Shown here in pieces: positions 1-64,000 of a stretch of DNA of 64,000 nucleotides; within the stretch, counting starts at the first letter, position 1, and every line of letters starts with the position of its first letter. Location of the stretch: the NCBI RefSeq assembly GCF_003991905.1, contig NZ_RSCL01000001.1, positions 806,654-870,653 on the forward strand, given 5' to 3'. The stretch is from Dulcicalothrix desertica PCC 7102. GTDB taxonomy: Bacteria > Cyanobacteriota > Cyanobacteriia > Cyanobacteriales > Nostocaceae. Position numbers and translations under genes: made by a program. The notes beneath the pieces were generated by a model. That model searched no databases, was not told the origin of the DNA, and saw only the letters and a program-made list of their open reading frames with translations.

Positions 1-226
1 TTTCTAACCATAGCCAAGTTTTATCAGCGCTAGAAAGATTATTGATTAGGCGCAAGTTATCTGCTGCTTTTTGTAATTCCTCTGCTTCTATTTTAATACC
101 TGCTTCTTGTGCTGCATGTGTAATAATCTTGCGAGTGATTATTTCCTCGACAATAATGCTCACTTGACAAGATAACTTCATTTGATAAAGTAACTCATCA
201 TTAGATATATTAAGAGATTCCAACAT
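1..226 (-). CDS. PpiC/SurA-like peptidylprolyl isomerase family protein (partial)
   Basis: Reading leftward from an ATG at 226, the frame stays open to the window edge (75 codons), so the C-terminus is missing. An AGGAG ribosome site lies a few bases upstream. The visible part is helical, beginning MLESLNISNDELLYQMKLSC and continuing with a charged EAGIKIEAEELQKAAD stretch. I recognise this as the N-terminal region of the cyanobacterial PpiC-type proteins usually found beside HlyD and C39 exporter genes. It follows the HlyD gene on the same strand with a 78-base gap, so it is probably the last visible gene of the exporter operon. Such proteins may assist folding or release of exported peptides; that role is inference. 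The catalytic parvulin domain, if present, lies outside the window. Confidence 0.6.
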   Translation of the reverse strand, partial: MLESLNISNDELLYQMKLSCQVSIIVEEIITRKIITHAAQEAGIKIEAEELQKAADNLRLINNLSSADKTWLWLE

Positions 227-251
227 GATACAACTCCTATAAAATAAAATC

Positions 252-287
252 GTAGGTTGGGTGGAGGCTTTGCGGAACCCAACATAA
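252..287. repeat. Intergenic inverted repeat, GTAGGTTGGGT...ACCCAAC type
   Basis: The sequence GTAGGTTGGGTGGAG is followed by an eight-base spacer and CGGAACCCAACATAA. A close copy lies at 57033-57067, downstream of ligA, with only the central bases different. The arms GGTTGGGT and ACCCAAC pair. It is one of several dispersed palindromic repeats in the window. Here it sits between the HlyD gene and the PpiC-like gene. Confidence 0.7.
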
Positions 288-304
288 AGAAATCCAACAT
301 TAAA

Positions 305-1636
305 TTAAAGCTTTAATCCATCTTTTTGCAGCTTTTTAAATGGGTCTAGCAGAAAATCAATTATGCGTCGCTGTCTGACAATTACTTCAGCAGTTGCTGT
401 TTGACCTGGTGTTAAATAAACACGTTTATTTTGGTTTTGAATATAAGTTTGTTTCAGCGTAATTTCTAATTCATAATTTTCTTGCTTTCCTTGAGGGGCT
501 TCTACAATTTTCGAGTCCGGTGAAATCCAGCTTAAATTACCTTCTAGTACTCCATATTCTTGAAATGGATAGGCATCAAATTTTAGTTTGACTGGCATTC
601 CTATACGCAAAAAGCCACTTTCAGTACTGGGCATTTCGGCTCTAAATATAATTGGTACTCCTTTTGGCGCCACTTGAGCAACTGTTTGTCCTGGTTGTAG
701 AACTGCTCCAGCATGGTTTACACTTAATTGAAAAATCGTGCCATCAGTAGGAGCGAATAGTGTTCGCTGCTGCATTTGCACTTGTAAGGAGAAAATTTGT
801 TTTTTCGTTTGAGCAATTTCTGATTGCACATCTACATGCTGAGATTGTAGTTCTTTAAACTGTTTTTGAGTTTCTAAAATTGCTAGTTCACCTGTACGAT
901 TATTGCGTTGATTAGTGCTTTTTTGTTTGCCAATTTCGGTAGTCGCTTGTTCGATATCTGACAGAGCTTGCTCGCTTAATCGTTTGCGTTCTAACATAAC
1001 ACCTTGTACTTCTTCTAATTTACTCTTGGAAATGGCGCCTTGTTTCCACAAAAATTTATGACGCTTAACATCGTTTTCTGCGACAGATAGACGCCCTTTT
1101 TCAAGGATGTGTACTTTTTTACTAGAGTTGACTCGTTGTTGAATTTGGTTAAGTTGAGCGAGTTGCTCAGAATCTTGAGCTTGATTTTGTAGTTGCTGAG
1201 TACGACTCGACGCTTGCAATTGGTTTTTTAGTAATTCAATTTGATTAATACGATTATGCAAACCCTCAAGCTTTGCCTGAGCTTGTTGTAGTTCAGCGCG
1301 CGCTAATTCTGAGTCTAGTTTGAGTAAAATTTGCCCTTTGGTTACAATTTGACCTTCTTTAATATTAATAGCTGTAACCGTTCCAGATACTGGTGCATCT
1401 AATTTCAAAACTTTACCTTGAGGCTCAAGTCTTCCTCTTGCACTACCTGTCTCGTCAACTTTAGATAGCATTGCCCAAGGTAAAACTGTTGCTGCAAATA
1501 CTATAAGAAAATAAACCAGTCCGCGCGTCCAAACAAGCGGTAAAGCATCAATTATTTCCTTGGTGACAGTAGACCATTCATCAATTACAGATTTAGAAGG
1601 TTTTACTTGACGATTTTGATTTAGGGGTTCTTGCAT
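305..1636 (-). CDS. HlyD-family membrane fusion protein of the C39 exporter
   Basis: This 443-residue protein is the periplasmic adaptor that joins an inner-membrane ABC exporter to an outer-membrane channel. A single membrane helix lies near residues 38-58 (GLVYFLIVFAATVLPWAM). A lipoyl/barrel-sandwich half-motif follows (about 78-112), then a long Gln-rich coiled coil (about 112-295), and the returning half-motif with the C-terminal barrel (about 300-430), containing FAPTDGTIFQL. Length and order fit the HlyD family. It starts six bases after the stop of the C39 ABC transporter gene, so the two are almost certainly co-transcribed and form one type I-like export machine. The cargo is probably the double-glycine peptide encoded at 5532. 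Confidence 0.92.
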   Translation of the reverse strand: MQEPLNQNRQVKPSKSVIDEWSTVTKEIIDALPLVWTRGLVYFLIVFAATVLPWAMLSKVDETGSARGRLEPQGKVLKLDAPVSGTVTAINIKEGQIVTKGQILLKLDSELARAELQQAQAKLEGLHNRINQIELLKNQLQASSRTQQLQNQAQDSEQLAQLNQIQQRVNSSKKVHILEKGRLSVAENDVKRHKFLWKQGAISKSKLEEVQGVMLERKRLSEQALSDIEQATTEIGKQKSTNQRNNRTGELAILETQKQFKELQSQHVDVQSEIAQTKKQIFSLQVQMQQRTLFAPTDGTIFQLSVNHAGAVLQPGQTVAQVAPKGVPIIFRAEMPSTESGFLRIGMPVKLKFDAYPFQEYGVLEGNLSWISPDSKIVEAPQGKQENYELEITLKQTYIQNQNKRVYLTPGQTATAEVIVRQRRIIDFLLDPFKKLQKDGLKL

Positions 1637-1642
1637 GATAGA

Positions 1643-4438
1643 TTAATTTGGAACTTGTTGTTGGTTGAGGTAGAAGTACAGACCACGTTTAGCCATTAAT
1701 TGATTGTGATTTCCGCTTTCAACTAGTAAGCCTTTGTCTAGTACTAAAATTAGGTCAGCGTTGCGTACTGTTGAGAGACGATGGGCAATTATTAGGGTTG
1801 TTCTTCCTTTAAGGATTTTGCTGAGGTTATTTTGAATTATTCGTTCTGACTCTGTGTCAAGACTGCTTGTCGCTTCGTCTAAAACCAATAATTGGGGATT
1901 TCCTAATAATGCACGCGCGATGGCAATACGCTGTCTTTGTCCACCAGAAAGCATTCCACCACCTTCACCAATTTGAGTTTCGTAACCCATTGGTAGTGAG
2001 TTGATAAATTGATGGGCGCCTGCTAGTTGACTTACTTCAATAATTTCTTCTAGCGGAGCTTCTGGGTAAGCAATACTAATGTTCTCGTGGATAGTACCAC
2101 CAAACATAAATGTATCTTGGTCAACTACACCTATTTGTTGTCGCAGCGAACGTACAGAAACAGTACTAATATCGGCGCCATCAATAAGTATTTTTCCATC
2201 GGTAGGTAAATAAAGTCCTAGAAGTAACTTGGCTAGTGTTGTTTTCCCAGAGCCACTACGCCCTACTAATGCTACAATCTGACCTGGTTGTACTTCAAAG
2301 TTAATGTTTTCCAGAATGTTGGCATCAGCATCTTTTTGATAACGAAATGTAACGTTTTTGAAACAAACATGACCGTTAATTGGAGGTAGAAAGTTAAGAT
2401 TACTAGATTGTAAATCTTCTTCTGGTTTAGCTTCAATTACATCATTGATTCGCTCAATTGCAATAATTACCTCCTGCAATTCATCCCATAACCTTGTTAT
2501 TCTTTGGAAAGGGTTGATGACATTACCAAGCAACATATTAAAAGCGACTAACTGCCCAATAGTCAGTTCATTGTGAATTACCTGCCATGCTCCTAACCAT
2601 AATAATCCGATAGTAGCCAACATTTCAATAGATGAGCTAATACTTTGGATTACGTTTCCAATTAGTTGCCCAGAAAAACTAGCTTTGATTGACTTCCCAA
2701 ACAATTCTTCCCATTTCCAACGTACTGTTTGCTCAATAGCCATCGATTTGATAGTGCTAATTCCTGTTAAAGATTGAATTAAATATCCAGTCTCTTCATT
2801 AGAAGTAGCAAATATTTTTCGTGAAACACGTCGCAGAAAAGGGGTAGCACACAATGCTAGTAATATATATGGTGGTAAAATTATTAAAGTTAGTAGTGTT
2901 AGTCTCCAACTGTACCAAAACATTAATCCCAAATATACAAATACTGTAAGCATATCCATAAATATAGATAGTGCTTGGTCTGTAAAAAACTTTTGGATTT
3001 TTTGATTTTCTTGAACGCGCGAAATAATATCTCCTACGTATCGTGACTCAAAGTAAGAGAGAGGTAATCGAAAAGTATGATTAATAAAACCAACAATCAG
3101 CGCTAAATCAACTCGATTTGCAGTATGGTCTAACAGGTATTCTCTTAGTGCAGTTAAAGCAATTTGCATTACTCCAAAAATTAATAATCCTAGTCCGATA
3201 GCAGTCAAGGTTAACTCACTCCGCTGAACTACAACTCGGTCTAAAATTAACTGAGTAAATAGCGGTGTAACTAACCCAAAAATCTGAAGTAAAACAGAAG
3301 CAAATAATACCTCAATCAATACAATTTTATGAGGTCTTAAGAGTTTTAGAAATACCCATAGTGGCTGATTTTTCTCATCAACGTCTTTCAGTACAACAGT
3401 AGGTGTTAGTAATAAAGCGTACCCAGTCCATCCAGCTTGAAATTCTTCATTGGTAAGAACACGTTGACCAATTGCTGGGTCTGCAATCACAACGTACTTA
3501 GGCGCCACTTCATAAACTACAATATAATGCTTCCCCTCCCAGTGAGCAATTGCAGGTAAGTTGTGCGTTCCCAATTTATCGAGACTAGCTTTTACAGGTC
3601 GAGTGGCAAACCCAACACTCTCTGCCGAGAAAGCCAAATTTCTTAGCGATATACCATTGCGGTCAAACTCGGCAATAGAACGCAGATGATTTATACTAAA
3701 ATCCTTACCCCAATAACGACCTATCATTACCAAACAAGCGGCGCCGCAATCAGCAGCACTTTGCTGCTCAAACAAAGGATAGCGACGAATAACTTTTTGC
3801 CACCAATGGCTTACTTGTAAAGTGGGGCTAGGAAAATAAGCCTGATTAATTTTAGATTTGGGATTGGGGATTTTGCTCTGCACATCAACAGATTGGCGAA
3901 TTGCAACTTCCGACTTAGAATTTGAAAATTCCTCTGTTTTTTTATTTTTGGTTGGTACGGCGCCCGACTGGTGAAATTGAACTATCAATAAATCTTTTTG
4001 AATTGCTTGATGATGTAAATGATTTTTGACATTAGGATGTTGTTTGAGTAAAGGCTTTAACAAATCACCATTGAGGTAACAAAGTTTTAAATTTAATGAA
4101 GCTTTAGCAGAGTACGCTTGAAAATGCTTATCTGAAAATAAAGTTACTTCACCAAATGACTCACCTTCAGACAGAGTAACGATTAAATTGTCAGCTTTAT
4201 CGAATAATCTGACTTTGCCAGCAAGAACCAAGTAAATGCCAACTGCCCCATCTTCTGCCTGCCAGAATTGTTTTCCTACTGGCGGCTCAACGATTTGAAT
4301 TTTTTCATGTAGAGACGAGATATATCGCGTCTCCACTCCAAACATATGAGCTAGCTGTTGACTGATATTTTCTAAATCCAAAACAAATTTCGTAGATTTC
4401 ATGACCTTATTAAAAAAACGTATCACAGCACCTTCCAC
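1643..4438 (-). CDS. Peptidase C39 ABC exporter with N-terminal cyclic-nucleotide-binding-like domain
   Basis: This 931-residue bacteriocin-type exporter should cut a double-glycine leader and pump the peptide across the inner membrane. In order it has a cNMP-binding-like fold (about 45-140, with LSEGESFGEVTLFSD), a variable linker, a C39 peptidase domain with C231 (SAADCGAACL), H304 (GKHYIVVY) and D320 (IADPAIG), a transmembrane domain (about 370-660), and an ATPase domain with Walker A GRSGSGKTT, signature LSGGQRQR and Walker B LLVLDEATSSLD. All three peptidase residues are present, so cleavage activity is expected. The longest frame starts with GTG at 4438; an in-frame ATG at 4402 (MKSTKFVLD) is an alternative, and neither has a strong ribosome site. 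It lies 20 bases after the HTH gene. Confidence 0.95.
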   Translation of the reverse strand: MEGAVIRFFNKVMKSTKFVLDLENISQQLAHMFGVETRYISSLHEKIQIVEPPVGKQFWQAEDGAVGIYLVLAGKVRLFDKADNLIVTLSEGESFGEVTLFSDKHFQAYSAKASLNLKLCYLNGDLLKPLLKQHPNVKNHLHHQAIQKDLLIVQFHQSGAVPTKNKKTEEFSNSKSEVAIRQSVDVQSKIPNPKSKINQAYFPSPTLQVSHWWQKVIRRYPLFEQQSAADCGAACLVMIGRYWGKDFSINHLRSIAEFDRNGISLRNLAFSAESVGFATRPVKASLDKLGTHNLPAIAHWEGKHYIVVYEVAPKYVVIADPAIGQRVLTNEEFQAGWTGYALLLTPTVVLKDVDEKNQPLWVFLKLLRPHKIVLIEVLFASVLLQIFGLVTPLFTQLILDRVVVQRSELTLTAIGLGLLIFGVMQIALTALREYLLDHTANRVDLALIVGFINHTFRLPLSYFESRYVGDIISRVQENQKIQKFFTDQALSIFMDMLTVFVYLGLMFWYSWRLTLLTLIILPPYILLALCATPFLRRVSRKIFATSNEETGYLIQSLTGISTIKSMAIEQTVRWKWEELFGKSIKASFSGQLIGNVIQSISSSIEMLATIGLLWLGAWQVIHNELTIGQLVAFNMLLGNVINPFQRITRLWDELQEVIIAIERINDVIEAKPEEDLQSSNLNFLPPINGHVCFKNVTFRYQKDADANILENINFEVQPGQIVALVGRSGSGKTTLAKLLLGLYLPTDGKILIDGADISTVSVRSLRQQIGVVDQDTFMFGGTIHENISIAYPEAPLEEIIEVSQLAGAHQFINSLPMGYETQIGEGGGMLSGGQRQRIAIARALLGNPQLLVLDEATSSLDTESERIIQNNLSKILKGRTTLIIAHRLSTVRNADLILVLDKGLLVESGNHNQLMAKRGLYFYLNQQQVPN

Positions 4439-4452
4439 AAGAACAAAACAAC

Positions 4453-4480
4453 CATCCGCTACATCCGTTGCATCCGTTGC
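4453..4480. repeat. ATCCGTTGC nonamer tandem repeat at a gene end
   Basis: Three tandem copies of an ATCCG(C/T)T(A/G)C unit occur here. On the minus strand they read GCAACGGATG and encode the last residues (LPLQRMQRM) and stop region of the HTH gene. Related tracts lie at 34184-34212, 34252-34282 and 57000-57031, two of them also at gene 3' ends. Confidence 0.75.
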
Positions 4481-4983
4481 AGTGGTAAATCCTCAATTTT
4501 AATCCTTTGCAAATGGATATGTTGATTTTCTTCAACTTTATCTTTCCTTGGTCGAGTCGAAAGACCCATTTCTTTAAGCAGACGATTAATATGGCAACTA
4601 CTAACTTGAACTCCAATTTCTTTTACCAAATGCTTTGCTAACCATTGCGCTGTCCAACGTCCAAATGGATAACCATACTCGCGCGGACTATGACTCACCA
4701 GTTCCTTTAAACGCATAAGATAAGAATCATTCACAGTTTTTGGGCGCCCGATACGACGGTCATCCCATAGATGTGCCTTTCCTGTTTGTGCAATCACAAT
4801 CCAATAACGCGCGGTTTCTGGACAGCAACCTAAAGCTTTACAAATTTCCGCCTGTGATTTCCCCGCATCAGCAAACAATATAATCTCTATGCGCTGACGA
4901 TATTCCGCGCGCAAATTAGTTTCCAGGTTTTTTAGCAAAAGTTTTCTTTGAAAAGGCGTTAAGTACAAGCTAAGATTTTCCAT
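4459..4983 (-). CDS. Helix-turn-helix protein derived from an IS630-type transposase N-terminus
   Basis: The 174-residue product has a homeodomain-like HTH (about 30-65, KSQAEICKALGCCPETARYW), a linker with a GRPKTV AT-hook-like motif (about 78-83), and a winged-helix segment (about 95-150) ending in VSSCHINRLLKEMGLSTRP. This is the DNA-binding half of an IS630/Tc1-like transposase. No DDE catalytic domain follows: the frame ends in a repeat tract and then runs into the exporter gene. It is the first gene of the leftward exporter operon and diverges from the precursor peptide gene 548 bases away. That position suggests a domesticated transcriptional regulator, although a decayed transposase is possible. 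Its C-terminal nine residues come from the ATCCGTTGC repeats. Confidence 0.75.
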   Translation of the reverse strand: MENLSLYLTPFQRKLLLKNLETNLRAEYRQRIEIILFADAGKSQAEICKALGCCPETARYWIVIAQTGKAHLWDDRRIGRPKTVNDSYLMRLKELVSHSPREYGYPFGRWTAQWLAKHLVKEIGVQVSSCHINRLLKEMGLSTRPRKDKVEENQHIHLQRIKIEDLPLQRMQRM

Positions 4984-5531
4984 AAAAAATCCCTCCTACA
5001 AAGCTTTCAATCTAATACCCCAATTTCTTTGGGTAATATATGCCTCTCTTTCGGACTCAAAACACCTGATATTCTGCAATCTGTTACAAAGCTTTACAAT
5101 ATTTCATAAAAAACCTTGAGAAAACTGTCACAACTGTAGTTCCGCTGATGTGCCGTTGCAATACCGCCTATAACCTCCAACTTCATAATGCATGGCGTGC
5201 GAATACGGGAGCAAGTGGCACATAAAAAACGTAGGGTGCGTGACGCTACAGAAACATTTCAACGTAGTTATAAGACTTATAGCGTCACGCACCGACTTAT
5301 GGTTGTGACAATATCGTAAATCCTACAATTTAAAGAATTAAAACAAAACATCTTTAATTATGCATAAACAATAAACTTTAAAACCTTGATTTTATTATTT
5401 TAAATTTACACAATAGTAATTAAATTACGTCTGCTATCGTTTCTAGGATTGTTAGTTTCTAACTAGTACCTCAAGTAGCACGTTATTTATAGCTAATCTA
5501 ATTCAAAAAAATTTCATCTAAGAGGAAAACA
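4984..5531. other. Divergent intergenic region upstream of the precursor peptide gene
   Basis: No convincing gene is seen in these 548 bases. The region separates the leftward exporter operon from the rightward precursor gene, so promoters for both should lie here. It holds a palindromic repeat (5235-5293), an AT-rich leader, and a short GTTAG-TTT-CTAAC hairpin near 5450. I could not assign promoter boxes with confidence. Confidence 0.6.
5235..5293. repeat. GGTGCGT-type palindromic repeat (copy 1)
   Basis: A 14-base arm at 5235-5248 (GGTGCGTGACGCTA) pairs perfectly with 5280-5293 (TAGCGTCACGCACC) across a 31-base loop. Two relatives at 24838-24897 and 57095-57153 keep the outer GGTGCGT/ACGCACC but differ in the inner stem while remaining complementary. 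That covariation indicates selection for, or templated copying of, the hairpin. Confidence 0.85.
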
Positions 5532-5783
5532 ATGGCTACTATCAAAATTTCCAATTTGCGTCCGACTGGCGCCGAACTTTTTTCAGATTCCGAAAGCTAC
5601 ATGAATGAACTGGGTGACAGCGAACTAGTTAGTGTCAATGGTGGACTAACTTCCCCTCTTTGCATTGTAACTGCTATTAGAGTCGGATATGCTGCTGCTC
5701 GTTCCTCACAGCAATGTGCTATAGGCATAGCAGGAGCAATTGGTGGTGCTGGTCGCTTGGTGGAACGTCTACGCAAAAAATAA
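5532..5783 (+). CDS. Double-glycine RiPP precursor peptide, probable lanthipeptide
   Basis: This 83-residue peptide has a classic leader for C39 exporters: an acidic helix MNELGDSELVSVNGG ending in Gly37-Gly38. The core (39-83) begins LTSPLC and has Ser/Thr at 40, 41, 47, 58 and 59 and only two Cys, at 44 and 62. Both Cys sit in the same (S/T)-S-x-x-C context (TSPLC and SSQQC), suited to two small thioether rings. The middle is Gly/Ala/Ile rich and the tail is basic (RLVERLRKK). A clear AGAGGA ribosome site precedes the ATG. The next two genes are a kinase and a HopA1 protein, and the divergent operon encodes the cognate exporter type. Structure and activity of the product are inference. Confidence 0.88.
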   Translation: MATIKISNLRPTGAELFSDSESYMNELGDSELVSVNGGLTSPLCIVTAIRVGYAAARSSQQCAIGIAGAIGGAGRLVERLRKK

Positions 5784-5793
5784 CCTGAAATGA

Positions 5794-5847
5794 GAGCATT
5801 CCAAATGTGTAATAAGCCTCTAGGCTATGTACAAAATTGGGATGCTC
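5794..5847 (+). promoter_or_regulatory. Intercistronic stem-loop between precursor and kinase genes
   Basis: The arm GAGCATTCCAA pairs with TTGGGATGCTC (one G-U), and further inside UGUGUA pairs with UGUACA (with wobbles) and AGCC with GGCT around a TCTA loop. The 54-base hairpin fills most of the 95-base gap between the precursor stop and the kinase start. There is no T-run after it. Such hairpins after RiPP precursor genes commonly act as leaky terminators or RNA-stability elements, making more peptide than enzyme. That function is inferred. Confidence 0.65.
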
Positions 5848-5878
5848 GCCTAAGCCAAATTTATAATTAAGCAGAAAA

Positions 5879-7060
5879 ATGACACTTTTTTTAAGTTCAA
5901 AAAACGTTTTTGATTATTTACTCGCAGAAAAAATTTGCACTCAAGAAGAGCAAGATTTGAACAAAGTTGAATTTAAAGATGCCAAAAATTTTAATTTGTT
6001 ACTGACTTTACAAGATGGGCGTAAATTACTTGTCAAGCAGGAACGTTACAACCAAGAAGGAAAAACTGTCGGCGAATTTTTAGGTGAATGGCAAATTCAA
6101 GAATTTATTGTCAAAACTTCTCAACTTTCCCACATTCGCCCATTAATCTCTGAAATGCTTCATTTTAATGCAAATCATTCAATTATTATCTTCAACTATC
6201 TCAATGACTATGGCGATGTCACTGATTTTTATGTAAAGAAGAATGCTTACCCAACCACAATTGCAGCTTCAATTGGAAAAGCTTTAGCTACAATCCATCG
6301 TGACACTTTAGATTGTCAGGAATTTCAAAACTTTTTATCTCAAAATCTTGAGGATGTAACCATTGACAAAGTTACTAGCTTTATTCATGGAATAGAACGA
6401 ATTAGTCCAGAAGTTTTTGGGCTGGTTCCTGCTGATGGTTTGAAATTCTTTGCTCTCTATCAGCGCTATGATAGTCTGGGAAAAGCAATTGCAGAACTCA
6501 ATACTGCCTTCAAACCTTGTTGTCTAACCCACAACGACCTCAAGCTTAACAACATCCTTTTACATCATGATTGGGAGCAAGCTATCTCTAAAAAAGAGCA
6601 ACCAATTAATAGTATTATTCGGCTGATTGATTGGGAACGCGGCGCCTGGGGAGACCCTGCATTTGATTTAGGGATGTTGATTGCTAGCTATCTACAAATT
6701 TGGCTCGATAGCTTGGTTGTTAATAAATCTATTGATATCGAGGAATCTTTACGCCTAGCTATGATACCGCTTAACATACTCCAACCGTCTATTGCTGCCC
6801 TTGCTAAAGCTTATTTCAATAACTTTCCAGAAATGATCGAGCGTCGTCCTAATTTTTTGAAACGAGTTGTGCAGTTTTCTGGCTTTGCTTTAATTCAACA
6901 AATTCAGGCAATGCTCCAGTACCAAAAATCATTTGGCAATACAGGTATTTGTATGCTTCAAATTGCCAAGAGTTTATTGTGCCGTCCAGAAGAATCAATC
7001 CCAACTATTTTTGGTGTGGCAGAATTTGAACTCACTCACCTCAATGATTCTCTTACTTAA
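5879..7060 (+). CDS. APH-fold kinase, class V lanthipeptide/thioamitide type
   Basis: This 393-residue protein has the aminoglycoside-phosphotransferase/choline-kinase fold. Visible elements are a beta-strand lysine in KLLVKQE (about 47-53), a catalytic loop LTHNDLKLNN with D220, and the metal-binding D251 in RLIDWERGAWGDPAFDLG. In class V lanthipeptide (lexapeptide, cacaoidin) and thioviridamide-type pathways a kinase of this fold phosphorylates precursor Ser/Thr, and a HopA1-family lyase then eliminates phosphate. Here it lies between a double-glycine precursor and a HopA1 gene, with only 26 bases to the latter, so the same role is inferred. A small-molecule kinase or resistance enzyme is the alternative, but the context argues against it. 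Confidence 0.8.
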   Translation: MTLFLSSKNVFDYLLAEKICTQEEQDLNKVEFKDAKNFNLLLTLQDGRKLLVKQERYNQEGKTVGEFLGEWQIQEFIVKTSQLSHIRPLISEMLHFNANHSIIIFNYLNDYGDVTDFYVKKNAYPTTIAASIGKALATIHRDTLDCQEFQNFLSQNLEDVTIDKVTSFIHGIERISPEVFGLVPADGLKFFALYQRYDSLGKAIAELNTAFKPCCLTHNDLKLNNILLHHDWEQAISKKEQPINSIIRLIDWERGAWGDPAFDLGMLIASYLQIWLDSLVVNKSIDIEESLRLAMIPLNILQPSIAALAKAYFNNFPEMIERRPNFLKRVVQFSGFALIQQIQAMLQYQKSFGNTGICMLQIAKSLLCRPEESIPTIFGVAEFELTHLNDSLT

Positions 7061-7086
7061 CTAGTTTTTAGTCGCACCCTAATATT

Positions 7087-8181
7087 ATGCAATTATTGGA
7101 TTTTCCTCAAAGTCAACCGCAAACTTCTGTGTTAAATCGAGTGCTGGAGTCTTTTAAAGATATCGCTAGCAATGTTAAGATTAACTCCAATTTCTGTATT
7201 AGTCACCCAGCTTATGAACCCTTTGAACTTCCTGCTGAGGTAGTAACCCGTTTTCAGCGAATACCTTTAGAACTTCAAAATAAGTATTTGAGTTTACAAC
7301 TGCAAAGTTTTATTTACGGTATCTATTACAACGGTTCTATGCAAGTAGGCGGAAGTGCAACAAACCTAGCATTTGGTCAAAACCAAGAAAACAATACTTT
7401 TTTGGGAATCAACCTAGAGTTTTATAAGCGTCTACATACAAGTAATAGCGGTGAAGGTTATTTTGAACCTGGTTGGTTGGTACTGTGTCAGGAAAGTGAT
7501 GGTAGTCTTGCCGTAAAAAGGGGTGGTTTAACTTTGCATATCGACCGCCAACAACATCTACAACTAAGTGAACAATGCGCTAATATCGGCGATTTAGTTT
7601 CCATCCGGATGCCTCGGAATTTAGTTCAAAATGGATTTTATGTGGCAGTTAGCAATGCTGGTGCGAATACTTATCCTCAAACAGTAAGAATTTACTTTAA
7701 TTTAAGTCCCGAAGGTGCGGTCATCGTTATGGAAAGCCTTACACGGCAACTAAATGAAACTAAAATTCCTTTCACATTTAAAGTACTATATGACCCTTCT
7801 GACTACAAACGCTACGACTCTGGAGTATTATACTTTGAGCGCGGCGACTATAAAACAGTTCTACAAGTACTTAAGAATATTTATATAGAAAACCAGTTTC
7901 ATTTTCGTAAGGATATACCTCTGTTCACAAAATTGCTGGCGCCAGGGCTTAGTATAGCAGAAGAGCCAAATTCTAAATTTGCTGACTCAGAAAGCTTTGG
8001 TACAAATCGTTGCCAAATAATTGCCAATGCGTTGCTAGAAGCTCGACAACAAGGCAATGAATCAATAGATTATCGAATGAATTGTATCCACAAACATTTT
8101 TTTTTACTGGGAATTGACTTACAACGACCTTACCTTAACGCCAATTCTCAAGATATATATACAACTTTTGACCTATCCTAA
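7087..8181 (+). CDS. HopA1-family protein, putative phosphoserine/threonine lyase
   Basis: The 364-residue product matches the HopA1 effector-like family. Recognisable parts are DPSDYKRYDSGVLYFERGDY (about 237-256), IPLFTKLLAPGLSIAEEP (about 277-294) and SFGTNRCQIIANAL (about 302-315). In class V lanthipeptide and thioamitide clusters the HopA1 partner removes phosphate from kinase-modified residues to give dehydroamino acids. No separate LanC-like cyclase, flavin decarboxylase or YcaO is present, so ring closure would be spontaneous, done by this protein, or supplied from elsewhere. The gene follows the kinase closely and is probably co-transcribed with it. The family name is confident; the activity is inferred from context. 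Confidence 0.82.
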   Translation: MQLLDFPQSQPQTSVLNRVLESFKDIASNVKINSNFCISHPAYEPFELPAEVVTRFQRIPLELQNKYLSLQLQSFIYGIYYNGSMQVGGSATNLAFGQNQENNTFLGINLEFYKRLHTSNSGEGYFEPGWLVLCQESDGSLAVKRGGLTLHIDRQQHLQLSEQCANIGDLVSIRMPRNLVQNGFYVAVSNAGANTYPQTVRIYFNLSPEGAVIVMESLTRQLNETKIPFTFKVLYDPSDYKRYDSGVLYFERGDYKTVLQVLKNIYIENQFHFRKDIPLFTKLLAPGLSIAEEPNSKFADSESFGTNRCQIIANALLEARQQGNESIDYRMNCIHKHFFLLGIDLQRPYLNANSQDIYTTFDLS

Positions 8182-8280
8182 TAGCCGAACAGGCGCCACT
8201 GTCATAAGTTAAATTATATATATTTTTTTTGCTCGCGTAACTTACATCTTGCACCACCGACCAATCTATAAGCTACGTCT

Positions 8281-9738
8281 ATGTCCAAGCGTACAAAGAA
8301 ACTCAAGACACTCATTAGATGGCTAACCTGGTCGGGAGTTTTGGCTACAACTTGCGCTGGAAGCTGGCTAGTTTATGTCCATCAAAAACGACCAACTGAG
8401 TCAGTGGCGCCTGTTGTTACTGTAGAACGCGGCAACATTGAAACTACAATTAATGAGAGTGGTATCCTTGAACTGCGTGGTCAGCAAACCCTTAAATCTC
8501 CATCAGAAGGCGCCGTTGAACAAGTATTAGTGAAACTTGGAGATAGAGTCAAAGCCAAGCAACCATTAATTATTTTGCGAAACCCCGAACGTCAAACTAT
8601 TCTCGCTAACCAGCAGTTGCTAATTCAAAAACAGCAACTTACCCTGGCAAATAACCGTCAGAAAGTAGCTGAAGCACAGAAAAAGTTAGAAGTAGCTAAA
8701 AAGGAGAATAACACTAATAAACAATTACAAATTCAGAAACAGCGACTGACCTTAAAAGGTAATCGCCAAAAAGTTATTGAAGTTGAAGAAGAACTTAAAG
8801 ACGAGGAAAGGAAATTTCAGGAACTTGAAGCTCTGGATAAAAAAGGCTTTATTCCCAAAAATGAACTCCGCACCCAAGATGAACAACTTCGCCGTGCAAA
8901 ATCTGCTGTACGCGCGGCTCAGTTAACTGTTAATAGCGATACATTTGAACTGCAAAACCTTCAAATTGAACTGCAAAATACCCAACAGCAAATGCAAAGC
9001 AAAATCATGGAAGCTGAATCTGCTTTACGGGAAGCTCAGTTAGCAGTTAATACTGAAACCCGTGAACTTGAACGGCTTCAATTGGAGTTACAAAAAATTC
9101 AGCAGCAACTCCAGAATAATGTTCTGAGTGCCCCTATTGATGGTGAGGTTCTCGATATTAAAATCAAAGACGGCGAAGGAGTTCAGCTACGTACCAACAT
9201 GCTTACTATCGGCGACCCTACCCAAGAACTTGTATCACTTCAACTTTCTACTCTAAATGCCGCTAAAGTCCGCGTCAATCAATTAGCTAGCATTAGTATT
9301 ATCGGTCCTAATCCTCAGTCGTTCGAGGGACGAGTACAGAGTTTATCTCCCGTTGCAACCGCATCTTCTGGGAGCGAAAATCAAAACAACCAACAATCAG
9401 GGCAACCTGGACAGGCAACAGTATCCGCAAAAGTGCGACTAAATAAACCTTCTCGCAAGTTGATTCTTGGTAGCCAAGTAAACGTCGAAATTGTTTTACA
9501 ACAGCGTCAAAATGTAGTGGTTTTAAATACAGAAGCAATTCAGCGCTCTGAAGAAAAGCTATATGTTTTAGTACAGGATAAACAAGGCAAAACTCACAAG
9601 AAAAATATCACTTTAGGTATAGAGGGGTTAACTGAAGTAGAGGTGACATCTGGTTTACAACCTGGTGAACAAGTAGTGTTACCTACAACTGATTCCAATT
9701 CTCCTCAAGACAAATCACAAGAAAGTGACAGCGAATAA
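8281..9738 (+). CDS. MacA/HlyD-like periplasmic adaptor subunit
   Basis: This 485-residue adaptor has one N-terminal membrane helix (about 14-31), a first lipoyl half-motif (about 60-95), a long coiled coil with two similar Gln-rich segments (about 100-285), the returning half-motif (LSAPIDGEVLDI), a beta-barrel, and a membrane-proximal domain ending GLQPGEQVVLPT. It is longer and more MacA-like than the HlyD protein at 305-1636, so it should serve a different transporter. The MacB-type permease follows immediately and a TolC-like gene lies downstream. Together they make a tripartite efflux set. It could export the modified peptide past the inner membrane or provide self-immunity; neither can be read from the sequence. 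Confidence 0.9.
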   Translation: MSKRTKKLKTLIRWLTWSGVLATTCAGSWLVYVHQKRPTESVAPVVTVERGNIETTINESGILELRGQQTLKSPSEGAVEQVLVKLGDRVKAKQPLIILRNPERQTILANQQLLIQKQQLTLANNRQKVAEAQKKLEVAKKENNTNKQLQIQKQRLTLKGNRQKVIEVEEELKDEERKFQELEALDKKGFIPKNELRTQDEQLRRAKSAVRAAQLTVNSDTFELQNLQIELQNTQQQMQSKIMEAESALREAQLAVNTETRELERLQLELQKIQQQLQNNVLSAPIDGEVLDIKIKDGEGVQLRTNMLTIGDPTQELVSLQLSTLNAAKVRVNQLASISIIGPNPQSFEGRVQSLSPVATASSGSENQNNQQSGQPGQATVSAKVRLNKPSRKLILGSQVNVEIVLQQRQNVVVLNTEAIQRSEEKLYVLVQDKQGKTHKKNITLGIEGLTEVEVTSGLQPGEQVVLPTTDSNSPQDKSQESDSE

Positions 9739-9739
9739 C

Positions 9740-10900
9740 ATGAGTATCACACCTTTTGATCTACTAAATCTTACTATTCGTTCTTTAAGCGGCAACCCTT
9801 TACGCTCCACCCTAACTACCTTGAGTGTTTTTATAGGTGTAGCTGCGGTGACAGCAACGCTTCAAGTCGGTAGCATTAGTCGGTCAGTTATTGCCCGTCA
9901 AATTGCAGAGCGAGATGCACCCCAAGCTACAGTATTCCCAGAGTCTCAACTTAGGTTAGAAGACATCAAATTTTTGCAACAAAGGCTTGTGGGGTTAAGA
10001 GCAATTAGTGCCTCCAGTTTCCCAACTTCTTCTCGAACTCTATTTCAAGATCAGGAAGCTAATCCTTTAATGCTGGGTGTCTCCCAAAACTTTTTGCTTA
10101 CATCAGGTAAACAATTAGTAAGGGGGCGATTTTTTACAAAAGCAGATTTTGTTAGCTATCGACCTGTGGTAGTAATTGATCAATTTCTTGCAAATAAACT
10201 TTTTAAAAACCAAAAGCCTATCGGTCAGCGTATCTATACCGAACGCCGACCTTATATTGTTGTGGGGGTGGTGAAAACTAGTGTTAGTAGCAGTGACGCA
10301 CCTGAAGGTGAGATAATGATACCAATGTCAGTTTACAACGCTTTAATGGGTAGTCGGCATATTGGAGCTATTTGGATGCGTCCTCATAAGCTCGAAGACC
10401 TAAAACATTTGGAAGATAAAGCAAAAAACCTTTTGGAGCAGCGTTTTCCAGGTCAAAAATTTGATGTTAGGAACAATATTGAAGACATTTTAGAGCAACA
10501 AAAAACTCTTGAACTCGTTTCACGGGCACTAGCAGCAGTAGGAGTTATTTCTTTATTAGTGGGAGGTGTTGGAATTGCTAATATTACCATTGCCACTGTA
10601 TCGGAGCGTACTTCTGAAATTGGTCTAAAGCTGGCAATTGGCGCCACAAAACGAGACATAATGTTGCAATTTATTCTTGAAGCGACGCTTTTAAGTCTAT
10701 TAGGGGGAACTGTAGCAATATCTATGGTGCATGGGTTGACGTTGGTAGTTGCTAATAGCTTTGATTTACCCTATCAATTTGAAAGCAACACAGGCGCCTT
10801 ATCTTTAGGGTCAGCGCTATTAGTGGGAGTAGGCGCCGGTTTTCTTCCAGCTCTGCGTGCGAGCCAGTTAAACCCTGTTACAGCTTTGCGTAGCACTTAG
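9740..10900 (+). CDS. MacB/FtsX-type ABC transporter permease (no ATPase domain)
   Basis: The product (about 386 residues from the ATG at 9740) is the permease half of a MacB-like transporter. It has an N-terminal membrane helix (NPLRSTLTTLSVFIGVAAV), a large periplasmic domain (about 45-260), and three C-terminal helices including SLLVGGVGIANITIATV followed by ERTSEIGLKLAIGATKRDI, the FtsX hallmark. In MacB an ATPase domain is fused in front; here it is absent and no separate ATPase gene lies nearby. The ATG is one base after the adaptor stop; a GTG at 9725 would overlap it. The pair is certainly translated together. An ATPase encoded elsewhere must be assumed. Confidence 0.9.
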   Translation: MSITPFDLLNLTIRSLSGNPLRSTLTTLSVFIGVAAVTATLQVGSISRSVIARQIAERDAPQATVFPESQLRLEDIKFLQQRLVGLRAISASSFPTSSRTLFQDQEANPLMLGVSQNFLLTSGKQLVRGRFFTKADFVSYRPVVVIDQFLANKLFKNQKPIGQRIYTERRPYIVVGVVKTSVSSSDAPEGEIMIPMSVYNALMGSRHIGAIWMRPHKLEDLKHLEDKAKNLLEQRFPGQKFDVRNNIEDILEQQKTLELVSRALAAVGVISLLVGGVGIANITIATVSERTSEIGLKLAIGATKRDIMLQFILEATLLSLLGGTVAISMVHGLTLVVANSFDLPYQFESNTGALSLGSALLVGVGAGFLPALRASQLNPVTALRST

Positions 10901-10997
10901 TATTATTTCTGTTCTCTCCTAATTTAATAAGCTCCCAAGTGGGAGGTCTTGGGAGCATTATATTTAAAGTAAATCCAAACTATTGTCAGAGTTCAAA

Positions 10998-11306
10998 TCA
11001 ACATCTTTCTAGCCTATCGAAATTACCAAATGTCCATGTAAATCTAACTATTCCGTTCGGGTTGATAACTTTACATGCTGAGTCCCGTCCAAAAGCAATA
11101 ATAAGCTTCACCCGTTGTTGGGTTCGACATTGATTTTGCACCGTTAAACTCTTTCTCGCTTGACTTCTTACCACAACACAGCTTGGCGCCGGAGCAGCCA
11201 ATGATGGTGGAACTGTACCAGCAAGCGTCAGAGTCGCTGCGGTTGTACCGACAGCAGCTATACGAGCTAGTTTTGCAAAATTATTTTTGATGGGGTTAAC
11301 GTACAT
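10998..11306 (-). CDS. Small secreted protein resembling tendamistat-type alpha-amylase inhibitors
   Basis: This 102-residue protein has a signal peptide (about 1-37, ending TVPPSLA) and a mature part starting APAPSCVVV. Four cysteines are spaced 17, 18 and 24 residues apart; tendamistat has 16, 18 and 28. The segments NQC-x6-VK and CKVINPNGI align with NGC-x5-VK and CYAVAPGQI of tendamistat, from memory. The inhibitory Trp-Arg-Tyr triplet of tendamistat is not present: the equivalent loop reads RSQARKS. It may therefore be a small two-disulfide beta-barrel with another target. A strong AGGAG site precedes the ATG. It lies antisense between the permease and TolC genes. The family assignment is tentative. 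Confidence 0.6.
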   Translation of the reverse strand: MYVNPIKNNFAKLARIAAVGTTAATLTLAGTVPPSLAAPAPSCVVVRSQARKSLTVQNQCRTQQRVKLIIAFGRDSACKVINPNGIVRFTWTFGNFDRLERC

Positions 11307-11787
11307 CTTTATCTCCTCTAAAATTCATACTTTCAAAAATGAAAACAATCCACAATATGTGGTAGATGCTGTAATTTAGACTCTGACAAAAATTTTGGAA
11401 TTACTTTTTAAGTGTGTAGGTTTTGTTGATAACCTACATAAGTAGTCAATTAAACTGTATAAGCTCAATCTTCTTAATTCTATTAATGCCTAAATTAATC
11501 TAATAAATCAAGTAGGTTTAAATCGTTTATAAAACATAACTACAGTTGTTTTGTTTTAAATAGAATCACTTCTACAATTTCTAACAAGGTAGTTTTATAT
11601 TAATTATACAAAATACATAGTAGATACGAACATGTACAATAGTTTGCGGACTTTACGCATAATTTATAGCTATCAAAATTAAAGATATTTTGTTTTGAAA
11701 TTTGATACAAAAGCTAAAACTATGAGTGTAATGTAAAATTAAGAATAAAAATTCAAATTAGTATGGTGCTTAAGCAACCTTACAATT
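11307..11787. other. AT-rich divergent intergenic region
   Basis: No gene is seen in these 481 bases between the leftward small secreted protein and the rightward TolC-like gene. A perfect short palindrome, CCACA-ATA-TGTGG, lies at 11350-11362, about 45 bases upstream of the secreted protein's start, where an operator could sit. No regulator is assigned to it. Confidence 0.55.
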
Positions 11788-13653
11788 ATGCACAAGCCAC
11801 CAAATCAACATCCTCAACCTCCAAGGCAACTCCATCTATCTTTTCGCTCAGTAAGTTTTTGCTTGCTAAATGTATTTATTGCTTCCAGTGTAATCACGGT
11901 TGTATTTAGTATTGTAATAGTGATTGTTAAGCCTCGAAAAATATTACGACCTGCTGTTGGTGTTGAGAAAGCAATCGTTAACAAAAGTAAGACGATTATT
12001 TCACAAGGGCAAACACAATCCCAAACTAAAATTGAACAAGAGTACATACAGACACAAAAAAATACAAAACCTACAACCTACGATTCAAGGATAGTCAACA
12101 CACTTGTATATCTAATCCAACCTCAGAAGCAGAAAAACAAAATACTACCTCAGCCAAGAAAATCAATTTTAGCTTTCAAGCCAAAAAAAGATAAGCAAGA
12201 CAGGCATCAGCAGAAATTAGTGAAGGCGCCATCTCAAAGCATCTCCACACCAACATCACCTATCAAGTTTAACTTGTCGGCTGCTACACAAGTTCGCCAA
12301 ATTTCTGCATCAGATGCCATTTCTCAAAAATCATTACCGACTATTAACGCGCTAGCATTGCAAATTTCTGATATTGTCGCTTTGGTTTTGCAAAACAACC
12401 GCACGATTAAAAACGCATATCTCGAAAGGATAGCTCAAAGGCAAGACTTGGTAGTGGAAGAAGATAAATTTTCGCCAAATATTACACCTACTGTATCAAC
12501 GTCATTTGGTCAATCGGGGTCAGGCGCCATTTCATCAGTTACGAATGAAATAGGGCTTGAGGCAAAAATGAAAATTCCTACTGGAGGAGAGTTGACTTTA
12601 GGGTGGACAGATACTGCTCTAAGACCAAAAATCAGTTTTAACCAACCTTTATTAAGAGGTGCTGGGGTCGATATTAACAGAGCTTCGATTCAAACTGCTC
12701 GACTTACTGAAAAAACCAATGTTTTGGATTTAAAAGCTACTTTGACGAATACTATAACAGATGCGATTTTGGCATATAGAAATTTACTTCGTGCCCAAGA
12801 ACAGTTAAAAATTGAGCAGCTATCCCTTAAAAGCGCTCAAGAACTTCTAGAAATTAATAAAGCTCTGATTGCAGCAGGTAGATTGGCGCCAGTTGAGATT
12901 ATTCAAAGCGAAACAGCAATTGCTAACCGACAAGTAAGCTTAGTAACTGCTCAAAATAATCTTGAGTCAACAAAGTTAGCTTTACTTCAACTTCTAGATA
13001 TTGATAAAAATACTAATATTGTCGCAGCAGAAGTTCCAAAAGTAACGCGCGTGACCCTAGACTCAAACAAACTTCGACAAGTAGCGCTCTTAAATCAACC
13101 AGAATATTTACAGGCACAGCTAAACCTCGACAAAGCTAAACTTGATTTGTCGCAGGCAAAAAATAACAGACGCTGGGACTTAGGATTAAATATTAGCTAT
13201 GACAACACAACGGGAAACAACACAACAGGTGACGTGAAAGCTGGACTAACTTTTAGCAAAACATTAGGTGACCTGGCGCCAGAACAAAGGTTTCAACGTA
13301 GCCGAGTCAACTTGCTGCAAACGGAAAACAATTTGAAGGAGCAGCTTGAAAGCTTAGAAATTCAGGTTACAGATAGAATTAGAGACGTTAATTCGAGTTT
13401 TTCCCAAGTGCAACTTGCCCAACAAGCTAGGGAGTATTCTGAACGACAATTACAAATTGAAAGAGAAAAACAGAGATTAGGAAGGGGGTCTGGAGTTTTT
13501 GAGATTGTCAGTCTTGAAAATAGTTTGGTAGAAGCAAGAAACGCAGAACTGAATGCGACTATAGAGTATCTCAATGCTTTGACAAATCTTGATCAGTCTG
13601 TAGGAACAACATTATATACTTGGCAAGTAAAAATTGAGACAAGCCAAAATTGA
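11788..13653 (+). CDS. TolC-family outer membrane efflux protein with long N-terminal extension
   Basis: The 621-residue product has a hydrophobic signal segment (about 24-48), then a basic, Lys/Gln/Pro-rich linker (about 50-185), then two outer-membrane efflux repeats (about 190-400 and 415-612), including ALALQISDIVALVLQNNRT and LDLKATLTNTITDAILAYRN. The long linker before the channel domain is common in cyanobacterial TolC homologues. It should form the outer-membrane duct for one or both adaptors in this locus. It lies downstream of the adaptor-permease pair, separated by the antisense secreted protein, so it probably has its own promoter. Confidence 0.9.
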   Translation: MHKPPNQHPQPPRQLHLSFRSVSFCLLNVFIASSVITVVFSIVIVIVKPRKILRPAVGVEKAIVNKSKTIISQGQTQSQTKIEQEYIQTQKNTKPTTYDSRIVNTLVYLIQPQKQKNKILPQPRKSILAFKPKKDKQDRHQQKLVKAPSQSISTPTSPIKFNLSAATQVRQISASDAISQKSLPTINALALQISDIVALVLQNNRTIKNAYLERIAQRQDLVVEEDKFSPNITPTVSTSFGQSGSGAISSVTNEIGLEAKMKIPTGGELTLGWTDTALRPKISFNQPLLRGAGVDINRASIQTARLTEKTNVLDLKATLTNTITDAILAYRNLLRAQEQLKIEQLSLKSAQELLEINKALIAAGRLAPVEIIQSETAIANRQVSLVTAQNNLESTKLALLQLLDIDKNTNIVAAEVPKVTRVTLDSNKLRQVALLNQPEYLQAQLNLDKAKLDLSQAKNNRRWDLGLNISYDNTTGNNTTGDVKAGLTFSKTLGDLAPEQRFQRSRVNLLQTENNLKEQLESLEIQVTDRIRDVNSSFSQVQLAQQAREYSERQLQIEREKQRLGRGSGVFEIVSLENSLVEARNAELNATIEYLNALTNLDQSVGTTLYTWQVKIETSQN

Positions 13654-13685
13654 TTTTACATTTTTTCAACAAGTGGTTATTTATT

Positions 13686-14111
13686 ATGAGTCAATCAGAT
13701 TCACTCTTGGTTAAACTCCGCAAGCATATTATTATAAAACAATCAGATTTACTCTTGGTTAAGCTCCGTAAATATTATTTTATTACCTTTTTTGCAGGAG
13801 CTTTAGGTGGATTTGCTGGAGGATTAATTCACGCCATACAGCACTTTCATAGTTTTAGTCCACAAATTGTAATAATTATAACTCTTATTAGTGGTATCAA
13901 TTATAGTAGTGCTGAGATTGTAAGCCTGCTAGGCAATACTTGGTGGCAAAGAGTATTATTATGGGTGACAACGATAATTATTATCAGTGGGTTAATTCAT
14001 CTACTAGTACAATCACTGGATTTTGATTTTGTGTTGCGTTCCACCCCTTTTGTTCCTACTGCTTTGTTAAACTATTTAAATCGAAAGCTCTCTGTTTATA
14101 AAAAGCGCTGA
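13686..14111 (+). CDS. Small membrane protein with internal 16-residue duplication
   Basis: Starting at the ATG at 13686 the product has 141 residues; an upstream TTG at 13650 overlapping the TolC stop is less likely. The N-terminus contains SDSLLVKLRK and, 16 residues on, SDLLLVKLRK. At the DNA level this is a direct repeat with a 48-base offset (about 13691-13723 and 13739-13771). Three hydrophobic segments follow (FFAGALGGFAGGLIHA, IVIIITLISG, VLLWVTTIIIISGLIHLLV). No family is recognised. It lies 32 bases after the TolC gene and could be co-transcribed. Confidence 0.6.
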   Translation: MSQSDSLLVKLRKHIIIKQSDLLLVKLRKYYFITFFAGALGGFAGGLIHAIQHFHSFSPQIVIIITLISGINYSSAEIVSLLGNTWWQRVLLWVTTIIIISGLIHLLVQSLDFDFVLRSTPFVPTALLNYLNRKLSVYKKR

Positions 14112-14141
14112 TTGCATACCTGTTTACGCTATTTTTGTTAG

Positions 14142-14258
14142 CATGTTAAACAACGCTCTATCGATGACGACCATCTGAGTGGTTCTTCCCCAGTTATAAA
14201 ACCACGACGACCTAAACCAGGAGATTCAAATTCAGTTATACCAACAATAAGTGATTAA
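14142..14258 (+). pseudogene. Possible 3' relic of a coding sequence
   Basis: The spacer between the small membrane protein and the first exoprotein holds an open stretch of 38 codons with no start codon, bounded upstream by a stop. It reads ...SIDDDHLSGSSPVIKPRRP... to a TAA. The composition looks protein-like, so it may be the tail of a lost gene. Chance is also possible. Confidence 0.2.
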
Positions 14259-14346
14259 ATAATTTATAGTTTATCTGTACTCGAAGCACGGCATGACGTT
14301 GCTGAACGCACGGTTAACTCCCACATTATTATTTGTGTAATTTTCA

Positions 14347-17300
14347 ATGACAAAATGTAGAATGCATTGGCGCCGATTCTTAAAGCAATGGAGTTGGTTA
14401 GTTGTTAAAGCCGCGCTCTTTACAAGCGCAAGCGTACTACAAGAACTCGCTTTATTTCCAAGTTGTGCGGTCGCGCAGCAGAGCAACATCGTCCCCGATA
14501 ACAGCTTGGGCGCCGAAAGTTCTGTTGTTACACCTAATATTGATATTCTTGGCATTAAAAGCGAACAGATATCAGGAGGGGCAAGTCGGGGAGTTAACCT
14601 ATTTCACAGTTTCCGGGAATTCAATATTAAGGACGGAGGCGCCTATTTCACAAATCCTAATGGCATTGAGAATATTTTCGGTCGCGTAACAGGTGGTAAC
14701 GCTTCTGAAATTTTAGGAAAGCTTGGCGTATTGGGCAATGCCAACTTATTTCTAATCAATCCTAACGGCATTATCTTTGGGAAAAATGCCAGTTTGGATG
14801 TTAAAGGGTCATTTGTTGCGACGACAGCTAATGCAATTAAGTTTGGAAATCTAGGATTTTTCGATGCCTCCGTTAAAAATGTTCCTTCTGCATTGTTAAC
14901 TGTAAATCCTTCTGCTTTTCTATTTAATCAAATTTCTAATCAACCGATTAACTCAATTCAAGTAAATAAAACCTCATTATCGGTTCCGAATGATAAAAGT
15001 TTACTACTGGTAGGTGGCGATATAAAATTGAATAACAGTTTATTAAATGTTCCAGGTGGTCGAGTTGAACTAGGAGGGCTGTTAGGAGAGGGAACAGTAG
15101 GGCTAAATAATATAGATAATATTTTACAGTTGAATTTTCCCGACAATGTAACGCGCGCGTCTGTATCTCTTATTAATGACTCTGAAGTTTATGTACGCGC
15201 GTCTGATGGGGGTAGTATTGCGTTGACTGCTCAGAACTTTAATATGTCAGGAAACAGTAGACTATTGGCAGGCATAGAATCTGGGTTAGGTTCGATTAAT
15301 TCTCAAGCAGGGGATATTAAAATTGACGCAACAGGAACAATTAGTCTTACAGATTTAAGCTTGATAGCGAATACGATACGCCCTGGAGGTATTGGTAAAG
15401 CTGGTGACATTATCATCAATACTGGGTCACTTTCGCTTACTACTGGCGCCCAGCTACAATCTCGTACTCGTGGACAGGGTTCGGCTGGCAATGTGACAAT
15501 TACAGCTAGCGATACTGTCTCTTTTAAAGGGGTAATTGGCGATGGTGGCTCCAATAGTGGAATCACTACTAGGGTAGAATCACCCGAAACCGTGGGTGAT
15601 GCTGGTGATATTAATATTACTGCCAGGTCAGTATCGCTGACGAATGGCGCCGGACTACAAACAACCAGCTTTGGACAGGGTAATGCTGGCGATGTAAATA
15701 TAAATGCCCGCGATACAGTCTCTTTTGATGGAGTAAGCAATGATGGGCGCCCAAGTTTAGCAGAAAGCAATATACAAAGAAACGCTGTGGGCAAAGGAGG
15801 CAATGTTAATATCACCACTGGAAACCTTTCGATGAAAAATGGCGCCACACTGGTGACTGCCACCTACGGAAAGGGAAATGCTGGAAGTATAAATATAAAT
15901 GCCCGTGATACTGTCTCCTTTGATGGAGTAGGTAGAAATCGAGGTTCTACTGCGGCAGTCAGTATTACGCAATCAAGAACCGAGGGAAATGGAGGCGATA
16001 TTAATATTACAACTGGTTCACTTTCGGTGACAAATGGAGCGCTGTTAGATGCTAGCAACCTACAAGGGATAGGAAATGCTGGAAATATAAATATAAATGC
16101 CCGCGATACTGTCTCCTTTGATGGGACGGGTAGCAATGGTGTCTCCAGTACGGCATTCAGCAGTATAGAAGGAAGAGGAGCGGTGGGTAAAGCTGGCGGT
16201 ATCAACATCACAACAGGGTTGCTTTCTCTTACAAATGGTGCTGTCTTGAGTGCAGTGACTACTGTACCCCAAGATGGGGGTGACATTACTCTTAACGCCA
16301 ATACCTTGGAAGCTATAAACGGCGGACAAGTTGTTACTACCAGTTTCAGTAGTGGTAAGGCTGGTAATATCAATGTCAATGTAAATGATAACGTCACCCT
16401 TGCTGGCAAAGATAACAGTTATTTTGAACGAATTGCCCAATTTGGCGAGGTCGCGGTTGCTGCTGTTGGTAGTGCCAGTGGACTTTTTGCAAATACATTT
16501 GAAGATTCTACAGGTCAGGGTGGAGATTTAAACGTTACTAGTAGACAGATACTTGTGCAAGATGGCGCCCAAATATCTGCTTCAACATCAGGTACGGGTT
16601 CGGGAGGAACTTTAAGCATTACAACCGGGGAATTACTTGTTAAAGACCAGGCTCAAATTACTGCTAGCGCACCAAGAGCGCAGGCAGGTCAGCTACAAAT
16701 AAAAGCTTCAAATATTCGCCTAGAACAGTTTGGAGAAATTGCCACTGTAAACGGCGCCTCTAGTCTTCAGGAGGAAAATATCGTAATACGGGATTTTGAC
16801 TTATTGCTAATGCTTGATAACAGTAAGATATCCGCTCAAGCTCTCAACCGTGCAACTGGTGGAAACATCACAATAAACTCTCCGTTTGGTTTCATTGTCA
16901 CTAACAAAGGTGAAAATAGCGACATTGTTGCCAATGCTGCTCTAGGTAGAGGGGGTAGAATTAATATCCAAGCTACTGGTGTTTATGGGTTTGAGAAATA
17001 TGAACGCAATCGAGGTGATGAATATTTTAGTAACATCAGTGACATTAATGCTAGTTCTGAGGTTGGAGCAGAATTTGATGGAACTATAGACATTAACATA
17101 CTAGATATTGACCCCAACCCCGGATTGATCAACTTGCCAATCGAACCAGGTACACCGCAAGTAGCTACTGGTTGCCAAGCGGTTACAGGCGAAAATCAAA
17201 GTCGATTTGTTTACACTGGACGCAGTGGTTTGCCTCTTAATCCCAGAGTTAGTTTTAGCAGTGATACACCCCAAGTAGATTGGGTGACACGCAACGAGCG

Positions 17301-17475
17301 CAGTAACAACAGTAATAGTCCAACCGCTAGAAAAAATCCCAATAATCTTACGCAATTGGCTGTTGTTGAAGCGGTAAGATGGGTGAAAAATACCAAAGGT
17401 GAGATAATTTTTATAGCGGATGCGCTCACTAACATACCTAATAGTTCGTGGTACACATCAAATAAATGTAGTTAA
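14347..17475 (+). CDS. Two-partner-secretion exoprotein with hemagglutinin N-terminal domain (1)
   Basis: This 1042-residue protein has a long signal peptide (about 1-44), then the TPS secretion domain (about 45-180) with its repeated hallmarks FTNPNGIENIFGRVTGG and LINPNGIIFGKNA. A long array of beta-helix repeats follows (about 230-900), each like AGNININARDTVSFDG with an intervening ITTGSLSVTNGA element. The C-terminal region carries GLINLPIEPGTPQVA and a GRSGLPLNPR motif typical of cyanobacterial members. Such proteins are exported through TpsB (FhaC/ShlB) pores and form surface or released fibres. No TpsB gene is in the window. The repeats make internal DNA recombination likely. Confidence 0.93.
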   Translation: MTKCRMHWRRFLKQWSWLVVKAALFTSASVLQELALFPSCAVAQQSNIVPDNSLGAESSVVTPNIDILGIKSEQISGGASRGVNLFHSFREFNIKDGGAYFTNPNGIENIFGRVTGGNASEILGKLGVLGNANLFLINPNGIIFGKNASLDVKGSFVATTANAIKFGNLGFFDASVKNVPSALLTVNPSAFLFNQISNQPINSIQVNKTSLSVPNDKSLLLVGGDIKLNNSLLNVPGGRVELGGLLGEGTVGLNNIDNILQLNFPDNVTRASVSLINDSEVYVRASDGGSIALTAQNFNMSGNSRLLAGIESGLGSINSQAGDIKIDATGTISLTDLSLIANTIRPGGIGKAGDIIINTGSLSLTTGAQLQSRTRGQGSAGNVTITASDTVSFKGVIGDGGSNSGITTRVESPETVGDAGDINITARSVSLTNGAGLQTTSFGQGNAGDVNINARDTVSFDGVSNDGRPSLAESNIQRNAVGKGGNVNITTGNLSMKNGATLVTATYGKGNAGSININARDTVSFDGVGRNRGSTAAVSITQSRTEGNGGDINITTGSLSVTNGALLDASNLQGIGNAGNININARDTVSFDGTGSNGVSSTAFSSIEGRGAVGKAGGINITTGLLSLTNGAVLSAVTTVPQDGGDITLNANTLEAINGGQVVTTSFSSGKAGNINVNVNDNVTLAGKDNSYFERIAQFGEVAVAAVGSASGLFANTFEDSTGQGGDLNVTSRQILVQDGAQISASTSGTGSGGTLSITTGELLVKDQAQITASAPRAQAGQLQIKASNIRLEQFGEIATVNGASSLQEENIVIRDFDLLLMLDNSKISAQALNRATGGNITINSPFGFIVTNKGENSDIVANAALGRGGRINIQATGVYGFEKYERNRGDEYFSNISDINASSEVGAEFDGTIDINILDIDPNPGLINLPIEPGTPQVATGCQAVTGENQSRFVYTGRSGLPLNPRVSFSSDTPQVDWVTRNERSNNSNSPTARKNPNNLTQLAVVEAVRWVKNTKGEIIFIADALTNIPNSSWYTSNKCS

Positions 17476-17962
17476 AGCGGGATAAGTAGTCTGTTTTATG
17501 ATTGGAGCTTCCGGAGTGCCTTTTATACTGCAAACGGGTAAAAAATGAACTTTGTCATGCTGAGGAACGAAGCATCTTAAAGGTCTACGTTTGCATAAAA
17601 AGTATAGTTTTAAGTCGTTTTGAGTATAACATATTGACAACTTGCTCACAAACTCGAAAAGTTGGCGATGTTCGCTCTTCACAAGTGAGTGAGTACGATA
17701 CCCTATTCGCGTGCATTTCTTAACTGTTGCTTTATATTTTCTTGGCGCCTTCTTATTTTATACTCTTTGATGAAATCATTTTTTATATATAGCATTCCTA
17801 ATTGATTTGTAACAAATGATGCTTATGTAACGAACCGCAAAGGACGCAAAGGAAGGAAAGGAAGGAAAGGAAGGAAAGAATGAAGAGAAATATTTTACAA
17901 GCGATTTAGGATTGCTATAGCATCGTCAAGTAAATACATTTGTACCTGTCTCTATCGATAAT
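17476..17962. other. Repeat-rich intergenic region after exoprotein 1
   Basis: No gene is supported in these 487 bases. There is a dispersed repeat at 17554-17580 (GTCATGCTGAGGAACGAAGC...) shared with 47156-47182. A purine-rich tandem of GGAAGGAAA lies at about 17850-17880, preceded by an ACCGCAAAGGACGCAAAGG element of a kind also seen, degenerated, near 47240 and 59870. Confidence 0.65.
17554..17580. repeat. Dispersed GTCATGCTGAGG(A/C)ACGAAGC repeat (copy 1)
   Basis: A 27-base element here is identical, except one base, to 47156-47182. Both are intergenic, one after the first exoprotein gene and one after the tRNA-Gly gene. Confidence 0.75.
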
Positions 17963-18463
17963 TTAGAGACAGTTTGCTTTGACTATATTCGCTGCAAATT
18001 CTAGTAATATTCCATCTGGGTCAAAGAAATAAAATGACGAGATAAATGTACTTTCATCCCGTTCTGGAACATATCCAGAAGGAACATCAGCATGGTGTAA
18101 AATCGGCGTAACTTGCACTCCTTTCTCAAGAAGTTTTTCCCGATATTCTTCTAACTTCTCTACAGGAACGTTGAAGGCTAAGTGATTCAGCGAAGCGTGA
18201 GCAGTTACAATATTACCAGTTTGAAATGCATCTGGTCTAACTGAAGCAATACCTGGTGATGCTTCTGGAGCTTGGGGAAACCAAAAAAATGCTAAAGCAT
18301 CTCCGTTGCCAATATCAAAAAAGAAATGTTGTCCACCATCTGGCAAAGCTATTTTCTTGATTAAATTTAAACCAAGTGTCTGAGTATAAAAATCTACTGT
18401 GCGTTCCATGTCCTTACATACCAACGCAATATGGTTAATTCCCCGTATGTGAAAATCTTTCAT
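17963..18463 (-). CDS. VOC-family (glyoxalase/dioxygenase fold) protein
   Basis: From the ATG at 18463 the product has 166 residues; a GTG at 18475 is an alternative start. It has the two beta-alpha-beta-beta-beta units of the vicinal-oxygen-chelate fold. The metal-ligand candidates are the His in GINHIALVCKD, the His in LNHLAFNV and the Glu in DPDGILLEF. Pattern and length fit a glyoxalase I/extradiol dioxygenase-like single-domain enzyme; the substrate is unknown. It is antisense between the two exoprotein genes and has no obvious link to them. Confidence 0.85.
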   Translation of the reverse strand: MKDFHIRGINHIALVCKDMERTVDFYTQTLGLNLIKKIALPDGGQHFFFDIGNGDALAFFWFPQAPEASPGIASVRPDAFQTGNIVTAHASLNHLAFNVPVEKLEEYREKLLEKGVQVTPILHHADVPSGYVPERDESTFISSFYFFDPDGILLEFAANIVKANCL

Positions 18464-18589
18464 GGCTAATTGCACTCACGCATATGTAACTATTTGTAAC
18501 TATAAAGCATAATTCTAAGATTTACCCGGTAGGTACTCTGTATTGGTATGAGTTATATAAGTACATGTTGTTTTTGGGAGGTTTACCAG

Positions 18590-21499
18590 ATGACCACTGT
18601 AAGAAGTTACGGCGCCCAATTAGCCCAAGCGTGTTACTTAATAATAGGCGCAATAGCAGCAATTTTTACATTTGACGTGGTGTCTTGTGGCGCCTTTGCT
18701 CAAATAACCCCTGATGGCACTTTACCCAATAATTCCCACGTGAGTGTGCAAGGCAAAACCAGAGTTATTGAGCAAGGAACCAAAGTCGGAGAAAATTTAT
18801 TCCACAGCTTTGAAAAGTTTTCTGTTCCTACTGGTATTATTGCTGACTTTAATAATCCGCTGGATATTCAAAACATTATCACTAGAGTTACTGGTAACGA
18901 GGTATCAAATATTAATGGTTCAATCAGTGCGAAAGGCGCCGCTAATTTATTCCTGCTCAATCCAAATGGAATTATTTTTGGTCGCAATGCCTCTTTAAAT
19001 ATTGGTGGTTCATTTATTGGCAGTACGGCAAGCAGTATAAATTTTGCCGATGGAACTAGATATAGTGTAAGTAAAGAATCTACACCATTACTTACGGTTA
19101 GTGTTCCTATTGGTTTACAATTTGGCACCAACCCAGGAAGCATTAGTAATCAATCTCAAGTAACTGATACAGAGAAACAACGTGTAGGTTTGCAAGTCAA
19201 GCCTGAGAAAACTTTGGCATTAGTAAGCGGTGATATTACACTTAATGGTGGTTATTTGACGGCAACAGGTGGAAACAGTACAGGAGGACGAATTGAACTG
19301 GGAAGTGTTGCATCTAATAGTCTAGTCAGTTTAAAGCCAGTAAGTAAAGGTTGGGCATTAGGATATGAAAACACCAAAAATTTTGGAGATATAAAATTAT
19401 CAAGACAGGCAATTGTCAATGCTAGTGGTAATGGTGGTGGTGATATTCATATAGAAGCTAGGTCTTTACGACTTACTGAGGGTGCGCGTGTATTAGCTAG
19501 AACCTTAAATACGAGACATGGAGGAAAATTAACTATTAATGCTTCTGAATCTGTAGAAATAATTGGTGTGTCAGCAAATGGTAAAGAACCTAGTGGTTTG
19601 AGAACCGAGACAAGAGGTGATGGGGATGCTGGCGCCTTAACAGTTAATACTAAAAGATTGCTGTTGCAAGATGGAGGATTAATATCCACTGGTGCAATTT
19701 TGCGTCCTCCCATAAAAGGGGCAGGTGGAAATATCAACATTAATGCTTCAGAGTCAGTAGAATTAATAGGAGAAACAATTGGAAAAACACCAGACGACAC
19801 ATTTCAGAGTCGCTTGACTACTCAGACACGAGGTGATGGCGCCGCTGGAGATTTGACAATTAATACAGGCAAGTTAAGTGTTAAAAATGGGGGACAAATA
19901 GCTGCTGGTACTTTTCCTCGTAGTAGAGGAGCAGGAGGAAATTTAATAATCAACGCTTCTGACTCAGTTGAGGTGCTTGGAATATCGGCAGATAATCGTG
20001 TGACTACACAAGTGAGCCGCATCACAAATTTGACTGCTGGTGCTGGAAATGCCAAAACTTTGACAATTGATACGAAAAAGTTAACTGCCAAAGGTGGGGG
20101 ATTAATATCTGCTGGCGCCATATCTCGCAGCAGCGACCCGAATAATCTTAGTTTTGGGCAGGGAGGCACTTTAAATATCAACGCTTCAGATTCAGTAGAG
20201 GTAATTGGTGGTATACCAAGAAGTAATATTCGCAGCCGCTTGACAACTAGTACCGAAGGTGCAGGTAATGCTGGAAATTTGACAATTAATACTGGCAAAT
20301 TAATTATTAAAGAAGGGGGACAGGTATCTGCTGGCACTAATTTTTATAGTATTGGGGAAGGGGGTAATTTGACAATTAATGCCTCCGAATCTGTGGAAGT
20401 CAGCGGAGAATCACTCTATGGTGAACAAGTTTACAGTCGTTTAACCAACCGCACCTCTGGTCAGGGAAACGTTGCAACTTCAAAAATTAATACTAAAAAG
20501 CTAATTATCCAAGATGGAGGACAAGTATCCTCAGATACACTCAATCAAGGTTTAGCAGGAAAGTTAGATGTGACAGCTTCTGACTCAATAGAAATACGTG
20601 GAACCTCTTCTGATAATTTTCCCAGCAGATTATCTGCTTTAACTGGTAATAATAGCGCTAGCTCTGCCGGAGACTTAAGTATTAATACTGGACAATTAAT
20701 CATTGAAAATGGCGCCGATGTAACAGTCGGTGCAACTGGATTGGGGGATGCTGGAAACTTATTGATAGAAGCTGATAATATTACACTCAATAACCAAGGA
20801 AGTATCAAAGCTTCTACAGTCTCTGGTGAAGGTGGCAATATCAATTTACAAGTACTTTCTTTAATTTTGATGCGCCACAATAGTTCTATCTCAACTCAAG
20901 CAGGCAATAATGGTAATGGTGGAAACATTGATATTAGTTCCCAATTCATTGTTGCTAACAAACGTGAAAATAACGATATTATTGCAAATGCCGAACGAGG
21001 TAGCGGAGGTAAGATTAATATCACAACTCAAGGAATATATGGGTTAGAATACCGTCCACAGCTGACAAATTTCAGTGATATCAATGCAAGTTCTCAGTTT
21101 GGTATCAACGGTACTGTCTTAATTAATACTCAAGATTTAGACCCGAATCGAGGATTAATTAATTTGCCCGTAGAACCGGGTACACCACAAGTTGCTCAAG
21201 ATTGCCAAGTAGGTAGTGAAAATCAAAGCCAATTTGTTGTAACCGGACGTGGTGGTTTACCATCTAATCCTAGAGTTGCTTTTAGCAGTGATACGCCACA
21301 AGTTGATTGGGTAACGCGCGCACGCAGCAATAATCAATACAAAAGCCCAGTTGCTACTCAAAATTCTACTACCCCCACACAACCGATTGTCGAAGCTACT
21401 AGTTTGGTGAAAAATGCTAATGGTGAGGTGTTTCTTAGAGAGGCGCCTATCAAGTCGCGCGAAGAGTGGCAACGGATGACTCTAGGATGTAACGGATAA
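18590..21499 (+). CDS. Two-partner-secretion exoprotein with hemagglutinin N-terminal domain (2)
   Basis: The start is set by a GGGAGG ribosome site eight bases before the ATG at 18590, giving 969 residues (an upstream ATG at 18548 lacks one). A signal peptide (about 1-37) is followed by the TPS domain with FNNPLDIQNIITRVTG and LLNPNGIIFGRNA. Repeats of the form GGNLTINASESVEV alternate with LTINTGKLIIKEGGQ up to about residue 780. The C-terminus shares GLINLPVEPGTPQVA and GRGGLPSNPRVAFSSDTPQV with the upstream paralogue, so the two arose by duplication. The CHAT gene starts nine bases later, so they form one operon. It should be secreted through an unlinked TpsB pore. Confidence 0.93.
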   Translation: MTTVRSYGAQLAQACYLIIGAIAAIFTFDVVSCGAFAQITPDGTLPNNSHVSVQGKTRVIEQGTKVGENLFHSFEKFSVPTGIIADFNNPLDIQNIITRVTGNEVSNINGSISAKGAANLFLLNPNGIIFGRNASLNIGGSFIGSTASSINFADGTRYSVSKESTPLLTVSVPIGLQFGTNPGSISNQSQVTDTEKQRVGLQVKPEKTLALVSGDITLNGGYLTATGGNSTGGRIELGSVASNSLVSLKPVSKGWALGYENTKNFGDIKLSRQAIVNASGNGGGDIHIEARSLRLTEGARVLARTLNTRHGGKLTINASESVEIIGVSANGKEPSGLRTETRGDGDAGALTVNTKRLLLQDGGLISTGAILRPPIKGAGGNININASESVELIGETIGKTPDDTFQSRLTTQTRGDGAAGDLTINTGKLSVKNGGQIAAGTFPRSRGAGGNLIINASDSVEVLGISADNRVTTQVSRITNLTAGAGNAKTLTIDTKKLTAKGGGLISAGAISRSSDPNNLSFGQGGTLNINASDSVEVIGGIPRSNIRSRLTTSTEGAGNAGNLTINTGKLIIKEGGQVSAGTNFYSIGEGGNLTINASESVEVSGESLYGEQVYSRLTNRTSGQGNVATSKINTKKLIIQDGGQVSSDTLNQGLAGKLDVTASDSIEIRGTSSDNFPSRLSALTGNNSASSAGDLSINTGQLIIENGADVTVGATGLGDAGNLLIEADNITLNNQGSIKASTVSGEGGNINLQVLSLILMRHNSSISTQAGNNGNGGNIDISSQFIVANKRENNDIIANAERGSGGKINITTQGIYGLEYRPQLTNFSDINASSQFGINGTVLINTQDLDPNRGLINLPVEPGTPQVAQDCQVGSENQSQFVVTGRGGLPSNPRVAFSSDTPQVDWVTRARSNNQYKSPVATQNSTTPTQPIVEATSLVKNANGEVFLREAPIKSREEWQRMTLGCNG

Positions 21500-21508
21500 T
21501 TTATTACA

Positions 21509-24103
21509 ATGTCTAGATATATTAGCAAAATTAAGCAATTGCGAATAGCAGTGCAGCGTTATGTTAACGTCATCATACTAATAGTATTGTTTTTGGCGCC
21601 TGCAATTTTACCTAGTACTGCTTTTGGCAGAACATATTTACATGTTCAAGCTTTATCTAATGCCGAAAATTTGGTAGAACAGGGCAGAGCTTTATATGAG
21701 GCTGAAAAGTTTAATGATGCAGTTAAGGTATTACAAAAAGCTGCCACAACTTTTGAGAATAATGGAGATAAAATCGGACAAGCCATGACGCTGAGTAATT
21801 TGTCTTTGGCTTATCAACAGCTTGGGTTAACGAAGGAAGCGGAAAATGCGATTAACCAAAGTCTTAATATGCTCCAATCGCCAATCAAAAATCCAGAAGT
21901 TTTTGCTCAAGCGTTAGATGTACAAGGGCGCCTACTGTACTTGCAAGGACAAACTGAAAAAGCTGTAGACATTTGGCAACAAGCTGCTGATATTTATGTA
22001 AAAATAAACGAAACATCTAAATTAACTCGTAATCGAATTAATTCGGCTCAAGCGTTGCAAGCTTTAGGATTTTTTCGTCAAGCTGAAAATATTTTAGGAG
22101 AGTTAAAGAAATCACTTGTAATAGAAAAAAATAAATCAATTCAAGCTACAGGATTACGTCAGCTTGGGGATGTTCTACGATTAGTCGGTAATTTAAGCGA
22201 ATCTCAACAAGTATTAGAACAAAGTTTAAAGATAAATTCTAATGCTAACTCTAAACAGGCAATGGGCGAGACTCTTGTCAGTTTAGCTAAAACAGCACGC
22301 GCGCAACAAAATTATCAAGCTGCTTTAAATTATTTACAACAAGCTGGTAATTATTCACTTACTAGCGGCGCCATACGTATCGATTTATTATTAAATCAAT
22401 TGAACTTGCTTTTAGAAACAAAGCAATATGCAGATGCTACTAATTTTATACCACAAATTCAGACAGAATTAAATAAATTACCATCAAGTCGCATGGCTGT
22501 TTATGCTCGAATTAACTTGGCTCAAAATTTAGTTAAACTCAGAGAAAACACTAAACAAGCTCCTGCATGGGTAGATATTGCCAAAATCTTAGCAGAGGCA
22601 GAAAAGATTGCACATAATTTACAAGACTTACGTGCAGAATCTTATGCTGTAGGTACTCTTGCTTGGTTATATGAACAAGCAGGACAATTAACCGATGCTT
22701 TTAAGCTTACCGAAAAAGCTTTATTACTGGCACAGAATATTAATGCATCAGACATTACTTATCAATGGCAATGGCAAATGGGGCGTTTACTCAAGGCAAA
22801 GGGAGATACACAAGCTGCTAGCGGTTATTATGCACAAGCAGTTAAAGTCCTTCAGTCTCTACGTAGTGATTTAGTTGCAATTAATTCAGATGTTCAATTT
22901 TCTTTCCGTGAAAGTGTTGAACCTGTGTATCGAGAGTATGTTGAATTGCTTTTACAAAAGCAAAACACACAAGCAAATAAAGATAATCTCAAGGAAGCTC
23001 GTTTAATCATCGAATCTCTACAATTAGCAGAGTTAGATAACTTCTTTCGGTCTGCCTGTTTAACAGCTAAAGTCAATATTGATGTCGCAGTTGATAAAGA
23101 AGATTTAACCGCAGCAGTTGTTTATCCAATAATTTTACCTGACCGACTTGAAGTTATTCTCAAATTACCTGGACAAAATAATCTGCGTCAATATACAACT
23201 CGTGTGAAAAAGCAAGAGGTAGAAAGTACTATTAGACAGCTAAGAGAAGATATACAAGAATTTAAAGTCGGCGCCGATAAGCAAACTCAATATCAAAAAA
23301 TATATGAGTGGTTGCTGCGACAAGCTCAAACTGATTTAGAAAACAGCAAAGTTGAAACTTTAGTATTTGTTCTTGATGGCGAGTTACGAAATATACCAAT
23401 GGCTGCTCTTTATGATGGTAAACAGTACCTCCTAGAGAAATATAATATTGCTGCAAGTCCCAGTTTACAGTTATTTGACATAAAACGATTGCGACGAGGA
23501 CAACTAAGAGCCTTAACTGCTGGATTAAGCGAAGCACGCTTCAATTATTCTAAACTCAATTATGTTGAAACCGAATTACAACAAATTAAATCAGAACTAT
23601 CAAGTACAGTGCTTCTGAATAAGCAATTTACTAGCCTTGCCTTTCAAAATCAGGTTCAAGAAAACACTTTTCCAATTGTTCACCTAGCAACTCATGGTCA
23701 ATTTAGCTCAAACCCAGATAAGACTTATATTTTAGCTTACGACCGTCCCATCAAAGTTAACGAACTCAATCAATTATTAAAGACCCGTGATATAAACCAA
23801 CCTGATTTAATCGAATTACTTGTTCTCAGTGCATGTCAAACCGCAACAGGTGACGACCGTGCAGCATTGGGACTTGCTGGAGTTGCTGTAAGAGCAGGCG
23901 CCCGTAGTACATTAGCTTCACTATGGAATCTCAATGATGCATCTACAGCAACATTAATGAGTCAATTTTATAAAGAACTGACTCAACCAAATATAAGCAA
24001 AGCTCAAGCATTACGACGCGCACAATTACAGCTTTTACAACAAGAACAATACGCTATGCCATATTATTGGGCGCCTTATATTTTAGTTGGTAATTGGTTG
24101 TAA
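21509..24103 (+). CDS. Secreted TPR-CHAT domain protein
   Basis: This 864-residue protein has a hydrophobic signal segment (about 15-37), many tetratricopeptide repeats (about 40-450), and a C-terminal CHAT domain (about 560-864). CHAT is a caspase-like peptidase fold; its dyad appears intact as H729 (HLATHGQF) and C776 (LSACQTATGD). The conserved RAGARSTLASLWNLND and final YWAPYILVGNW are also present. It is translated from the same operon as exoprotein 2, which suggests that it processes or senses surface proteins. In cyanobacteria such CHAT genes often accompany hemagglutinin-type exoproteins, but their substrates are not known to me. Confidence 0.93.
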   Translation: MSRYISKIKQLRIAVQRYVNVIILIVLFLAPAILPSTAFGRTYLHVQALSNAENLVEQGRALYEAEKFNDAVKVLQKAATTFENNGDKIGQAMTLSNLSLAYQQLGLTKEAENAINQSLNMLQSPIKNPEVFAQALDVQGRLLYLQGQTEKAVDIWQQAADIYVKINETSKLTRNRINSAQALQALGFFRQAENILGELKKSLVIEKNKSIQATGLRQLGDVLRLVGNLSESQQVLEQSLKINSNANSKQAMGETLVSLAKTARAQQNYQAALNYLQQAGNYSLTSGAIRIDLLLNQLNLLLETKQYADATNFIPQIQTELNKLPSSRMAVYARINLAQNLVKLRENTKQAPAWVDIAKILAEAEKIAHNLQDLRAESYAVGTLAWLYEQAGQLTDAFKLTEKALLLAQNINASDITYQWQWQMGRLLKAKGDTQAASGYYAQAVKVLQSLRSDLVAINSDVQFSFRESVEPVYREYVELLLQKQNTQANKDNLKEARLIIESLQLAELDNFFRSACLTAKVNIDVAVDKEDLTAAVVYPIILPDRLEVILKLPGQNNLRQYTTRVKKQEVESTIRQLREDIQEFKVGADKQTQYQKIYEWLLRQAQTDLENSKVETLVFVLDGELRNIPMAALYDGKQYLLEKYNIAASPSLQLFDIKRLRRGQLRALTAGLSEARFNYSKLNYVETELQQIKSELSSTVLLNKQFTSLAFQNQVQENTFPIVHLATHGQFSSNPDKTYILAYDRPIKVNELNQLLKTRDINQPDLIELLVLSACQTATGDDRAALGLAGVAVRAGARSTLASLWNLNDASTATLMSQFYKELTQPNISKAQALRRAQLQLLQQEQYAMPYYWAPYILVGNWL

Positions 24104-24121
24104 GGTGGGCACTGCCTACAA

Positions 24122-24811
24122 TCATAATCCTGCCGACTTTAACAAATTATCCCACTTTTTATCTTGCGGATTTTGGCGCCGAATTTCAGCAACGGTTGTG
24201 ATTGCATCATACCAAATGCCGTTTTTGGCGTAAATATTTGCTTTTTGTTGTATAGTTGCTTTTTCTAATTCGCTTGATAGTGCTGGTGCCAGTGTCTCTC
24301 GTGTTATCCAAGCTTCGGCAAAATCTTTTTGATAAGGTGTATTTGGGGCACAAGATATATTAATAAATAAATATAACCGATACCATTGGTTGTTTGAGAG
24401 AAGTGGCGCCTCTTTGGGAAGTGAGACGTTTATTACTCCTGGTGTTCCTGTTAGTTTAATGTCCGTTTCGTAGAGCGTACTGTTTGTACGGTCGCGAAGT
24501 GAAAATTTGGCTGTTTGCACAGATTTTGATTCGTATGGAATATAAAACCAGAAGGTGGGATGGTCTTGAGTGGTTAGTCCCCAACGTAGTTCTGTGTTAT
24601 CTGAGAATTTTGTGACTGGTACTAAAGCGGTGAGGGGTTTTTGGGTTTGTGGACAACCCCGACGACTTCCTGCTGGTACGGTTCCTTTTGGGGTTCCTTG
24701 CCTAGGAGGGGGTTGGATGAAGTTTATTGCTGGGGAGAGTTGTGCTACAACTTGTGTTGAAATTAATATTAAGGCTAGGGTTAGGGTTAAGATTTTAAAT
24801 TTATTTTTCAT
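24122..24811 (-). CDS. DUF928 family secreted protein
   Basis: The 229-residue product has a signal peptide (about 1-23, TLALILISTQVVAQ). A DUF928-type domain follows, recognised by GCPQTQKPLTALVP, the segment ELRWGLTTQDHPTFWFYIPY, and the C-terminal WYDAITTVAEIRRQNPQD. The function is unknown. It is convergent with the CHAT gene (18 bases between stops) and lies downstream of the CHASE2 gene on the same strand. Cyanobacterial genomes often place DUF928 beside CHAT, CHASE2 and DUF1822 genes. Confidence 0.88.
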   Translation of the reverse strand: MKNKFKILTLTLALILISTQVVAQLSPAINFIQPPPRQGTPKGTVPAGSRRGCPQTQKPLTALVPVTKFSDNTELRWGLTTQDHPTFWFYIPYESKSVQTAKFSLRDRTNSTLYETDIKLTGTPGVINVSLPKEAPLLSNNQWYRLYLFINISCAPNTPYQKDFAEAWITRETLAPALSSELEKATIQQKANIYAKNGIWYDAITTVAEIRRQNPQDKKWDNLLKSAGL

Positions 24812-24837
24812 GATTTTAAAGTAATTGTTCTATTAAT

Positions 24838-24897
24838 GGTGCGTGAAAGCAGTTTAAGTTTACATTTTATTGGGGTTTGTAATGGCTTTCACGCACC
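24838..24897. repeat. GGTGCGT-type palindromic repeat (copy 2), overlapping a gene end
   Basis: A 13-base arm GGTGCGTGAAAGC at 24838-24850 pairs perfectly with GCTTTCACGCACC at 24885-24897. The CHASE2 gene ends inside the loop at 24860, so one arm encodes part of its last residues (GCVKA). The hairpin may act as its terminator. Confidence 0.8.
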
Positions 24898-27196
24898 CTA
24901 CGCTTATTAATGCTATGGCAGATGGTACTAATGGCGCCCAATTTCCTTGTATAAATAGCCAATAACAAGTGCCATATAAAACTATTATTAGAATTCCTCC
25001 TGTAAGGATGCCGTAGAATAATTTTTTTTGAGAGGCAAGTGTTATTATTCCTCCTGCAAGTGACCAACTCCATACCCATACAAAATCAATCCAAAATGTC
25101 CATGTTTTTATTAATGGGCGCCTGTCTAAAACTGCACTTAATATTTGGCTCACCATTTGAGCATGGATAATTACTCCGGGCATTTCTTGATAGGTACGTT
25201 GTTTTGCGATGTAAGGAGTTGGAAATTGGTCGCCGGATGTTCGAGTCATAACACCTATTAAAATAATACGGTTTTTTATGGTTTCGGGTTTGACTTTACC
25301 TGTTAGTACATCTTTGAGGGTGACTATATCAGCAATTTGTAATGGTGAATGATAAGAACGGTAATTTAATATAATTTGGTTTCCCCATGTATCGGCATTT
25401 TGATAAGCGCCAGTTGGTGATTGTAATCGCGGAAGTACAATATTTCCGAGTTGCCAGTTCCCTTGAACTATTTGGGGTGTAATTCCTTCTGCTTTTAAAT
25501 ATTGTGCTGCTAATTGTAAACTTAAAGAAATAGGTGTTTGGCAAAGCGATGTTATTGGTACGTCCATTGATAAAAGATGGCGCCGAATCACACCATCCGA
25601 GTCTGGAATAACATTGCTAAACCCAAGGTATTGATTCTTTACTTCAGGTGGTTGTGAGATTCCACGTTCTTCACCTTCTGGCTCACCGACTTGACAAATA
25701 GCAAAGAAGTTATCACTTTTTTGTAAATTAGTTTTTAAAGTTATCTGTTTGGAATCAACAGGGAAATCACGAAAGATATCCAAGCCAATTGCACGCGGTT
25801 TATGTGGCTGTAATTTTTCTAATAGTTTTGCTAATGCTAAATCTGAAAGTGAGCCTTTTCTATCTTTCTGTTCAGGTATTTGAAAATCTTCATCTTTGAT
25901 GCCAATTATCAAAATTCGTTGGTCACTTCTCTCGGCTGGACGACTTTGCATTATTTGGTCGAAAAGATGTAATTCCCATTTTTCTAACATCCCTCCAAAA
26001 CGGGCGCCGATGACACTTGTTGTTACAATAAGACTAGTCGCTATTAGAGTAAAAAAATTCCTCTGACGCTGATTTTTTAGTTTAAATGTACTCTTATTTG
26101 CTTCTTTATTAATATCATTACTGGTTAATAAAGAGTTCCAAGTCGGTGGTAATACTGCTGGGTTTTGAAAAATTACTGGCAACCAAGTAGCGCTAGGAAA
26201 TTTATCCTCTAAACTCTGTAGCTTTTCCCTAGCTTCACGCGATGCTAAATATAAAGACTTACCACTGGAGAAGGCAAGCAAAAAATACTTCAAAAATTCT
26301 TGTGCTACTTTATCTGGAACTGGTTGCCGCATGACAATAATTTGCGGAATATTTAATAAGCTCAGTTGTCGTGCTAACCCTAAACCATCACAGGAGTTAA
26401 AAATAGCTAGCTGTAATCCTTGAGTAATAGAACTTCTCAAGGCATTGCTAAATTCTTGAATTGTCAAACTATCTGTTTGATTAATATAGAGTTTACCAGT
26501 ATTACCATGCGTTTCACTATGTCCTGCAAAAAACAAAATATCCCACTTTTGTTCCCATAGTTGACTACTTAACTCTTGAAGCTGCGGTTCGACTAAAAAA
26601 ATAACTTCAGAATCAGGCAAACTTTCTAATAATTCTCTATCTTTTTGAACATCGATACCTGTACTATTACCGAGAATAGCCAAAATTCTAACTTTAGGTT
26701 TTGGTAATGATTGTTCAGTTTTTTGAAACGTTACTGTACTTAAAGCAAATTCGGCTTTAGAGTAATTTTGGAAAAAATCCCATAAATGCCAAGGAATTTG
26801 TTGTAACTGCTCGTCGTTAGTGCGAATCAATACGCGAACGATATCATCTCGATTTAATTCTTCACGCAATGTATTGTTGATGCTAGAAAATTCTTGACAG
26901 TTCAACCAAGATTGCAAATGCTGATTAATTTTAGTTTCTAATTGTTTACATTCATTAATCCTTCGATTGATTGAACCACCATAAATCATTTCTTTTGGTT
27001 TGATACGGCTGTTATTATTAACTACACTGTTATATTTACTCTGCCATTGAATTAAGGAGTTGTTTAAATCAGTCGAATTTGGCAAGCTGGCATGAGCTTC
27101 TATATATGAACGAGCATTATCTTCGCCAATTTCTAACGTAGCTCTAAGCCCTTGTTCCAAATTACCATCTATTTTGAGAACAACTAACTTGCTCAT
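24860..27196 (-). CDS. Membrane CHAT-CHASE2 fusion protein
   Basis: From the ATG at 27196 (MSKLVVLKIDG) the product has 778 residues; the longer frame to 27271 would overlap the DUF1822 gene. The N-terminal CHAT-like domain (about 125-350) keeps a His in ILFFAGHSETHG and a Cys in AIFNSCDGLG, with QIIVMRQPVPD after them. A membrane helix (NFFTLIATSLIVTTSVIGA, about 380-400) leads into an extracytoplasmic CHASE2 sensor (about 405-690), with ALGLDIFRDFPV-like and RIILIGVMT motifs. Three more helices end the protein. The layout puts a possible cytoplasmic protease under control of an external sensor. It follows DUF1822 by 40 bases. Confidence 0.9.
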   Translation of the reverse strand: MSKLVVLKIDGNLEQGLRATLEIGEDNARSYIEAHASLPNSTDLNNSLIQWQSKYNSVVNNNSRIKPKEMIYGGSINRRINECKQLETKINQHLQSWLNCQEFSSINNTLREELNRDDIVRVLIRTNDEQLQQIPWHLWDFFQNYSKAEFALSTVTFQKTEQSLPKPKVRILAILGNSTGIDVQKDRELLESLPDSEVIFLVEPQLQELSSQLWEQKWDILFFAGHSETHGNTGKLYINQTDSLTIQEFSNALRSSITQGLQLAIFNSCDGLGLARQLSLLNIPQIIVMRQPVPDKVAQEFLKYFLLAFSSGKSLYLASREAREKLQSLEDKFPSATWLPVIFQNPAVLPPTWNSLLTSNDINKEANKSTFKLKNQRQRNFFTLIATSLIVTTSVIGARFGGMLEKWELHLFDQIMQSRPAERSDQRILIIGIKDEDFQIPEQKDRKGSLSDLALAKLLEKLQPHKPRAIGLDIFRDFPVDSKQITLKTNLQKSDNFFAICQVGEPEGEERGISQPPEVKNQYLGFSNVIPDSDGVIRRHLLSMDVPITSLCQTPISLSLQLAAQYLKAEGITPQIVQGNWQLGNIVLPRLQSPTGAYQNADTWGNQIILNYRSYHSPLQIADIVTLKDVLTGKVKPETIKNRIILIGVMTRTSGDQFPTPYIAKQRTYQEMPGVIIHAQMVSQILSAVLDRRPLIKTWTFWIDFVWVWSWSLAGGIITLASQKKLFYGILTGGILIIVLYGTCYWLFIQGNWAPLVPSAIALISVGCVKAITNPNKM

Positions 27197-27236
27197 ATAA
27201 TAATCTGCCCATTCTACTTGACAATATATTTTTATT

Positions 27237-28259
27237 CTAAACTTGAAAGTGTTCAGTAAAACTGACCTCATTTAATGTTAATTTCACACTAAAACACTCT
27301 CCCAATACACTACTAAAATTCAGCAAGATATTCTCAGTATTTCTTGCTGTCGCTTGCATAACAACTGTTCCTAATTCATCTAACACAAATAACTGAAGCT
27401 CTTCTGGAAGATTTTTTCTAGTTCCACATGGGTAAACTTTAACCCAAATATCTATTTCTTCTTCGCAAGTATGAATCAATTCGACGAGTAAAGCTATTTG
27501 CTCATTTTTGATTTGAGATAAATCAAATAATTTTCCTCGTTCAATAGTTGTGCTAAGACTTTCGTGCTGACTCTCTGAATGGGTATTTAAATTGTTATCA
27601 CTAATTTCATTAAATGATTTACTTCGGTAAGCTATTTCAGTTTGTTGCTGTAAACTTAAAAGCGATTCTACTGTTTGCCAACCTATATCAAAAACATTTT
27701 GAAACCACTGACTAAGATTATTTATTCGTGGAATAGAGATAAAAGATTCACTATTTACTTCGGCAGGTTGACTTAAAAGTGATAGCAAATCTTCTAGCGA
27801 TTCTAATTCGCTTATAGGTAATTCGCCGTTGTCAGGAATAGTTTTACGAAACCCTAAAATTGTGGCAGTTTTTAACGATTCATTGATTTGTACAAATACA
27901 TAGCCGATTCTATCTAAACATGCTTCTAGAGGAACAGAAATAATATTATTTGCTGTATCTGCTGCTTCCTCAAACATTTCAATTGCACGACACTCGATTT
28001 TTCCTAAACCTTGTACATCTAAATCTGCAACATCTAATAAAGTCTGTGTAAGTGGATTATAACTTAAACAATCTTCCCAGTTTACCTGAATTCCCATTAA
28101 ATTTAGATACGCTTTGACTACTGTTATAGCTAAAGTATTAAAATAAACTTGCTTGGCTTTGAGTGGATTAGTATGATAATCCCTAAACTTTTGTGCTAAA
28201 CGATAGGCGCCTGCACTAATTGGGAGACTAAAAGTTAAAGATTGTGATAATTTTTTCAT
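27237..28259 (-). CDS. DUF1822 family protein
   Basis: This 340-residue protein begins MKKLSQSLTFSLPISAGAYR after an AGGAA ribosome site. It has the DUF1822 pattern: an N-terminal helical part with KAYLNLMGIQVNWEDCLSYNP (split here by position, about 52-72), a central GFVRKTIP-like beta region, and a C-terminal beta-rich part with ERGKLFDLSQI and WVKVYPCG. There is no signal peptide, so it should be cytoplasmic. It lies 15 bases after the sigma-like gene and just before the CHAT-CHASE2 gene, forming a three-gene unit. DUF1822 has no known biochemical role that I can name. Confidence 0.88.
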   Translation of the reverse strand: MKKLSQSLTFSLPISAGAYRLAQKFRDYHTNPLKAKQVYFNTLAITVVKAYLNLMGIQVNWEDCLSYNPLTQTLLDVADLDVQGLGKIECRAIEMFEEAADTANNIISVPLEACLDRIGYVFVQINESLKTATILGFRKTIPDNGELPISELESLEDLLSLLSQPAEVNSESFISIPRINNLSQWFQNVFDIGWQTVESLLSLQQQTEIAYRSKSFNEISDNNLNTHSESQHESLSTTIERGKLFDLSQIKNEQIALLVELIHTCEEEIDIWVKVYPCGTRKNLPEELQLFVLDELGTVVMQATARNTENILLNFSSVLGECFSVKLTLNEVSFTEHFQV

Positions 28260-28274
28260 TTCCTGACCTTGTAT

Positions 28275-28919
28275 TTAATTTATATCATCGCTGCAATATT
28301 CTTTTAGCTTTGGAGCAAACTCTGTAACACATCGGTAGTAGAAGCTACTAACAGTTTGAAGCTTTATTTCAAATTCTGCTGATATTTCCTTCCATGATTT
28401 TCCTGATATCCTTCGCAAAGCTAACTGTTGAAAGTTTGCTTGAGGAAAATTTTCTATATGTTTTTTTTTGAAAAGATTCTCAGGGTCTAATTCTATACAT
28501 TCCCTCACTAATTCCGTAAGGCTTATTGTTTTTTCTTGTGAAGCAAGAATATCCTGGTCAGGAAGTTGTGTGATACCCTGCCTATTAAGGATTTTAGGAA
28601 TAGCTTCTGGAAAAAAACGCCGCTCTAAAAGAAAATTAACCCATGTAATTACCGAAGCGCGCGTTGCATCATATTTGTGAATATTTTGACAAATATAAAG
28701 TAGAAGTTCTTGCAATGCTTCATTATAAATTTCTTCATAAAGACTTGCTGGATACTGTCCACTTTGTGGATGACAAAGCTTACCGGAACATACAATAGTA
28801 TTAATCAACTTAGTTAAGGCAAGTTTTCGAGCCTGAGTCAATGCTGGGTACATTTGAACTGTAGTAGCTAGTTGTAGTAGCTGCTTCTGCATTTGTTCAT
28901 CTTTTGCCGAGTGACTCAT
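28275..28919 (-). CDS. Sigma-70-like factor of the CHASE2 operon
   Basis: The start at 28919 (MSHSAKDEQMQ) is supported by a GGAG site six bases upstream, giving 214 residues. The N-terminal half has a region-2-like stretch (YNEALQELLLYICQNIHKYD, about 85-104) followed by ASVITWVNFLLERRF. The C-terminal HTH (NFQQLALRRISGKSWKEISA, then KLQTVSSFYYRC) resembles sigma region 4. It heads the operon with DUF1822 and CHAT-CHASE2, so it may direct transcription of this island. Sequence similarity to typical sigma factors is weak, and a non-sigma HTH protein remains possible. Confidence 0.75.
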   Translation of the reverse strand: MSHSAKDEQMQKQLLQLATTVQMYPALTQARKLALTKLINTIVCSGKLCHPQSGQYPASLYEEIYNEALQELLLYICQNIHKYDATRASVITWVNFLLERRFFPEAIPKILNRQGITQLPDQDILASQEKTISLTELVRECIELDPENLFKKKHIENFPQANFQQLALRRISGKSWKEISAEFEIKLQTVSSFYYRCVTEFAPKLKEYCSDDIN

Positions 28920-29213
28920 CTGAAACTCCACACTTGTTATCAGCACAGCATTTTTACTGCCATCTTATTTCTAGCGACTTCGCTTCATTTTCTGCCAAAC
29001 TTAACCTTTCTTTACAAAAATTAGGTTTTACTCCATGCTCTAGAAAAAAATAGGCGCCTTAACTTACCGGAATGCACCATTTGCAATAAGCCCAAAGAAA
29101 GCGGGCTTCTTGCCAAAAATCTTGCTATAAAACGTTGATTTTTCGTATAGAAGCCCGGTTTCTGTTCTTAGAAGTTAACGTTAACTACGAATTGCATAAA
29201 AATACCTGATTAG

Positions 29214-29477
29214 TTAATCACAGACACTTTTCACAATTCGTAGAAACTCTCTTAAAACAGGTGTCATCTGCTCTTGTCGCCACACTACAGCCGTTTCTAC
29301 TAATGGTGTTTTTTCTTTGAAAGCACGATAAACTACACCAGCCCTTTGAAGATTTTGCAAAGAATACGGTACAATCGCAATTCCCACTCCCGCTGACACT
29401 AACCCAATAATTGTCTGCATTTGGATTGCTTCTATCGTCACTTTTGGGCTGAAATTTCCTTGCTGGCAAACACTCAA
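29214..29477 (-). pseudogene. LysR-family regulator, C-terminal fragment
   Basis: The 87-residue open stretch is the end of a LysR effector-binding domain: QTIIGLVSAGVGIAIVPYSL and QRAGVVYRAFKEKTP followed by MTPVLREFLRIV. The DNA-binding HTH and most of the sensor domain are missing. At its 5' side the sequence runs directly into a transposase remnant on the opposite strand (from about 29478). This suggests that the gene was cut by an insertion or rearrangement. It is unlikely to be functional. Confidence 0.8.
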
Positions 29478-30347
29478 AATTTGATCACGGTAGTGACATT
29501 GAAAAAGGAATTAAACTTTATAATCAAAAATATCCTTCAATAATTTATACTTATGATGTAACTCATGGGATGGCTTTAATTCTTAAACATGAGGAACGCA
29601 ACATCAGAAAGATATCAATCTTTTACCGAGCGTTGTAATAAGAGTAGAAACCAGCTTCAGCAAACAGAACTTTCTTTTCTATCGCCTCTATCTCAGCGCT
29701 CTCAGTGCCGATTCTTACAAAGTTGGGCGGGACGGAAACCGACACCGCCCACTTTGCGCTTTTTTAATGTGGAAAAATTAGTGGAGTGGGTACAAAAAAG
29801 GTGGAATTATTCAATCAATGCAATTGCTAATCAAGTGCCAAATCTTGAGTCAAAAGTATTAGAACAAAAACTCAAAGATAAGCTTGGATGGCTAAATGAA
29901 TATCAAGAAGAAATCAAAGTTTGGAGTGAAATGGTTGAAATGACAAGAAGTTTAGAGACTTACCTCAAAACTAATGAAATTAACCAGCAATCTTTCATGA
30001 ACTTTGAGTTCCTTCAATCTTGCTTAGATTTTAAAGTTAATCCGAATTTTAAACAAAAAATTATCGATTATTTAATTAAAGAAAGTTCTCAAATTCCTGC
30101 GGATATTACTCTCCTAGCAACTTCCGATATCATTGAATCAATTTTTGGTAAATATAAACACTTTTCTTCTAAATGCCCTATTAAACAGATAGGTCAAACA
30201 GTGTTGAGTATCTGTCTGTGTACCATGAACCTGGCAACTTCTGTAGTCAAACAGGCATTGGAAACTATTCGATACCTTGAAAGAATGGTCAACCAAAGTT
30301 TTTGGTCAGTCTATGCTGTCACAAAGAAGAACTATGTTTCAGTCTGA
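29478..30347 (+). pseudogene. DDE-type transposase remnant, frameshifted
   Basis: Translating from about 29483 gives DHGSDIEKGIKLYNQ and IYTYDVTHGMALILKHE, the first two acidic motifs of a cyanobacterial DDE transposase family. The frame then breaks near 29590 and continues in another frame as ERYQSFTERCNKSRNQL and, later, TSDIIESIFGKYKHFS with the final acidic residue. A small palindrome (29719-29755, AAAGTTGGGCGG/CCGCCCACTTT) has also inserted about 14 codons. The N-terminus is absent and the left end abuts the LysR fragment. I do not name the IS family. The element is dead. Confidence 0.72.
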
Positions 30348-30523
30348 AATAATGACACAAAAGTTGCATGAACTTTTTTAGGAGCATTTCCTACAAAGTT
30401 AACACCCTAAGTTGGGGGATAGAATATGTTTGGAATACCTATTTTCTCGTTGACCGTGCGTAAGTCCTATTAGTTTCTTGATGCCAGCACATTACAAACG
30501 AACCGCGTGCTTTCTGGTGCCTG

Positions 30524-30988
30524 CTACTCTTTGTGATTGAGTGAGGAAATCACGGTGCCCAAGCCAAAAATGATACCTATACCACAGATTACATAAGTAA
30601 GTGGTCGTTCATCTTGCTGTACTTCTAAAGTTGGTATTTTAGAATCCTGAACAAATGTATTTATTAAATATGCATTTTTTTGCTTTTTACTTTCATCATA
30701 GCTACTATAGAAATTCGTGAAATCAATCTCACCACTCTTAGCAATGAGCTTGATTTGATACCTATTGCGACCCATACGTTTAGAAACATCAACTTTAGCT
30801 CCCAGCAATTGATTCAAAGGGATTTTTTGTACAAAATCCGACCGCAGTAATCTTGATTGCACTAGTTCACATGTAGACTCAATTCTTGTGCAAGTTAAGG
30901 TAGTTACTGTAGCAGATATTATAAAATAAATCGAAGCTGCAATAGTTCCAATGCCGTATATAATTCCGACTATTCTATTTCTATTCAT
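30524..30988 (-). CDS. Membrane protein with two helices and a central PH-like domain
   Basis: The 154-residue product has an N-terminal helix (IVGIIYGIGTIAASIYFIIS), a soluble middle with two Cys (TCTRIESTCELVQSRLL) and QIKLIAKSGEIDFTNF, and a C-terminal helix (YVICGIGIIFGLGTVISSL). The middle looks like a small beta domain of the kind found in bacterial membrane PH-like proteins. No specific family is recognised. It stands alone, flanked by transposase remnants on both sides. Confidence 0.6.
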   Translation of the reverse strand: MNRNRIVGIIYGIGTIAASIYFIISATVTTLTCTRIESTCELVQSRLLRSDFVQKIPLNQLLGAKVDVSKRMGRNRYQIKLIAKSGEIDFTNFYSSYDESKKQKNAYLINTFVQDSKIPTLEVQQDERPLTYVICGIGIIFGLGTVISSLNHKE

Positions 30989-31138
30989 GCTGTTTTGTTT
31001 ATTTGAAAGTAATGTAATGTTGATTCAAATTGTAAATTTGTAAAATTCTAAGTTAAATGTTTTAAATATTTTATATTAATGTGAGATTTTTCTTATAATT
31101 ATTCCCTCATTTCTGGATTGATACTAAAGTCATACATA

Positions 31139-31335
31139 CTACGCTCGTAGACGCAATTCTTTTTCTGCTGTCATCGCCCGCTGTTTCCAATTTTCTCGTG
31201 AGAGCGACAAATCTCTAATTTTTATTTCCAAGGCTCTTAGCTTTTTTTGTCTTGATAGTGCTGAATATTCCAATTCTCTCGACTTTTCCTAAACAAACGT
31301 ACTAAACGCTTCGATTGGCTTTTATATTCTCTCAT
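31139..31335 (-). pseudogene. N-terminal coiled-coil remnant of a transposase, frameshifted
   Basis: From an ATG at 31335 the frame reads MREYKSQSKRLVRLFRKSRE, then breaks. In the next frame it continues RQKKLRALEIKIRDLSLSRE and WKQRAMTAEKELRLRA to a stop at 31139. The repeated K-LRALE-K-RDLS-SR pattern is what I recall from the N-terminus of large cyanobacterial transposases. It is on the opposite strand to the C-terminal transposase remnant at 29478. It has no intact frame, so it is a decayed fragment. Confidence 0.55.
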
Positions 31336-31531
31336 TGGTAGTCAACTCCCATCCGGCACCTTGATGCATATAATCTGTATGAAAAAATATTATCACAAGG
31401 CGCCCAAAGTTAACACCCTAGCTTATAGCCTGTCCTACAATGGATAACTTTGAAGTAATATAAATATATTATTATGCGGCGGTCAATTCAGCAATTTTGG
31501 TACAGTTATTGAAAGGGAAGGGGGGACTATA

Positions 31532-32014
31532 TTATTGATTACCACCCAAAAATCTTACCGCTAGCCATATTCCAAAAGCAAACAAAGCAATTATGCCAAT
31601 TAGAATTAAAACTAAAACAGCTAGGACTATATTAATAAACCATTTGTCTTTTTGACGGCTTTTAATTGGTTCGCGTAAATGCGCTTCGAGTAAATTTACA
31701 TTCTTGGTATTCGCCTTCCATGTTGTATCAAATATATCCCCTAGTATTGGTATAGAACCAACGGCGCCATCAATAACTATATTAAATATCATTTTTGCTA
31801 ACACTGTTTTAGGCAGTTTAAATTGAATTGCCTGAAAAACAATATATACAGACATTAAAATACCAATAAAATCTCCACCTACAGGCAACAAACCCACAAG
31901 TGACTCAAGTCCAACTTTAAATTTTGTACCTGGAACACTTAACGAACGGTCCCATAAATCACTTAACTTACGTAGGCTTTGCAGTTTGGCGAGTTTCGCA
32001 TTAGTATCATGCAT
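31532..32014 (-). CDS. DUF4112 domain membrane protein
   Basis: This 160-residue protein matches DUF4112: LRKLSDLWDRSLSVPGTKFK, then GLESLVGLLPVGGDFIGILM and DGAVGSIPILGDIFDTTWKA, in which the two LPVGGD/IPILGD turns are the signature. A C-terminal hydrophobic helix is added (about 128-152, NIVLAVLVLILIGIIALFAF). The function is unknown. It diverges from the next gene, with 37 bases between the starts. Confidence 0.85.
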   Translation of the reverse strand: MHDTNAKLAKLQSLRKLSDLWDRSLSVPGTKFKVGLESLVGLLPVGGDFIGILMSVYIVFQAIQFKLPKTVLAKMIFNIVIDGAVGSIPILGDIFDTTWKANTKNVNLLEAHLREPIKSRQKDKWFINIVLAVLVLILIGIIALFAFGIWLAVRFLGGNQ

Positions 32015-32051
32015 ATAATAAAAGAAACTTCAAGATTAAGTTATACAAATT

Positions 32052-32507
32052 ATGATTCAAAACTGGATAACTGTTGAGGGTGTAGTTACATCTGGATATC
32101 AAGTAGCTTCTGGAAAATCGAAAAATAGTCCTTATCCTAGAGGTACTTTAGAAATGCAGTTACCTTTTTTCAAGGATTTGGGACTTGATATAAGCAACTA
32201 CTATCTGGGTACTTTAAATATATCGATTATCCCTAAAGAGTTTAAGCTAAATAAACCACAATACACGTTTAGAAATGTTAAGTGGTCGCCTGAACATGAT
32301 ACAGAAGACTTTTCTTTCTCACACTGTCAAGTTATCTTTAACGGTAGTAAATACGATGCACTCATATACTACCCGCATCCAGAAACTAAAATCAATCATT
32401 TTCAAAACCCCTCTATTTTAGAAATTATCGCAGTTCCCATACCTGACATTAAGTATGGAAACAGTGTAACCGTCGAAATTAATACATCGGAAGTAAGTAT
32501 AATCTAG
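32052..32507 (+). CDS. Conserved hypothetical protein with small beta-barrel pattern
   Basis: The 151-residue product starts MIQNWITVEGVVTSGYQVAS and contains PYPRGTLEMQLPFF and YYLGTLNISIIP, ending in a strand-rich tail. The G-V-V-x-S-G start and GTLN motif recall the cradle-loop barrel of CTP-dependent riboflavin kinases (DUF120), but the match is weak and key residues cannot be confirmed. Its stop overlaps the convergent CoiA-like gene by four bases (CTAG). The function is unknown. Confidence 0.6.
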   Translation: MIQNWITVEGVVTSGYQVASGKSKNSPYPRGTLEMQLPFFKDLGLDISNYYLGTLNISIIPKEFKLNKPQYTFRNVKWSPEHDTEDFSFSHCQVIFNGSKYDALIYYPHPETKINHFQNPSILEIIAVPIPDIKYGNSVTVEINTSEVSII

Positions 32508-33445
32508 CGACTAACTAGCACTTTGATTTGAGGATTTTCTTCAGCTAATATATCTAACTCGATTTGATTAAGTTGTTTTGCTTGCATTTGTTGCAAATCG
32601 TGCATTACTGTTTTGACGTTCTCACTACTAAATTTATAATACTCCGTTAAACTTCCAATGGGATAATTAAAGCTTTGATAACGGTGCTTAAAATACTTTT
32701 CAATATTGCCGCGATTTTCCCATGTACCCAGCACTTTTATATCAATAGTTTTATAATGCGCGACCAAATCTATCTCTACTTCTTTGAGACGCTTTTGAAT
32801 TTGGCGCCTAGTCACACCCACTTTATAAAATACCTTTTTATCATCAGTCCGAATTTCTAAAAAATACAGCGTATTTGATAACACTCGTCTCAACTGCGCG
32901 CGGTATAATTCTAAATCAATAATTCGATGTGATAAATCAGAACTTTTTTTAAAAGTCGCATGTTCAACAGCTAACTCTAACTTCAATAGCTTCTTAAATA
33001 TTAAAGGTTCCTGCACCGAATTAAACAACGCTAACTCTAAGGCGCCAACGGGTATCTTACCTAAATCATTAAACTCATACCCACTAGGAACCATATAAAC
33101 ATTCTTAGTTAACAAACCTGACTTTAATAAACCAGGAGTAAGCAACTGAGGACTGACTAAATAATCTCTACAGCCATACTCACTCCACAATAACTTAAGT
33201 AACTTCAAATCCTTACCAGATAACTGAATATTAAAGCTATCGTAAAAAGGTAAAACAGGAAACTCCTGATTAGCAACCGAACGACAAGTATCATCACTAT
33301 GGGCAAAATGGTGTGAGTTCTTCTTACCCTTCTTAGCAGTCAAACCACCACCACAATAAGGACACCTCAACCGACTCTTACCACTACAAACATCCTCAAC
33401 ATATACCAAAACCCCAGAACTATCCACACCATAATTTAACCACAC
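32504..33445 (-). CDS. CoiA-like zinc-finger and GIY-YIG (T5orf172-like) nuclease protein
   Basis: This 313-residue protein joins two nuclease-associated parts. The N-terminus (about 10-60) has CPYCGGGLTAKKGKKNSHHFAH, the Cys2 plus His-rich pattern of competence protein CoiA. The C-terminus (about 195-290) reads LYFLEIRTDDKKVFYKVGVT and later WENRGNIEKYFKHRYQSF, which fits a T5orf172/GIY-YIG domain in which GIY is replaced by a LEI-type strand. The middle helical part is unrecognised. DNA processing or defence is likely, with competence less so. Its neighbours are small unknown genes and a PD-(D/E)XK-like protein, and both transposase remnants are within 4 kb. Confidence 0.72.
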   Translation of the reverse strand: MWLNYGVDSSGVLVYVEDVCSGKSRLRCPYCGGGLTAKKGKKNSHHFAHSDDTCRSVANQEFPVLPFYDSFNIQLSGKDLKLLKLLWSEYGCRDYLVSPQLLTPGLLKSGLLTKNVYMVPSGYEFNDLGKIPVGALELALFNSVQEPLIFKKLLKLELAVEHATFKKSSDLSHRIIDLELYRAQLRRVLSNTLYFLEIRTDDKKVFYKVGVTRRQIQKRLKEVEIDLVAHYKTIDIKVLGTWENRGNIEKYFKHRYQSFNYPIGSLTEYYKFSSENVKTVMHDLQQMQAKQLNQIELDILAEENPQIKVLVSR

Positions 33446-33458
33446 AGCAAAATATCTC

Positions 33459-33504
33459 CTTCTTTCTTTCTTTCTTTCTGTTCTTTGTGCCTTTGTGGTT
33501 TTTT
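33459..33504. repeat. CTTT microsatellite and CCTTTGTGG element
   Basis: Five CTTT-type units followed by TTCTTTGTGCCTTTGTGGTTTTT lie just upstream of the CoiA-like gene. They resemble the reverse complement of the GCAAAGGACGCAAAGG element near 17840, so they may belong to one dispersed family. Confidence 0.5.
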
Positions 33505-33571
33505 ACCTAAACACCTTATTTATACTAAAATATGTATATAGTCTTTTGTGAATAATCAATAACAATGTCAT

Positions 33572-34213
33572 ATGGTGAAAACAATACAACCTAGAGATGT
33601 TACATTATTAGAACTAGAAATTTTATTTAACATCAAATTAATTCGAGATCAAGATTTTTTTTGTGAATGGCAAGATAATTTACCAGAACTGAGCGAATCA
33701 GAAAAACAGCAGTTAGATAAAGTACAAGCTGGATATTTTAATCTACTGAGATACACGCCTTTCTTAGAAAACATCGTGAAGATGGTAGTGCTAGACCCAC
33801 TTTTATTTATCGGGGACTTTTACCTTTCGCCATACTGCGTCAAGTCCGAAAAATCCATCGAAATATCCGCTCTTGATGAAGATACTATAATCAAGGGAAG
33901 TTTGGATGTCCTGGTATTGAAAGACCAATTATGGTTAATGGTGATTGAATCTAAACAAGCAGCTTTTTCTATAGAAGCAGGTTTAGCACAGATATTAGCT
34001 TATATGTTAGCAAATCCTTACCGAGATAAACCTACTTTTGGCATGATTACAACTGGAGGGAGTTTTGTATTTATAAAGCTCATCCAAGGAGAACAGCCAC
34101 AGTATGCGACTTCTAGGATTTTTGAACTTCGCAACCCAGATAATGAATTATTTAAAATTTTAAAACATATCACCCAGTTACTTTGCAACGGATACAACGG
34201 ATGTAACGGATGA
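33572..34213 (+). CDS. PD-(D/E)XK-like restriction endonuclease-family protein
   Basis: The 213-residue protein has the core of the PD-(D/E)XK fold near residues 110-135: GSLDVLVLKDQLWLMVIESK, where the Asp and the E-S-K form the usual D-ExK triad. A following helix AFSIEAGLAQILAYM and GMITTGGSFVFIKL fit the type I R-subunit-like family common in cyanobacteria. No methyltransferase or specificity gene is nearby, so it is not a complete restriction system. The last residues (CNGYNGCNG) are encoded by ACGGAT nonamer repeats and look like a read-through addition. Confidence 0.75.
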   Translation: MVKTIQPRDVTLLELEILFNIKLIRDQDFFCEWQDNLPELSESEKQQLDKVQAGYFNLLRYTPFLENIVKMVVLDPLLFIGDFYLSPYCVKSEKSIEISALDEDTIIKGSLDVLVLKDQLWLMVIESKQAAFSIEAGLAQILAYMLANPYRDKPTFGMITTGGSFVFIKLIQGEQPQYATSRIFELRNPDNELFKILKHITQLLCNGYNGCNG

Positions 34214-34282
34214 GTTATTGGTTACAAACAAAATCTGGTTGTGTAAAATAACGTATCCGTTACATCCGTTTATCATCCGTTG
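34184..34282. repeat. Inverted ACGGATGTA/ATCCGTTAC nonamer tracts forming a possible terminator
   Basis: GCAACGGATACAACGGATGTAACGGATG (in two parts) at 34184-34212 faces ATCCGTTACATCCGTTTATCATCCGTTGC at 34252-34282. The two tracts are inverse complements and can fold into a long stem across the end of the PD-(D/E)XK gene. The first tract encodes that protein's C-terminus. Confidence 0.7.
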
Positions 34283-34477
34283 CCAATCCTCTCTGTGTTG
34301 TATGTGTAAATGTAGTAAAAATAAATACTTTAGCTGTACAGGCGAGGCGCCTATGCTACAATTTTCAATTTTCTACCTTTGGCTAGATTTATTTTTTTAG
34401 AAATCAACTTTCGAGATAGATGGCATTTATGGTAAAGATTTGTAAAGATAGTAGATAATGCCATCATCTCTACAGCC

Positions 34478-35821
34478 ATGACTTTTGACTACGACTTGTT
34501 TGTAATTGGTGCTGGTTCAGGAGGACTAGCAGCAGCCAAAACAGCTGCAAGCTTCGGCGCCCGTGTTGGTATAGCAGAACACGAAGCTTTGGGCGGAACT
34601 TGTGTTAACCGTGGCTGCATTCCTAAAAAGCTAATCGTTTACGCCGCTGACTTTGCCCTGCAAAATCAAATGGCACACCAGTATGGATGGAGCCAATGCG
34701 ATAATTACTTTGACTGGACAAGGTTTACTAAATTAGTAGACAAACATCTTGATAATCTGAACGACTCGTTTTCAAAACAGTTACAAAAAGCAGGAGTAGA
34801 TTTAATAAAGGGATATGCGACCTTTATTGATGACCACACCCTAGAAGTAGATAACCGTAAAATTACAGCTGATAAGATTTTAATCGCTGTTGGCGGGCGC
34901 CCCAACTTACCAGATATTCCCGGCATTGAATTTGCCATTACATCGCGCGAAATGTTCCACCTGCCTTACTTGCCTAAGCGGTTTGTAGTAATTGGTGGTG
35001 GTTACATTGGTACCGAATTTGCCAGCATGATGAACGCTTTTGGGTGCAAAGTCACCGTTATTAACAATGACGAACTAATATTATCAGGATTTGATGATGA
35101 TGTTCGCGCTCATATTCAACAAAGTTTAACAAAACGAGGGATTAGATTTTTTCACAATAGCACTGCCAAAGAAATTAAACTTTGTGAAGATGGCTTGCTT
35201 GTGAAAATTAAAGGTGATAAGCAAGCGACAGTTGCCGCTGACACTATTTTAGTCGCCACGGGTCGCACGCCGAACATCGAAAAACTAGGCTTAGAAAAAG
35301 TTGGTATCGAGCTAGCTGAAAAAGGTACCATCAAAGTGAATGAGTACAATTGCACTAACATTGATAATATCTACGCAGTTGGTGATTGTTCGGGTCGCTT
35401 ACAATTAACACCTGTTGCGAAAGCGGAAGGTGAAGCATTTGCTAAAACAGTATTCGGCAAAACACCCAAAACAGTAAATTACAACGAAGTACCAACTGCG
35501 GTGTTCTCTCGTCCCGAAGGTGCAAGCTATGGAATGACGGAACAACAAGCGCGCGAAAAATTTGGTGATGATGTAGAATCTTTTAAAACTGAGTTTAAAT
35601 CGTTACTATCGCAATTTGGTGGTAGCGATGAGAAAACGCTGATAAAGATTATAGTTCAAACAGAAAATCAACAAGTTTTAGGCGCCCACATGGTAGGGGA
35701 ACATGCAGCGGATATAATTCAAAGCTTGGGTGTCGCAATTAGAAAGGGTATTACCAAGCAAGATTTAGTAGAAACAATTGGTATTCACCCCACAACAGCC
35801 GAGGAGTTGATGACCCTTTAA
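34478..35821 (+). CDS. Glutathione reductase-like flavoprotein (paralogue A)
   Basis: This 447-residue flavoprotein has an FAD motif GAGSGGLAAA (about 11-20), the redox disulfide in GGTCVNRGCIPKK, an NAD(P) motif GGGYIGTEF, the second FAD motif NIYAVGD, and the C-terminal active-site HPTTAEE. All catalytic parts of a glutathione-disulfide reductase are present. The strand after the NAD(P) motif reads VINNDELILSGFDDD. Where the downstream paralogue has TRG, this one lacks the Arg that normally binds the NADPH 2'-phosphate. It might prefer NADH or reduce another disulfide. The second copy starts 102 bases later. Confidence 0.88.
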   Translation: MTFDYDLFVIGAGSGGLAAAKTAASFGARVGIAEHEALGGTCVNRGCIPKKLIVYAADFALQNQMAHQYGWSQCDNYFDWTRFTKLVDKHLDNLNDSFSKQLQKAGVDLIKGYATFIDDHTLEVDNRKITADKILIAVGGRPNLPDIPGIEFAITSREMFHLPYLPKRFVVIGGGYIGTEFASMMNAFGCKVTVINNDELILSGFDDDVRAHIQQSLTKRGIRFFHNSTAKEIKLCEDGLLVKIKGDKQATVAADTILVATGRTPNIEKLGLEKVGIELAEKGTIKVNEYNCTNIDNIYAVGDCSGRLQLTPVAKAEGEAFAKTVFGKTPKTVNYNEVPTAVFSRPEGASYGMTEQQAREKFGDDVESFKTEFKSLLSQFGGSDEKTLIKIIVQTENQQVLGAHMVGEHAADIIQSLGVAIRKGITKQDLVETIGIHPTTAEELMTL

Positions 35822-35834
35822 TATATTCTTGTGA

Positions 35835-35854
35835 CACAGGCATCCCTGCCTGTG
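35835..35854 (+). terminator. Hairpin after glutathione reductase paralogue A
   Basis: CACAGGCA-TCCC-TGCCTGTG forms a perfect eight-pair stem 14 bases after the stop, followed by CTTTCATTCTTT. It belongs to the GGCATCCCTGCC hairpin class, with a relative at 59514-59531. The T-run is imperfect. Confidence 0.65.
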
Positions 35855-35923
35855 CTTTCATTCTTTAACATATATATAGATAAAATACGCTCTTAAGTTT
35901 TGTATAGTCCAGGAAGTTGTAAT

Positions 35924-37303
35924 ATGGCATACGATTATGATTTGTTCGTTATTGGCGCCGGTTCGGGTGGTTTAGCAGCTTCTAAGCGTGCAGCTAGCTA
36001 CGGGGCAAAAGTGGCAATAGCCGAAAATGACTTAGTGGGTGGTACATGTGTAATTCGCGGTTGTGTACCAAAAAAGTTGATGGTTTACGCTTCGCATTTT
36101 CCTGCGATATTTAAAGAAGCACAAGGTTATGGTTGGAAAGTTGGTGACACCTCGTTAGACTGGGAACACTTTATTACATCTATTGATAAAGAAGTTCGGC
36201 GCCTGTCACAATTACATATTAGCTTCTTAGAAAAAGCAGGTGTAGAATTAATTTCGGGTAAAGGCAAAATCTTAGACCCTCACACCGTTGAAGTTGGCGA
36301 TCAGAAATACACTGCTGATAAAATTCTAATCGCTGTGGGTGGGCGCCCTGTTAAACCAGATATGCCCGGTTTTGCTGAATATGGCATTACATCGAACGAA
36401 ATATTCCACCTTAAGGAAAAACCTAAGCATATAGCAATTATCGGTGCTGGTTATATTGGCACTGAGTTTGCTTGTATTATGCGGGGTTTAGGATGTGAAG
36501 TCACACAAATCACACGTGGACAGAAAATTCTCAAAGGGTTTGACGAAGATGTTCGCGACAATATTGAATCTGGGATGAAGAACCACGGTATTAATTTGAT
36601 TCGCAACAACATTGTCAAACAGGTTGAGAAAAATGGCGACGGTTTGAAGTTAACTTTATCTGATGAAAATTTGGCGCCATTAAATGCCGATGTATTTTTA
36701 ATTGCTGCGGGACGGGCGCCTAATGTTGAAGGATTAGGTTTAGAAAATGCTGGAGTTAACTTAGTACAAGGTTCAATTGAGGGCCCAGGTTACAGCACAA
36801 TGAACGCTATTGCCGTTAATGAATACAGCCAAACTTCCCAAGAAAACATTTACGCTGTTGGTGATGTTACGGATAGAATCAACCTAACTCCAGTCGCTAT
36901 CGGTGAAGGACGTGCTTTTGCTGACAGTGAATTCGGTAATAACCGTCGTGTATTTAGTCACGAAGATGTCGCTACTGCCGTATTCTCCACACCCGAAGCG
37001 GCAACTGTGGGATTAACCGAAGAACAAGCTAAGGGTAAATACGGAGATAATATTAAAATCTTCAAAACTAGTTTCCGCCCCATGTACTACACCCTACCAG
37101 GCGCCGACGAACGCACAATGATGAAATTAATAGTCGATAGTAATACCGATAAAGTATTAGGCGCCCATATGGTAGGTGACGATGCTGCCGAAATAATCCA
37201 AGGTATAGCTATTGCAGTCAAAATGGGCGCCACCAAAAAAGACTTCGACGCTACCGTTGGTATTCACCCATCAGCCGCCGAAGAATTTGTCACAATGAGA
37301 TAA
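35924..37303 (+). CDS. gor: Glutathione reductase (paralogue B)
   Basis: The start at 35924 (MAYDYDLFVIG) has an AGGAAG ribosome site; a TTG 24 bases upstream is less likely. The product has 459 residues, with GAGSGGLAAS, redox GGTCVIRGCVPKK, NADPH motif GAGYIGTEF followed by ITRGQKILKGFDEDV, and C-terminal HPSAAEEF. The GTCVIRGC form and the TRG arginine match cyanobacterial NADPH glutathione reductases. It reduces oxidised glutathione and protects against oxidative stress. It follows the diverged paralogue A in tandem, and the hairpin between them may separate the transcripts. Confidence 0.92.
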   Translation: MAYDYDLFVIGAGSGGLAASKRAASYGAKVAIAENDLVGGTCVIRGCVPKKLMVYASHFPAIFKEAQGYGWKVGDTSLDWEHFITSIDKEVRRLSQLHISFLEKAGVELISGKGKILDPHTVEVGDQKYTADKILIAVGGRPVKPDMPGFAEYGITSNEIFHLKEKPKHIAIIGAGYIGTEFACIMRGLGCEVTQITRGQKILKGFDEDVRDNIESGMKNHGINLIRNNIVKQVEKNGDGLKLTLSDENLAPLNADVFLIAAGRAPNVEGLGLENAGVNLVQGSIEGPGYSTMNAIAVNEYSQTSQENIYAVGDVTDRINLTPVAIGEGRAFADSEFGNNRRVFSHEDVATAVFSTPEAATVGLTEEQAKGKYGDNIKIFKTSFRPMYYTLPGADERTMMKLIVDSNTDKVLGAHMVGDDAAEIIQGIAIAVKMGATKKDFDATVGIHPSAAEEFVTMR

Positions 37304-37336
37304 TTTGTATGGTGGGTATTGCCCACCATTCCCGTT

Positions 37337-37972
37337 ATGCAATATATCTACCTGCATGGGTTTGCATCTAGTCCAAATTCAGCTAAAGCGCGCGATATTC
37401 AGTCATATCTTGCGAATTTACATGTAAATATCAAAATACCTGATTTAAATAACGGAGATTTTTCGCACTTAACTATTACACGTCAACTCAAACAAGTTGA
37501 GAAAGAATTTCCTAGAGACTCTACACCTGTAACGCTTATTGGCTCAAGCTTAGGAGGTTTAACCGCAGCATTCTTAGCAGAAAATTATATTTCTGTACAG
37601 CGTTTAGTTTTACTCGCACCTGCTTTTGGCTTTTTATCGCACTGGACACATGCACTTGGTGAAGAAAAGCTTCAACGCTGGCGCCAAACTAAATATATGA
37701 TGGTCTACCATTATGGGTCGCAGTGTGAGTTACCTTTACATTATGATTTCGTTACAGATGCGGCACTGTATAAAGAAGATAAATTACGGCGCCCTATACC
37801 GACTTTAATATTGCACGGTATTAATGACGAAGTTATCCCAATTCAAGCTAGCCGCGATTTTGCACAACAACATCATACAGTTGAACTAGTTGAACTAAAT
37901 ACCGACCACGGAATGTATGATGTAGTCGATAATATCAAAGAAGCGATTTCACGGTTTTGCCAATTACCGTAG
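37337..37972 (+). CDS. YqiA-like alpha/beta-hydrolase esterase
   Basis: From the ATG at 37337 (MQYIYLHGFASSPNS) the product has 211 residues. The HGF oxyanion motif is followed by the nucleophile serine in LIGSSLGGL (about 75-83), an acid in LHGINDEVIP and a His in NTDHGMYD. This completes the triad of the UPF0227/YqiA esterase group. The substrate is unknown. It lies just after glutathione reductase, but the 34-base gap holds a small inverted repeat (GTGGGTATTGCCCAC), so co-transcription is uncertain. Confidence 0.85.
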   Translation: MQYIYLHGFASSPNSAKARDIQSYLANLHVNIKIPDLNNGDFSHLTITRQLKQVEKEFPRDSTPVTLIGSSLGGLTAAFLAENYISVQRLVLLAPAFGFLSHWTHALGEEKLQRWRQTKYMMVYHYGSQCELPLHYDFVTDAALYKEDKLRRPIPTLILHGINDEVIPIQASRDFAQQHHTVELVELNTDHGMYDVVDNIKEAISRFCQLP

Positions 37973-38026
37973 GGGCGGGTTTACAGATATCCTAGAACAA
38001 AGCCAAATATCTCGTAAACCCGCCCC
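37972..38026. terminator. Long stem-loop at the end of the esterase gene
   Basis: GGGGCGGGTTTAC at 37972-37984 pairs perfectly with GTAAACCCGCCCC at 38014-38026. An inner AGATAT/ATATCT stem (37985-37990 and 38007-38012) extends it with a single-base bulge. It begins in the stop codon of the esterase gene. A terminator or repeat-derived element is likely. Confidence 0.7.
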
Positions 38027-38079
38027 CACAACATGCGATAATCCAAAATCCATATACGTAATAAAATCCAAAATTCCCC

Positions 38080-39222
38080 ATGCTTCCTTATATTCGTCAA
38101 GACCTCGCGCAGTTCAGTGCTTACAAACCACATCCCGGAAGTAATAGCTTTGAACCAGTTGCAACTGTGTTCGATAGACTTGATACCAATGAAAGTCCTT
38201 ACGATTTGCCAGTAGAGTTAAAACAAAAACTCGCTTGGACTTATGAACAAGTCATTGAAACAAATCGTTACCCAGATGGGGGACACGAAGAACTAAAGCG
38301 AGCAATTGCCGAATATGTTAATGAAACTGCCACGGCGCCATTTATTACAGCATCTAATATATCTGTTGGAAATGGTTCAGATGAATTGATACGTTCACTG
38401 TTAATTGCTAGCTGCGTTGGAGGCAATGGTTCAATATTAGTAGCAAATCCAACGTTTTCGATGTATGGTATTTTAGCGCAAACGTTGGGAATTAATGTTG
38501 TAACAGTTGGTAGAAATAAGGAAACTTTTGAAATTGATTTAGATGCGGCTACCGCTGCGCTCCAAAGTCAGCAAAATCCACCAATTCGGGCTATTTTTGT
38601 CGTTCACCCTAATTCTCCCACTGCAAACGCATTAAGTGAAAACGAATTATCTTGGATTAAAAGTATATCGCCTAATATTTTAATAGTTATTGACGAAGCT
38701 TATTTTGAGTTTAGTCAGAATACCTTAGTGTCGGAATTAGACTCACACCCCAACTGGGTAGTAATGCGGACGTTTTCTAAAGCTTTTCGACTTGCTGCGA
38801 TGCGTGTGGGATATTGTATTGCCCATCCGGAATTGATATCCGTTCTCGAAAAAGTCCGTTTACCTTATAATCTTCCTAGTTTCTCTATCGCAACTGCACT
38901 ACTCGCAATTCAAAATCGAGACTTATTACTCAATACAATACCTGAAACGATTAGCGAGCGAAAAAAACTACAAGCTGGTTTAAGACAATTTACGCAACTG
39001 AAAGTGTGGGATAGCGCGGCGAATTTTATTTATTTACAGCCAAAAATAAGCAATACGGTCAAAATTGATGATTTATTAACGAGTTTAACTGAGCAATTGC
39101 TTCTGCGGGGCACTCTAGTACGTCAAACGGGGGGGGGTTTACGAATTACAATCGGAACTCAAAAAGAAAATGCTCATACTTTGATGAGGATGAAAACCGT
39201 TTTAGATGAATTTGAAGTCTAA
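38080..39222 (+). CDS. hisC: Histidinol-phosphate aminotransferase
   Basis: This 380-residue fold-type I PLP enzyme makes histidinol phosphate from imidazole-acetol phosphate in histidine synthesis. It shows [11 protein letters not shown] near the N-terminus, the PLP-phosphate segment [16 protein letters not shown], the Asp in VIDEAYFEF, the PLP-lysine K234 in [15 protein letters not shown], and a C-terminal Arg in GGLRITIG. Length and motifs fit HisC. No other his genes are near, as is usual in cyanobacteria where the pathway is scattered. The gene has a G-run (GGGGGGG) near 39131 encoding GGG in TGGGLRI. Confidence 0.93.
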
Positions 39223-39277
39223 GTTTAGGTAAGTCTTTAGAATTATTTATTGTTTTATGGGTTTATGTTAACTAATC

Positions 39278-39796
39278 TTAATGGTCGTATTTATCTTCTA
39301 TATCATTAGCAGAATGACGCACGTTTGCTACTGTCTGTGGTAATACGCCCACTAATAGTGCAAATGCTTCATCTGGTAGTTGAGATACCATTTCTGATGG
39401 AAAATATTGTTCAAATTGGTCGAGAATCTTTATTACTCGTTTAGAAGCTAATGAAGACTCTGTAATTTGCCTGATTAGTCGAATCCACTGGCGCCTAATT
39501 AGATAAGCTTTTTGGCGTTCTTCATGGGTTTCAGGGCAAAGTATTGAAAGATTACCAATCGCTAAAGCGCCCAGACAATCGCGGTCATAGTCACCACCAA
39601 CGGCGGCGCCAGGTCCGGCAAATTCGGCGTGATAACGTTTGAACAATATTAAACCATTCCGTCTTTTGCTATTCACCGTCAAAACCTTTCCACTGTGTAA
39701 CATCGTCAGAATGTCCGAGCCATAAAATTGCTCACATCCATCTGGTGTCACAAGATATTCGAGAAAACTGGTGTCAGGATAATAAGTTGATACCAT
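39278..39796 (-). CDS. Uncharacterised protein, possible CRP-like C-terminal HTH
   Basis: The 172-residue product has no clear family. The N-terminal half is mixed alpha/beta with HAEFAGPGAAVGGDYDRDC. The C-terminal half is helical, and SQLPDEAFALLVGVLPQTVA followed by NVRHS resembles the HTH of CRP/FNR regulators, but without a recognisable cNMP pocket before it. There is a long spacer upstream (39797-40647), as would suit a regulated gene. A regulatory role is a guess only. Confidence 0.55.
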   Translation of the reverse strand: MVSTYYPDTSFLEYLVTPDGCEQFYGSDILTMLHSGKVLTVNSKRRNGLILFKRYHAEFAGPGAAVGGDYDRDCLGALAIGNLSILCPETHEERQKAYLIRRQWIRLIRQITESSLASKRVIKILDQFEQYFPSEMVSQLPDEAFALLVGVLPQTVANVRHSANDIEDKYDH

Positions 39797-40647
39797 AGCA
39801 GCCTGATAGCTTTATTTTTGGCTATCGATGTTTTTTAATGTTTATGTAATCGGTAAAGAGCGTGAACTTTTATTACAACTCGAAGCTATATATATTAAGC
39901 TGAGTTTTTATTATTATCAATATTTTCCTTATTTATTCAAGTCGAATCAGAATTAATCAAAGTTTTTCAACAATTGAGTAATCTTATTCTATGAGATTTG
40001 ATTACTTTTGTCTTGAGACATAAGGGTTTTTCCTTAAAGTTTTTATAAAGTTGAATATCTAGATTACAAAGTTACTGTGAGAAATTTCAAAATTTTTTCA
40101 CGTAATTTTACTGATGACAACATGGATATTTGATGAAATCAAGTCATGCTTTACTATTTAGTTATAAATTACATCTCCTTTAAGAAGGATGATGACACCA
40201 GAGTCAGGGTGGATTTTTAACAGAACCAAGACTGATTTTCAACGCTAATAAATTAAATGCGTCTTCATGGGAATTGGGCAATTGTGTAAAGTAAAGATAA
40301 AGCATATCAAGATAAATAAAAACTTTTATACTTTGCCATCCTCAAATTGTCGCATCAACTGTAACTAGCAATTTCAACGAAACATGAGTATTACATGACT
40401 TCACACCTATCTTGATAATTTTTACGTTGTTTTCAACGTTCTCTACGACCTTAGATAGATAAGTATGTGCTATCCAACCCCTGATGACGTACTAAATTAA
40501 TCATACTTAACAATATTTGATTGTTGCTCAGACATAATACTGACTTTTAAGTAAAAAAATACATATCTACATATATCTATAGATGAAGTGTAATATCTTG
40601 CGTCCATACAAATTTTATATTAATTTAATATTTATCGTATGACTATG
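39797..40647. other. Long AT-rich spacer
   Basis: No coding sequence, RNA gene or strong inverted repeat is recognised in these 851 bases. The neighbours are both leftward: the start of the unknown gene at 39796 and the end of the acetyltransferase gene at 40648. The region therefore acts at least as the promoter and 5' leader of the former. A small RNA cannot be excluded. Confidence 0.5.
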
Positions 40648-41250
40648 CTAACTCAAGCGCTTATGCAAGAGAATTTGCGGCGCCCGTTTGAAGAAGAATA
40701 GATTCCAGCCTGTTTCGACTTTATGTACGCGATATCCAAGCTTAAAGTAAAGTTGCCGTGCAGTATGGTTAGTTTCCAAGACGTGGAGATATATATCTTG
40801 AAACCCCCATGAGCGAGCAAGCTTTTCGCAATTTGCAAGCAAACTAGAGCCAACACCTTGCCGACGGTAATTTGGATGCACCGCCAAATTCGATAGATAA
40901 ACAAAGCTTTTACTTGCATGTCCCCAAGTATCATTATAACGCACACCTAATTCAACGGTTCCAGCCTTGGTATTGTTGGTATTTGCCATATCAACTGCCA
41001 CTAAACAAAGCTGATGTGGTGCAGGTGATGCCAAACGGTGTCTTAAATCTTCGTAAATACCCAAGCGTAACAGGGGCAAAGTCCATCCCCAAAAGCCACT
41101 GGGTGAATGAAAACTCTCAGTAATGATTTGAGCAACATCATTCAAATCGTCTGCATATGCGGCGCGTACTTGGAACTGGCGCCCCCAAGAGTCAGCATTC
41201 ATAGAGGTATCGGGTCGTTTGTGAGATGAGTCTGAAAACCAGGGTATCAA
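40648..41250 (-). CDS. GNAT-family N-acetyltransferase
   Basis: This 200-residue protein has the acetyl-CoA-binding core LSNLAVHPNYRRQGVGSSLL (about 120-139), where RRQGVGS is motif A, and a following ETNHTARQLYFKLGYRV typical of GNAT motif B. The N-terminal 25 residues are extra. The acceptor is unknown; RimI-like or small-amine acetyltransferases have the same layout. It diverges from the adenylate cyclase gene. Confidence 0.85.
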   Translation of the reverse strand: MIPWFSDSSHKRPDTSMNADSWGRQFQVRAAYADDLNDVAQIITESFHSPSGFWGWTLPLLRLGIYEDLRHRLASPAPHQLCLVAVDMANTNNTKAGTVELGVRYNDTWGHASKSFVYLSNLAVHPNYRRQGVGSSLLANCEKLARSWGFQDIYLHVLETNHTARQLYFKLGYRVHKVETGWNLFFFKRAPQILLHKRLS

Positions 41251-41910
41251 AGTTAGTTAGGTGATGATTTTACAAAACTGGCAAGGAGCATCAACTGTTG
41301 ACGAGGCAGACAATAATTATAACCAGATACGAATTTTATTGTTTGCCCCTCCTCACAATATTACGTCAATATAACCCACAAACCTGGTTTCTTTAACAAA
41401 CCAGGTTTGTTTAATTGCCCTGCATCGCGCTCCAAAGTTGCTAAATTGGTAAAGACTATTGTCTAATAATATACTCTGTTGCTTACGCAATCAGTGTAAT
41501 ATTTTTTACTCAGAGATGTTTAGATAAATAAAATTAGTGGGTAAATGTTAGTCTTGAGGCTATAGCGGGAAAACTTAATATGCGGGATACAGCTTTATGT
41601 CAGACGAATAGTCTTCACTGCTGTACGTTCGCTTCAACTTTTTTGATGTGGAGGTCAATTAATTGGCAAGCGTTATATATTATAGGGGTAACACAGGTTC
41701 TGAGCTATACACGTGTACGCCGCTACGAGTCGATAACTCCGACGGGTTTCTGGGGTAAATTAACGTGAACACGTGCTTTCTTCAAATGCAGCCATATATA
41801 TATATTGACGAATCAGTCGTTTCGGTCTGCGATACCCTCAACTTCTCTAAGTCCCATGACTTGAGTAGTAAGTTCATTATCCAAATACCCTTGCGTAAGG
41901 TTAGCGGTGC
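41251..41910. other. Divergent intergenic region before the adenylate cyclase gene
   Basis: No gene is supported here. The 660 bases lie between divergent starts and should hold both promoters. The main visible structure is the perfect 12-base stem at 41379-41409. A short open frame at 41580-41768 has no family resemblance or ribosome site and is not accepted. Confidence 0.5.
41379..41409. repeat. Perfect 12-base hairpin, CAAACCTGGTTT/AAACCAGGTTTG
   Basis: The arms at 41379-41390 and 41398-41409 are perfectly complementary around a seven-base CTTTAAC loop. It lies about 130 bases upstream of the acetyltransferase start and about 500 upstream of the cyclase start, so it could be a 5'-leader attenuator of the former or a mobile repeat. 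Confidence 0.65.
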
Positions 41911-44900
41911 ATGAAATCTCAAGCAAACAGTAAGCCAAAAATTTTAGTCGTCGATGACGAACCCGACAATCTTGACTTGCTTTATCGCACCTTCTATCGC
42001 GAATACAAGGTGATAAAAGCAAATTCAGGACCTGACGCGCTCGAATTGTTGGCTATTGAAGGAGATGTATCAGTTATCATCTCTGACCAACGAATGCCAA
42101 TGATGAGCGGGACAGAATTTTTAAGTCTGACAGCTACACAATATCCCGATATTATTCGGATTATTTTAACTGGCTATACCGATGTCGAAGACTTGGTAGA
42201 GGCTATTAATGCTGGTAAAGTATTTAAATATGTTACGAAACCGTGGGAAGCCGAAGAGTTAAAGGCAGTGGTACGTCAAGCTTTGGACACTCACAATGTT
42301 CTCAAAGCTCGCACGCGCGAATTAACGCGAACGCTGCGTCAAGAGTCTCTACTTAATACGGTTACAAATACAATTCGCAGTGCCCTAGATTATCGGCAAA
42401 TTTTACAAACAATTGTCGATACTGTTGGTCATATGCTTGAAGTTGATGTTTGTTTATTGCGTCCAAATTTAAATGGACAGCTAGCTGACGAAAGCTTTAT
42501 CTACCAAAAGGCGCCTTTCAAACCTGACCATCCCAACGAGGATAAATATATATCTTTGTTACGCGAGACTGTTTGGGAAACGCGCGAGGTGCAAGTCATT
42601 AATGACGTAAACAGCGATGAGCGTATCCAAAGTCAAACAACTCCTTCAAGCCGTGCCGAGGCATTTACTGTCTCAAATATTAATTCTAGCTTAGTGGTAC
42701 CACTAATTCTCCGACAAGAATTAATGGCTGTTTTAGCCCTACATCAATGCGGCGAAAGTCGTATGTGGAGCGAAGATGAAGTCAAATTAGTAGTAATGGT
42801 GGCAGACCAAGCCGCTTTAGCACTATCACAAGCTTATGCCTACGAACAAGTACGAGCATTAGCTAAACGCGAAGCACTAATTAATACAATTACTAGTGCG
42901 ATTCGTTCTAGCCTTAACCAACAAGATATTTTTGCTGCTATTACTCAACAACTCGGACAAGCTTTACAAGTCAATGGCTGCGTATTGTCGCTGTGGACTG
43001 AGGAAGACGAGTATGTTCAGTGTGTAGGTTTATACGAAAGCAACGAAGTAAATTCAGATGACACTATACAAAACGATGTATCATTATATGAACTACCTCA
43101 GTCTTCGGTGCCAATAAAAGAAAACCCGATATTACAACACATGTTACGAACACTCGAACCAGTTGTAGTAACAGATATGAATAATTGTCCACCTGAATTA
43201 AGCGGGTTTGAATTGCCGTTGCGGGGTCGTTCGCGTTCGCTGATAGTTGTACCATTGCTGGCAGATGGAAAAAGTATCGGCAGTATAACGCTACGAGAAG
43301 ACAACAGAGCGCGCAAATGGCTGCCGAGCGAAATTGAACTGGCATCTAGTGTAGCAGCACAAGCTGCAATTGCGGTACAACAGTCACGTTTATATCAAAA
43401 GACGCGCGAACAAGCCGAACGGTTATTAGAATTAGATAGACAAAAAACAGAATTTTTCCAAAATATCTCACACGAGTTTCGGACACCTATTACATTGATT
43501 CAAGGACCCCTCGAATCATCTGTTGCTGCTAAAGAAGGATTATCCTACGCTCAAAGTACTATTGCTCTACGTAATTCGCGTCGCTTATTACGATTAGTTA
43601 ACCAACTACTCGATTTACAGCGTCTTGATGCAGGTAGGATGCAACCGACTTTTCGCAGATGCGACTTGGTAGAATTTACTAGTCAAATCGTCGAGTCTTT
43701 CCGTACTTACTGCGAGAAAAAGGGATTACAGCTAATTAGCAACTTAGTTCAATGTCCAACAGTGTATTTAGATATGGAGAAATTCGACAAGGTGCTTTAT
43801 AACCTGCTGTCGAATGCTATGAAGTTTACACCACATGGTGGTATTATCTCAGTCTCACTTGTTTCTAATAAACAAAATTGCATTTTACAAGTTAGGGATA
43901 CTGGTATCGGAATTGTCACAGAACAACTTCCACACTTATTTGAACGCTTCCGTCAAGCTGAAGGTTCAGAAAATCGTTCCTATGAAGGTAGCGGTTTAGG
44001 TTTGGCTTTGGTTAAAGAATTAGTGGAACTTCACGGTGGTGAGGTGACAGTTAACTCTGTTTATGGAGAGGGTACAACTTTTACTATTTCTTTACTCGCT
44101 GGAACCGAGCATTTACCTGCTGACTGTATTGTTGATGTACCTGCCGAGTTAAACATTAACCGTGCTTCGGTCGAACTTGCAGACTTAGAACTTATCGAGG
44201 TTGACGAAACTCCAACTGGCGCCTATGATTTTTCTGAAGCTACTGAAATTCCTTCAACGGGACATACAATTCTTGTAGTTGACGATAATCCTGATTTACG
44301 TGGTTATGTTTCAGGCATTCTTCGCTCAAATGGGTATACAGTACATACCGCACGGAATGGTCAAGAAGGTTTTAAAAATGCTCAAAAAATTCAACCTAGC
44401 CTAATTGTCACCGATTTAATGATGCCTTTGGTGACAGGGTTAGAAATGATAGGTATGATTCGTAGTGATTCAAAGTTAAAAGGAACACCAGTAATACTTT
44501 TAACAGCGAAAATCGACGAAGAAACTCGTATTGCGGGTACTGAATTAGGCGCCGATGCTTATTTAGCAAAACCTTTTAATGACCGTGAGTTACTTGCAGA
44601 AGTGCGAAATCTCGTAGCATTGAAAGAAAACGAGCGTCGGGTTTTAGAGCTAAATACGTATTTAACAGAATCTGTATTGCAAAGATTTTTACCACCAGCA
44701 TTGGTGCAAAAAGCCGCAGCAGGTGATTTAGTTCTAGATTTACGTCCTGAACCAAGATTAATTACGGTGCTGTTTAGCGACATAGTAGGATTTACGCAGT
44801 TATCTAATACACTCAGGTCACGCAAAGTTGCCGAATTGCTCAACGAGTATCTCGAAGCAATGACGCGAGCCGTGTTTGATAATGGGGGTACCGTTGATAA

Positions 44901-45342
44901 ATTCATGGGAGATGCAATTTTAGCCTTATTTGGGGCGCCTGAAGAATTGACCCCCAACGAACAAGTACGACGGTCGATAAACACAGCAAGAGCAATGTTA
45001 CGTTCTCTTGACAAATTGAACGAACGTTGGCGCCAGCAAGGAATATTTGATACTGATGGGCGAAGCGAAGTTCAATTTAGGTGTGGTATCCATCAAGGAA
45101 CTGCTGTAGTCGGAATGTTTGGAAGTTCCGAACGTGCAGACTATACAGCAATTGGGCCTTCGGTTAATATTGCCGCGCGGTTACAACAAGCCGCAAAGCC
45201 AGGTACAATACTCGCTTCGGCAGCAGTAGCAGATTATTTACAGGACGAAGAAATAATTAAAGGTAGTTCATTAGAGTTAAAAGGAGTTGATGAGACAGTT
45301 TTAACTTTTGTTGTGACACCAGAAGTCGTAGCAAATCGCTAG
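41911..45342 (+). CDS. cyaC: CyaC-type hybrid histidine kinase/adenylate cyclase
   Basis: The 1143-residue protein has the CyaC order: receiver 1 (about 9-125, D59), two GAF domains (about 150-310 and 330-495), a kinase core with H521 (NISHEFRTP) and an ATPase domain with GSGLGLALVKEL, receiver 2 (about 790-905, D835), and a class III cyclase domain (about 945-1130). The cyclase has metal ligands D957 and D1001 and the substrate pair K997 and T1079. The Lys/Thr pair is that of class IIIb, bicarbonate-responsive cyclases such as Spirulina CyaC. In Anabaena, CyaC receives light-dependent signals from a phytochrome-like kinase. It makes cAMP. The length is close to known CyaC proteins. Confidence 0.94.
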   Translation: MKSQANSKPKILVVDDEPDNLDLLYRTFYREYKVIKANSGPDALELLAIEGDVSVIISDQRMPMMSGTEFLSLTATQYPDIIRIILTGYTDVEDLVEAINAGKVFKYVTKPWEAEELKAVVRQALDTHNVLKARTRELTRTLRQESLLNTVTNTIRSALDYRQILQTIVDTVGHMLEVDVCLLRPNLNGQLADESFIYQKAPFKPDHPNEDKYISLLRETVWETREVQVINDVNSDERIQSQTTPSSRAEAFTVSNINSSLVVPLILRQELMAVLALHQCGESRMWSEDEVKLVVMVADQAALALSQAYAYEQVRALAKREALINTITSAIRSSLNQQDIFAAITQQLGQALQVNGCVLSLWTEEDEYVQCVGLYESNEVNSDDTIQNDVSLYELPQSSVPIKENPILQHMLRTLEPVVVTDMNNCPPELSGFELPLRGRSRSLIVVPLLADGKSIGSITLREDNRARKWLPSEIELASSVAAQAAIAVQQSRLYQKTREQAERLLELDRQKTEFFQNISHEFRTPITLIQGPLESSVAAKEGLSYAQSTIALRNSRRLLRLVNQLLDLQRLDAGRMQPTFRRCDLVEFTSQIVESFRTYCEKKGLQLISNLVQCPTVYLDMEKFDKVLYNLLSNAMKFTPHGGIISVSLVSNKQNCILQVRDTGIGIVTEQLPHLFERFRQAEGSENRSYEGSGLGLALVKELVELHGGEVTVNSVYGEGTTFTISLLAGTEHLPADCIVDVPAELNINRASVELADLELIEVDETPTGAYDFSEATEIPSTGHTILVVDDNPDLRGYVSGILRSNGYTVHTARNGQEGFKNAQKIQPSLIVTDLMMPLVTGLEMIGMIRSDSKLKGTPVILLTAKIDEETRIAGTELGADAYLAKPFNDRELLAEVRNLVALKENERRVLELNTYLTESVLQRFLPPALVQKAAAGDLVLDLRPEPRLITVLFSDIVGFTQLSNTLRSRKVAELLNEYLEAMTRAVFDNGGTVDKFMGDAILALFGAPEELTPNEQVRRSINTARAMLRSLDKLNERWRQQGIFDTDGRSEVQFRCGIHQGTAVVGMFGSSERADYTAIGPSVNIAARLQQAAKPGTILASAAVADYLQDEEIIKGSSLELKGVDETVLTFVVTPEVVANR

Positions 45343-45391
45343 AATGGCAAATGGTTATTATCAATATTAGTTAAAACCTTTATTTTATATA

Positions 45392-46978
45392 ATGCCAGAA
45401 TCGGTAGCCGATAAAACCCCAATGCCAATCACAATTCGTAGGCGCCACATTGACCCACCAGGTTTGTGGATAGTCATTGTGATTGGTTCTGTCGTGTTAC
45501 ACTCACTAGTACTTTGGTTAATGTTTACATCCAAATTAAATATAGTGGGTCGTAGGTCAAATGCAGCGACACCAATTAAGATAGTAGAGGTTGTGCCCAC
45601 AATTAAAGCTAAAGCGAAACCTAGAGTAATCGCGCAAAAACCGAAAGTACAACCCAAACTACAATCAAAACCGATTCAAGTTAAACCTGAAATTAAAACT
45701 CAACCAGTTCCTGCTCAACCACTTCAAAACCGAACATCTCAACCTGGTACAATTGCATTTACCGACAGAATACCCGTCAAAAAGCCTGCCAACAAATCAC
45801 CATTAGCTCAAAAACAGCGTTCTCTACCACCCATCAAACCAAAATTAGAGCCAAAAGTCGCAATAATACCTAAAAAACCTGTCAATACAGAGCCTAAAAA
45901 ACCAAATATTGCAGAACAAAGGCGCCTGCAAAGACTTGCAGAACAACAACGTTTACAAAGACTTGCAGAACAACAGCGTCAACAAGAACTTGCACAACAA
46001 AGGCGCCTACAACAGCTTGCACAACAACAGCGTCAACAAGAATTAACAGAACAACGACGCTTTGATCAACTTGTCCAACAACAACGTACTCAAGAACTAG
46101 CAGAACAACGGCGCCTACAAAAACTTGCCCAACAACAACGTACTCAAGAACTAGCAGAACAACGGCGCTTTGATCAACTTGTCCAACAACAACGTACTCA
46201 AGAACTAGCAGAACAAAGGCGCTTTGATCAACTTGTCCAACAACAACGTACTCAAGAACTAGCAGAACAAAGGCGCCTACAAAAACTTGCCCAACAACAA
46301 CGTCAACAACAAATTGACGCACAACGGCGAACAGAAGATGTTGTAAGAAATCAGGCAAAACTACCTGTAAATACTGCACCTGTAGAAATATCAGGAAATC
46401 CAGATACACCATTTTCTAGACCTACACCAATAGCAACACCTACCGAAGCACCAGCACCCAGACCTACGGTAAAACCCACACCCACACAAAAACCGACACC
46501 TACATCAACACCAGCGACTACAACAGCAGATAGTACTTCTGTTCAAGGAGGATTTATACTGGCAAACTTGTTGCCTGTAGATGAAGAAGCACAAAAGGGA
46601 CTTAACGCAGGAACTACAAGACTTGTAGTAAACCCTAAACTTCAAGAAACAACAAATACTCCGAAAAAATTACCCGTACTTAACGAACAAGACAAAAAAC
46701 TGGTAACACAACCGATAAAATGTGGTGTTCTGTTATCTATCGATGCCAGTGGTAATATTTTTAGTCCTAGAGAAGGTTTTCCAGGTATTAAAGCGTCGAG
46801 CGATGTACCTGGAACCGGAGACTTGTGTCAAAGATATGTAGACGAATACTTCAAGCTGAATAAGGAAAATATCAGAATTTCACCAGGTAGAGATATTGAT
46901 GGGATTCCCTCAGCCGGTCAATTGTTTAGACATATTACAATACAGCCTGCGGCGCCTGAAAATAAAAATCCTAGTTAA
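45392..46978 (+). CDS. TonB-like membrane protein with Gln/Arg tandem repeats
   Basis: This 528-residue protein has one membrane helix (about 22-44), a Lys/Pro-rich stretch (about 55-170), a coiled Gln/Arg/Leu repeat region (about 173-310), a Thr/Pro-rich spacer (about 340-375), and a compact C-terminal domain with GVLLSIDASGNIFSPREGFP and DLCQRYVDEYFKLNKENIRI. The layout is that of an energy transducer or periplasm-spanning TonB-like protein, though no clear TonB C-terminal motif is seen. The repeat unit (FDQLVQQQRTQELAEQRR) is 54 bases long and nearly identical between copies. It follows cyaC by 49 bases. Confidence 0.7.
   Translation: MPESVADKTPMPITIRRRHIDPPGLWIVIVIGSVVLHSLVLWLMFTSKLNIVGRRSNAATPIKIVEVVPTIKAKAKPRVIAQKPKVQPKLQSKPIQVKPEIKTQPVPAQPLQNRTSQPGTIAFTDRIPVKKPANKSPLAQKQRSLPPIKPKLEPKVAIIPKKPVNTEPKKPNIAEQRRLQRLAEQQRLQRLAEQQRQQELAQQRRLQQLAQQQRQQELTEQRRFDQLVQQQRTQELAEQRRLQKLAQQQRTQELAEQRRFDQLVQQQRTQELAEQRRFDQLVQQQRTQELAEQRRLQKLAQQQRQQQIDAQRRTEDVVRNQAKLPVNTAPVEISGNPDTPFSRPTPIATPTEAPAPRPTVKPTPTQKPTPTSTPATTTADSTSVQGGFILANLLPVDEEAQKGLNAGTTRLVVNPKLQETTNTPKKLPVLNEQDKKLVTQPIKCGVLLSIDASGNIFSPREGFPGIKASSDVPGTGDLCQRYVDEYFKLNKENIRISPGRDIDGIPSAGQLFRHITIQPAAPENKNPS
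45910..46320 (+). repeat. 54-base coding tandem repeats
   Basis: Near-identical 54-base units, each with CAACTTGTCCAACAACAACG and ACTCAAGAACTAGCAGAACA, are repeated in frame, flanked by shorter degenerate copies. The near-perfect DNA identity of the central copies points to recent expansion, so copy number probably varies between strains. Confidence 0.85.
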
Positions 46979-47039
46979 ATACTTGCTTTTCAATCCAAGC
47001 CATGTTATATTTTGAAAGTTGAATAAAATTCACAAACCT

Positions 47040-47110
47040 GCGGGTGTAGTTTAGTGGTAAAACCTTAGCCTTCCAAGCTAATGATAGGGGTTCGATTCCC
47101 CTCACCCGCT
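47040..47110 (+). tRNA. tRNA-Gly (anticodon TCC)
   Basis: The 71-base cloverleaf is complete. The acceptor stem GCGGGTG pairs with CACCCGC, with discriminator T at 47110. The D-arm region is TAGTTTAGTGGTAAAAC. The anticodon stem TTAGC/GCTAA encloses loop CTTCCAA, giving anticodon TCC for glycine. The T-arm AGGGG/CCCCT encloses TTCGATT. The CCA end is not encoded. Confidence 0.96.
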
Positions 47111-47424
47111 TATATGACGCTAAATAAAGCGCAAACAAATAAAATGCCGACCGATGTCATGCTGAGGCACGAAGCATCTTAAATATTTTGTAAGTTTGAT
47201 AGTATGATAAACAACCTACATATAATTATTTTTACCTTAGTAGGCGCAGAGGGCACAGAGAAGAGAGGAAGAGAGATTTAAGAGCAGTGTGCCTACGATT
47301 GAGAATTAATATATGAGGCACGAGTTCGTAGAGTTGAATCTCTATAGTAAACTGACAGAAAGCTTAAAGTTCGTTAGTATTAAAGAATAAAGTTCACTCT
47401 AATTAATAATGAAAATTTTTGAAC
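47111..47424. other. Intergenic region after tRNA-Gly
   Basis: No gene is seen. It contains the dispersed repeat at 47156-47182 and a degenerate purine-rich GGCGCAGAGGGCACAGAGAA element near 47243, similar in type to those near 17840 and 59870. Confidence 0.55.
47156..47182. repeat. Dispersed GTCATGCTGAGG(A/C)ACGAAGC repeat (copy 2)
   Basis: This copy differs by one base from 17554-17580. It lies 46 bases downstream of the tRNA-Gly gene. Confidence 0.75.
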
Positions 47425-47742
47425 ATGAAACATTCATCGCTTAGTGTACCAAATGTAACAATAAATGTTTCAATTGAGTCAAGTTTGAATGGTGAGCCTA
47501 ATGTTGATCTGAGTGAGGACACAATGTTACTGCTCAAATGCTTAACTTTGCTCAATACACTTTCTACAACTGCTCCAGAAGGTTTGAAAGAAGCATCTGA
47601 GGCGCTAGAAAGTATGGTAGAATTTTATAAAGAACGTGTAGATAATGTTCAGCAAAGCAGCTTACCCCAAAGTCTAGGAGTAATTAAAGGAAATATACTG
47701 CGAACTGTTGTTAGACCGCCTCTAGTTATAGATTTTGAATAG
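47425..47742 (+). CDS. Small protein of a two-gene unit, function unknown
   Basis: From the ATG at 47425 the product has 105 residues; a TTG at 47419 is less likely. A central helix pair (EDTMLLLKCLTLLNTLSTTA and GLKEASEALESMVEFYKERV) dominates, with strand-like ends (SVPNVTINVSIE and RTVVRPPLVIDFE). No family is recognised. The next gene starts nine bases after its stop, so the pair is probably co-translated and the products may interact. Confidence 0.6.
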   Translation: MKHSSLSVPNVTINVSIESSLNGEPNVDLSEDTMLLLKCLTLLNTLSTTAPEGLKEASEALESMVEFYKERVDNVQQSSLPQSLGVIKGNILRTVVRPPLVIDFE

Positions 47743-47751
47743 CTTTATACT

Positions 47752-48345
47752 ATGCCGCAAAATTTAATTTATAGAGCCTCTGGTGAAAAAGAGGCTCTTA
47801 GACAAGGTGAAATTTTAACTGGAGTGGTGGAATTTAAGCCTATTGTAGTAAGACCGAATTCTACTCTTGAAGATATAAAATTTGAACAGATACTTCACCC
47901 CTATGCAGTCATTGTGAGTCAAGATTGTGATTTAGATTGGGATTACACTGCTAGACAAAATAAAGATAAGCCTCATAAATTGTTAAATTCTATATTATTT
48001 TGTGAACTGTACACGGCTCAAGATATTCGCACGAATAAAACACTTCAAATAAATTCCAGAGATTGGAGTTTAGTACAATCAAATCGTAATCAACAGTACC
48101 ATTTTTTTGAGAAAGTAGCTTCTGAATCTGAGTTATATCTGGAAGGTTTAGCAGAATTAACAGCTGATTTCAAACAAATTTTTGCGATTGATGCAGAATT
48201 CTTATACCACCAAATTAATAATAAGATTGCTCGCAGACGTACAATTGTTAAAAGTCCATATCTTGAGGATTTTTCATATCGTTTTCATAGCTATCATGGA
48301 CGAATTGCGCTTCCTGCACAGCACGAGAGCGAAAAGGGTTTATAG
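47752..48345 (+). CDS. Uncharacterised protein with SQDCDL motif
   Basis: This 197-residue protein shows RQGEILTGVVEFKP (about 17-30) and HPYAVIVSQDCDLDWDY (about 49-65), then mostly helical and charged sequence. The V-x-S-Q-x-C-D-(L/I) motif occurs in other short bacterial proteins of unknown role that I recall. It might be a metal or thiol site. The gene is tightly linked to the small helical protein before it. A toxin-antitoxin or accessory defence pair is possible but has no direct support. Confidence 0.55.
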   Translation: MPQNLIYRASGEKEALRQGEILTGVVEFKPIVVRPNSTLEDIKFEQILHPYAVIVSQDCDLDWDYTARQNKDKPHKLLNSILFCELYTAQDIRTNKTLQINSRDWSLVQSNRNQQYHFFEKVASESELYLEGLAELTADFKQIFAIDAEFLYHQINNKIARRRTIVKSPYLEDFSYRFHSYHGRIALPAQHESEKGL

Positions 48346-48396
48346 AACAGTGTTTTGACACCGTTTGTTGTCATGAAGTGCTATTTACGAAAGCAT

Positions 48397-49647
48397 TTAC
48401 ATCCATTTAGTGACTTCAGGCGCCGTTTGATTAAGTAGTTTACCTTGAGAAATAACATAGCGTGGTTTGCTCCGGCGCCTAACTGCATCATAATAGCTAT
48501 CGGTATCTAGTACAATTAGCGATGCAGGTTTGCCAACTTCTACACCATATATATCTTCGACGTGCAATGTTTTGGCGCCGTTTATTGTCACCATTTCATA
48601 ACAAGCATTAATTTCAGGTATTCCGGTCATTTGACATACGTGAACAGCCATATGGGCAACGTCGAGCATATTACCTGTACCTAAGCTATACCAGGGGTCT
48701 TGAATACAGTCGTGTCCAAAGCTGACATTTAAGCCGTTTTGCCAAAGTTCTTTAACGCGCGTAACACCCCGACGTTTAGGATATGTATCAGCACGTCCTT
48801 GTAAAGTAATGTTAATGAGTGGATTTGCAATAAAGTTGATTTGTGCGCGTTGCAAAAATCCCATTAATTTAAATGCGTAGGCATTATTATATGAGCCAAA
48901 AGCAGTTGTATGACTTGCTGTGACTCGCTTGGAGGTTCCTGTACTTGCTGCACATGCTGCTACTACTTCGAGAAAGCGTGACTGTTCGTCGTCTACTTCG
49001 TCACAATGAATATCTATTAAACGGTCGTATTGTTCTGCTAATTCAAAGATTCGCTCAACTGATTTTACACCCCAATCGCGAGTCAGTTCGTAATGTGGTA
49101 TTCCCCCTACTACATCGGCGCCCATTTGTAAAGCTTTTTCTAGTAGCGCTTCATTTTGAGGATGAGAATAAATACCATCTTGAGGAAAGGCTACAACTTG
49201 GACTGTTATCCAATTTTTAACAGTATCGCGCGCTTCGAGTAAACCTTGTAGTGCAATTAAAGAAGGTTCACTAACATCAGCGTGTGTCCTTACAAACAAA
49301 ATTCCATATTCAGCTTGTTGCTTTAGAGTCTCGATAGCACGTGCTTTAATATCTTGTAACGATAAATTTTGTTTACGCTCACTCCAAATTTGAATACCTT
49401 CAAATAGTGTACCGCTTTGGTTCCAGCGAGGTGTACCAGCAGTTAACGCCGAGTCTAAATGAATATGTGACTCAACAAAAGGTGGCGAAACCAACTTACC
49501 ATCTATATTAAGTTCCATCGACGCATCCCCATTAATAGCAGATGCAATCTCTACAATCTTTCCGTCTAGTATACCAATATCAACACTCGAACTATCCGGC
49601 GCCGTTACCAGTTTAGCTTGACGCAGCAGCAAATCATAACTAGTCAT
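48397..49647 (-). CDS. codA: CodA-like cytosine deaminase family amidohydrolase
   Basis: The 416-residue protein matches E. coli CodA along its length: SHIHLDSALTAGTPRWNQSG (metal His pair), VRTHADVSEPSL, AFPQDGI, IDIHCDEVDDEQSRF (His and catalytic Glu), RVTASHTTAFGSYNNAY and GRADTYPKRRGVTRVKEL. CodA converts cytosine to uracil for pyrimidine salvage. One substitution stands out: E. coli has GHDDVFDPWY, while this protein has GHDCIQDPWY. The metal-binding Asp stays, but the next residue (D314 in CodA, near the pyrimidine ring) is Cys. The substrate may therefore differ. The gene stands alone, without a CodB permease. Confidence 0.85.
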   Translation of the reverse strand: MTSYDLLLRQAKLVTAPDSSSVDIGILDGKIVEIASAINGDASMELNIDGKLVSPPFVESHIHLDSALTAGTPRWNQSGTLFEGIQIWSERKQNLSLQDIKARAIETLKQQAEYGILFVRTHADVSEPSLIALQGLLEARDTVKNWITVQVVAFPQDGIYSHPQNEALLEKALQMGADVVGGIPHYELTRDWGVKSVERIFELAEQYDRLIDIHCDEVDDEQSRFLEVVAACAASTGTSKRVTASHTTAFGSYNNAYAFKLMGFLQRAQINFIANPLINITLQGRADTYPKRRGVTRVKELWQNGLNVSFGHDCIQDPWYSLGTGNMLDVAHMAVHVCQMTGIPEINACYEMVTINGAKTLHVEDIYGVEVGKPASLIVLDTDSYYDAVRRRSKPRYVISQGKLLNQTAPEVTKWM

Positions 49648-49877
49648 TACTTATATCCCCCTCATAATAATACCATTTGGCAACAAAGTTACCACAGTGT
49701 GAATTATTACTGTAAATTTGGGAACAATTAACTAGGGGATGTAAATCTTATACCACTTCGTGCGTAAAGATGATTCAGAAACTCTTTATGCAAATCGCCA
49801 ACCGTTTTATTACTTAATAATTAATTTATGCGTTATATCTGACTACGTTATATTACTTAGTTAAATTGTTGCCACTC

Positions 49878-52247
49878 ATGAACCACCATAAGAATGAAAA
49901 CTCAAATCAAAGTTCTAAATTACAAAAGCCAGGAGTTATGGCACTTCAATGGCTATTAAAATTTGTGAATAAAAATAATTACTTGACCATTCAAAGAAAA
50001 ATTTTGTTTGGGTATATTATTGCATTATTAATAGTGATGTTTGGTAGTTTATTGCCTATTATAATTGCTGATTATTTTCAAGCACAAGCTAATGAATATC
50101 GTATTCGAGTACGACGTGAGCGTAAACTGTTAGGTGATTTGCGTGCGGATACACTAAGCTTATTAACTATAACAAGTTTTCCATCCTCACTTCAAAAGCC
50201 TAAAAATTTTCAACAGGCAAAGGCAACAGCACTAACGCGAATCACACAAAGTAAACAATTATTTACAAAATTAAATCAGAAATCTCAGAAATCATCAAAT
50301 CCAATTTTTAAACATTTATTTGCAAAATATAAAGAAAATTACTTAGATTATCTTCAAAATTTAGAAAATCTTTTAAATAAAACTGAAAATAGATTACTAG
50401 AAAGACAGATGTTTCGAGTTAAAGAGTCATTTGCTAATTTATATAGTAGTAATGATACAGAAGAAACACAAGAATTTGTACATCAACTAGGAAGTGTAAT
50501 TGAAATAAGCGAGAAACAAGAAGAAATAGCTGAAGATGACTTAAGTCGCGCCCAATTAATCAGAATAATCATAATTATTATTGGTATTAATATTGCAATT
50601 GTGCTGTCATATTTATTTATACGCTATCTAAGCTATACAATTGCAAGCCCAATCATAAACATTATTAAAGTTACTAAGCAAGCAAGTAATCAAGCAAAAA
50701 CTAAATCCAATTTTGACTGCAAAGTTTTTGTTACTAAAGATGTTACTCAAGATAATGATATATCACAACTTGCTAATTGTATCAACGACCTGCTAAATCA
50801 ACTTCAAACAGTTGTCGAAGAACAAAAAAAGACAGAAGCAAGTTTAGATGGAGCAAATCAAGCTAAAAGTAAATTTTTGGCTTCGATGAGTCATGAATTA
50901 AGAACACCGCTCAATGGTATTCTTGGTTATGCCCAAATTTTAGCAAATTCTCAAAACTTAACAGAGGAACAAAAACATGGAATTAAAACTATATATGAAT
51001 GTGGATTTCATTTGCTGAATTTAATCAATGACATATTAGATTTATCTAAAATGGAAGCGCGCAAAATGGAGCTACAACTCGTAGATATTCATTTACCTTC
51101 GTTTCTTCAAGGAATTGTAGAAATTTGTCGAATTAAAGCTGAACAAAAAGGTATTGATTTTGTTTATGAGTCACCAAACAACTTACCAGCAGGAATTAGT
51201 ATAGACAAAAAAAGATTACGACAGGTATTAATAAATTTACTTACTAACGCTATCAAATTTACTGATACAGGATGCGTAAAACTACAAGTTAAGTTTGCTG
51301 AGAGTAAACCTAATTATGCCAAAATTAACTTTGCTGTTGTGGATACGGGTGTTGGAATGAACACTAATCAAATAAAAATGATATTTTCTCCTTTTGAGCA
51401 AGTAGTCAATAATGATAGACCCAACGAAGGGAATGGTTTAGGGTTGACGATAAGTCAAAAAATTGTAGAAATGATGGGCAGTAATATTCAAGTCAAAAGT
51501 CAAGTGGGAGTTGGGACTTTATTTGAATTTGAGCTTGAATCCCGATTAGCTGAAGACTGGACGGAAAGTAGTACTATCACGAGTCGGGGTAAAATCATTG
51601 GTTATTCAGACCCAGAAAAAAAGATATTAATTGTTGATGATTCTTGGGAAAACCGTTCATTATTTATTAGTTTACTCGAACCCCTTGGTTTTGCAGTTAT
51701 CGAAGCGAGTAATGGTAAGGAGGGAATAGATAGAGCAAAGCAACATCATCCAGATTTAATTATTTCTGACGTTACTATGCCAATTATGAATGGGTGGGAA
51801 ATGCTTGCTAAAATGCGTCAATCTGAACTTTTTCAAGATACTGTCATTATTATTGCATCACCAAATGTATACGAAATTGACCGTCAGAAAACTTTATTAT
51901 CAGGCGCCGATGGGTTTTTAACTCGACCAGTACAACCAGAGGAACTATATAACATGTTAACCAAACATCTTAAAATTAATTGGACTTATGCGGCGCCTCC
52001 TGTTGAATCATCGAGTGAAGCTGTAACAGTATTTACCAGCGCAATGGTAATACCGCCAGTTTCAGATTTAACATTGTTACTTGAATACGCTCGTAAAGGA
52101 CAAATCAAAGGCATAAAACAAGAATTAGATAAAATAGCCAGAATGGATGAAAAATATCACATCTTTGTGAGGCAACTTAATAAGTATGCGAAGAATCTTA
52201 ACATACAAAAAATCAGAAACTTCATACAAGAATACATACGAAACTAA
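49878..52247 (+). CDS. Membrane hybrid sensor histidine kinase
   Basis: From the ATG at 49878 (MNHHKNENSN) the product has 789 residues; a TTG at 49866 is less likely. Two membrane helices (about 47-70 and 228-248) flank an extracytoplasmic helical sensor. A HAMP-like linker and coiled coil follow, then the kinase with H339 (FLASMSHELRTPLNG), N box LLTNAIKFTD, G boxes DTGVGM and GNGLGLTISQKI, and a receiver with D631 (IISDVTMPIMNG). A C-terminal helical tail of about 100 residues may be a degenerate phosphotransfer domain. The second kinase gene starts 53 bases later. The stimulus is unknown. Confidence 0.92.
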   Translation: MNHHKNENSNQSSKLQKPGVMALQWLLKFVNKNNYLTIQRKILFGYIIALLIVMFGSLLPIIIADYFQAQANEYRIRVRRERKLLGDLRADTLSLLTITSFPSSLQKPKNFQQAKATALTRITQSKQLFTKLNQKSQKSSNPIFKHLFAKYKENYLDYLQNLENLLNKTENRLLERQMFRVKESFANLYSSNDTEETQEFVHQLGSVIEISEKQEEIAEDDLSRAQLIRIIIIIIGINIAIVLSYLFIRYLSYTIASPIINIIKVTKQASNQAKTKSNFDCKVFVTKDVTQDNDISQLANCINDLLNQLQTVVEEQKKTEASLDGANQAKSKFLASMSHELRTPLNGILGYAQILANSQNLTEEQKHGIKTIYECGFHLLNLINDILDLSKMEARKMELQLVDIHLPSFLQGIVEICRIKAEQKGIDFVYESPNNLPAGISIDKKRLRQVLINLLTNAIKFTDTGCVKLQVKFAESKPNYAKINFAVVDTGVGMNTNQIKMIFSPFEQVVNNDRPNEGNGLGLTISQKIVEMMGSNIQVKSQVGVGTLFEFELESRLAEDWTESSTITSRGKIIGYSDPEKKILIVDDSWENRSLFISLLEPLGFAVIEASNGKEGIDRAKQHHPDLIISDVTMPIMNGWEMLAKMRQSELFQDTVIIIASPNVYEIDRQKTLLSGADGFLTRPVQPEELYNMLTKHLKINWTYAAPPVESSSEAVTVFTSAMVIPPVSDLTLLLEYARKGQIKGIKQELDKIARMDEKYHIFVRQLNKYAKNLNIQKIRNFIQEYIRN

Positions 52248-52300
52248 AAACCTGAGTTAAGTTATATTATATATATAAAAAATATTGATACATCAAAACA

Positions 52301-53668
52301 ATGGAAAAACATAATTCAGAACAAAGTCCAAATATTAGACCAGTGGAAACTATCTTAGTAATCGACGATAGTCCAACTAATTTAGAAGTTTTATATACGA
52401 CATTATCAGATGCTGGATATGAAGTATTAGTGGAAATGGATGGTTATTCAGGTATTGAGCAGGCGCAAAATAATCCACCAGATTTAATATTGCTCGATAT
52501 TATGATGCCAAAAATAAACGGTTATGAAGCTTGCCGCAAACTGCAATCAAACCCAATCACCAAAGATATCCCTATCATCTTTATGACAGCTTTATCTGAC
52601 ACATTAGAAAAAGTCAAAGGTTTTCAAATGGGAGCAGTTGACTATATAACTAAACCGTTTCAGCAAGAAGAAGTAATCGCACGTATTAATGTACAATTAA
52701 AGCTACGACGTTTAAATTTAGAGCTAGACCACCAAAAACAGAAATTAGAGGAGCGAGTAGTAGAAAGAACTGCTGAACTATCGGAAGCGTTAGAAGAACT
52801 TCAACAAACCCAGTTACAACTAGTACAAACCGAGAAAATATCGTCATTAGGACAAATGGTTGCAGGGGTTGCTCATGAAGTTAACAACCCAATTGGTTTT
52901 ATTTCAACTAACTTATACCATGCTAACCAATACGTAAACGACCTAATAAATCTACTTAAACTGTATCGAGAAAAATTTCCTGAACCAGGTGATGAAATTG
53001 AAGAAATAATTGAGTCAGTAGATTTAGACCATATTTCTGAAGACTTACCAAAATTAATTTCATCAATGAAATTAGGAAGTGACAGAATTCGCGGTATTAT
53101 GCAGTCAATGCGTACCTACTCTCGTGCAGATGGGAAAGAGAAAAAAGCTGTAGACATCCACGAAGGTATCGAAACCACACTAATGATACTTCAGCACCGT
53201 CTGAAACCACAACCTAAGCGCCCAGCTATTCACGTTGTCAAAGAATACGGGAATTTACCTTTAATTGAATGTTACCCAGGACAACTTAACCAAGTGTTTA
53301 TGAATTTAATTGCTAATGCTATCGATGCTATCGACGAAAGTGTACCAGATAGAGACTGGGAGGGTGATAAAGGTAGACATTTAACTCCTGACAATGTAAT
53401 GTTAGTTCCCCTAATCTGTATATGTACCACTGCTGATAAAGAAAACGTCACAATTCAAATTGGAGACAACGGTAAAGGCATGGATTTATCAGTACGTGAC
53501 CAAATATTCCAAGCTTTTTATACCACCAAACCTGAAGGTAAAGGTACTGGTCTAGGTCTTTCAATTAGTTATCAAATCATTACCGAAAAACATGGTGGCA
53601 CCCTTGAATGTATTTCCTCACCTGGTAAAGGTACAGAGTTTATTATTCAACTTCCTTTTTATACTTAA
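52301..53668 (+). CDS. Receiver-histidine kinase protein
   Basis: This 455-residue soluble protein starts with a receiver (about 15-135; D66 in LLDIMMPKING, Lys in YITKPFQ), continues through a coiled coil (about 140-180), and ends with a kinase core: H192 in AGVAHEVNNPIGFI, N box LIANAIDAID, and GTGLGLSISYQI. The HEVNNP form of the H box is typical of cyanobacterial receiver-kinases. It is likely in the same operon as the membrane hybrid kinase, whose phosphate it could receive. Confidence 0.92.
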   Translation: MEKHNSEQSPNIRPVETILVIDDSPTNLEVLYTTLSDAGYEVLVEMDGYSGIEQAQNNPPDLILLDIMMPKINGYEACRKLQSNPITKDIPIIFMTALSDTLEKVKGFQMGAVDYITKPFQQEEVIARINVQLKLRRLNLELDHQKQKLEERVVERTAELSEALEELQQTQLQLVQTEKISSLGQMVAGVAHEVNNPIGFISTNLYHANQYVNDLINLLKLYREKFPEPGDEIEEIIESVDLDHISEDLPKLISSMKLGSDRIRGIMQSMRTYSRADGKEKKAVDIHEGIETTLMILQHRLKPQPKRPAIHVVKEYGNLPLIECYPGQLNQVFMNLIANAIDAIDESVPDRDWEGDKGRHLTPDNVMLVPLICICTTADKENVTIQIGDNGKGMDLSVRDQIFQAFYTTKPEGKGTGLGLSISYQIITEKHGGTLECISSPGKGTEFIIQLPFYT

Positions 53669-53860
53669 CTCTTGCTTTTTTTTAACTCTTATAGTATAAT
53701 ATTACTAAGTATTTAGGAAGGCGCCAAAGTATGCTTTCACAATTTGTAAATATACACAATAATATTTAAGAATTAATCCTCCCAACAAGAACGCAAATTC
53801 GGAGGGCTAAGAATTCCTCAGTGACAAAGTTAAAATAGACAAAAAAACGAGGCTTTGATT

Positions 53861-54919
53861 ATGAGCAGCATAGAAGTTGTTTTCAGTTTTGATACTACGG
53901 GCAGCATGTATCCTTGTTTAACACAAGTTAGACGAAGAATCAAAGAAACCGTGACTCGGTTAATGAATGAACTTCCGTTAATTAAGATTGGTATTATTGC
54001 ACATGGTGACTATTGCGATGCAGGTTCGACGTATGTTACCAAGCATTTTAATTTATCAAGTGATATCGATGCAATTTGTAATTTTGTTCAGAATGTTGAA
54101 CCAACGGGTGGTGGTGATGCACCTGAGTGTTACGAATTAGTTTTACACGAAGCGCAATCTTTCACTTGGTCAGAAGCTGCGTCAAAGTCTTTGGTGTTAA
54201 TTGGTGATGATATTCCTCATGCACCCGCACATAACCCACAAAAGTTAAATTGGCGCCAAGAAATCAAGAAATTAGCAGACAAGGGTGTTACGGTTTATGG
54301 GGTACAAGCTTTAAATCGTAGTCACGCAACACAATTTTATAGAGAATTAGCCGAGCAATCAGGTGGTTTTCACGTTAATCTTGACCAATTTTCATACATT
54401 ACTGACTTATTTTTAGCAGTTTGCTATCAACAGTCCTCAAATGAACAACTTCAAGCATATGAACAAGAAGTTGTAGCACAAGGTCGAATGAGTCGCGGTT
54501 TGAATCGCATTTTTAACTCGATGATGAATCGTGAAGAAACTACGATGTTCCAAGCTGCTGATTTACGTGCGGTTTCTCCAGGAAGATTTCAGGTTTTAGA
54601 TATTGATAATAATTCTTCGATTAAAGTGTTTGTTTTAGAAAACGGTTTAAATTTTAAAGTCGGACGTGGTTTTTACGAGTTCACCAAAACAGAAACTATC
54701 CAAGGATATAAAGAGATTGTTTTGATGGAGAGAACAACAGGAGACTTATTCGAGGGACAAGCAGCACGCGAAATGTTGGGTCTAACTGAAGGTGAGACAG
54801 CACGTATAAAACCTAACAACCTAGAAAAGTACATGGTTTTTGTCCAAAGTACCTCTGCAAATCGTAAGTTAATCGGTGGTACAAAATTCCTCTATGAAGT
54901 AGAAGACTCGCATCGGTGA
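53861..54919 (+). CDS. VWA-domain protein
   Basis: The start at 53861 (MSSIEVVFSFDTTGSM) has a GAGG site upstream. The product has 352 residues. The von Willebrand A domain (about 5-200) carries the MIDAS motif DTTGSM, the Thr/Gly-rich loop EPTGGGDAPE and the Asp in LIGDDIPH. The C-terminal part (about 215-350) has SRGLNRIFNSMM and FVLENGLNFKVGRGFYEFTK and is not recognised. The protein lacks a signal peptide and is probably cytoplasmic, perhaps a metal-dependent adaptor. It is followed by ligA 29 bases later. Confidence 0.85.
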   Translation: MSSIEVVFSFDTTGSMYPCLTQVRRRIKETVTRLMNELPLIKIGIIAHGDYCDAGSTYVTKHFNLSSDIDAICNFVQNVEPTGGGDAPECYELVLHEAQSFTWSEAASKSLVLIGDDIPHAPAHNPQKLNWRQEIKKLADKGVTVYGVQALNRSHATQFYRELAEQSGGFHVNLDQFSYITDLFLAVCYQQSSNEQLQAYEQEVVAQGRMSRGLNRIFNSMMNREETTMFQAADLRAVSPGRFQVLDIDNNSSIKVFVLENGLNFKVGRGFYEFTKTETIQGYKEIVLMERTTGDLFEGQAAREMLGLTEGETARIKPNNLEKYMVFVQSTSANRKLIGGTKFLYEVEDSHR

Positions 54920-54924
54920 CATAA

Positions 54925-57090
<2,166 letters not shown>

Positions 57091-57094
57091 GTAG

Positions 57095-57153
57095 GGTGCG
57101 TAACTGCTTGAAAAACAACAAATAAAACGAAAATTCAAGTGCAGTTACGCACC
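57095..57153. repeat. GGTGCGT-type palindromic repeat (copy 3)
   Basis: GGTGCGTAACTGC at 57095-57107 pairs perfectly with GCAGTTACGCACC at 57141-57153. The outer seven bases match copies 1 and 2, and the inner six differ but stay complementary. Confidence 0.8.
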
Positions 57154-57168
57154 ATCACGAACCACCAA

Positions 57169-57433
57169 TTAATTAGCACATTTTAAAAGTTCCCGCAAGA
57201 AGGCAGGCAAAGCATTACCTAACTCTTGTTTCGCTCTTGGCTCTAAACAAGCAACAATATATTGATACGTTACAGCAGTCAGGTAAAGCACATAAAGGTT
57301 TGGCTAATGCCCAAGCTTCAAGTAAACGTGATTTTGGTTCATAAATTGTCCATTGAGCTAAATACTCGTCTCGTAAATCCATCTGGTTAGATATTGTCCA
57401 GTTGGTTATAAATAAACCGAATGGCATATTCAC
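57169..57433 (-). pseudogene. APH-family phosphotransferase, frameshifted C-terminal remnant
   Basis: Reading leftward from about 57433, the frame gives LRDEYLAQWTIYEPKSRLLE and AWALAKPLCALPD. It then shifts near 57290 and continues as TYQYIVACLEPRAKQELGNA to LLKCAN and a stop at 57169. The whole resembles the C-terminus of APH-type phosphotransferases. The kinase core is absent and the frame is broken, so it is a relic. It is unrelated in sequence detail to the RiPP kinase at 5879. Confidence 0.55.
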
Positions 57434-57516
57434 ACTTGAGATTTTGTAAAAAAATTATTGCACAAAGCTAATAAAACTATTAGCCTTGTTGCAAAGAATA
57501 AAATTATAAAATAAAT

Positions 57517-57822
57517 CTATTCATCAAATTGGGCAAGAACAATTTCCTTCTCAGGGAAATTAGCAACTATTTTTAAATTTCCGCCAAGAGCTTTAATATA
57601 TTCAGAGAGAGTAGAAATATTAATCTCTCCTTGATTCTCAATCATTTGAATATCAGGCAAAATAACGTCGGAGTTTTCTAAATCCTCATGTGCAATTCCC
57701 AAGGAATTTTGTAATTCTATAAGGGTTAAATGAAGTAAGGCTATTTTAGCACGAGTCGCATTTTTTGCCCTTCGTTCCGGCGACATCTGATTACGTAATT
57801 TGATATAAGGTTTTGTTTTCAT
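57517..57822 (-). CDS. XRE-type antitoxin-like HTH protein
   Basis: The start at 57822 (MKTKPYIKLRNQ) follows a GAAGGA site at good spacing; the product has 101 residues. The N-terminal helices (MSPERRAKNATRAKIALLHL) and C-terminal HTH (QGEINISTLSEYIKALGGNL, then KIVANFPE) match the HigA/XRE antitoxin-like group common in cyanobacteria. No toxin gene (HigB/RelE-like) is beside it, so it is an orphan or acts with an unlinked partner. Confidence 0.8.
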   Translation of the reverse strand: MKTKPYIKLRNQMSPERRAKNATRAKIALLHLTLIELQNSLGIAHEDLENSDVILPDIQMIENQGEINISTLSEYIKALGGNLKIVANFPEKEIVLAQFDE

Positions 57823-57852
57823 ATATATCCTTCTTAAAAACATCTAAATTTT

Positions 57853-57918
57853 CTTGTGGGGTGGGCATCCTTGCCCGCCCTTAGATTATGGAACGGGCAA
57901 GGATGCCCATTCCACAAG
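57853..57918. repeat. Large inverted repeat of the GGGCAAGGATGCCC family
   Basis: The 25-base arms at 57853-57877 and 57894-57918 are complementary with two mismatches. Each arm itself contains GGGCA-TCC-TTGCCC. It is a double copy, head to head, of the element found singly at 59911 and 62212, including the CCACAAG tail. It lies between the antitoxin-like gene and the acyl-CoA synthetase gene. Confidence 0.85.
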
Positions 57919-58008
57919 ATGTTTTATTAGATTTTTGCAGGTCTATTAAATTTTATAATGCTTTGTTAGCTCATAAAATAGATTATGCAGTAGTTTGACG
58001 TAATATCT

Positions 58009-59496
58009 ATGAATATATTAAATCTTTTAAACGGCGCCGCTTCTAATATAGCACTGACTTCAAACGAACGTCCGGCTGTTACTTACAAGCAGCTACGAGA
58101 GAATGTGGTGGAGCTTGCAGAACAGCTTAATAGCTTTGGTTTAGGACGTGGAGACAGAGTTGCGATTGCAATTTCTAATAGCCCGGAGATGATAACTGTC
58201 TTTTTAGCTACTACGATTGCAGCTACTGCTTGTCCGTTGAATCCCAAGTATAAACAGGAAGAGTTTGCTTTTTATTACGAAGATACACAAGCTAAAGCGT
58301 TAATTATTTTACCAGATGGTAACAATAATGCGCTTGCTGCTTGTAGCGAAGCAATGAAAGTAATAACTGTAAAAACTAGAGAGTCAGGCGCCTTATATTT
58401 TGAATTACAAACAGCACACCAACCGCGAGAAGTTGAGCAAGCAACAGAAAATGACATAGCAATGATTCTTCATACTAGTGGTACAACTAGTCGCCCTAAA
58501 CGAGTACCTATTCGGCATCGTAATTTAATTGCGAGTGCGACTAATTTTGTCAATGCTTATTCGTTGACAGCGAATGACAAAACGCTTTTAGTTATGCCTT
58601 TATTCCATATTCATGGTTTAGTGGGTTGTATGCTATCAACTTTTGCATCTGGAGGTACAGTAATTTGCCCCCCTGGATTTAATGCTTTAGAATTTTGGAA
58701 ACTTGTAGAAACGTTTAAACCAACTTGGTATTCTGCGGCGCCAACGATGCATCAAATGGTATTAGCACGAGCTAGTCGTAACTCAGAAATTATTCAGGCA
58801 AACCAATTTAGATTTATTCGTTCGAGTAGCGCACCTTTACCACCAGTAATATTAGAACAAATCGAAGCAACATTACACGCTCCGGTTGTCCAATCATATA
58901 GCATGACCGAAGCAGCCCACTTAATGACAACTAATCCGCTACCACCCAAAACGCGCAAACCTGGGAGTGTTGGTTACGGTTTTGGTGTGGATGTGGGTAT
59001 TATGGATGATAATGGAAATCTTTTACCTACAGGTAGCTTAGGAGAAGTAGTAGTTAAAGGGGCCAACGTTATAGATGGTTACGAAAATAATCCTCAAGCC
59101 AACGCAACAGCTTTCGTCAGCGGTTGGTTTAGAACAGGTGACCAAGGTTTCTTAGACGAAGAAGGATATTTATCTTTAACCGGACGCTTAAAAGAATTAA
59201 TCAATAGAGGTGGCGAAAAAATATCGCCCTTAGAAGTTGATGATGTACTACTACGACACCCTGCCGTCAGCGAAGCGCTTGCTTTTGCCGTACCCCACAA
59301 AACCCTAGGCGAAGATATCCATGCAGCAGTAGTATTAAAAAGTTTAACCGAAGAAAAAGAACTACATTCACACTGTTCACAAATGCTAGCAGAATTTAAA
59401 GTGCCAGCAAAATTTCATATTTTAGAAGAACTACCGCGTGGCGCCACAGGTAAACTACAAAGACTAAACATGTCCAAACTACTAAAAATAGAATAA
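58009..59496 (+). CDS. AAE3/PCS60-like acyl-CoA synthetase, possible oxalate-CoA ligase
   Basis: This 495-residue ANL enzyme activates a carboxylic acid with ATP and transfers it to CoA. It shows the P-loop ILHTSGTTSRPKRVPI (about 150-165), the A5 motif QSYSMTEAAHLM, the hinge region GWFRTGDQGFLDEEGYLSLT, GRLKELINRGGEKISP, and the C-terminal lysine in RGATGKLQR. Compared with plant AAE3 and yeast Pcs60, which make oxalyl-CoA, the segments SSSAPLPPVILEQIE, MTEAAHLMTTNPLP and HKPGSVG-like sequence align closely. Oxalate is therefore a plausible substrate, but no oxalyl-CoA decarboxylase is in view. The gene stands alone. Confidence 0.85.
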   Translation: MNILNLLNGAASNIALTSNERPAVTYKQLRENVVELAEQLNSFGLGRGDRVAIAISNSPEMITVFLATTIAATACPLNPKYKQEEFAFYYEDTQAKALIILPDGNNNALAACSEAMKVITVKTRESGALYFELQTAHQPREVEQATENDIAMILHTSGTTSRPKRVPIRHRNLIASATNFVNAYSLTANDKTLLVMPLFHIHGLVGCMLSTFASGGTVICPPGFNALEFWKLVETFKPTWYSAAPTMHQMVLARASRNSEIIQANQFRFIRSSSAPLPPVILEQIEATLHAPVVQSYSMTEAAHLMTTNPLPPKTRKPGSVGYGFGVDVGIMDDNGNLLPTGSLGEVVVKGANVIDGYENNPQANATAFVSGWFRTGDQGFLDEEGYLSLTGRLKELINRGGEKISPLEVDDVLLRHPAVSEALAFAVPHKTLGEDIHAAVVLKSLTEEKELHSHCSQMLAEFKVPAKFHILEELPRGATGKLQRLNMSKLLKIE

Positions 59497-59513
59497 TATT
59501 TATCTCTTGTGGA

Positions 59514-59531
59514 GCAGGCATCCCTGCCTGC
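59514..59531 (+). terminator. Hairpin after the acyl-CoA synthetase gene
   Basis: GCAGGCA-TCCC-TGCCTGC forms a perfect seven-pair stem 18 bases after the stop codon, followed by CCTTATATC. It is the same class as 35835-35854. Confidence 0.6.
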
Positions 59532-59548
59532 CCTTATATCCACCAAAA

Positions 59549-59758
59549 TTAAATATTAACTTTAAATAAATCTTCAATTTGTTGTCTAATAGTCTGGTGT
59601 AACTCCATCTTCATAGCTTGACGAAAAAATTTTGTCAATATTTCTTGCTCTAAAGGAATATTTAATTCTTTAAATTCGTTTTTTATCCGAAATAAGCAGA
59701 TTGCTAGAAAACATGCTGTCGAGCGCACATCAATTCTTTGGTCTTGGGTGAATGACAA
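59549..59758 (-). other. Short open frame of uncertain status
   Basis: A 69-codon frame starts only at a TTG and has no ribosome site. The sequence (FTQDQRIDVRSTACFLAICL and LEQEILTKFFRQAMKMEL) is protein-like and helical, so it may be a truncated gene. No family is recognised. The flanks (59497-59548 and 59759-59982) hold only hairpin repeats and a degenerate CCTCTGTGTCTCTGTGG element. Confidence 0.3.
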
Positions 59759-59910
59759 AAAATCCGTTAATAATCAGTTTGCTAAAAATTTTCCTAGTAT
59801 TACATATTCATATTAATATATTTAGACCGTAATTACTCAAATCAAGTCATAATCTATTTTATAGAATCTTACCTCTGTGTCTCTGTGGTGAAAAAGAAAT
59901 TATTGCAATG

Positions 59911-59928
59911 GCGGGCAAGGATGCCCGC
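59911..59928. repeat. GGGCAAGGATGCCC hairpin repeat
   Basis: GCGGGCA-AGGA-TGCCCGC is a perfect stem-loop followed by the family tail TCCACAAG. It lies about 55 bases upstream of panE. Confidence 0.8.
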
Positions 59929-59982
59929 TCCACAAGAGCAAGAAAAGAAATAGAATTGTAATGTTTAACAAGAGGTATAATA

Positions 59983-60948
59983 ATGAAAATTTGTATAGTA
60001 GGCGCCGGTGCCATTGGTGGATACTTAGGAGCAAAGCTAGCATTATCAGGAGAAGATGTAACGCTAATAGCTAGAGGCGCCCATTTAAATGCTATTCAAA
60101 CAAATGGTTTAAAATTAATTACAGAGTCCGGTGTAACTAACGTATCTAACATTGCTGCTACTAATAATATTAGTACCTTAGAACCACAAGATATAGTAAT
60201 ATTAGCAATGAAAGCTCAAAGTTTGCCACCAATAGCAGCGAGTTTGCCAACTTTATATCATTCCCAAACAATGGTAGTTCCAGCACAAAATGGTGTTCCT
60301 TGGTGGTACTTCCGTAAGTGTGGAACCCAATATGAAGGAGCAAATATTACATCAGTTGACCCAGATGGTACTGTAGAAGCAAATATTGGTGTGGAACGTA
60401 CTATTGGATGTGTTGTTTATCCTGCCGCAGAAATTGCCGAACCAGGAGTTATTCGACATATTGAAGGAGAACGGTTTAGTATTGGCGAAATTGACAGTGC
60501 CAAAACTGAGCGAATTCAAACTTTAGCGAATGTACTTAAAAAAGCTGGGTTAAAGGCGCCTATACGCAATCAAATTCGTACTGATTTATGGGTAAAGTTA
60601 TGGGGAAACGTCGCATTTAATCCAATAAGCGCACTCACACGCACTACTTTAGACAAAATTTGTCAATATCCTTTAACCAGAGAACTTGCTTTGTCTATCA
60701 TGACCGAAACGCAAACCATCGCCCAAAAACTTGGAATTGATTTTGGTATTACAATAGAGCAAAGAATTGCTGGCGCGGAAAAAGTTGGCGCCCATAAAAC
60801 CTCAATGTTACAAGATATTGAAGCTAAACGACCGACTGAAGTTGATGCTATTGTTGGCGCCGTTGCCGAATTGGGAAAATTAACACATACCCCAACTCCA
60901 CATATTGATACCATATACGCGCTGGTTAAGTTACTTGAACAAACTTGA
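59983..60948 (+). CDS. panE: 2-dehydropantoate 2-reductase (ketopantoate reductase)
   Basis: This 321-residue enzyme reduces ketopantoate to pantoate with NADPH in pantothenate/CoA synthesis. It has the Rossmann motif VGAGAIGGYLGAKLA (about 5-19), an LIARG strand end for NADPH, and NGVPWWYFRKCG. The ApbA/PanE C-terminal domain contains IRTDLWVKLWGNVAFNPISA, with the catalytic Lys, and KRPTEVDAIVGAV. Length and motifs fit the family well. Its stop overlaps the start of the LRV gene (TGATG), so the two are translationally coupled. Confidence 0.92.
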   Translation: MKICIVGAGAIGGYLGAKLALSGEDVTLIARGAHLNAIQTNGLKLITESGVTNVSNIAATNNISTLEPQDIVILAMKAQSLPPIAASLPTLYHSQTMVVPAQNGVPWWYFRKCGTQYEGANITSVDPDGTVEANIGVERTIGCVVYPAAEIAEPGVIRHIEGERFSIGEIDSAKTERIQTLANVLKKAGLKAPIRNQIRTDLWVKLWGNVAFNPISALTRTTLDKICQYPLTRELALSIMTETQTIAQKLGIDFGITIEQRIAGAEKVGAHKTSMLQDIEAKRPTEVDAIVGAVAELGKLTHTPTPHIDTIYALVKLLEQT

Positions 60949-62195
60949 TGCAAATGAATGCCGCATTAGAAGAAGCTTTAGATGCAAGCACAACAGCAGA
61001 ACGTCTACATCAGTTAGCAATGAGTAAGGACAAAAAAGTTTGTGCTGCTGTTGCTCAAAATCCTAATACGGCGCCGGATACATTATTGAAATTATTTACT
61101 AATTATCCAGTTCAAGTCTTAAGTAATAATATTCTTGACTTTTTGTTACTTGAAAATCCCAATTTTTTATATGAACTTTATACGGTTTATCCCTTAGCCT
61201 TTAATTTGCATGATTTACCATTGTTTTATATTGAATGGGCAATTAATCATACTTCTGATGTTGTTCGTGAATCAGTTGCAAAAAGTCCGCGAACATCAAT
61301 ACATTTTCTAGAAAAGCTTGCGGATGATGAAGCAGAATGTGTTAAGTTTGCTGTTTTATATAATAAAAATACTCCTATTGAATGCTTAGAACAATTTATT
61401 ACTGAAGATAAACTTAATATCCGCAATAAATCAATAGAGTATCGCTTGCATCTTGCTAAATATCACCGCGAATCTCCAATAATTACAAGAATACTTGCTG
61501 ATGATATTAGTAGTGAAGTCAGAGCAGCAATTGCCAGGAACTTTGTAACAGAACCATCTGTGCTTGAAAAATTAGCCAAAGATAAGGTGCTGAATGTCCG
61601 TGTGCGAGTTGCTGGAAATCACATGACTCCCAACTATATATTAGAACTATTGGCAAAAGATAAAAGTTCCGATGTACGTTACGAAGTTGCAAATAATCCC
61701 AACACAGAAAGTAAACTTTTAGAACAGTTTGCCAAAGAGGATAAAGTCAAAATTCGTGCTGCTGTTGCAAAAAATCTTAATACATCTAAAACAACATTAG
61801 AGTTTTTAGCAAAAAATAGCGACGATGTAAGTATCCGTCGCTTGTTAGCAGAAAATCCAAAAATATCTAGTCACGTTTTAGAGCATTTGGCTAAAGATGC
61901 ATGTGATGAAGTCAGAATTATTGTAGCTGAAAATTCTAACACTACTACAAATATTTTAAAGCAGCTAGCAGAAGACAAAACGGGTAGAGTTCGTCTCACT
62001 GTTGCTCGAAACAAAAAAACACCCATTAAATGTTTAGAAAAGCTAATGCATGACCAGCATGAAGAAATTCAACTTGCTGTTATTAACAATCCTCATACTC
62101 CTATTAGTATCATTAAACTATTAGCTAAAAGTACTAATAAAAGTATTAGCCTTGCTGCAAAAAGTAAAATTACAACTTACGACAAGAAACCGTAA
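60948..62195 (+). CDS. Leucine-rich-repeat-variant (LRV/HEAT-like) protein
   Basis: From the ATG at 60948 the product has 415 residues; a second ATG at 60954 is possible. It consists of about 24-residue repeats with the pattern (S/D)xxVRxxVAxNPNTxxxxLxxLAxD, for example DVRYEVANNPNTESKLLEQF. This is the LRV type of alpha-helical solenoid. In Azotobacter an LRV protein carries an iron-sulfur cluster near its N-terminus, but no comparable Cys cluster is seen here. Such solenoids bind proteins. The ATG overlaps the panE stop, so it is made together with PanE. A functional link is not known to me. Confidence 0.82.
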   Translation: MQMNAALEEALDASTTAERLHQLAMSKDKKVCAAVAQNPNTAPDTLLKLFTNYPVQVLSNNILDFLLLENPNFLYELYTVYPLAFNLHDLPLFYIEWAINHTSDVVRESVAKSPRTSIHFLEKLADDEAECVKFAVLYNKNTPIECLEQFITEDKLNIRNKSIEYRLHLAKYHRESPIITRILADDISSEVRAAIARNFVTEPSVLEKLAKDKVLNVRVRVAGNHMTPNYILELLAKDKSSDVRYEVANNPNTESKLLEQFAKEDKVKIRAAVAKNLNTSKTTLEFLAKNSDDVSIRRLLAENPKISSHVLEHLAKDACDEVRIIVAENSNTTTNILKQLAEDKTGRVRLTVARNKKTPIKCLEKLMHDQHEEIQLAVINNPHTPISIIKLLAKSTNKSISLAAKSKITTYDKKP

Positions 62196-62211
62196 TCATC
62201 CTGAGATTGTG

Positions 62212-62229
62212 ACGGGCAAGGATGCCCGT
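62212..62229. repeat. GGGCAAGGATGCCC hairpin repeat after the LRV gene
   Basis: ACGGGCA-AGGA-TGCCCGT is a perfect stem-loop starting 16 bases after the LRV stop codon. Its TTCCACAAG tail runs directly into the tandem array at 62229-62320. Confidence 0.8.
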
Positions 62230-62320
62230 TCCACAAGCCATTCCACAAGCCATTTCACAAGCCATTCCACAAGCCATTTCACAAGCTATTTCACAAGCCA
62301 TTTCACAAGCTATTTCACAA
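62229..62320. repeat. 12-base tandem array TT(C/T)CACAAGC(C/T)A
   Basis: Seven full 12-base units and one partial unit follow the hairpin repeat without a gap. The unit equals the family tail TTCCACAAG plus three bases, so the array seems to have grown from the tail of the hairpin element. Units differ only at two C/T positions. Confidence 0.9.
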
Positions 62321-62348
62321 TATGGATAATTAAGTTTTTGGAAGTTCC

Positions 62349-62777
62349 TTATTGTTTGTTAGCGCAACCAGTTTTAACTGTATTGCCAGAAATCAAAGTT
62401 GCTGTATAAGGATATTTTGTGTCGGACATGCTATCGCTACAAGAACCATTTACTTTAGTGAGAATGAGAATATGATTCGGTTTAGTACCAAAACGATAAA
62501 CTCTAACAACATCTAAAGGTCTTCCTTCTGCTGCAGTCGGCGCCACATAACGAAATTTTTGATTTGTGATATTATCTCTTAAAGAATTATATACAATACC
62601 TTTTTGGCTAATGTCTACACCCCAGAAAGGTTCTGTACCAACAACACGGAAACTTTCAACTTTAGATAGTTGTTTAGGTGCAGGTGCAGAGTTTGCAGAA
62701 GCAGGTAAAAATGATGTAGCTGCTGTAACTCCTAATCCGAATACTACAAATAGCTTTTTCAAATGTTGTGTAGTCAT
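62349..62777 (-). CDS. Secreted COG3650-like protein
   Basis: The 142-residue product has a signal peptide (about 1-30, GVTAATSFLPASANS). The mature domain contains VVGTEPFWGVDISQKGIVYN, a VYRFG strand, and paired Cys near the end (GSCSDSMSDTKYPYTATLI and GCANKQ). The EPFW...C-S-D-x-M-S-D pattern is that of the COG3650 family of small periplasmic proteins or lipoproteins, whose role is unknown. It diverges from the thioredoxin-like gene at 62986. Confidence 0.8.
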   Translation of the reverse strand: MTTQHLKKLFVVFGLGVTAATSFLPASANSAPAPKQLSKVESFRVVGTEPFWGVDISQKGIVYNSLRDNITNQKFRYVAPTAAEGRPLDVVRVYRFGTKPNHILILTKVNGSCSDSMSDTKYPYTATLISGNTVKTGCANKQ

Positions 62778-62985
62778 TGTTTTGTTTAAAGTTATAATTT
62801 ACTCTTATTTTAGAATTACAAGTCAAAAATCCTTAATTTCGGAAAAGTTTTTTAAAATTCGGAATGTGAAGTTTTATTGTAGTTTATTATATTTTGGGAA
62901 CTAAAAATTAGAGTTAAAGTCTTACAAATACTACAAGATTACAATTGTTTTCATTATTCATCTTTATGATTATGGTTTGTATATT

Positions 62986-64000
62986 ATGAAGTCAAAATTT
63001 ATTACAACTGCATTAACTTGCACTATCGTCGGCGCCTCCTTGGCACAGACTTATAATAATGCATCTGCCGCAACTCCCCAAATAAAGGTTTCACAGTTTC
63101 GCAGTCAGGGACAGCAGGGTTTGGAAAGGTTTATTAGTACGTATGCGAAAGAACTCAGTAATCCTTCACCACAAATGCGCGCTACATTAGATGCAATTTG
63201 TCAGCAAAAAGACTGTCACGCTTCTAAGTTATATTGGTACACCGATATTGAACAAGCAAAAGCTGCTGCAAAAACTAGCGGAAAACCTATTCTTTCGTTA
63301 CGGTTGCTGGGAAGACTCGATGAGGACTTAAGCTGTGCGAATAGTCGTTTCTTTCGTGTAACGTTATATCCGAATGCTGAAATATCTAAGTTTTTACGTC
63401 AAAATTATATACTCCATTGGCAAACTGTACGCTCGGCGCCGAAAGTAACTGTAGATTTTGGTGATGGACGTAAATTAGAACGGACTATTACAGGTAACAG
63501 CATTCACTATATCTTAGATAGTGCTGGGCGCCCTGTTGATGCAATTCCGGGGTTGTACGGGCCTCAAGCTTTTTTAAAGCAGTTGGTAGAAGGTAAAAAA
63601 TTAATCAACTCATATAATAGCCGCCCAAGTGCTGCAAAAGAAAGCTTTTTACGGCAGTATCATGCACAGCGTTTAGTATCTGTTGAGCAGCAATGGAATA
63701 AAGACTTAACTAAACTTGGTATTGCAAATCCTCCACGTTTGGTTGAAATGCCTGCAACTTCTAATTCTCCTAGCGCACCTGTAGCTGGAACAATTGCTGT
63801 AACTAAAATGGCAGTAGAGGCGCCGATGTTAAGAGGAATGTCACCAAGCACTAGTAACCCGGCACCGCTTAGAGAAATTACAGACCAAGCAACATGGCAA
63901 CGCATCGCTCAACTATATATAAATGATGCCAAACTAGATAAGAATAGTATCGCCTTAATAAATTCCAAACGCTTCCCACAAAAATCTAACTCGAATGGTT
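62986..64000 (+). CDS. Secreted thioredoxin-like fold protein (partial)
   Basis: An ATG at 62986 opens a frame that runs to the window edge (338 codons), so the C-terminus is missing. A signal peptide (about 1-28, ending NNASA) precedes AICQQKDCHASKLYWYTDIE and AKAAAKTSGKPILSLRLLG, a strand pattern like thioredoxin-fold proteins that scan for K-P-I-L. The usual CxxC is not in place; Cys occurs as LSCANSRFF. HYILDSAGRPVDAIPGLYGP follows, as in DUF255/thioredoxin-like proteins. It may be a periplasmic redox or structural protein. Confidence 0.8.
   Translation, partial: MKSKFITTALTCTIVGASLAQTYNNASAATPQIKVSQFRSQGQQGLERFISTYAKELSNPSPQMRATLDAICQQKDCHASKLYWYTDIEQAKAAAKTSGKPILSLRLLGRLDEDLSCANSRFFRVTLYPNAEISKFLRQNYILHWQTVRSAPKVTVDFGDGRKLERTITGNSIHYILDSAGRPVDAIPGLYGPQAFLKQLVEGKKLINSYNSRPSAAKESFLRQYHAQRLVSVEQQWNKDLTKLGIANPPRLVEMPATSNSPSAPVAGTIAVTKMAVEAPMLRGMSPSTSNPAPLREITDQATWQRIAQLYINDAKLDKNSIALINSKRFPQKSNSNG

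What the first reader, a model, noticed from the sequence alone, without database searches (positions are those of the whole stretch)
5532..8181. Candidate class V-like lanthipeptide locus in a cyanobacterium
Seen: a double-glycine precursor is followed by an APH-fold kinase with intact catalytic residues and a HopA1-family protein. Divergent to it is a C39-peptidase exporter operon. Known: a separate kinase plus a HopA1 lyase is the dehydration machinery of class V lanthipeptides (lexapeptide, cacaoidin) and thioamitides, described mainly in actinobacteria. Inferred: this locus makes a thioether peptide with a leader removed by C39. No LanC, flavin decarboxylase, YcaO or reductase is present, so the pathway may be a minimal version.
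Basis: partly seen in the sequence, partly recalled or inferred. Interest (0 to 1): 0.85.

Follow-up and report, generated by a model that had tools for sequence, protein, structure and literature searches.

The report
Cyclase-free cyanobacterial lanthipeptide locus
This cyanobacterial gene cluster probably makes an exported peptide whose sulfur-bridged rings are written into the peptide's own sequence, so that no dedicated ring-closing enzyme is needed.

Summary
In detail: a double-glycine precursor (5532-5783), an LxmK-like kinase (5879-7060) and a HopA1/LxmY-like lyase (7087-8181) lie divergent from an HTH, C39-exporter, HlyD, PpiC operon. Cyanobacterial loci of this kind are in print (Eyles 2021 Family 1A; Liang 2022 type-B), so the pairing is not new.

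What I add:
(1) Both core cysteines sit in (Ser/Thr)2-Xxx-Xxx-Cys, the motif from which lanthionine formed without a cyclase in rosin. This spacing is enriched among relatives: 21 against 2.7 expected in 48 dissimilar cores.
(2) The four lyase active-site residues named for CaoY are kept in 61 of 64 lyases of precursor loci; the Lys is lost in 16 of 16 lyases of one precursor-less clade, 10 of them beside phylloquinone genes.
(3) Seven of 8 named orthologous loci carry an aldo/keto reductase (in one only fragments); the window and its closest relative lack it.
(4) 173 of 209 family cores lack Cys, so 'thioether' fits this locus, not the family.

Best reading: a class V-type dehydratase without LanC, LanD or a recognised LanX, giving a cationic peptide with two i,i+3 rings. 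No chemistry was tested.

The parts
5532..5783 (+). precursor peptide, 83 aa; leader residues 1-38 (5532-5645) ending GG, core residues 39-83 (5646-5780)
   Evidence: leader profile shared by 209 peptides in 61 of 83 loci
5649..5663 (+). first ring motif, Thr40-Ser41-Pro-Leu-Cys44
   Evidence: sequence; spacing enriched in the family; same in the near-identical core of Calothrix sp. PCC 7103
5703..5717 (+). second ring motif, Ser58-Ser59-Gln-Gln-Cys62
   Evidence: kept as SSQQC in 5 of 8 named orthologous loci
5794..5847 (+). RNA hairpin between precursor and kinase genes, probably sets the precursor:enzyme ratio (role inferred)
   Evidence: -26.5 kcal/mol, z -4.0, 0 of 200 shuffles as good; the same hairpin in L122
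5879..7060 (+). LxmK-like kinase (APH fold), proposed to phosphorylate core Ser/Thr
7087..8181 (+). HopA1/LxmY-like lyase; R201, K232, R242, Y249 correspond to CaoY R187, K219, R229, Y236
4459..4983 (-). HTH protein (IS630-like HTH, no DDE domain over cut-off), first gene of the exporter operon, possible regulator
   Evidence: a homologue lies within 400 nt upstream of C39 on the same strand in 29 of the 30 loci that have both
1643..4438 (-). peptidase-C39 ABC exporter with N-terminal cNMP-binding domain; expected to cut after GG and export
   Evidence: Cys and His segments (DCGAAC, GKHYIVV) seen in the translation, their catalytic role recalled
305..1636 (-). HlyD-type adaptor
1..226 (-). start of a PpiC-type protein that continues outside the window (L121:9152-9880)
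   Evidence: best NCBIfam TIGR04500 'putative peptide maturation system', 78 bits, below its cut-off of 180
8281..10900 (+). MacA-like adaptor and MacB-type permease in the place where relatives carry the reductase; possible self-protection, membership unsure
   Evidence: same pair in L122

Best explanation
The locus makes a class V-type lanthipeptide without a ring-closing enzyme. The LxmK-like kinase phosphorylates Ser/Thr of the core (up to 5: Thr40, Ser41, Thr47, Ser58, Ser59) and the LxmY-like lyase removes phosphate, giving dehydro residues. Cys44 then adds to residue 41 and Cys62 to residue 59, unaided or speeded by the kinase-lyase complex, because each Cys sits in a (Dhx)2-Xxx-Xxx-Cys motif that pre-orders the reaction. 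The result is a cationic peptide (net +6) with two i,i+3 thioether staples. C39 removes the leader at GG and the C39/HlyD machine exports the peptide, most likely as a bacteriocin. Shown by computation: gene content, family membership, intact catalytic residues, motif enrichment, conservation. Inferred: dehydration, ring pattern, unaided closure, leader removal, export, activity.
For: The kinase is nearest to LxmK. The lyase matches PDB 9dk1_B by profile (E 2.2e-10) with the R, K, R and Y residues aligned; 9dk1-3 are the lexapeptide dehydratase LxmKY. The CaoY spacing K-10-R-7-Y is kept exactly, the spacing of the first R to K is one residue shorter (31 against 32). In CaoY K219A lost and R187A nearly lost elimination and R229Q was inefficient (PMC9486802 section 4). 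R-K-R-Y is present in 61 of 64 lyases of precursor loci; the 3 exceptions are second copies beside an intact pair. Both Cys in the motif: 20 of 200,000 shuffles of this core. In 48 Cys cores under 50% identity the motif is seen 21 times against 2.66 expected (0 of 5000 shuffles); other gaps (0, 1, 3-8) give 0-5 against 2.0-2.8. Without the window core, in the first locus set: 9 against 1.92, 0 of 5000. In rosin the Lan ring from this motif closed without a cyclase (PMC12291118 section 8). C39 occurs in 42 of 61 precursor loci and 1 of 22 precursor-less loci. No LanC at the locus.
Against: No product has been seen. The motif was noticed in the window core before it was tested, and the larger set is weighted to near relatives of the window. 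Five LanC-like proteins elsewhere in the genome could act in trans. 28 of the 48 dissimilar Cys cores lack the motif, and 173 of 209 family cores have no Cys. Six precursor-less loci keep the four lyase residues. The motif does not force one stereochemistry: rosin and thermolanthin have DL rings from it. The kinase scores far below the LxmK cut-off. The predicted structures are of low confidence (mean pLDDT 58 lyase, 50 kinase), so the fold match is weak support.
Confidence: 0.6

Rival explanations
1. Dehydration as above, but the rings are closed in trans by one of the LanC-like proteins encoded elsewhere in the genome, or by an unrecognised LanX-like protein such as the kinase-like protein downstream in the exporter operon.
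For: 5 LanC-like matches in the genome, in frames of 690-1158 aa; a kinase-like protein at L121:5467-6576 lies two genes beyond HlyD's neighbour PpiC; LanC-like domains near 2 of 83 related loci, L069 and L074.
Against: tblastn with one LanC query finds none in 81 of 83 loci (a single divergent query can miss some); none of the 5 genome matches is on the window's contig; the kinase-like protein matches no LxmK model at E 1e-3 (whether the library holds a LanX model was not checked); the motif needs no cyclase.
Confidence: 0.16
2. The peptide is dehydrated but not ringed: dehydro residues are the end product, or in relatives are reduced to D-residues by the aldo/keto reductase; the two Cys form a disulfide.
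For: 173 of 209 family precursors have no Cys in the core though the lyases of precursor loci are intact in 61 of 64; the reductase follows the lyase in 15 of 83 loci and occurs in 7 of 8 named orthologous loci.
Against: Cys spacing is strongly biased to (S/T)2xxC; the window genome has no close reductase.
Confidence: 0.15
3. An unmodified or only phosphorylated class II-type bacteriocin with a double-glycine leader; the kinase and lyase act on something else.
For: Weak Pfam match of the precursor to Bacteriocin_IIc (E 0.1); precursor-less kinase/HopA1 loci exist, 22 of 83.
Against: In the one precursor-less clade the lyase has lost its Lys (16 of 16), whereas with precursors it is kept (61 of 64); a family precursor lies just upstream of the kinase in 8 of 8 named orthologous loci.
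Confidence: 0.07

Closest known systems
Class Va lanthipeptides (lexapeptide LxmK/LxmY, cacaoidin CaoK/CaoY, rosin RosK/RosY)
   Same: separate APH-type kinase and HopA1-type lyase; same catalytic residues; in rosin a (Dhx)2-Xxx-Xxx-Cys ring closes without a cyclase
   Different: no Cys decarboxylase LanD or recognised LanX here, so no AviMeCys end expected; GG leader with C39; cyanobacterial
Class Vb lanthipeptides (mSmoA)
   Same: kinase plus HopA1 lyase, thioether rings only
   Different: class Vb uses LanC (PMC12291118 introduction); none at this locus
Family 1A of Eyles 2021 / type-B LanA of Liang 2022
   Same: cyanobacterial HopA1 plus phosphotransferase pair, GG leader (Eyles), variable core; I infer that this is the same family
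   Different: Eyles saw no conserved Ser, Thr or Cys in the cores; here a conserved spacing motif is found in part of them. Their member lists are in supplements I could not read
Cytolysin-like and bibacillin-like two-component class II lantibiotics
   Same: hydrophobic cationic peptides with non-overlapping rings, the first from Dhx-Dhx-Xxx-Xxx-Cys (PMC11343131 passages)
   Different: LanM (recalled; for bibacillin) instead of a kinase/lyase pair; a single precursor at the window locus, although relatives carry unlike precursors in tandem
Thioamitides (thioviridamide, thioholgamide)
   Same: kinase plus HopA1 dehydratase
   Different: no YcaO match in this genome, no decarboxylase at the locus

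Membership tests
Class V lanthipeptide (general) | stand-alone LanK kinase next to PF17914 LanY lyase | tested here: met
   the kinase is below the LxmK equivalog cut-off (71 against 315 bits)
Class V lanthipeptide (general) | lyase active-site residues named for CaoY | tested here: met
   R201, K232, R242, Y249
Class V lanthipeptide (general) | precursor with Ser/Thr and Cys in the core | tested here: met
   5 Ser/Thr, 2 Cys
Class V lanthipeptide (general) | (methyl)lanthionine in the product | not testable with these tools
   needs mass spectrometry
Class Va | LanD flavoprotein decarboxylase in the cluster | tested here: not met
   PF02441: 2 matches in the genome, on contigs C14 and C2, none on C1
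Class Va | LanX kinase-fold cyclase | tested here: inconclusive
   no dedicated LanX search was possible; one kinase-like protein in the exporter operon outside the window is unassigned
Class Vb | LanC cyclase in the cluster | tested here: not met
   PF05147: 5 matches, all on other contigs
Thioamitide | YcaO protein | tested here: not met
   0 matches in the genome; 5 of 14 control genomes ring
Eyles Family 1A | cyanobacterial, GG leader, HopA1 plus phosphotransferase | tested here: met
   membership in the published network not tested (supplement not readable)
Two-component lantibiotic | two cooperating precursors | tested here: not met
   one family precursor at the window locus; 6 more sit at a second locus in the same genome, L036

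The most novel reading that the evidence does not exclude
A third kind of class V lanthipeptide ('Vc'): kinase and lyase only, no cyclase gene, with ring topology written in the substrate as (Ser/Thr)2-Xxx-Xxx-Cys staples, so that cores can diversify freely. In the ancestral form an aldo/keto reductase turns leftover dehydro residues into D-amino acids; the window lineage has shed that step.
Probability: 0.4. Interest if true: 0.78.

Novelty: new variant of a known kind. Interest (0 to 1): 0.6.

Why it matters
Published mining put cyanobacterial HopA1/kinase clusters on the map but left their products open, because the cores showed no conserved Ser, Thr or Cys. A conserved spacing explains how part of these clusters could make rings without a cyclase, and gives residue-level predictions (41-44 and 59-62) with a simple co-expression test. 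If right, the enzyme pair is a two-gene system for stapling variable hydrophobic peptides. The precursor-less clade with a changed lyase is a natural control and a separate puzzle.

Tried and rejected
Thioamitide reading rejected: no YcaO match in the genome. HTH gene as a stray IS fragment set aside: a homologue precedes C39 in 29 of 30 loci that have both. Transfer from actinobacteria was not tested: the tree holds cyanobacterial rows only. AlphaFold2 models were made for both enzymes from 9 sequences each and are low in confidence (mean pLDDT 58 lyase, 50 kinase). I searched only the lyase model: the top three hits are LxmKY chains (E 6.5e-8 to 1.3e-6), but TM by query is 0.31-0.33 and rmsd about 12 A, so I count it lightly. 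The promoter scan gave fewer sites than shuffles (6 against 10.1) and is not used. The reductase search had no control and was repeated with relatives as controls. Paper searches on these points; judged by titles and starts of abstracts, none listed a paper on the ring motif or the reductase in these cyanobacterial loci (one search listed 20 of 342, 20 of 43, 2 of 6). Papers seen: PMC9486802 abstract, section 4 parts 1-2 of 3, section 10; PMC12291118 abstract and sections 5, 8, 10; PMC8153245 passages and section 16; PMC11343131 and PMC13060208 passages only; the rest as listings. Supplements were not readable, so the Family 1A and type-B member lists were not compared.

Rows dropped and biases: one search kept only precursors with GG after residue 30, so a few leader hits were left out, 7 of 209 peptides had no G motif near the profile end and were cut there, and a few of the 209 are doubtful frames (for example L075:10656-10850, which overlaps another precursor). 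For the tree frames were trimmed to 372 residues. The 83-locus set is not random: 78 loci were picked by me from the best-scoring HopA1 places listed (146 of 388 genomes of the window's order had a match), plus two own paralogous loci, two plasmid loci and the window. Contig and locus ends can hide genes. The tree is a quick one (SH-aLRT only); the lyase-Lys loss is one clade, hence about one event. The genes beside the precursor-less clade were named from one representative per gene cluster.
Full report
Observation. The three genes lie as described: precursor 5532-5783, kinase 5879-7060, HopA1-family protein 7087-8181, all +. Divergent on the - strand are an HTH gene, a C39 ABC exporter and HlyD. 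The DNA left of the window shows that the operon goes on with a PpiC-type protein, a second ABC protein and a kinase-like protein. The window lies on contig C1 of an 11.4 Mb genome; the nearest named relative found is Calothrix sp. PCC 7103, kinase 89% identical.

Enzymes. NCBIfam places the kinase nearest to LxmK (71 bits, below the cut-off of 315). The HopA1 protein is PF17914 at 214 bits, and a profile of 44 relatives finds PDB 9dk1_B at E 2.2e-10, named as the lexapeptide dehydratase LxmKY. For CaoY, R187, K219, R229 and Y236 are named as active-site residues; K219A lost and R187A nearly lost elimination, and R229Q was inefficient (PMC9486802). The window protein has R201, K232, R242, Y249: K-10-R-7-Y as in CaoY, first R one residue closer; all four align in 9dk1_B.

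Comparative set. I examined 83 loci: the window, two plasmid loci, two own paralogous loci and 78 loci from other genomes of the window's order. A kinase homologue and a HopA1 gene occur in 83 of 83. A leader profile grown from two seeds finds 209 precursors in 61 of 83 loci. C39 is near in 42 of these 61 and in 1 of the 22 others; PpiC-type genes in 52 of 61 and 0 of 22; the aldo/keto reductase in 15 of 61 and 0 of 22.

A natural control. Of 64 lyases in precursor loci, 61 keep R-K-R-Y; the three others (L071, L092, L099) belong to second pairs whose kinase is degenerate too and which sit beside an intact lyase. Of 22 lyases in precursor-less loci, 16 have lost the Lys (to Q, E or H) while the five kinase residues checked stay intact; the other 6 keep all four. 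A sixth kinase residue, K222, differs in two of the four precursor-less-clade kinases in alignment A2 (L057, L096). The 16 form one clade (SH-aLRT 98), so this is about one event; alignment columns around the residues are gap-free. Twelve of the 16 have a YbgC/FadM-like thioesterase gene next to the lyase, 10 have menE, and 9 have menA, menC and an isochorismate synthase. The window genome has one such pair (L037). The catalytic Lys is thus kept where there is a peptide to dehydrate and lost in the one clade without; the 6 scattered loci without a precursor found may be limited by contig ends or by the leader profile.

Ring motif. The core LTSPLCIVTAIRVGYAAARSSQQCAIG... has two Cys, each preceded by (Ser/Thr)2-Xxx-Xxx. 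Only 20 of 200,000 shuffles of this core give both. In the 83-locus set, 34 distinct Cys cores hold 11 motifs against 1.9 expected; without the window core 9 against 1.9; 0 of 5000 shuffles reach either. With added relatives (67 distinct Cys cores; 48 under 50% identity), 21 against 2.66, 0 of 5000; gaps of 0, 1 and 3 to 8 residues give 0-5 against 2.0-2.8 expected, the highest being gap 3 with 5 against 2.5. The test was prompted by the window core, and the added relatives were found by similarity to window proteins. SSQQC is kept in 5 of 8 named orthologous loci (L122, L123, L124, L125, L128). In rosin, this motif closed to lanthionine after deprotection without enzyme, and the kinase-lyase complex sped it moderately (PMC12291118); the same motif forms the first ring of cytolysin-like peptides (PMC11343131 passages). 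Hence a cyclase is not required in principle.

Reductase. In 7 of 8 named orthologous loci an aldo/keto reductase match is found: directly after the lyase in L123-L128 (only two fragments in L127, cut by the locus end in L128) and after three precursors in L129. Calothrix PCC 7103 (L122) and the window lack it and have MacA/MacB-type genes there. A whole-genome search with the NIES-4105 reductase finds nothing in the window genome, in G391 (whose precursor equals that of L122) or in G388, a weak match in G353 (1.2e-13), and matches of 1e-160 or better in 5 of 9 genomes (G390, G393, G344, G389, G380). On the lyase tree the window and L122 sit among reductase loci (SH-aLRT 88 and 92, not starred), so I read loss, not gain. 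Its role (dehydro residues to D-residues) is my inference. Loci with a motif core have the reductase in 6 of 9, other precursor loci in 9 of 52 (Fisher p 0.005), without correction for kinship.

What does not fit. 173 of 209 family cores have no Cys and 33 of 61 precursor loci have none in any family core, so the family as a whole cannot be called lanthipeptides; their products may be linear dehydro or D-residue peptides, or carry other cross-links. 28 of 48 dissimilar Cys cores lack the motif.

Regulation. A strong hairpin lies between precursor and kinase genes (z -4.0) and is kept in L122; it may limit enzyme relative to precursor. The region upstream of the precursor is largely conserved with PCC 7103 apart from a stretch holding a 14-base inverted repeat.

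Prior work. Eyles 2021 (PMC8153245, section 16) reported cyanobacterial Family 1A; Liang 2022 reported type-B precursors. The locus type is known. The motif, the lyase-loss clade and the reductase history were not met in the searches named in Tried and rejected. Class Va is set apart by LanD and LanX, Vb by LanC; neither LanD nor LanC is at this locus and no LanX is recognised, so I call it class V-like and file it in neither subgroup.

Noticed in passing
L037 and 15 further precursor-less loci (L057, L058, L062, L068, L077, L079, L082, L089, L090, L094, L096, L101, L103, L105, L112): A kinase plus HopA1 pair without family precursor, in 10 of 16 beside phylloquinone (men) genes, with kinase residues intact and the catalytic Lys lost from the lyase in 16 of 16: a repurposed pair of unknown role.
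   Followed up: partly
L071, L092, L099, L100: A second kinase (and, in L071, L092 and L099, a second lyase) with degenerate catalytic residues near an intact lyase and Cys-containing precursors; recalls the kinase-fold cyclase LanX.
   Followed up: no
window 4459-4983: An IS630-like HTH protein without a recognised DDE domain; homologues are the gene before C39 in 29 of the 30 loci that have both. Looks like a domesticated transposase domain used as regulator.
   Followed up: partly
L076:10665-13024, L114:4834-10732: Asn/Thr/Val-rich repetitive cores, most without Cys, at loci with the reductase, e.g. ...ASNVNVNASNVNITV.
   Followed up: no
L059, L060, L080, L111: Unlike precursors alternate in tandem, suggesting two-peptide products.
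   Followed up: no
window 5235-5293: Perfect 14-base inverted repeat, arms 31 bases apart, in a stretch missing from the PCC 7103 locus; MITE-like.
   Followed up: no
L036 (own genome C29): A second locus in the same genome with six family precursors, kinase, intact lyase, PpiC, HlyD and C39.
   Followed up: partly
L121:4218-5162: A stand-alone phosphotransferase-like gene near the exporter operon, outside the window; resembles macrolide phosphotransferases by eye only (no family search run).
   Followed up: no
L127:12309-13466: The reductase and PpiC matches are in pieces, as if the genes are decaying in Nostoc desertorum.
   Followed up: no
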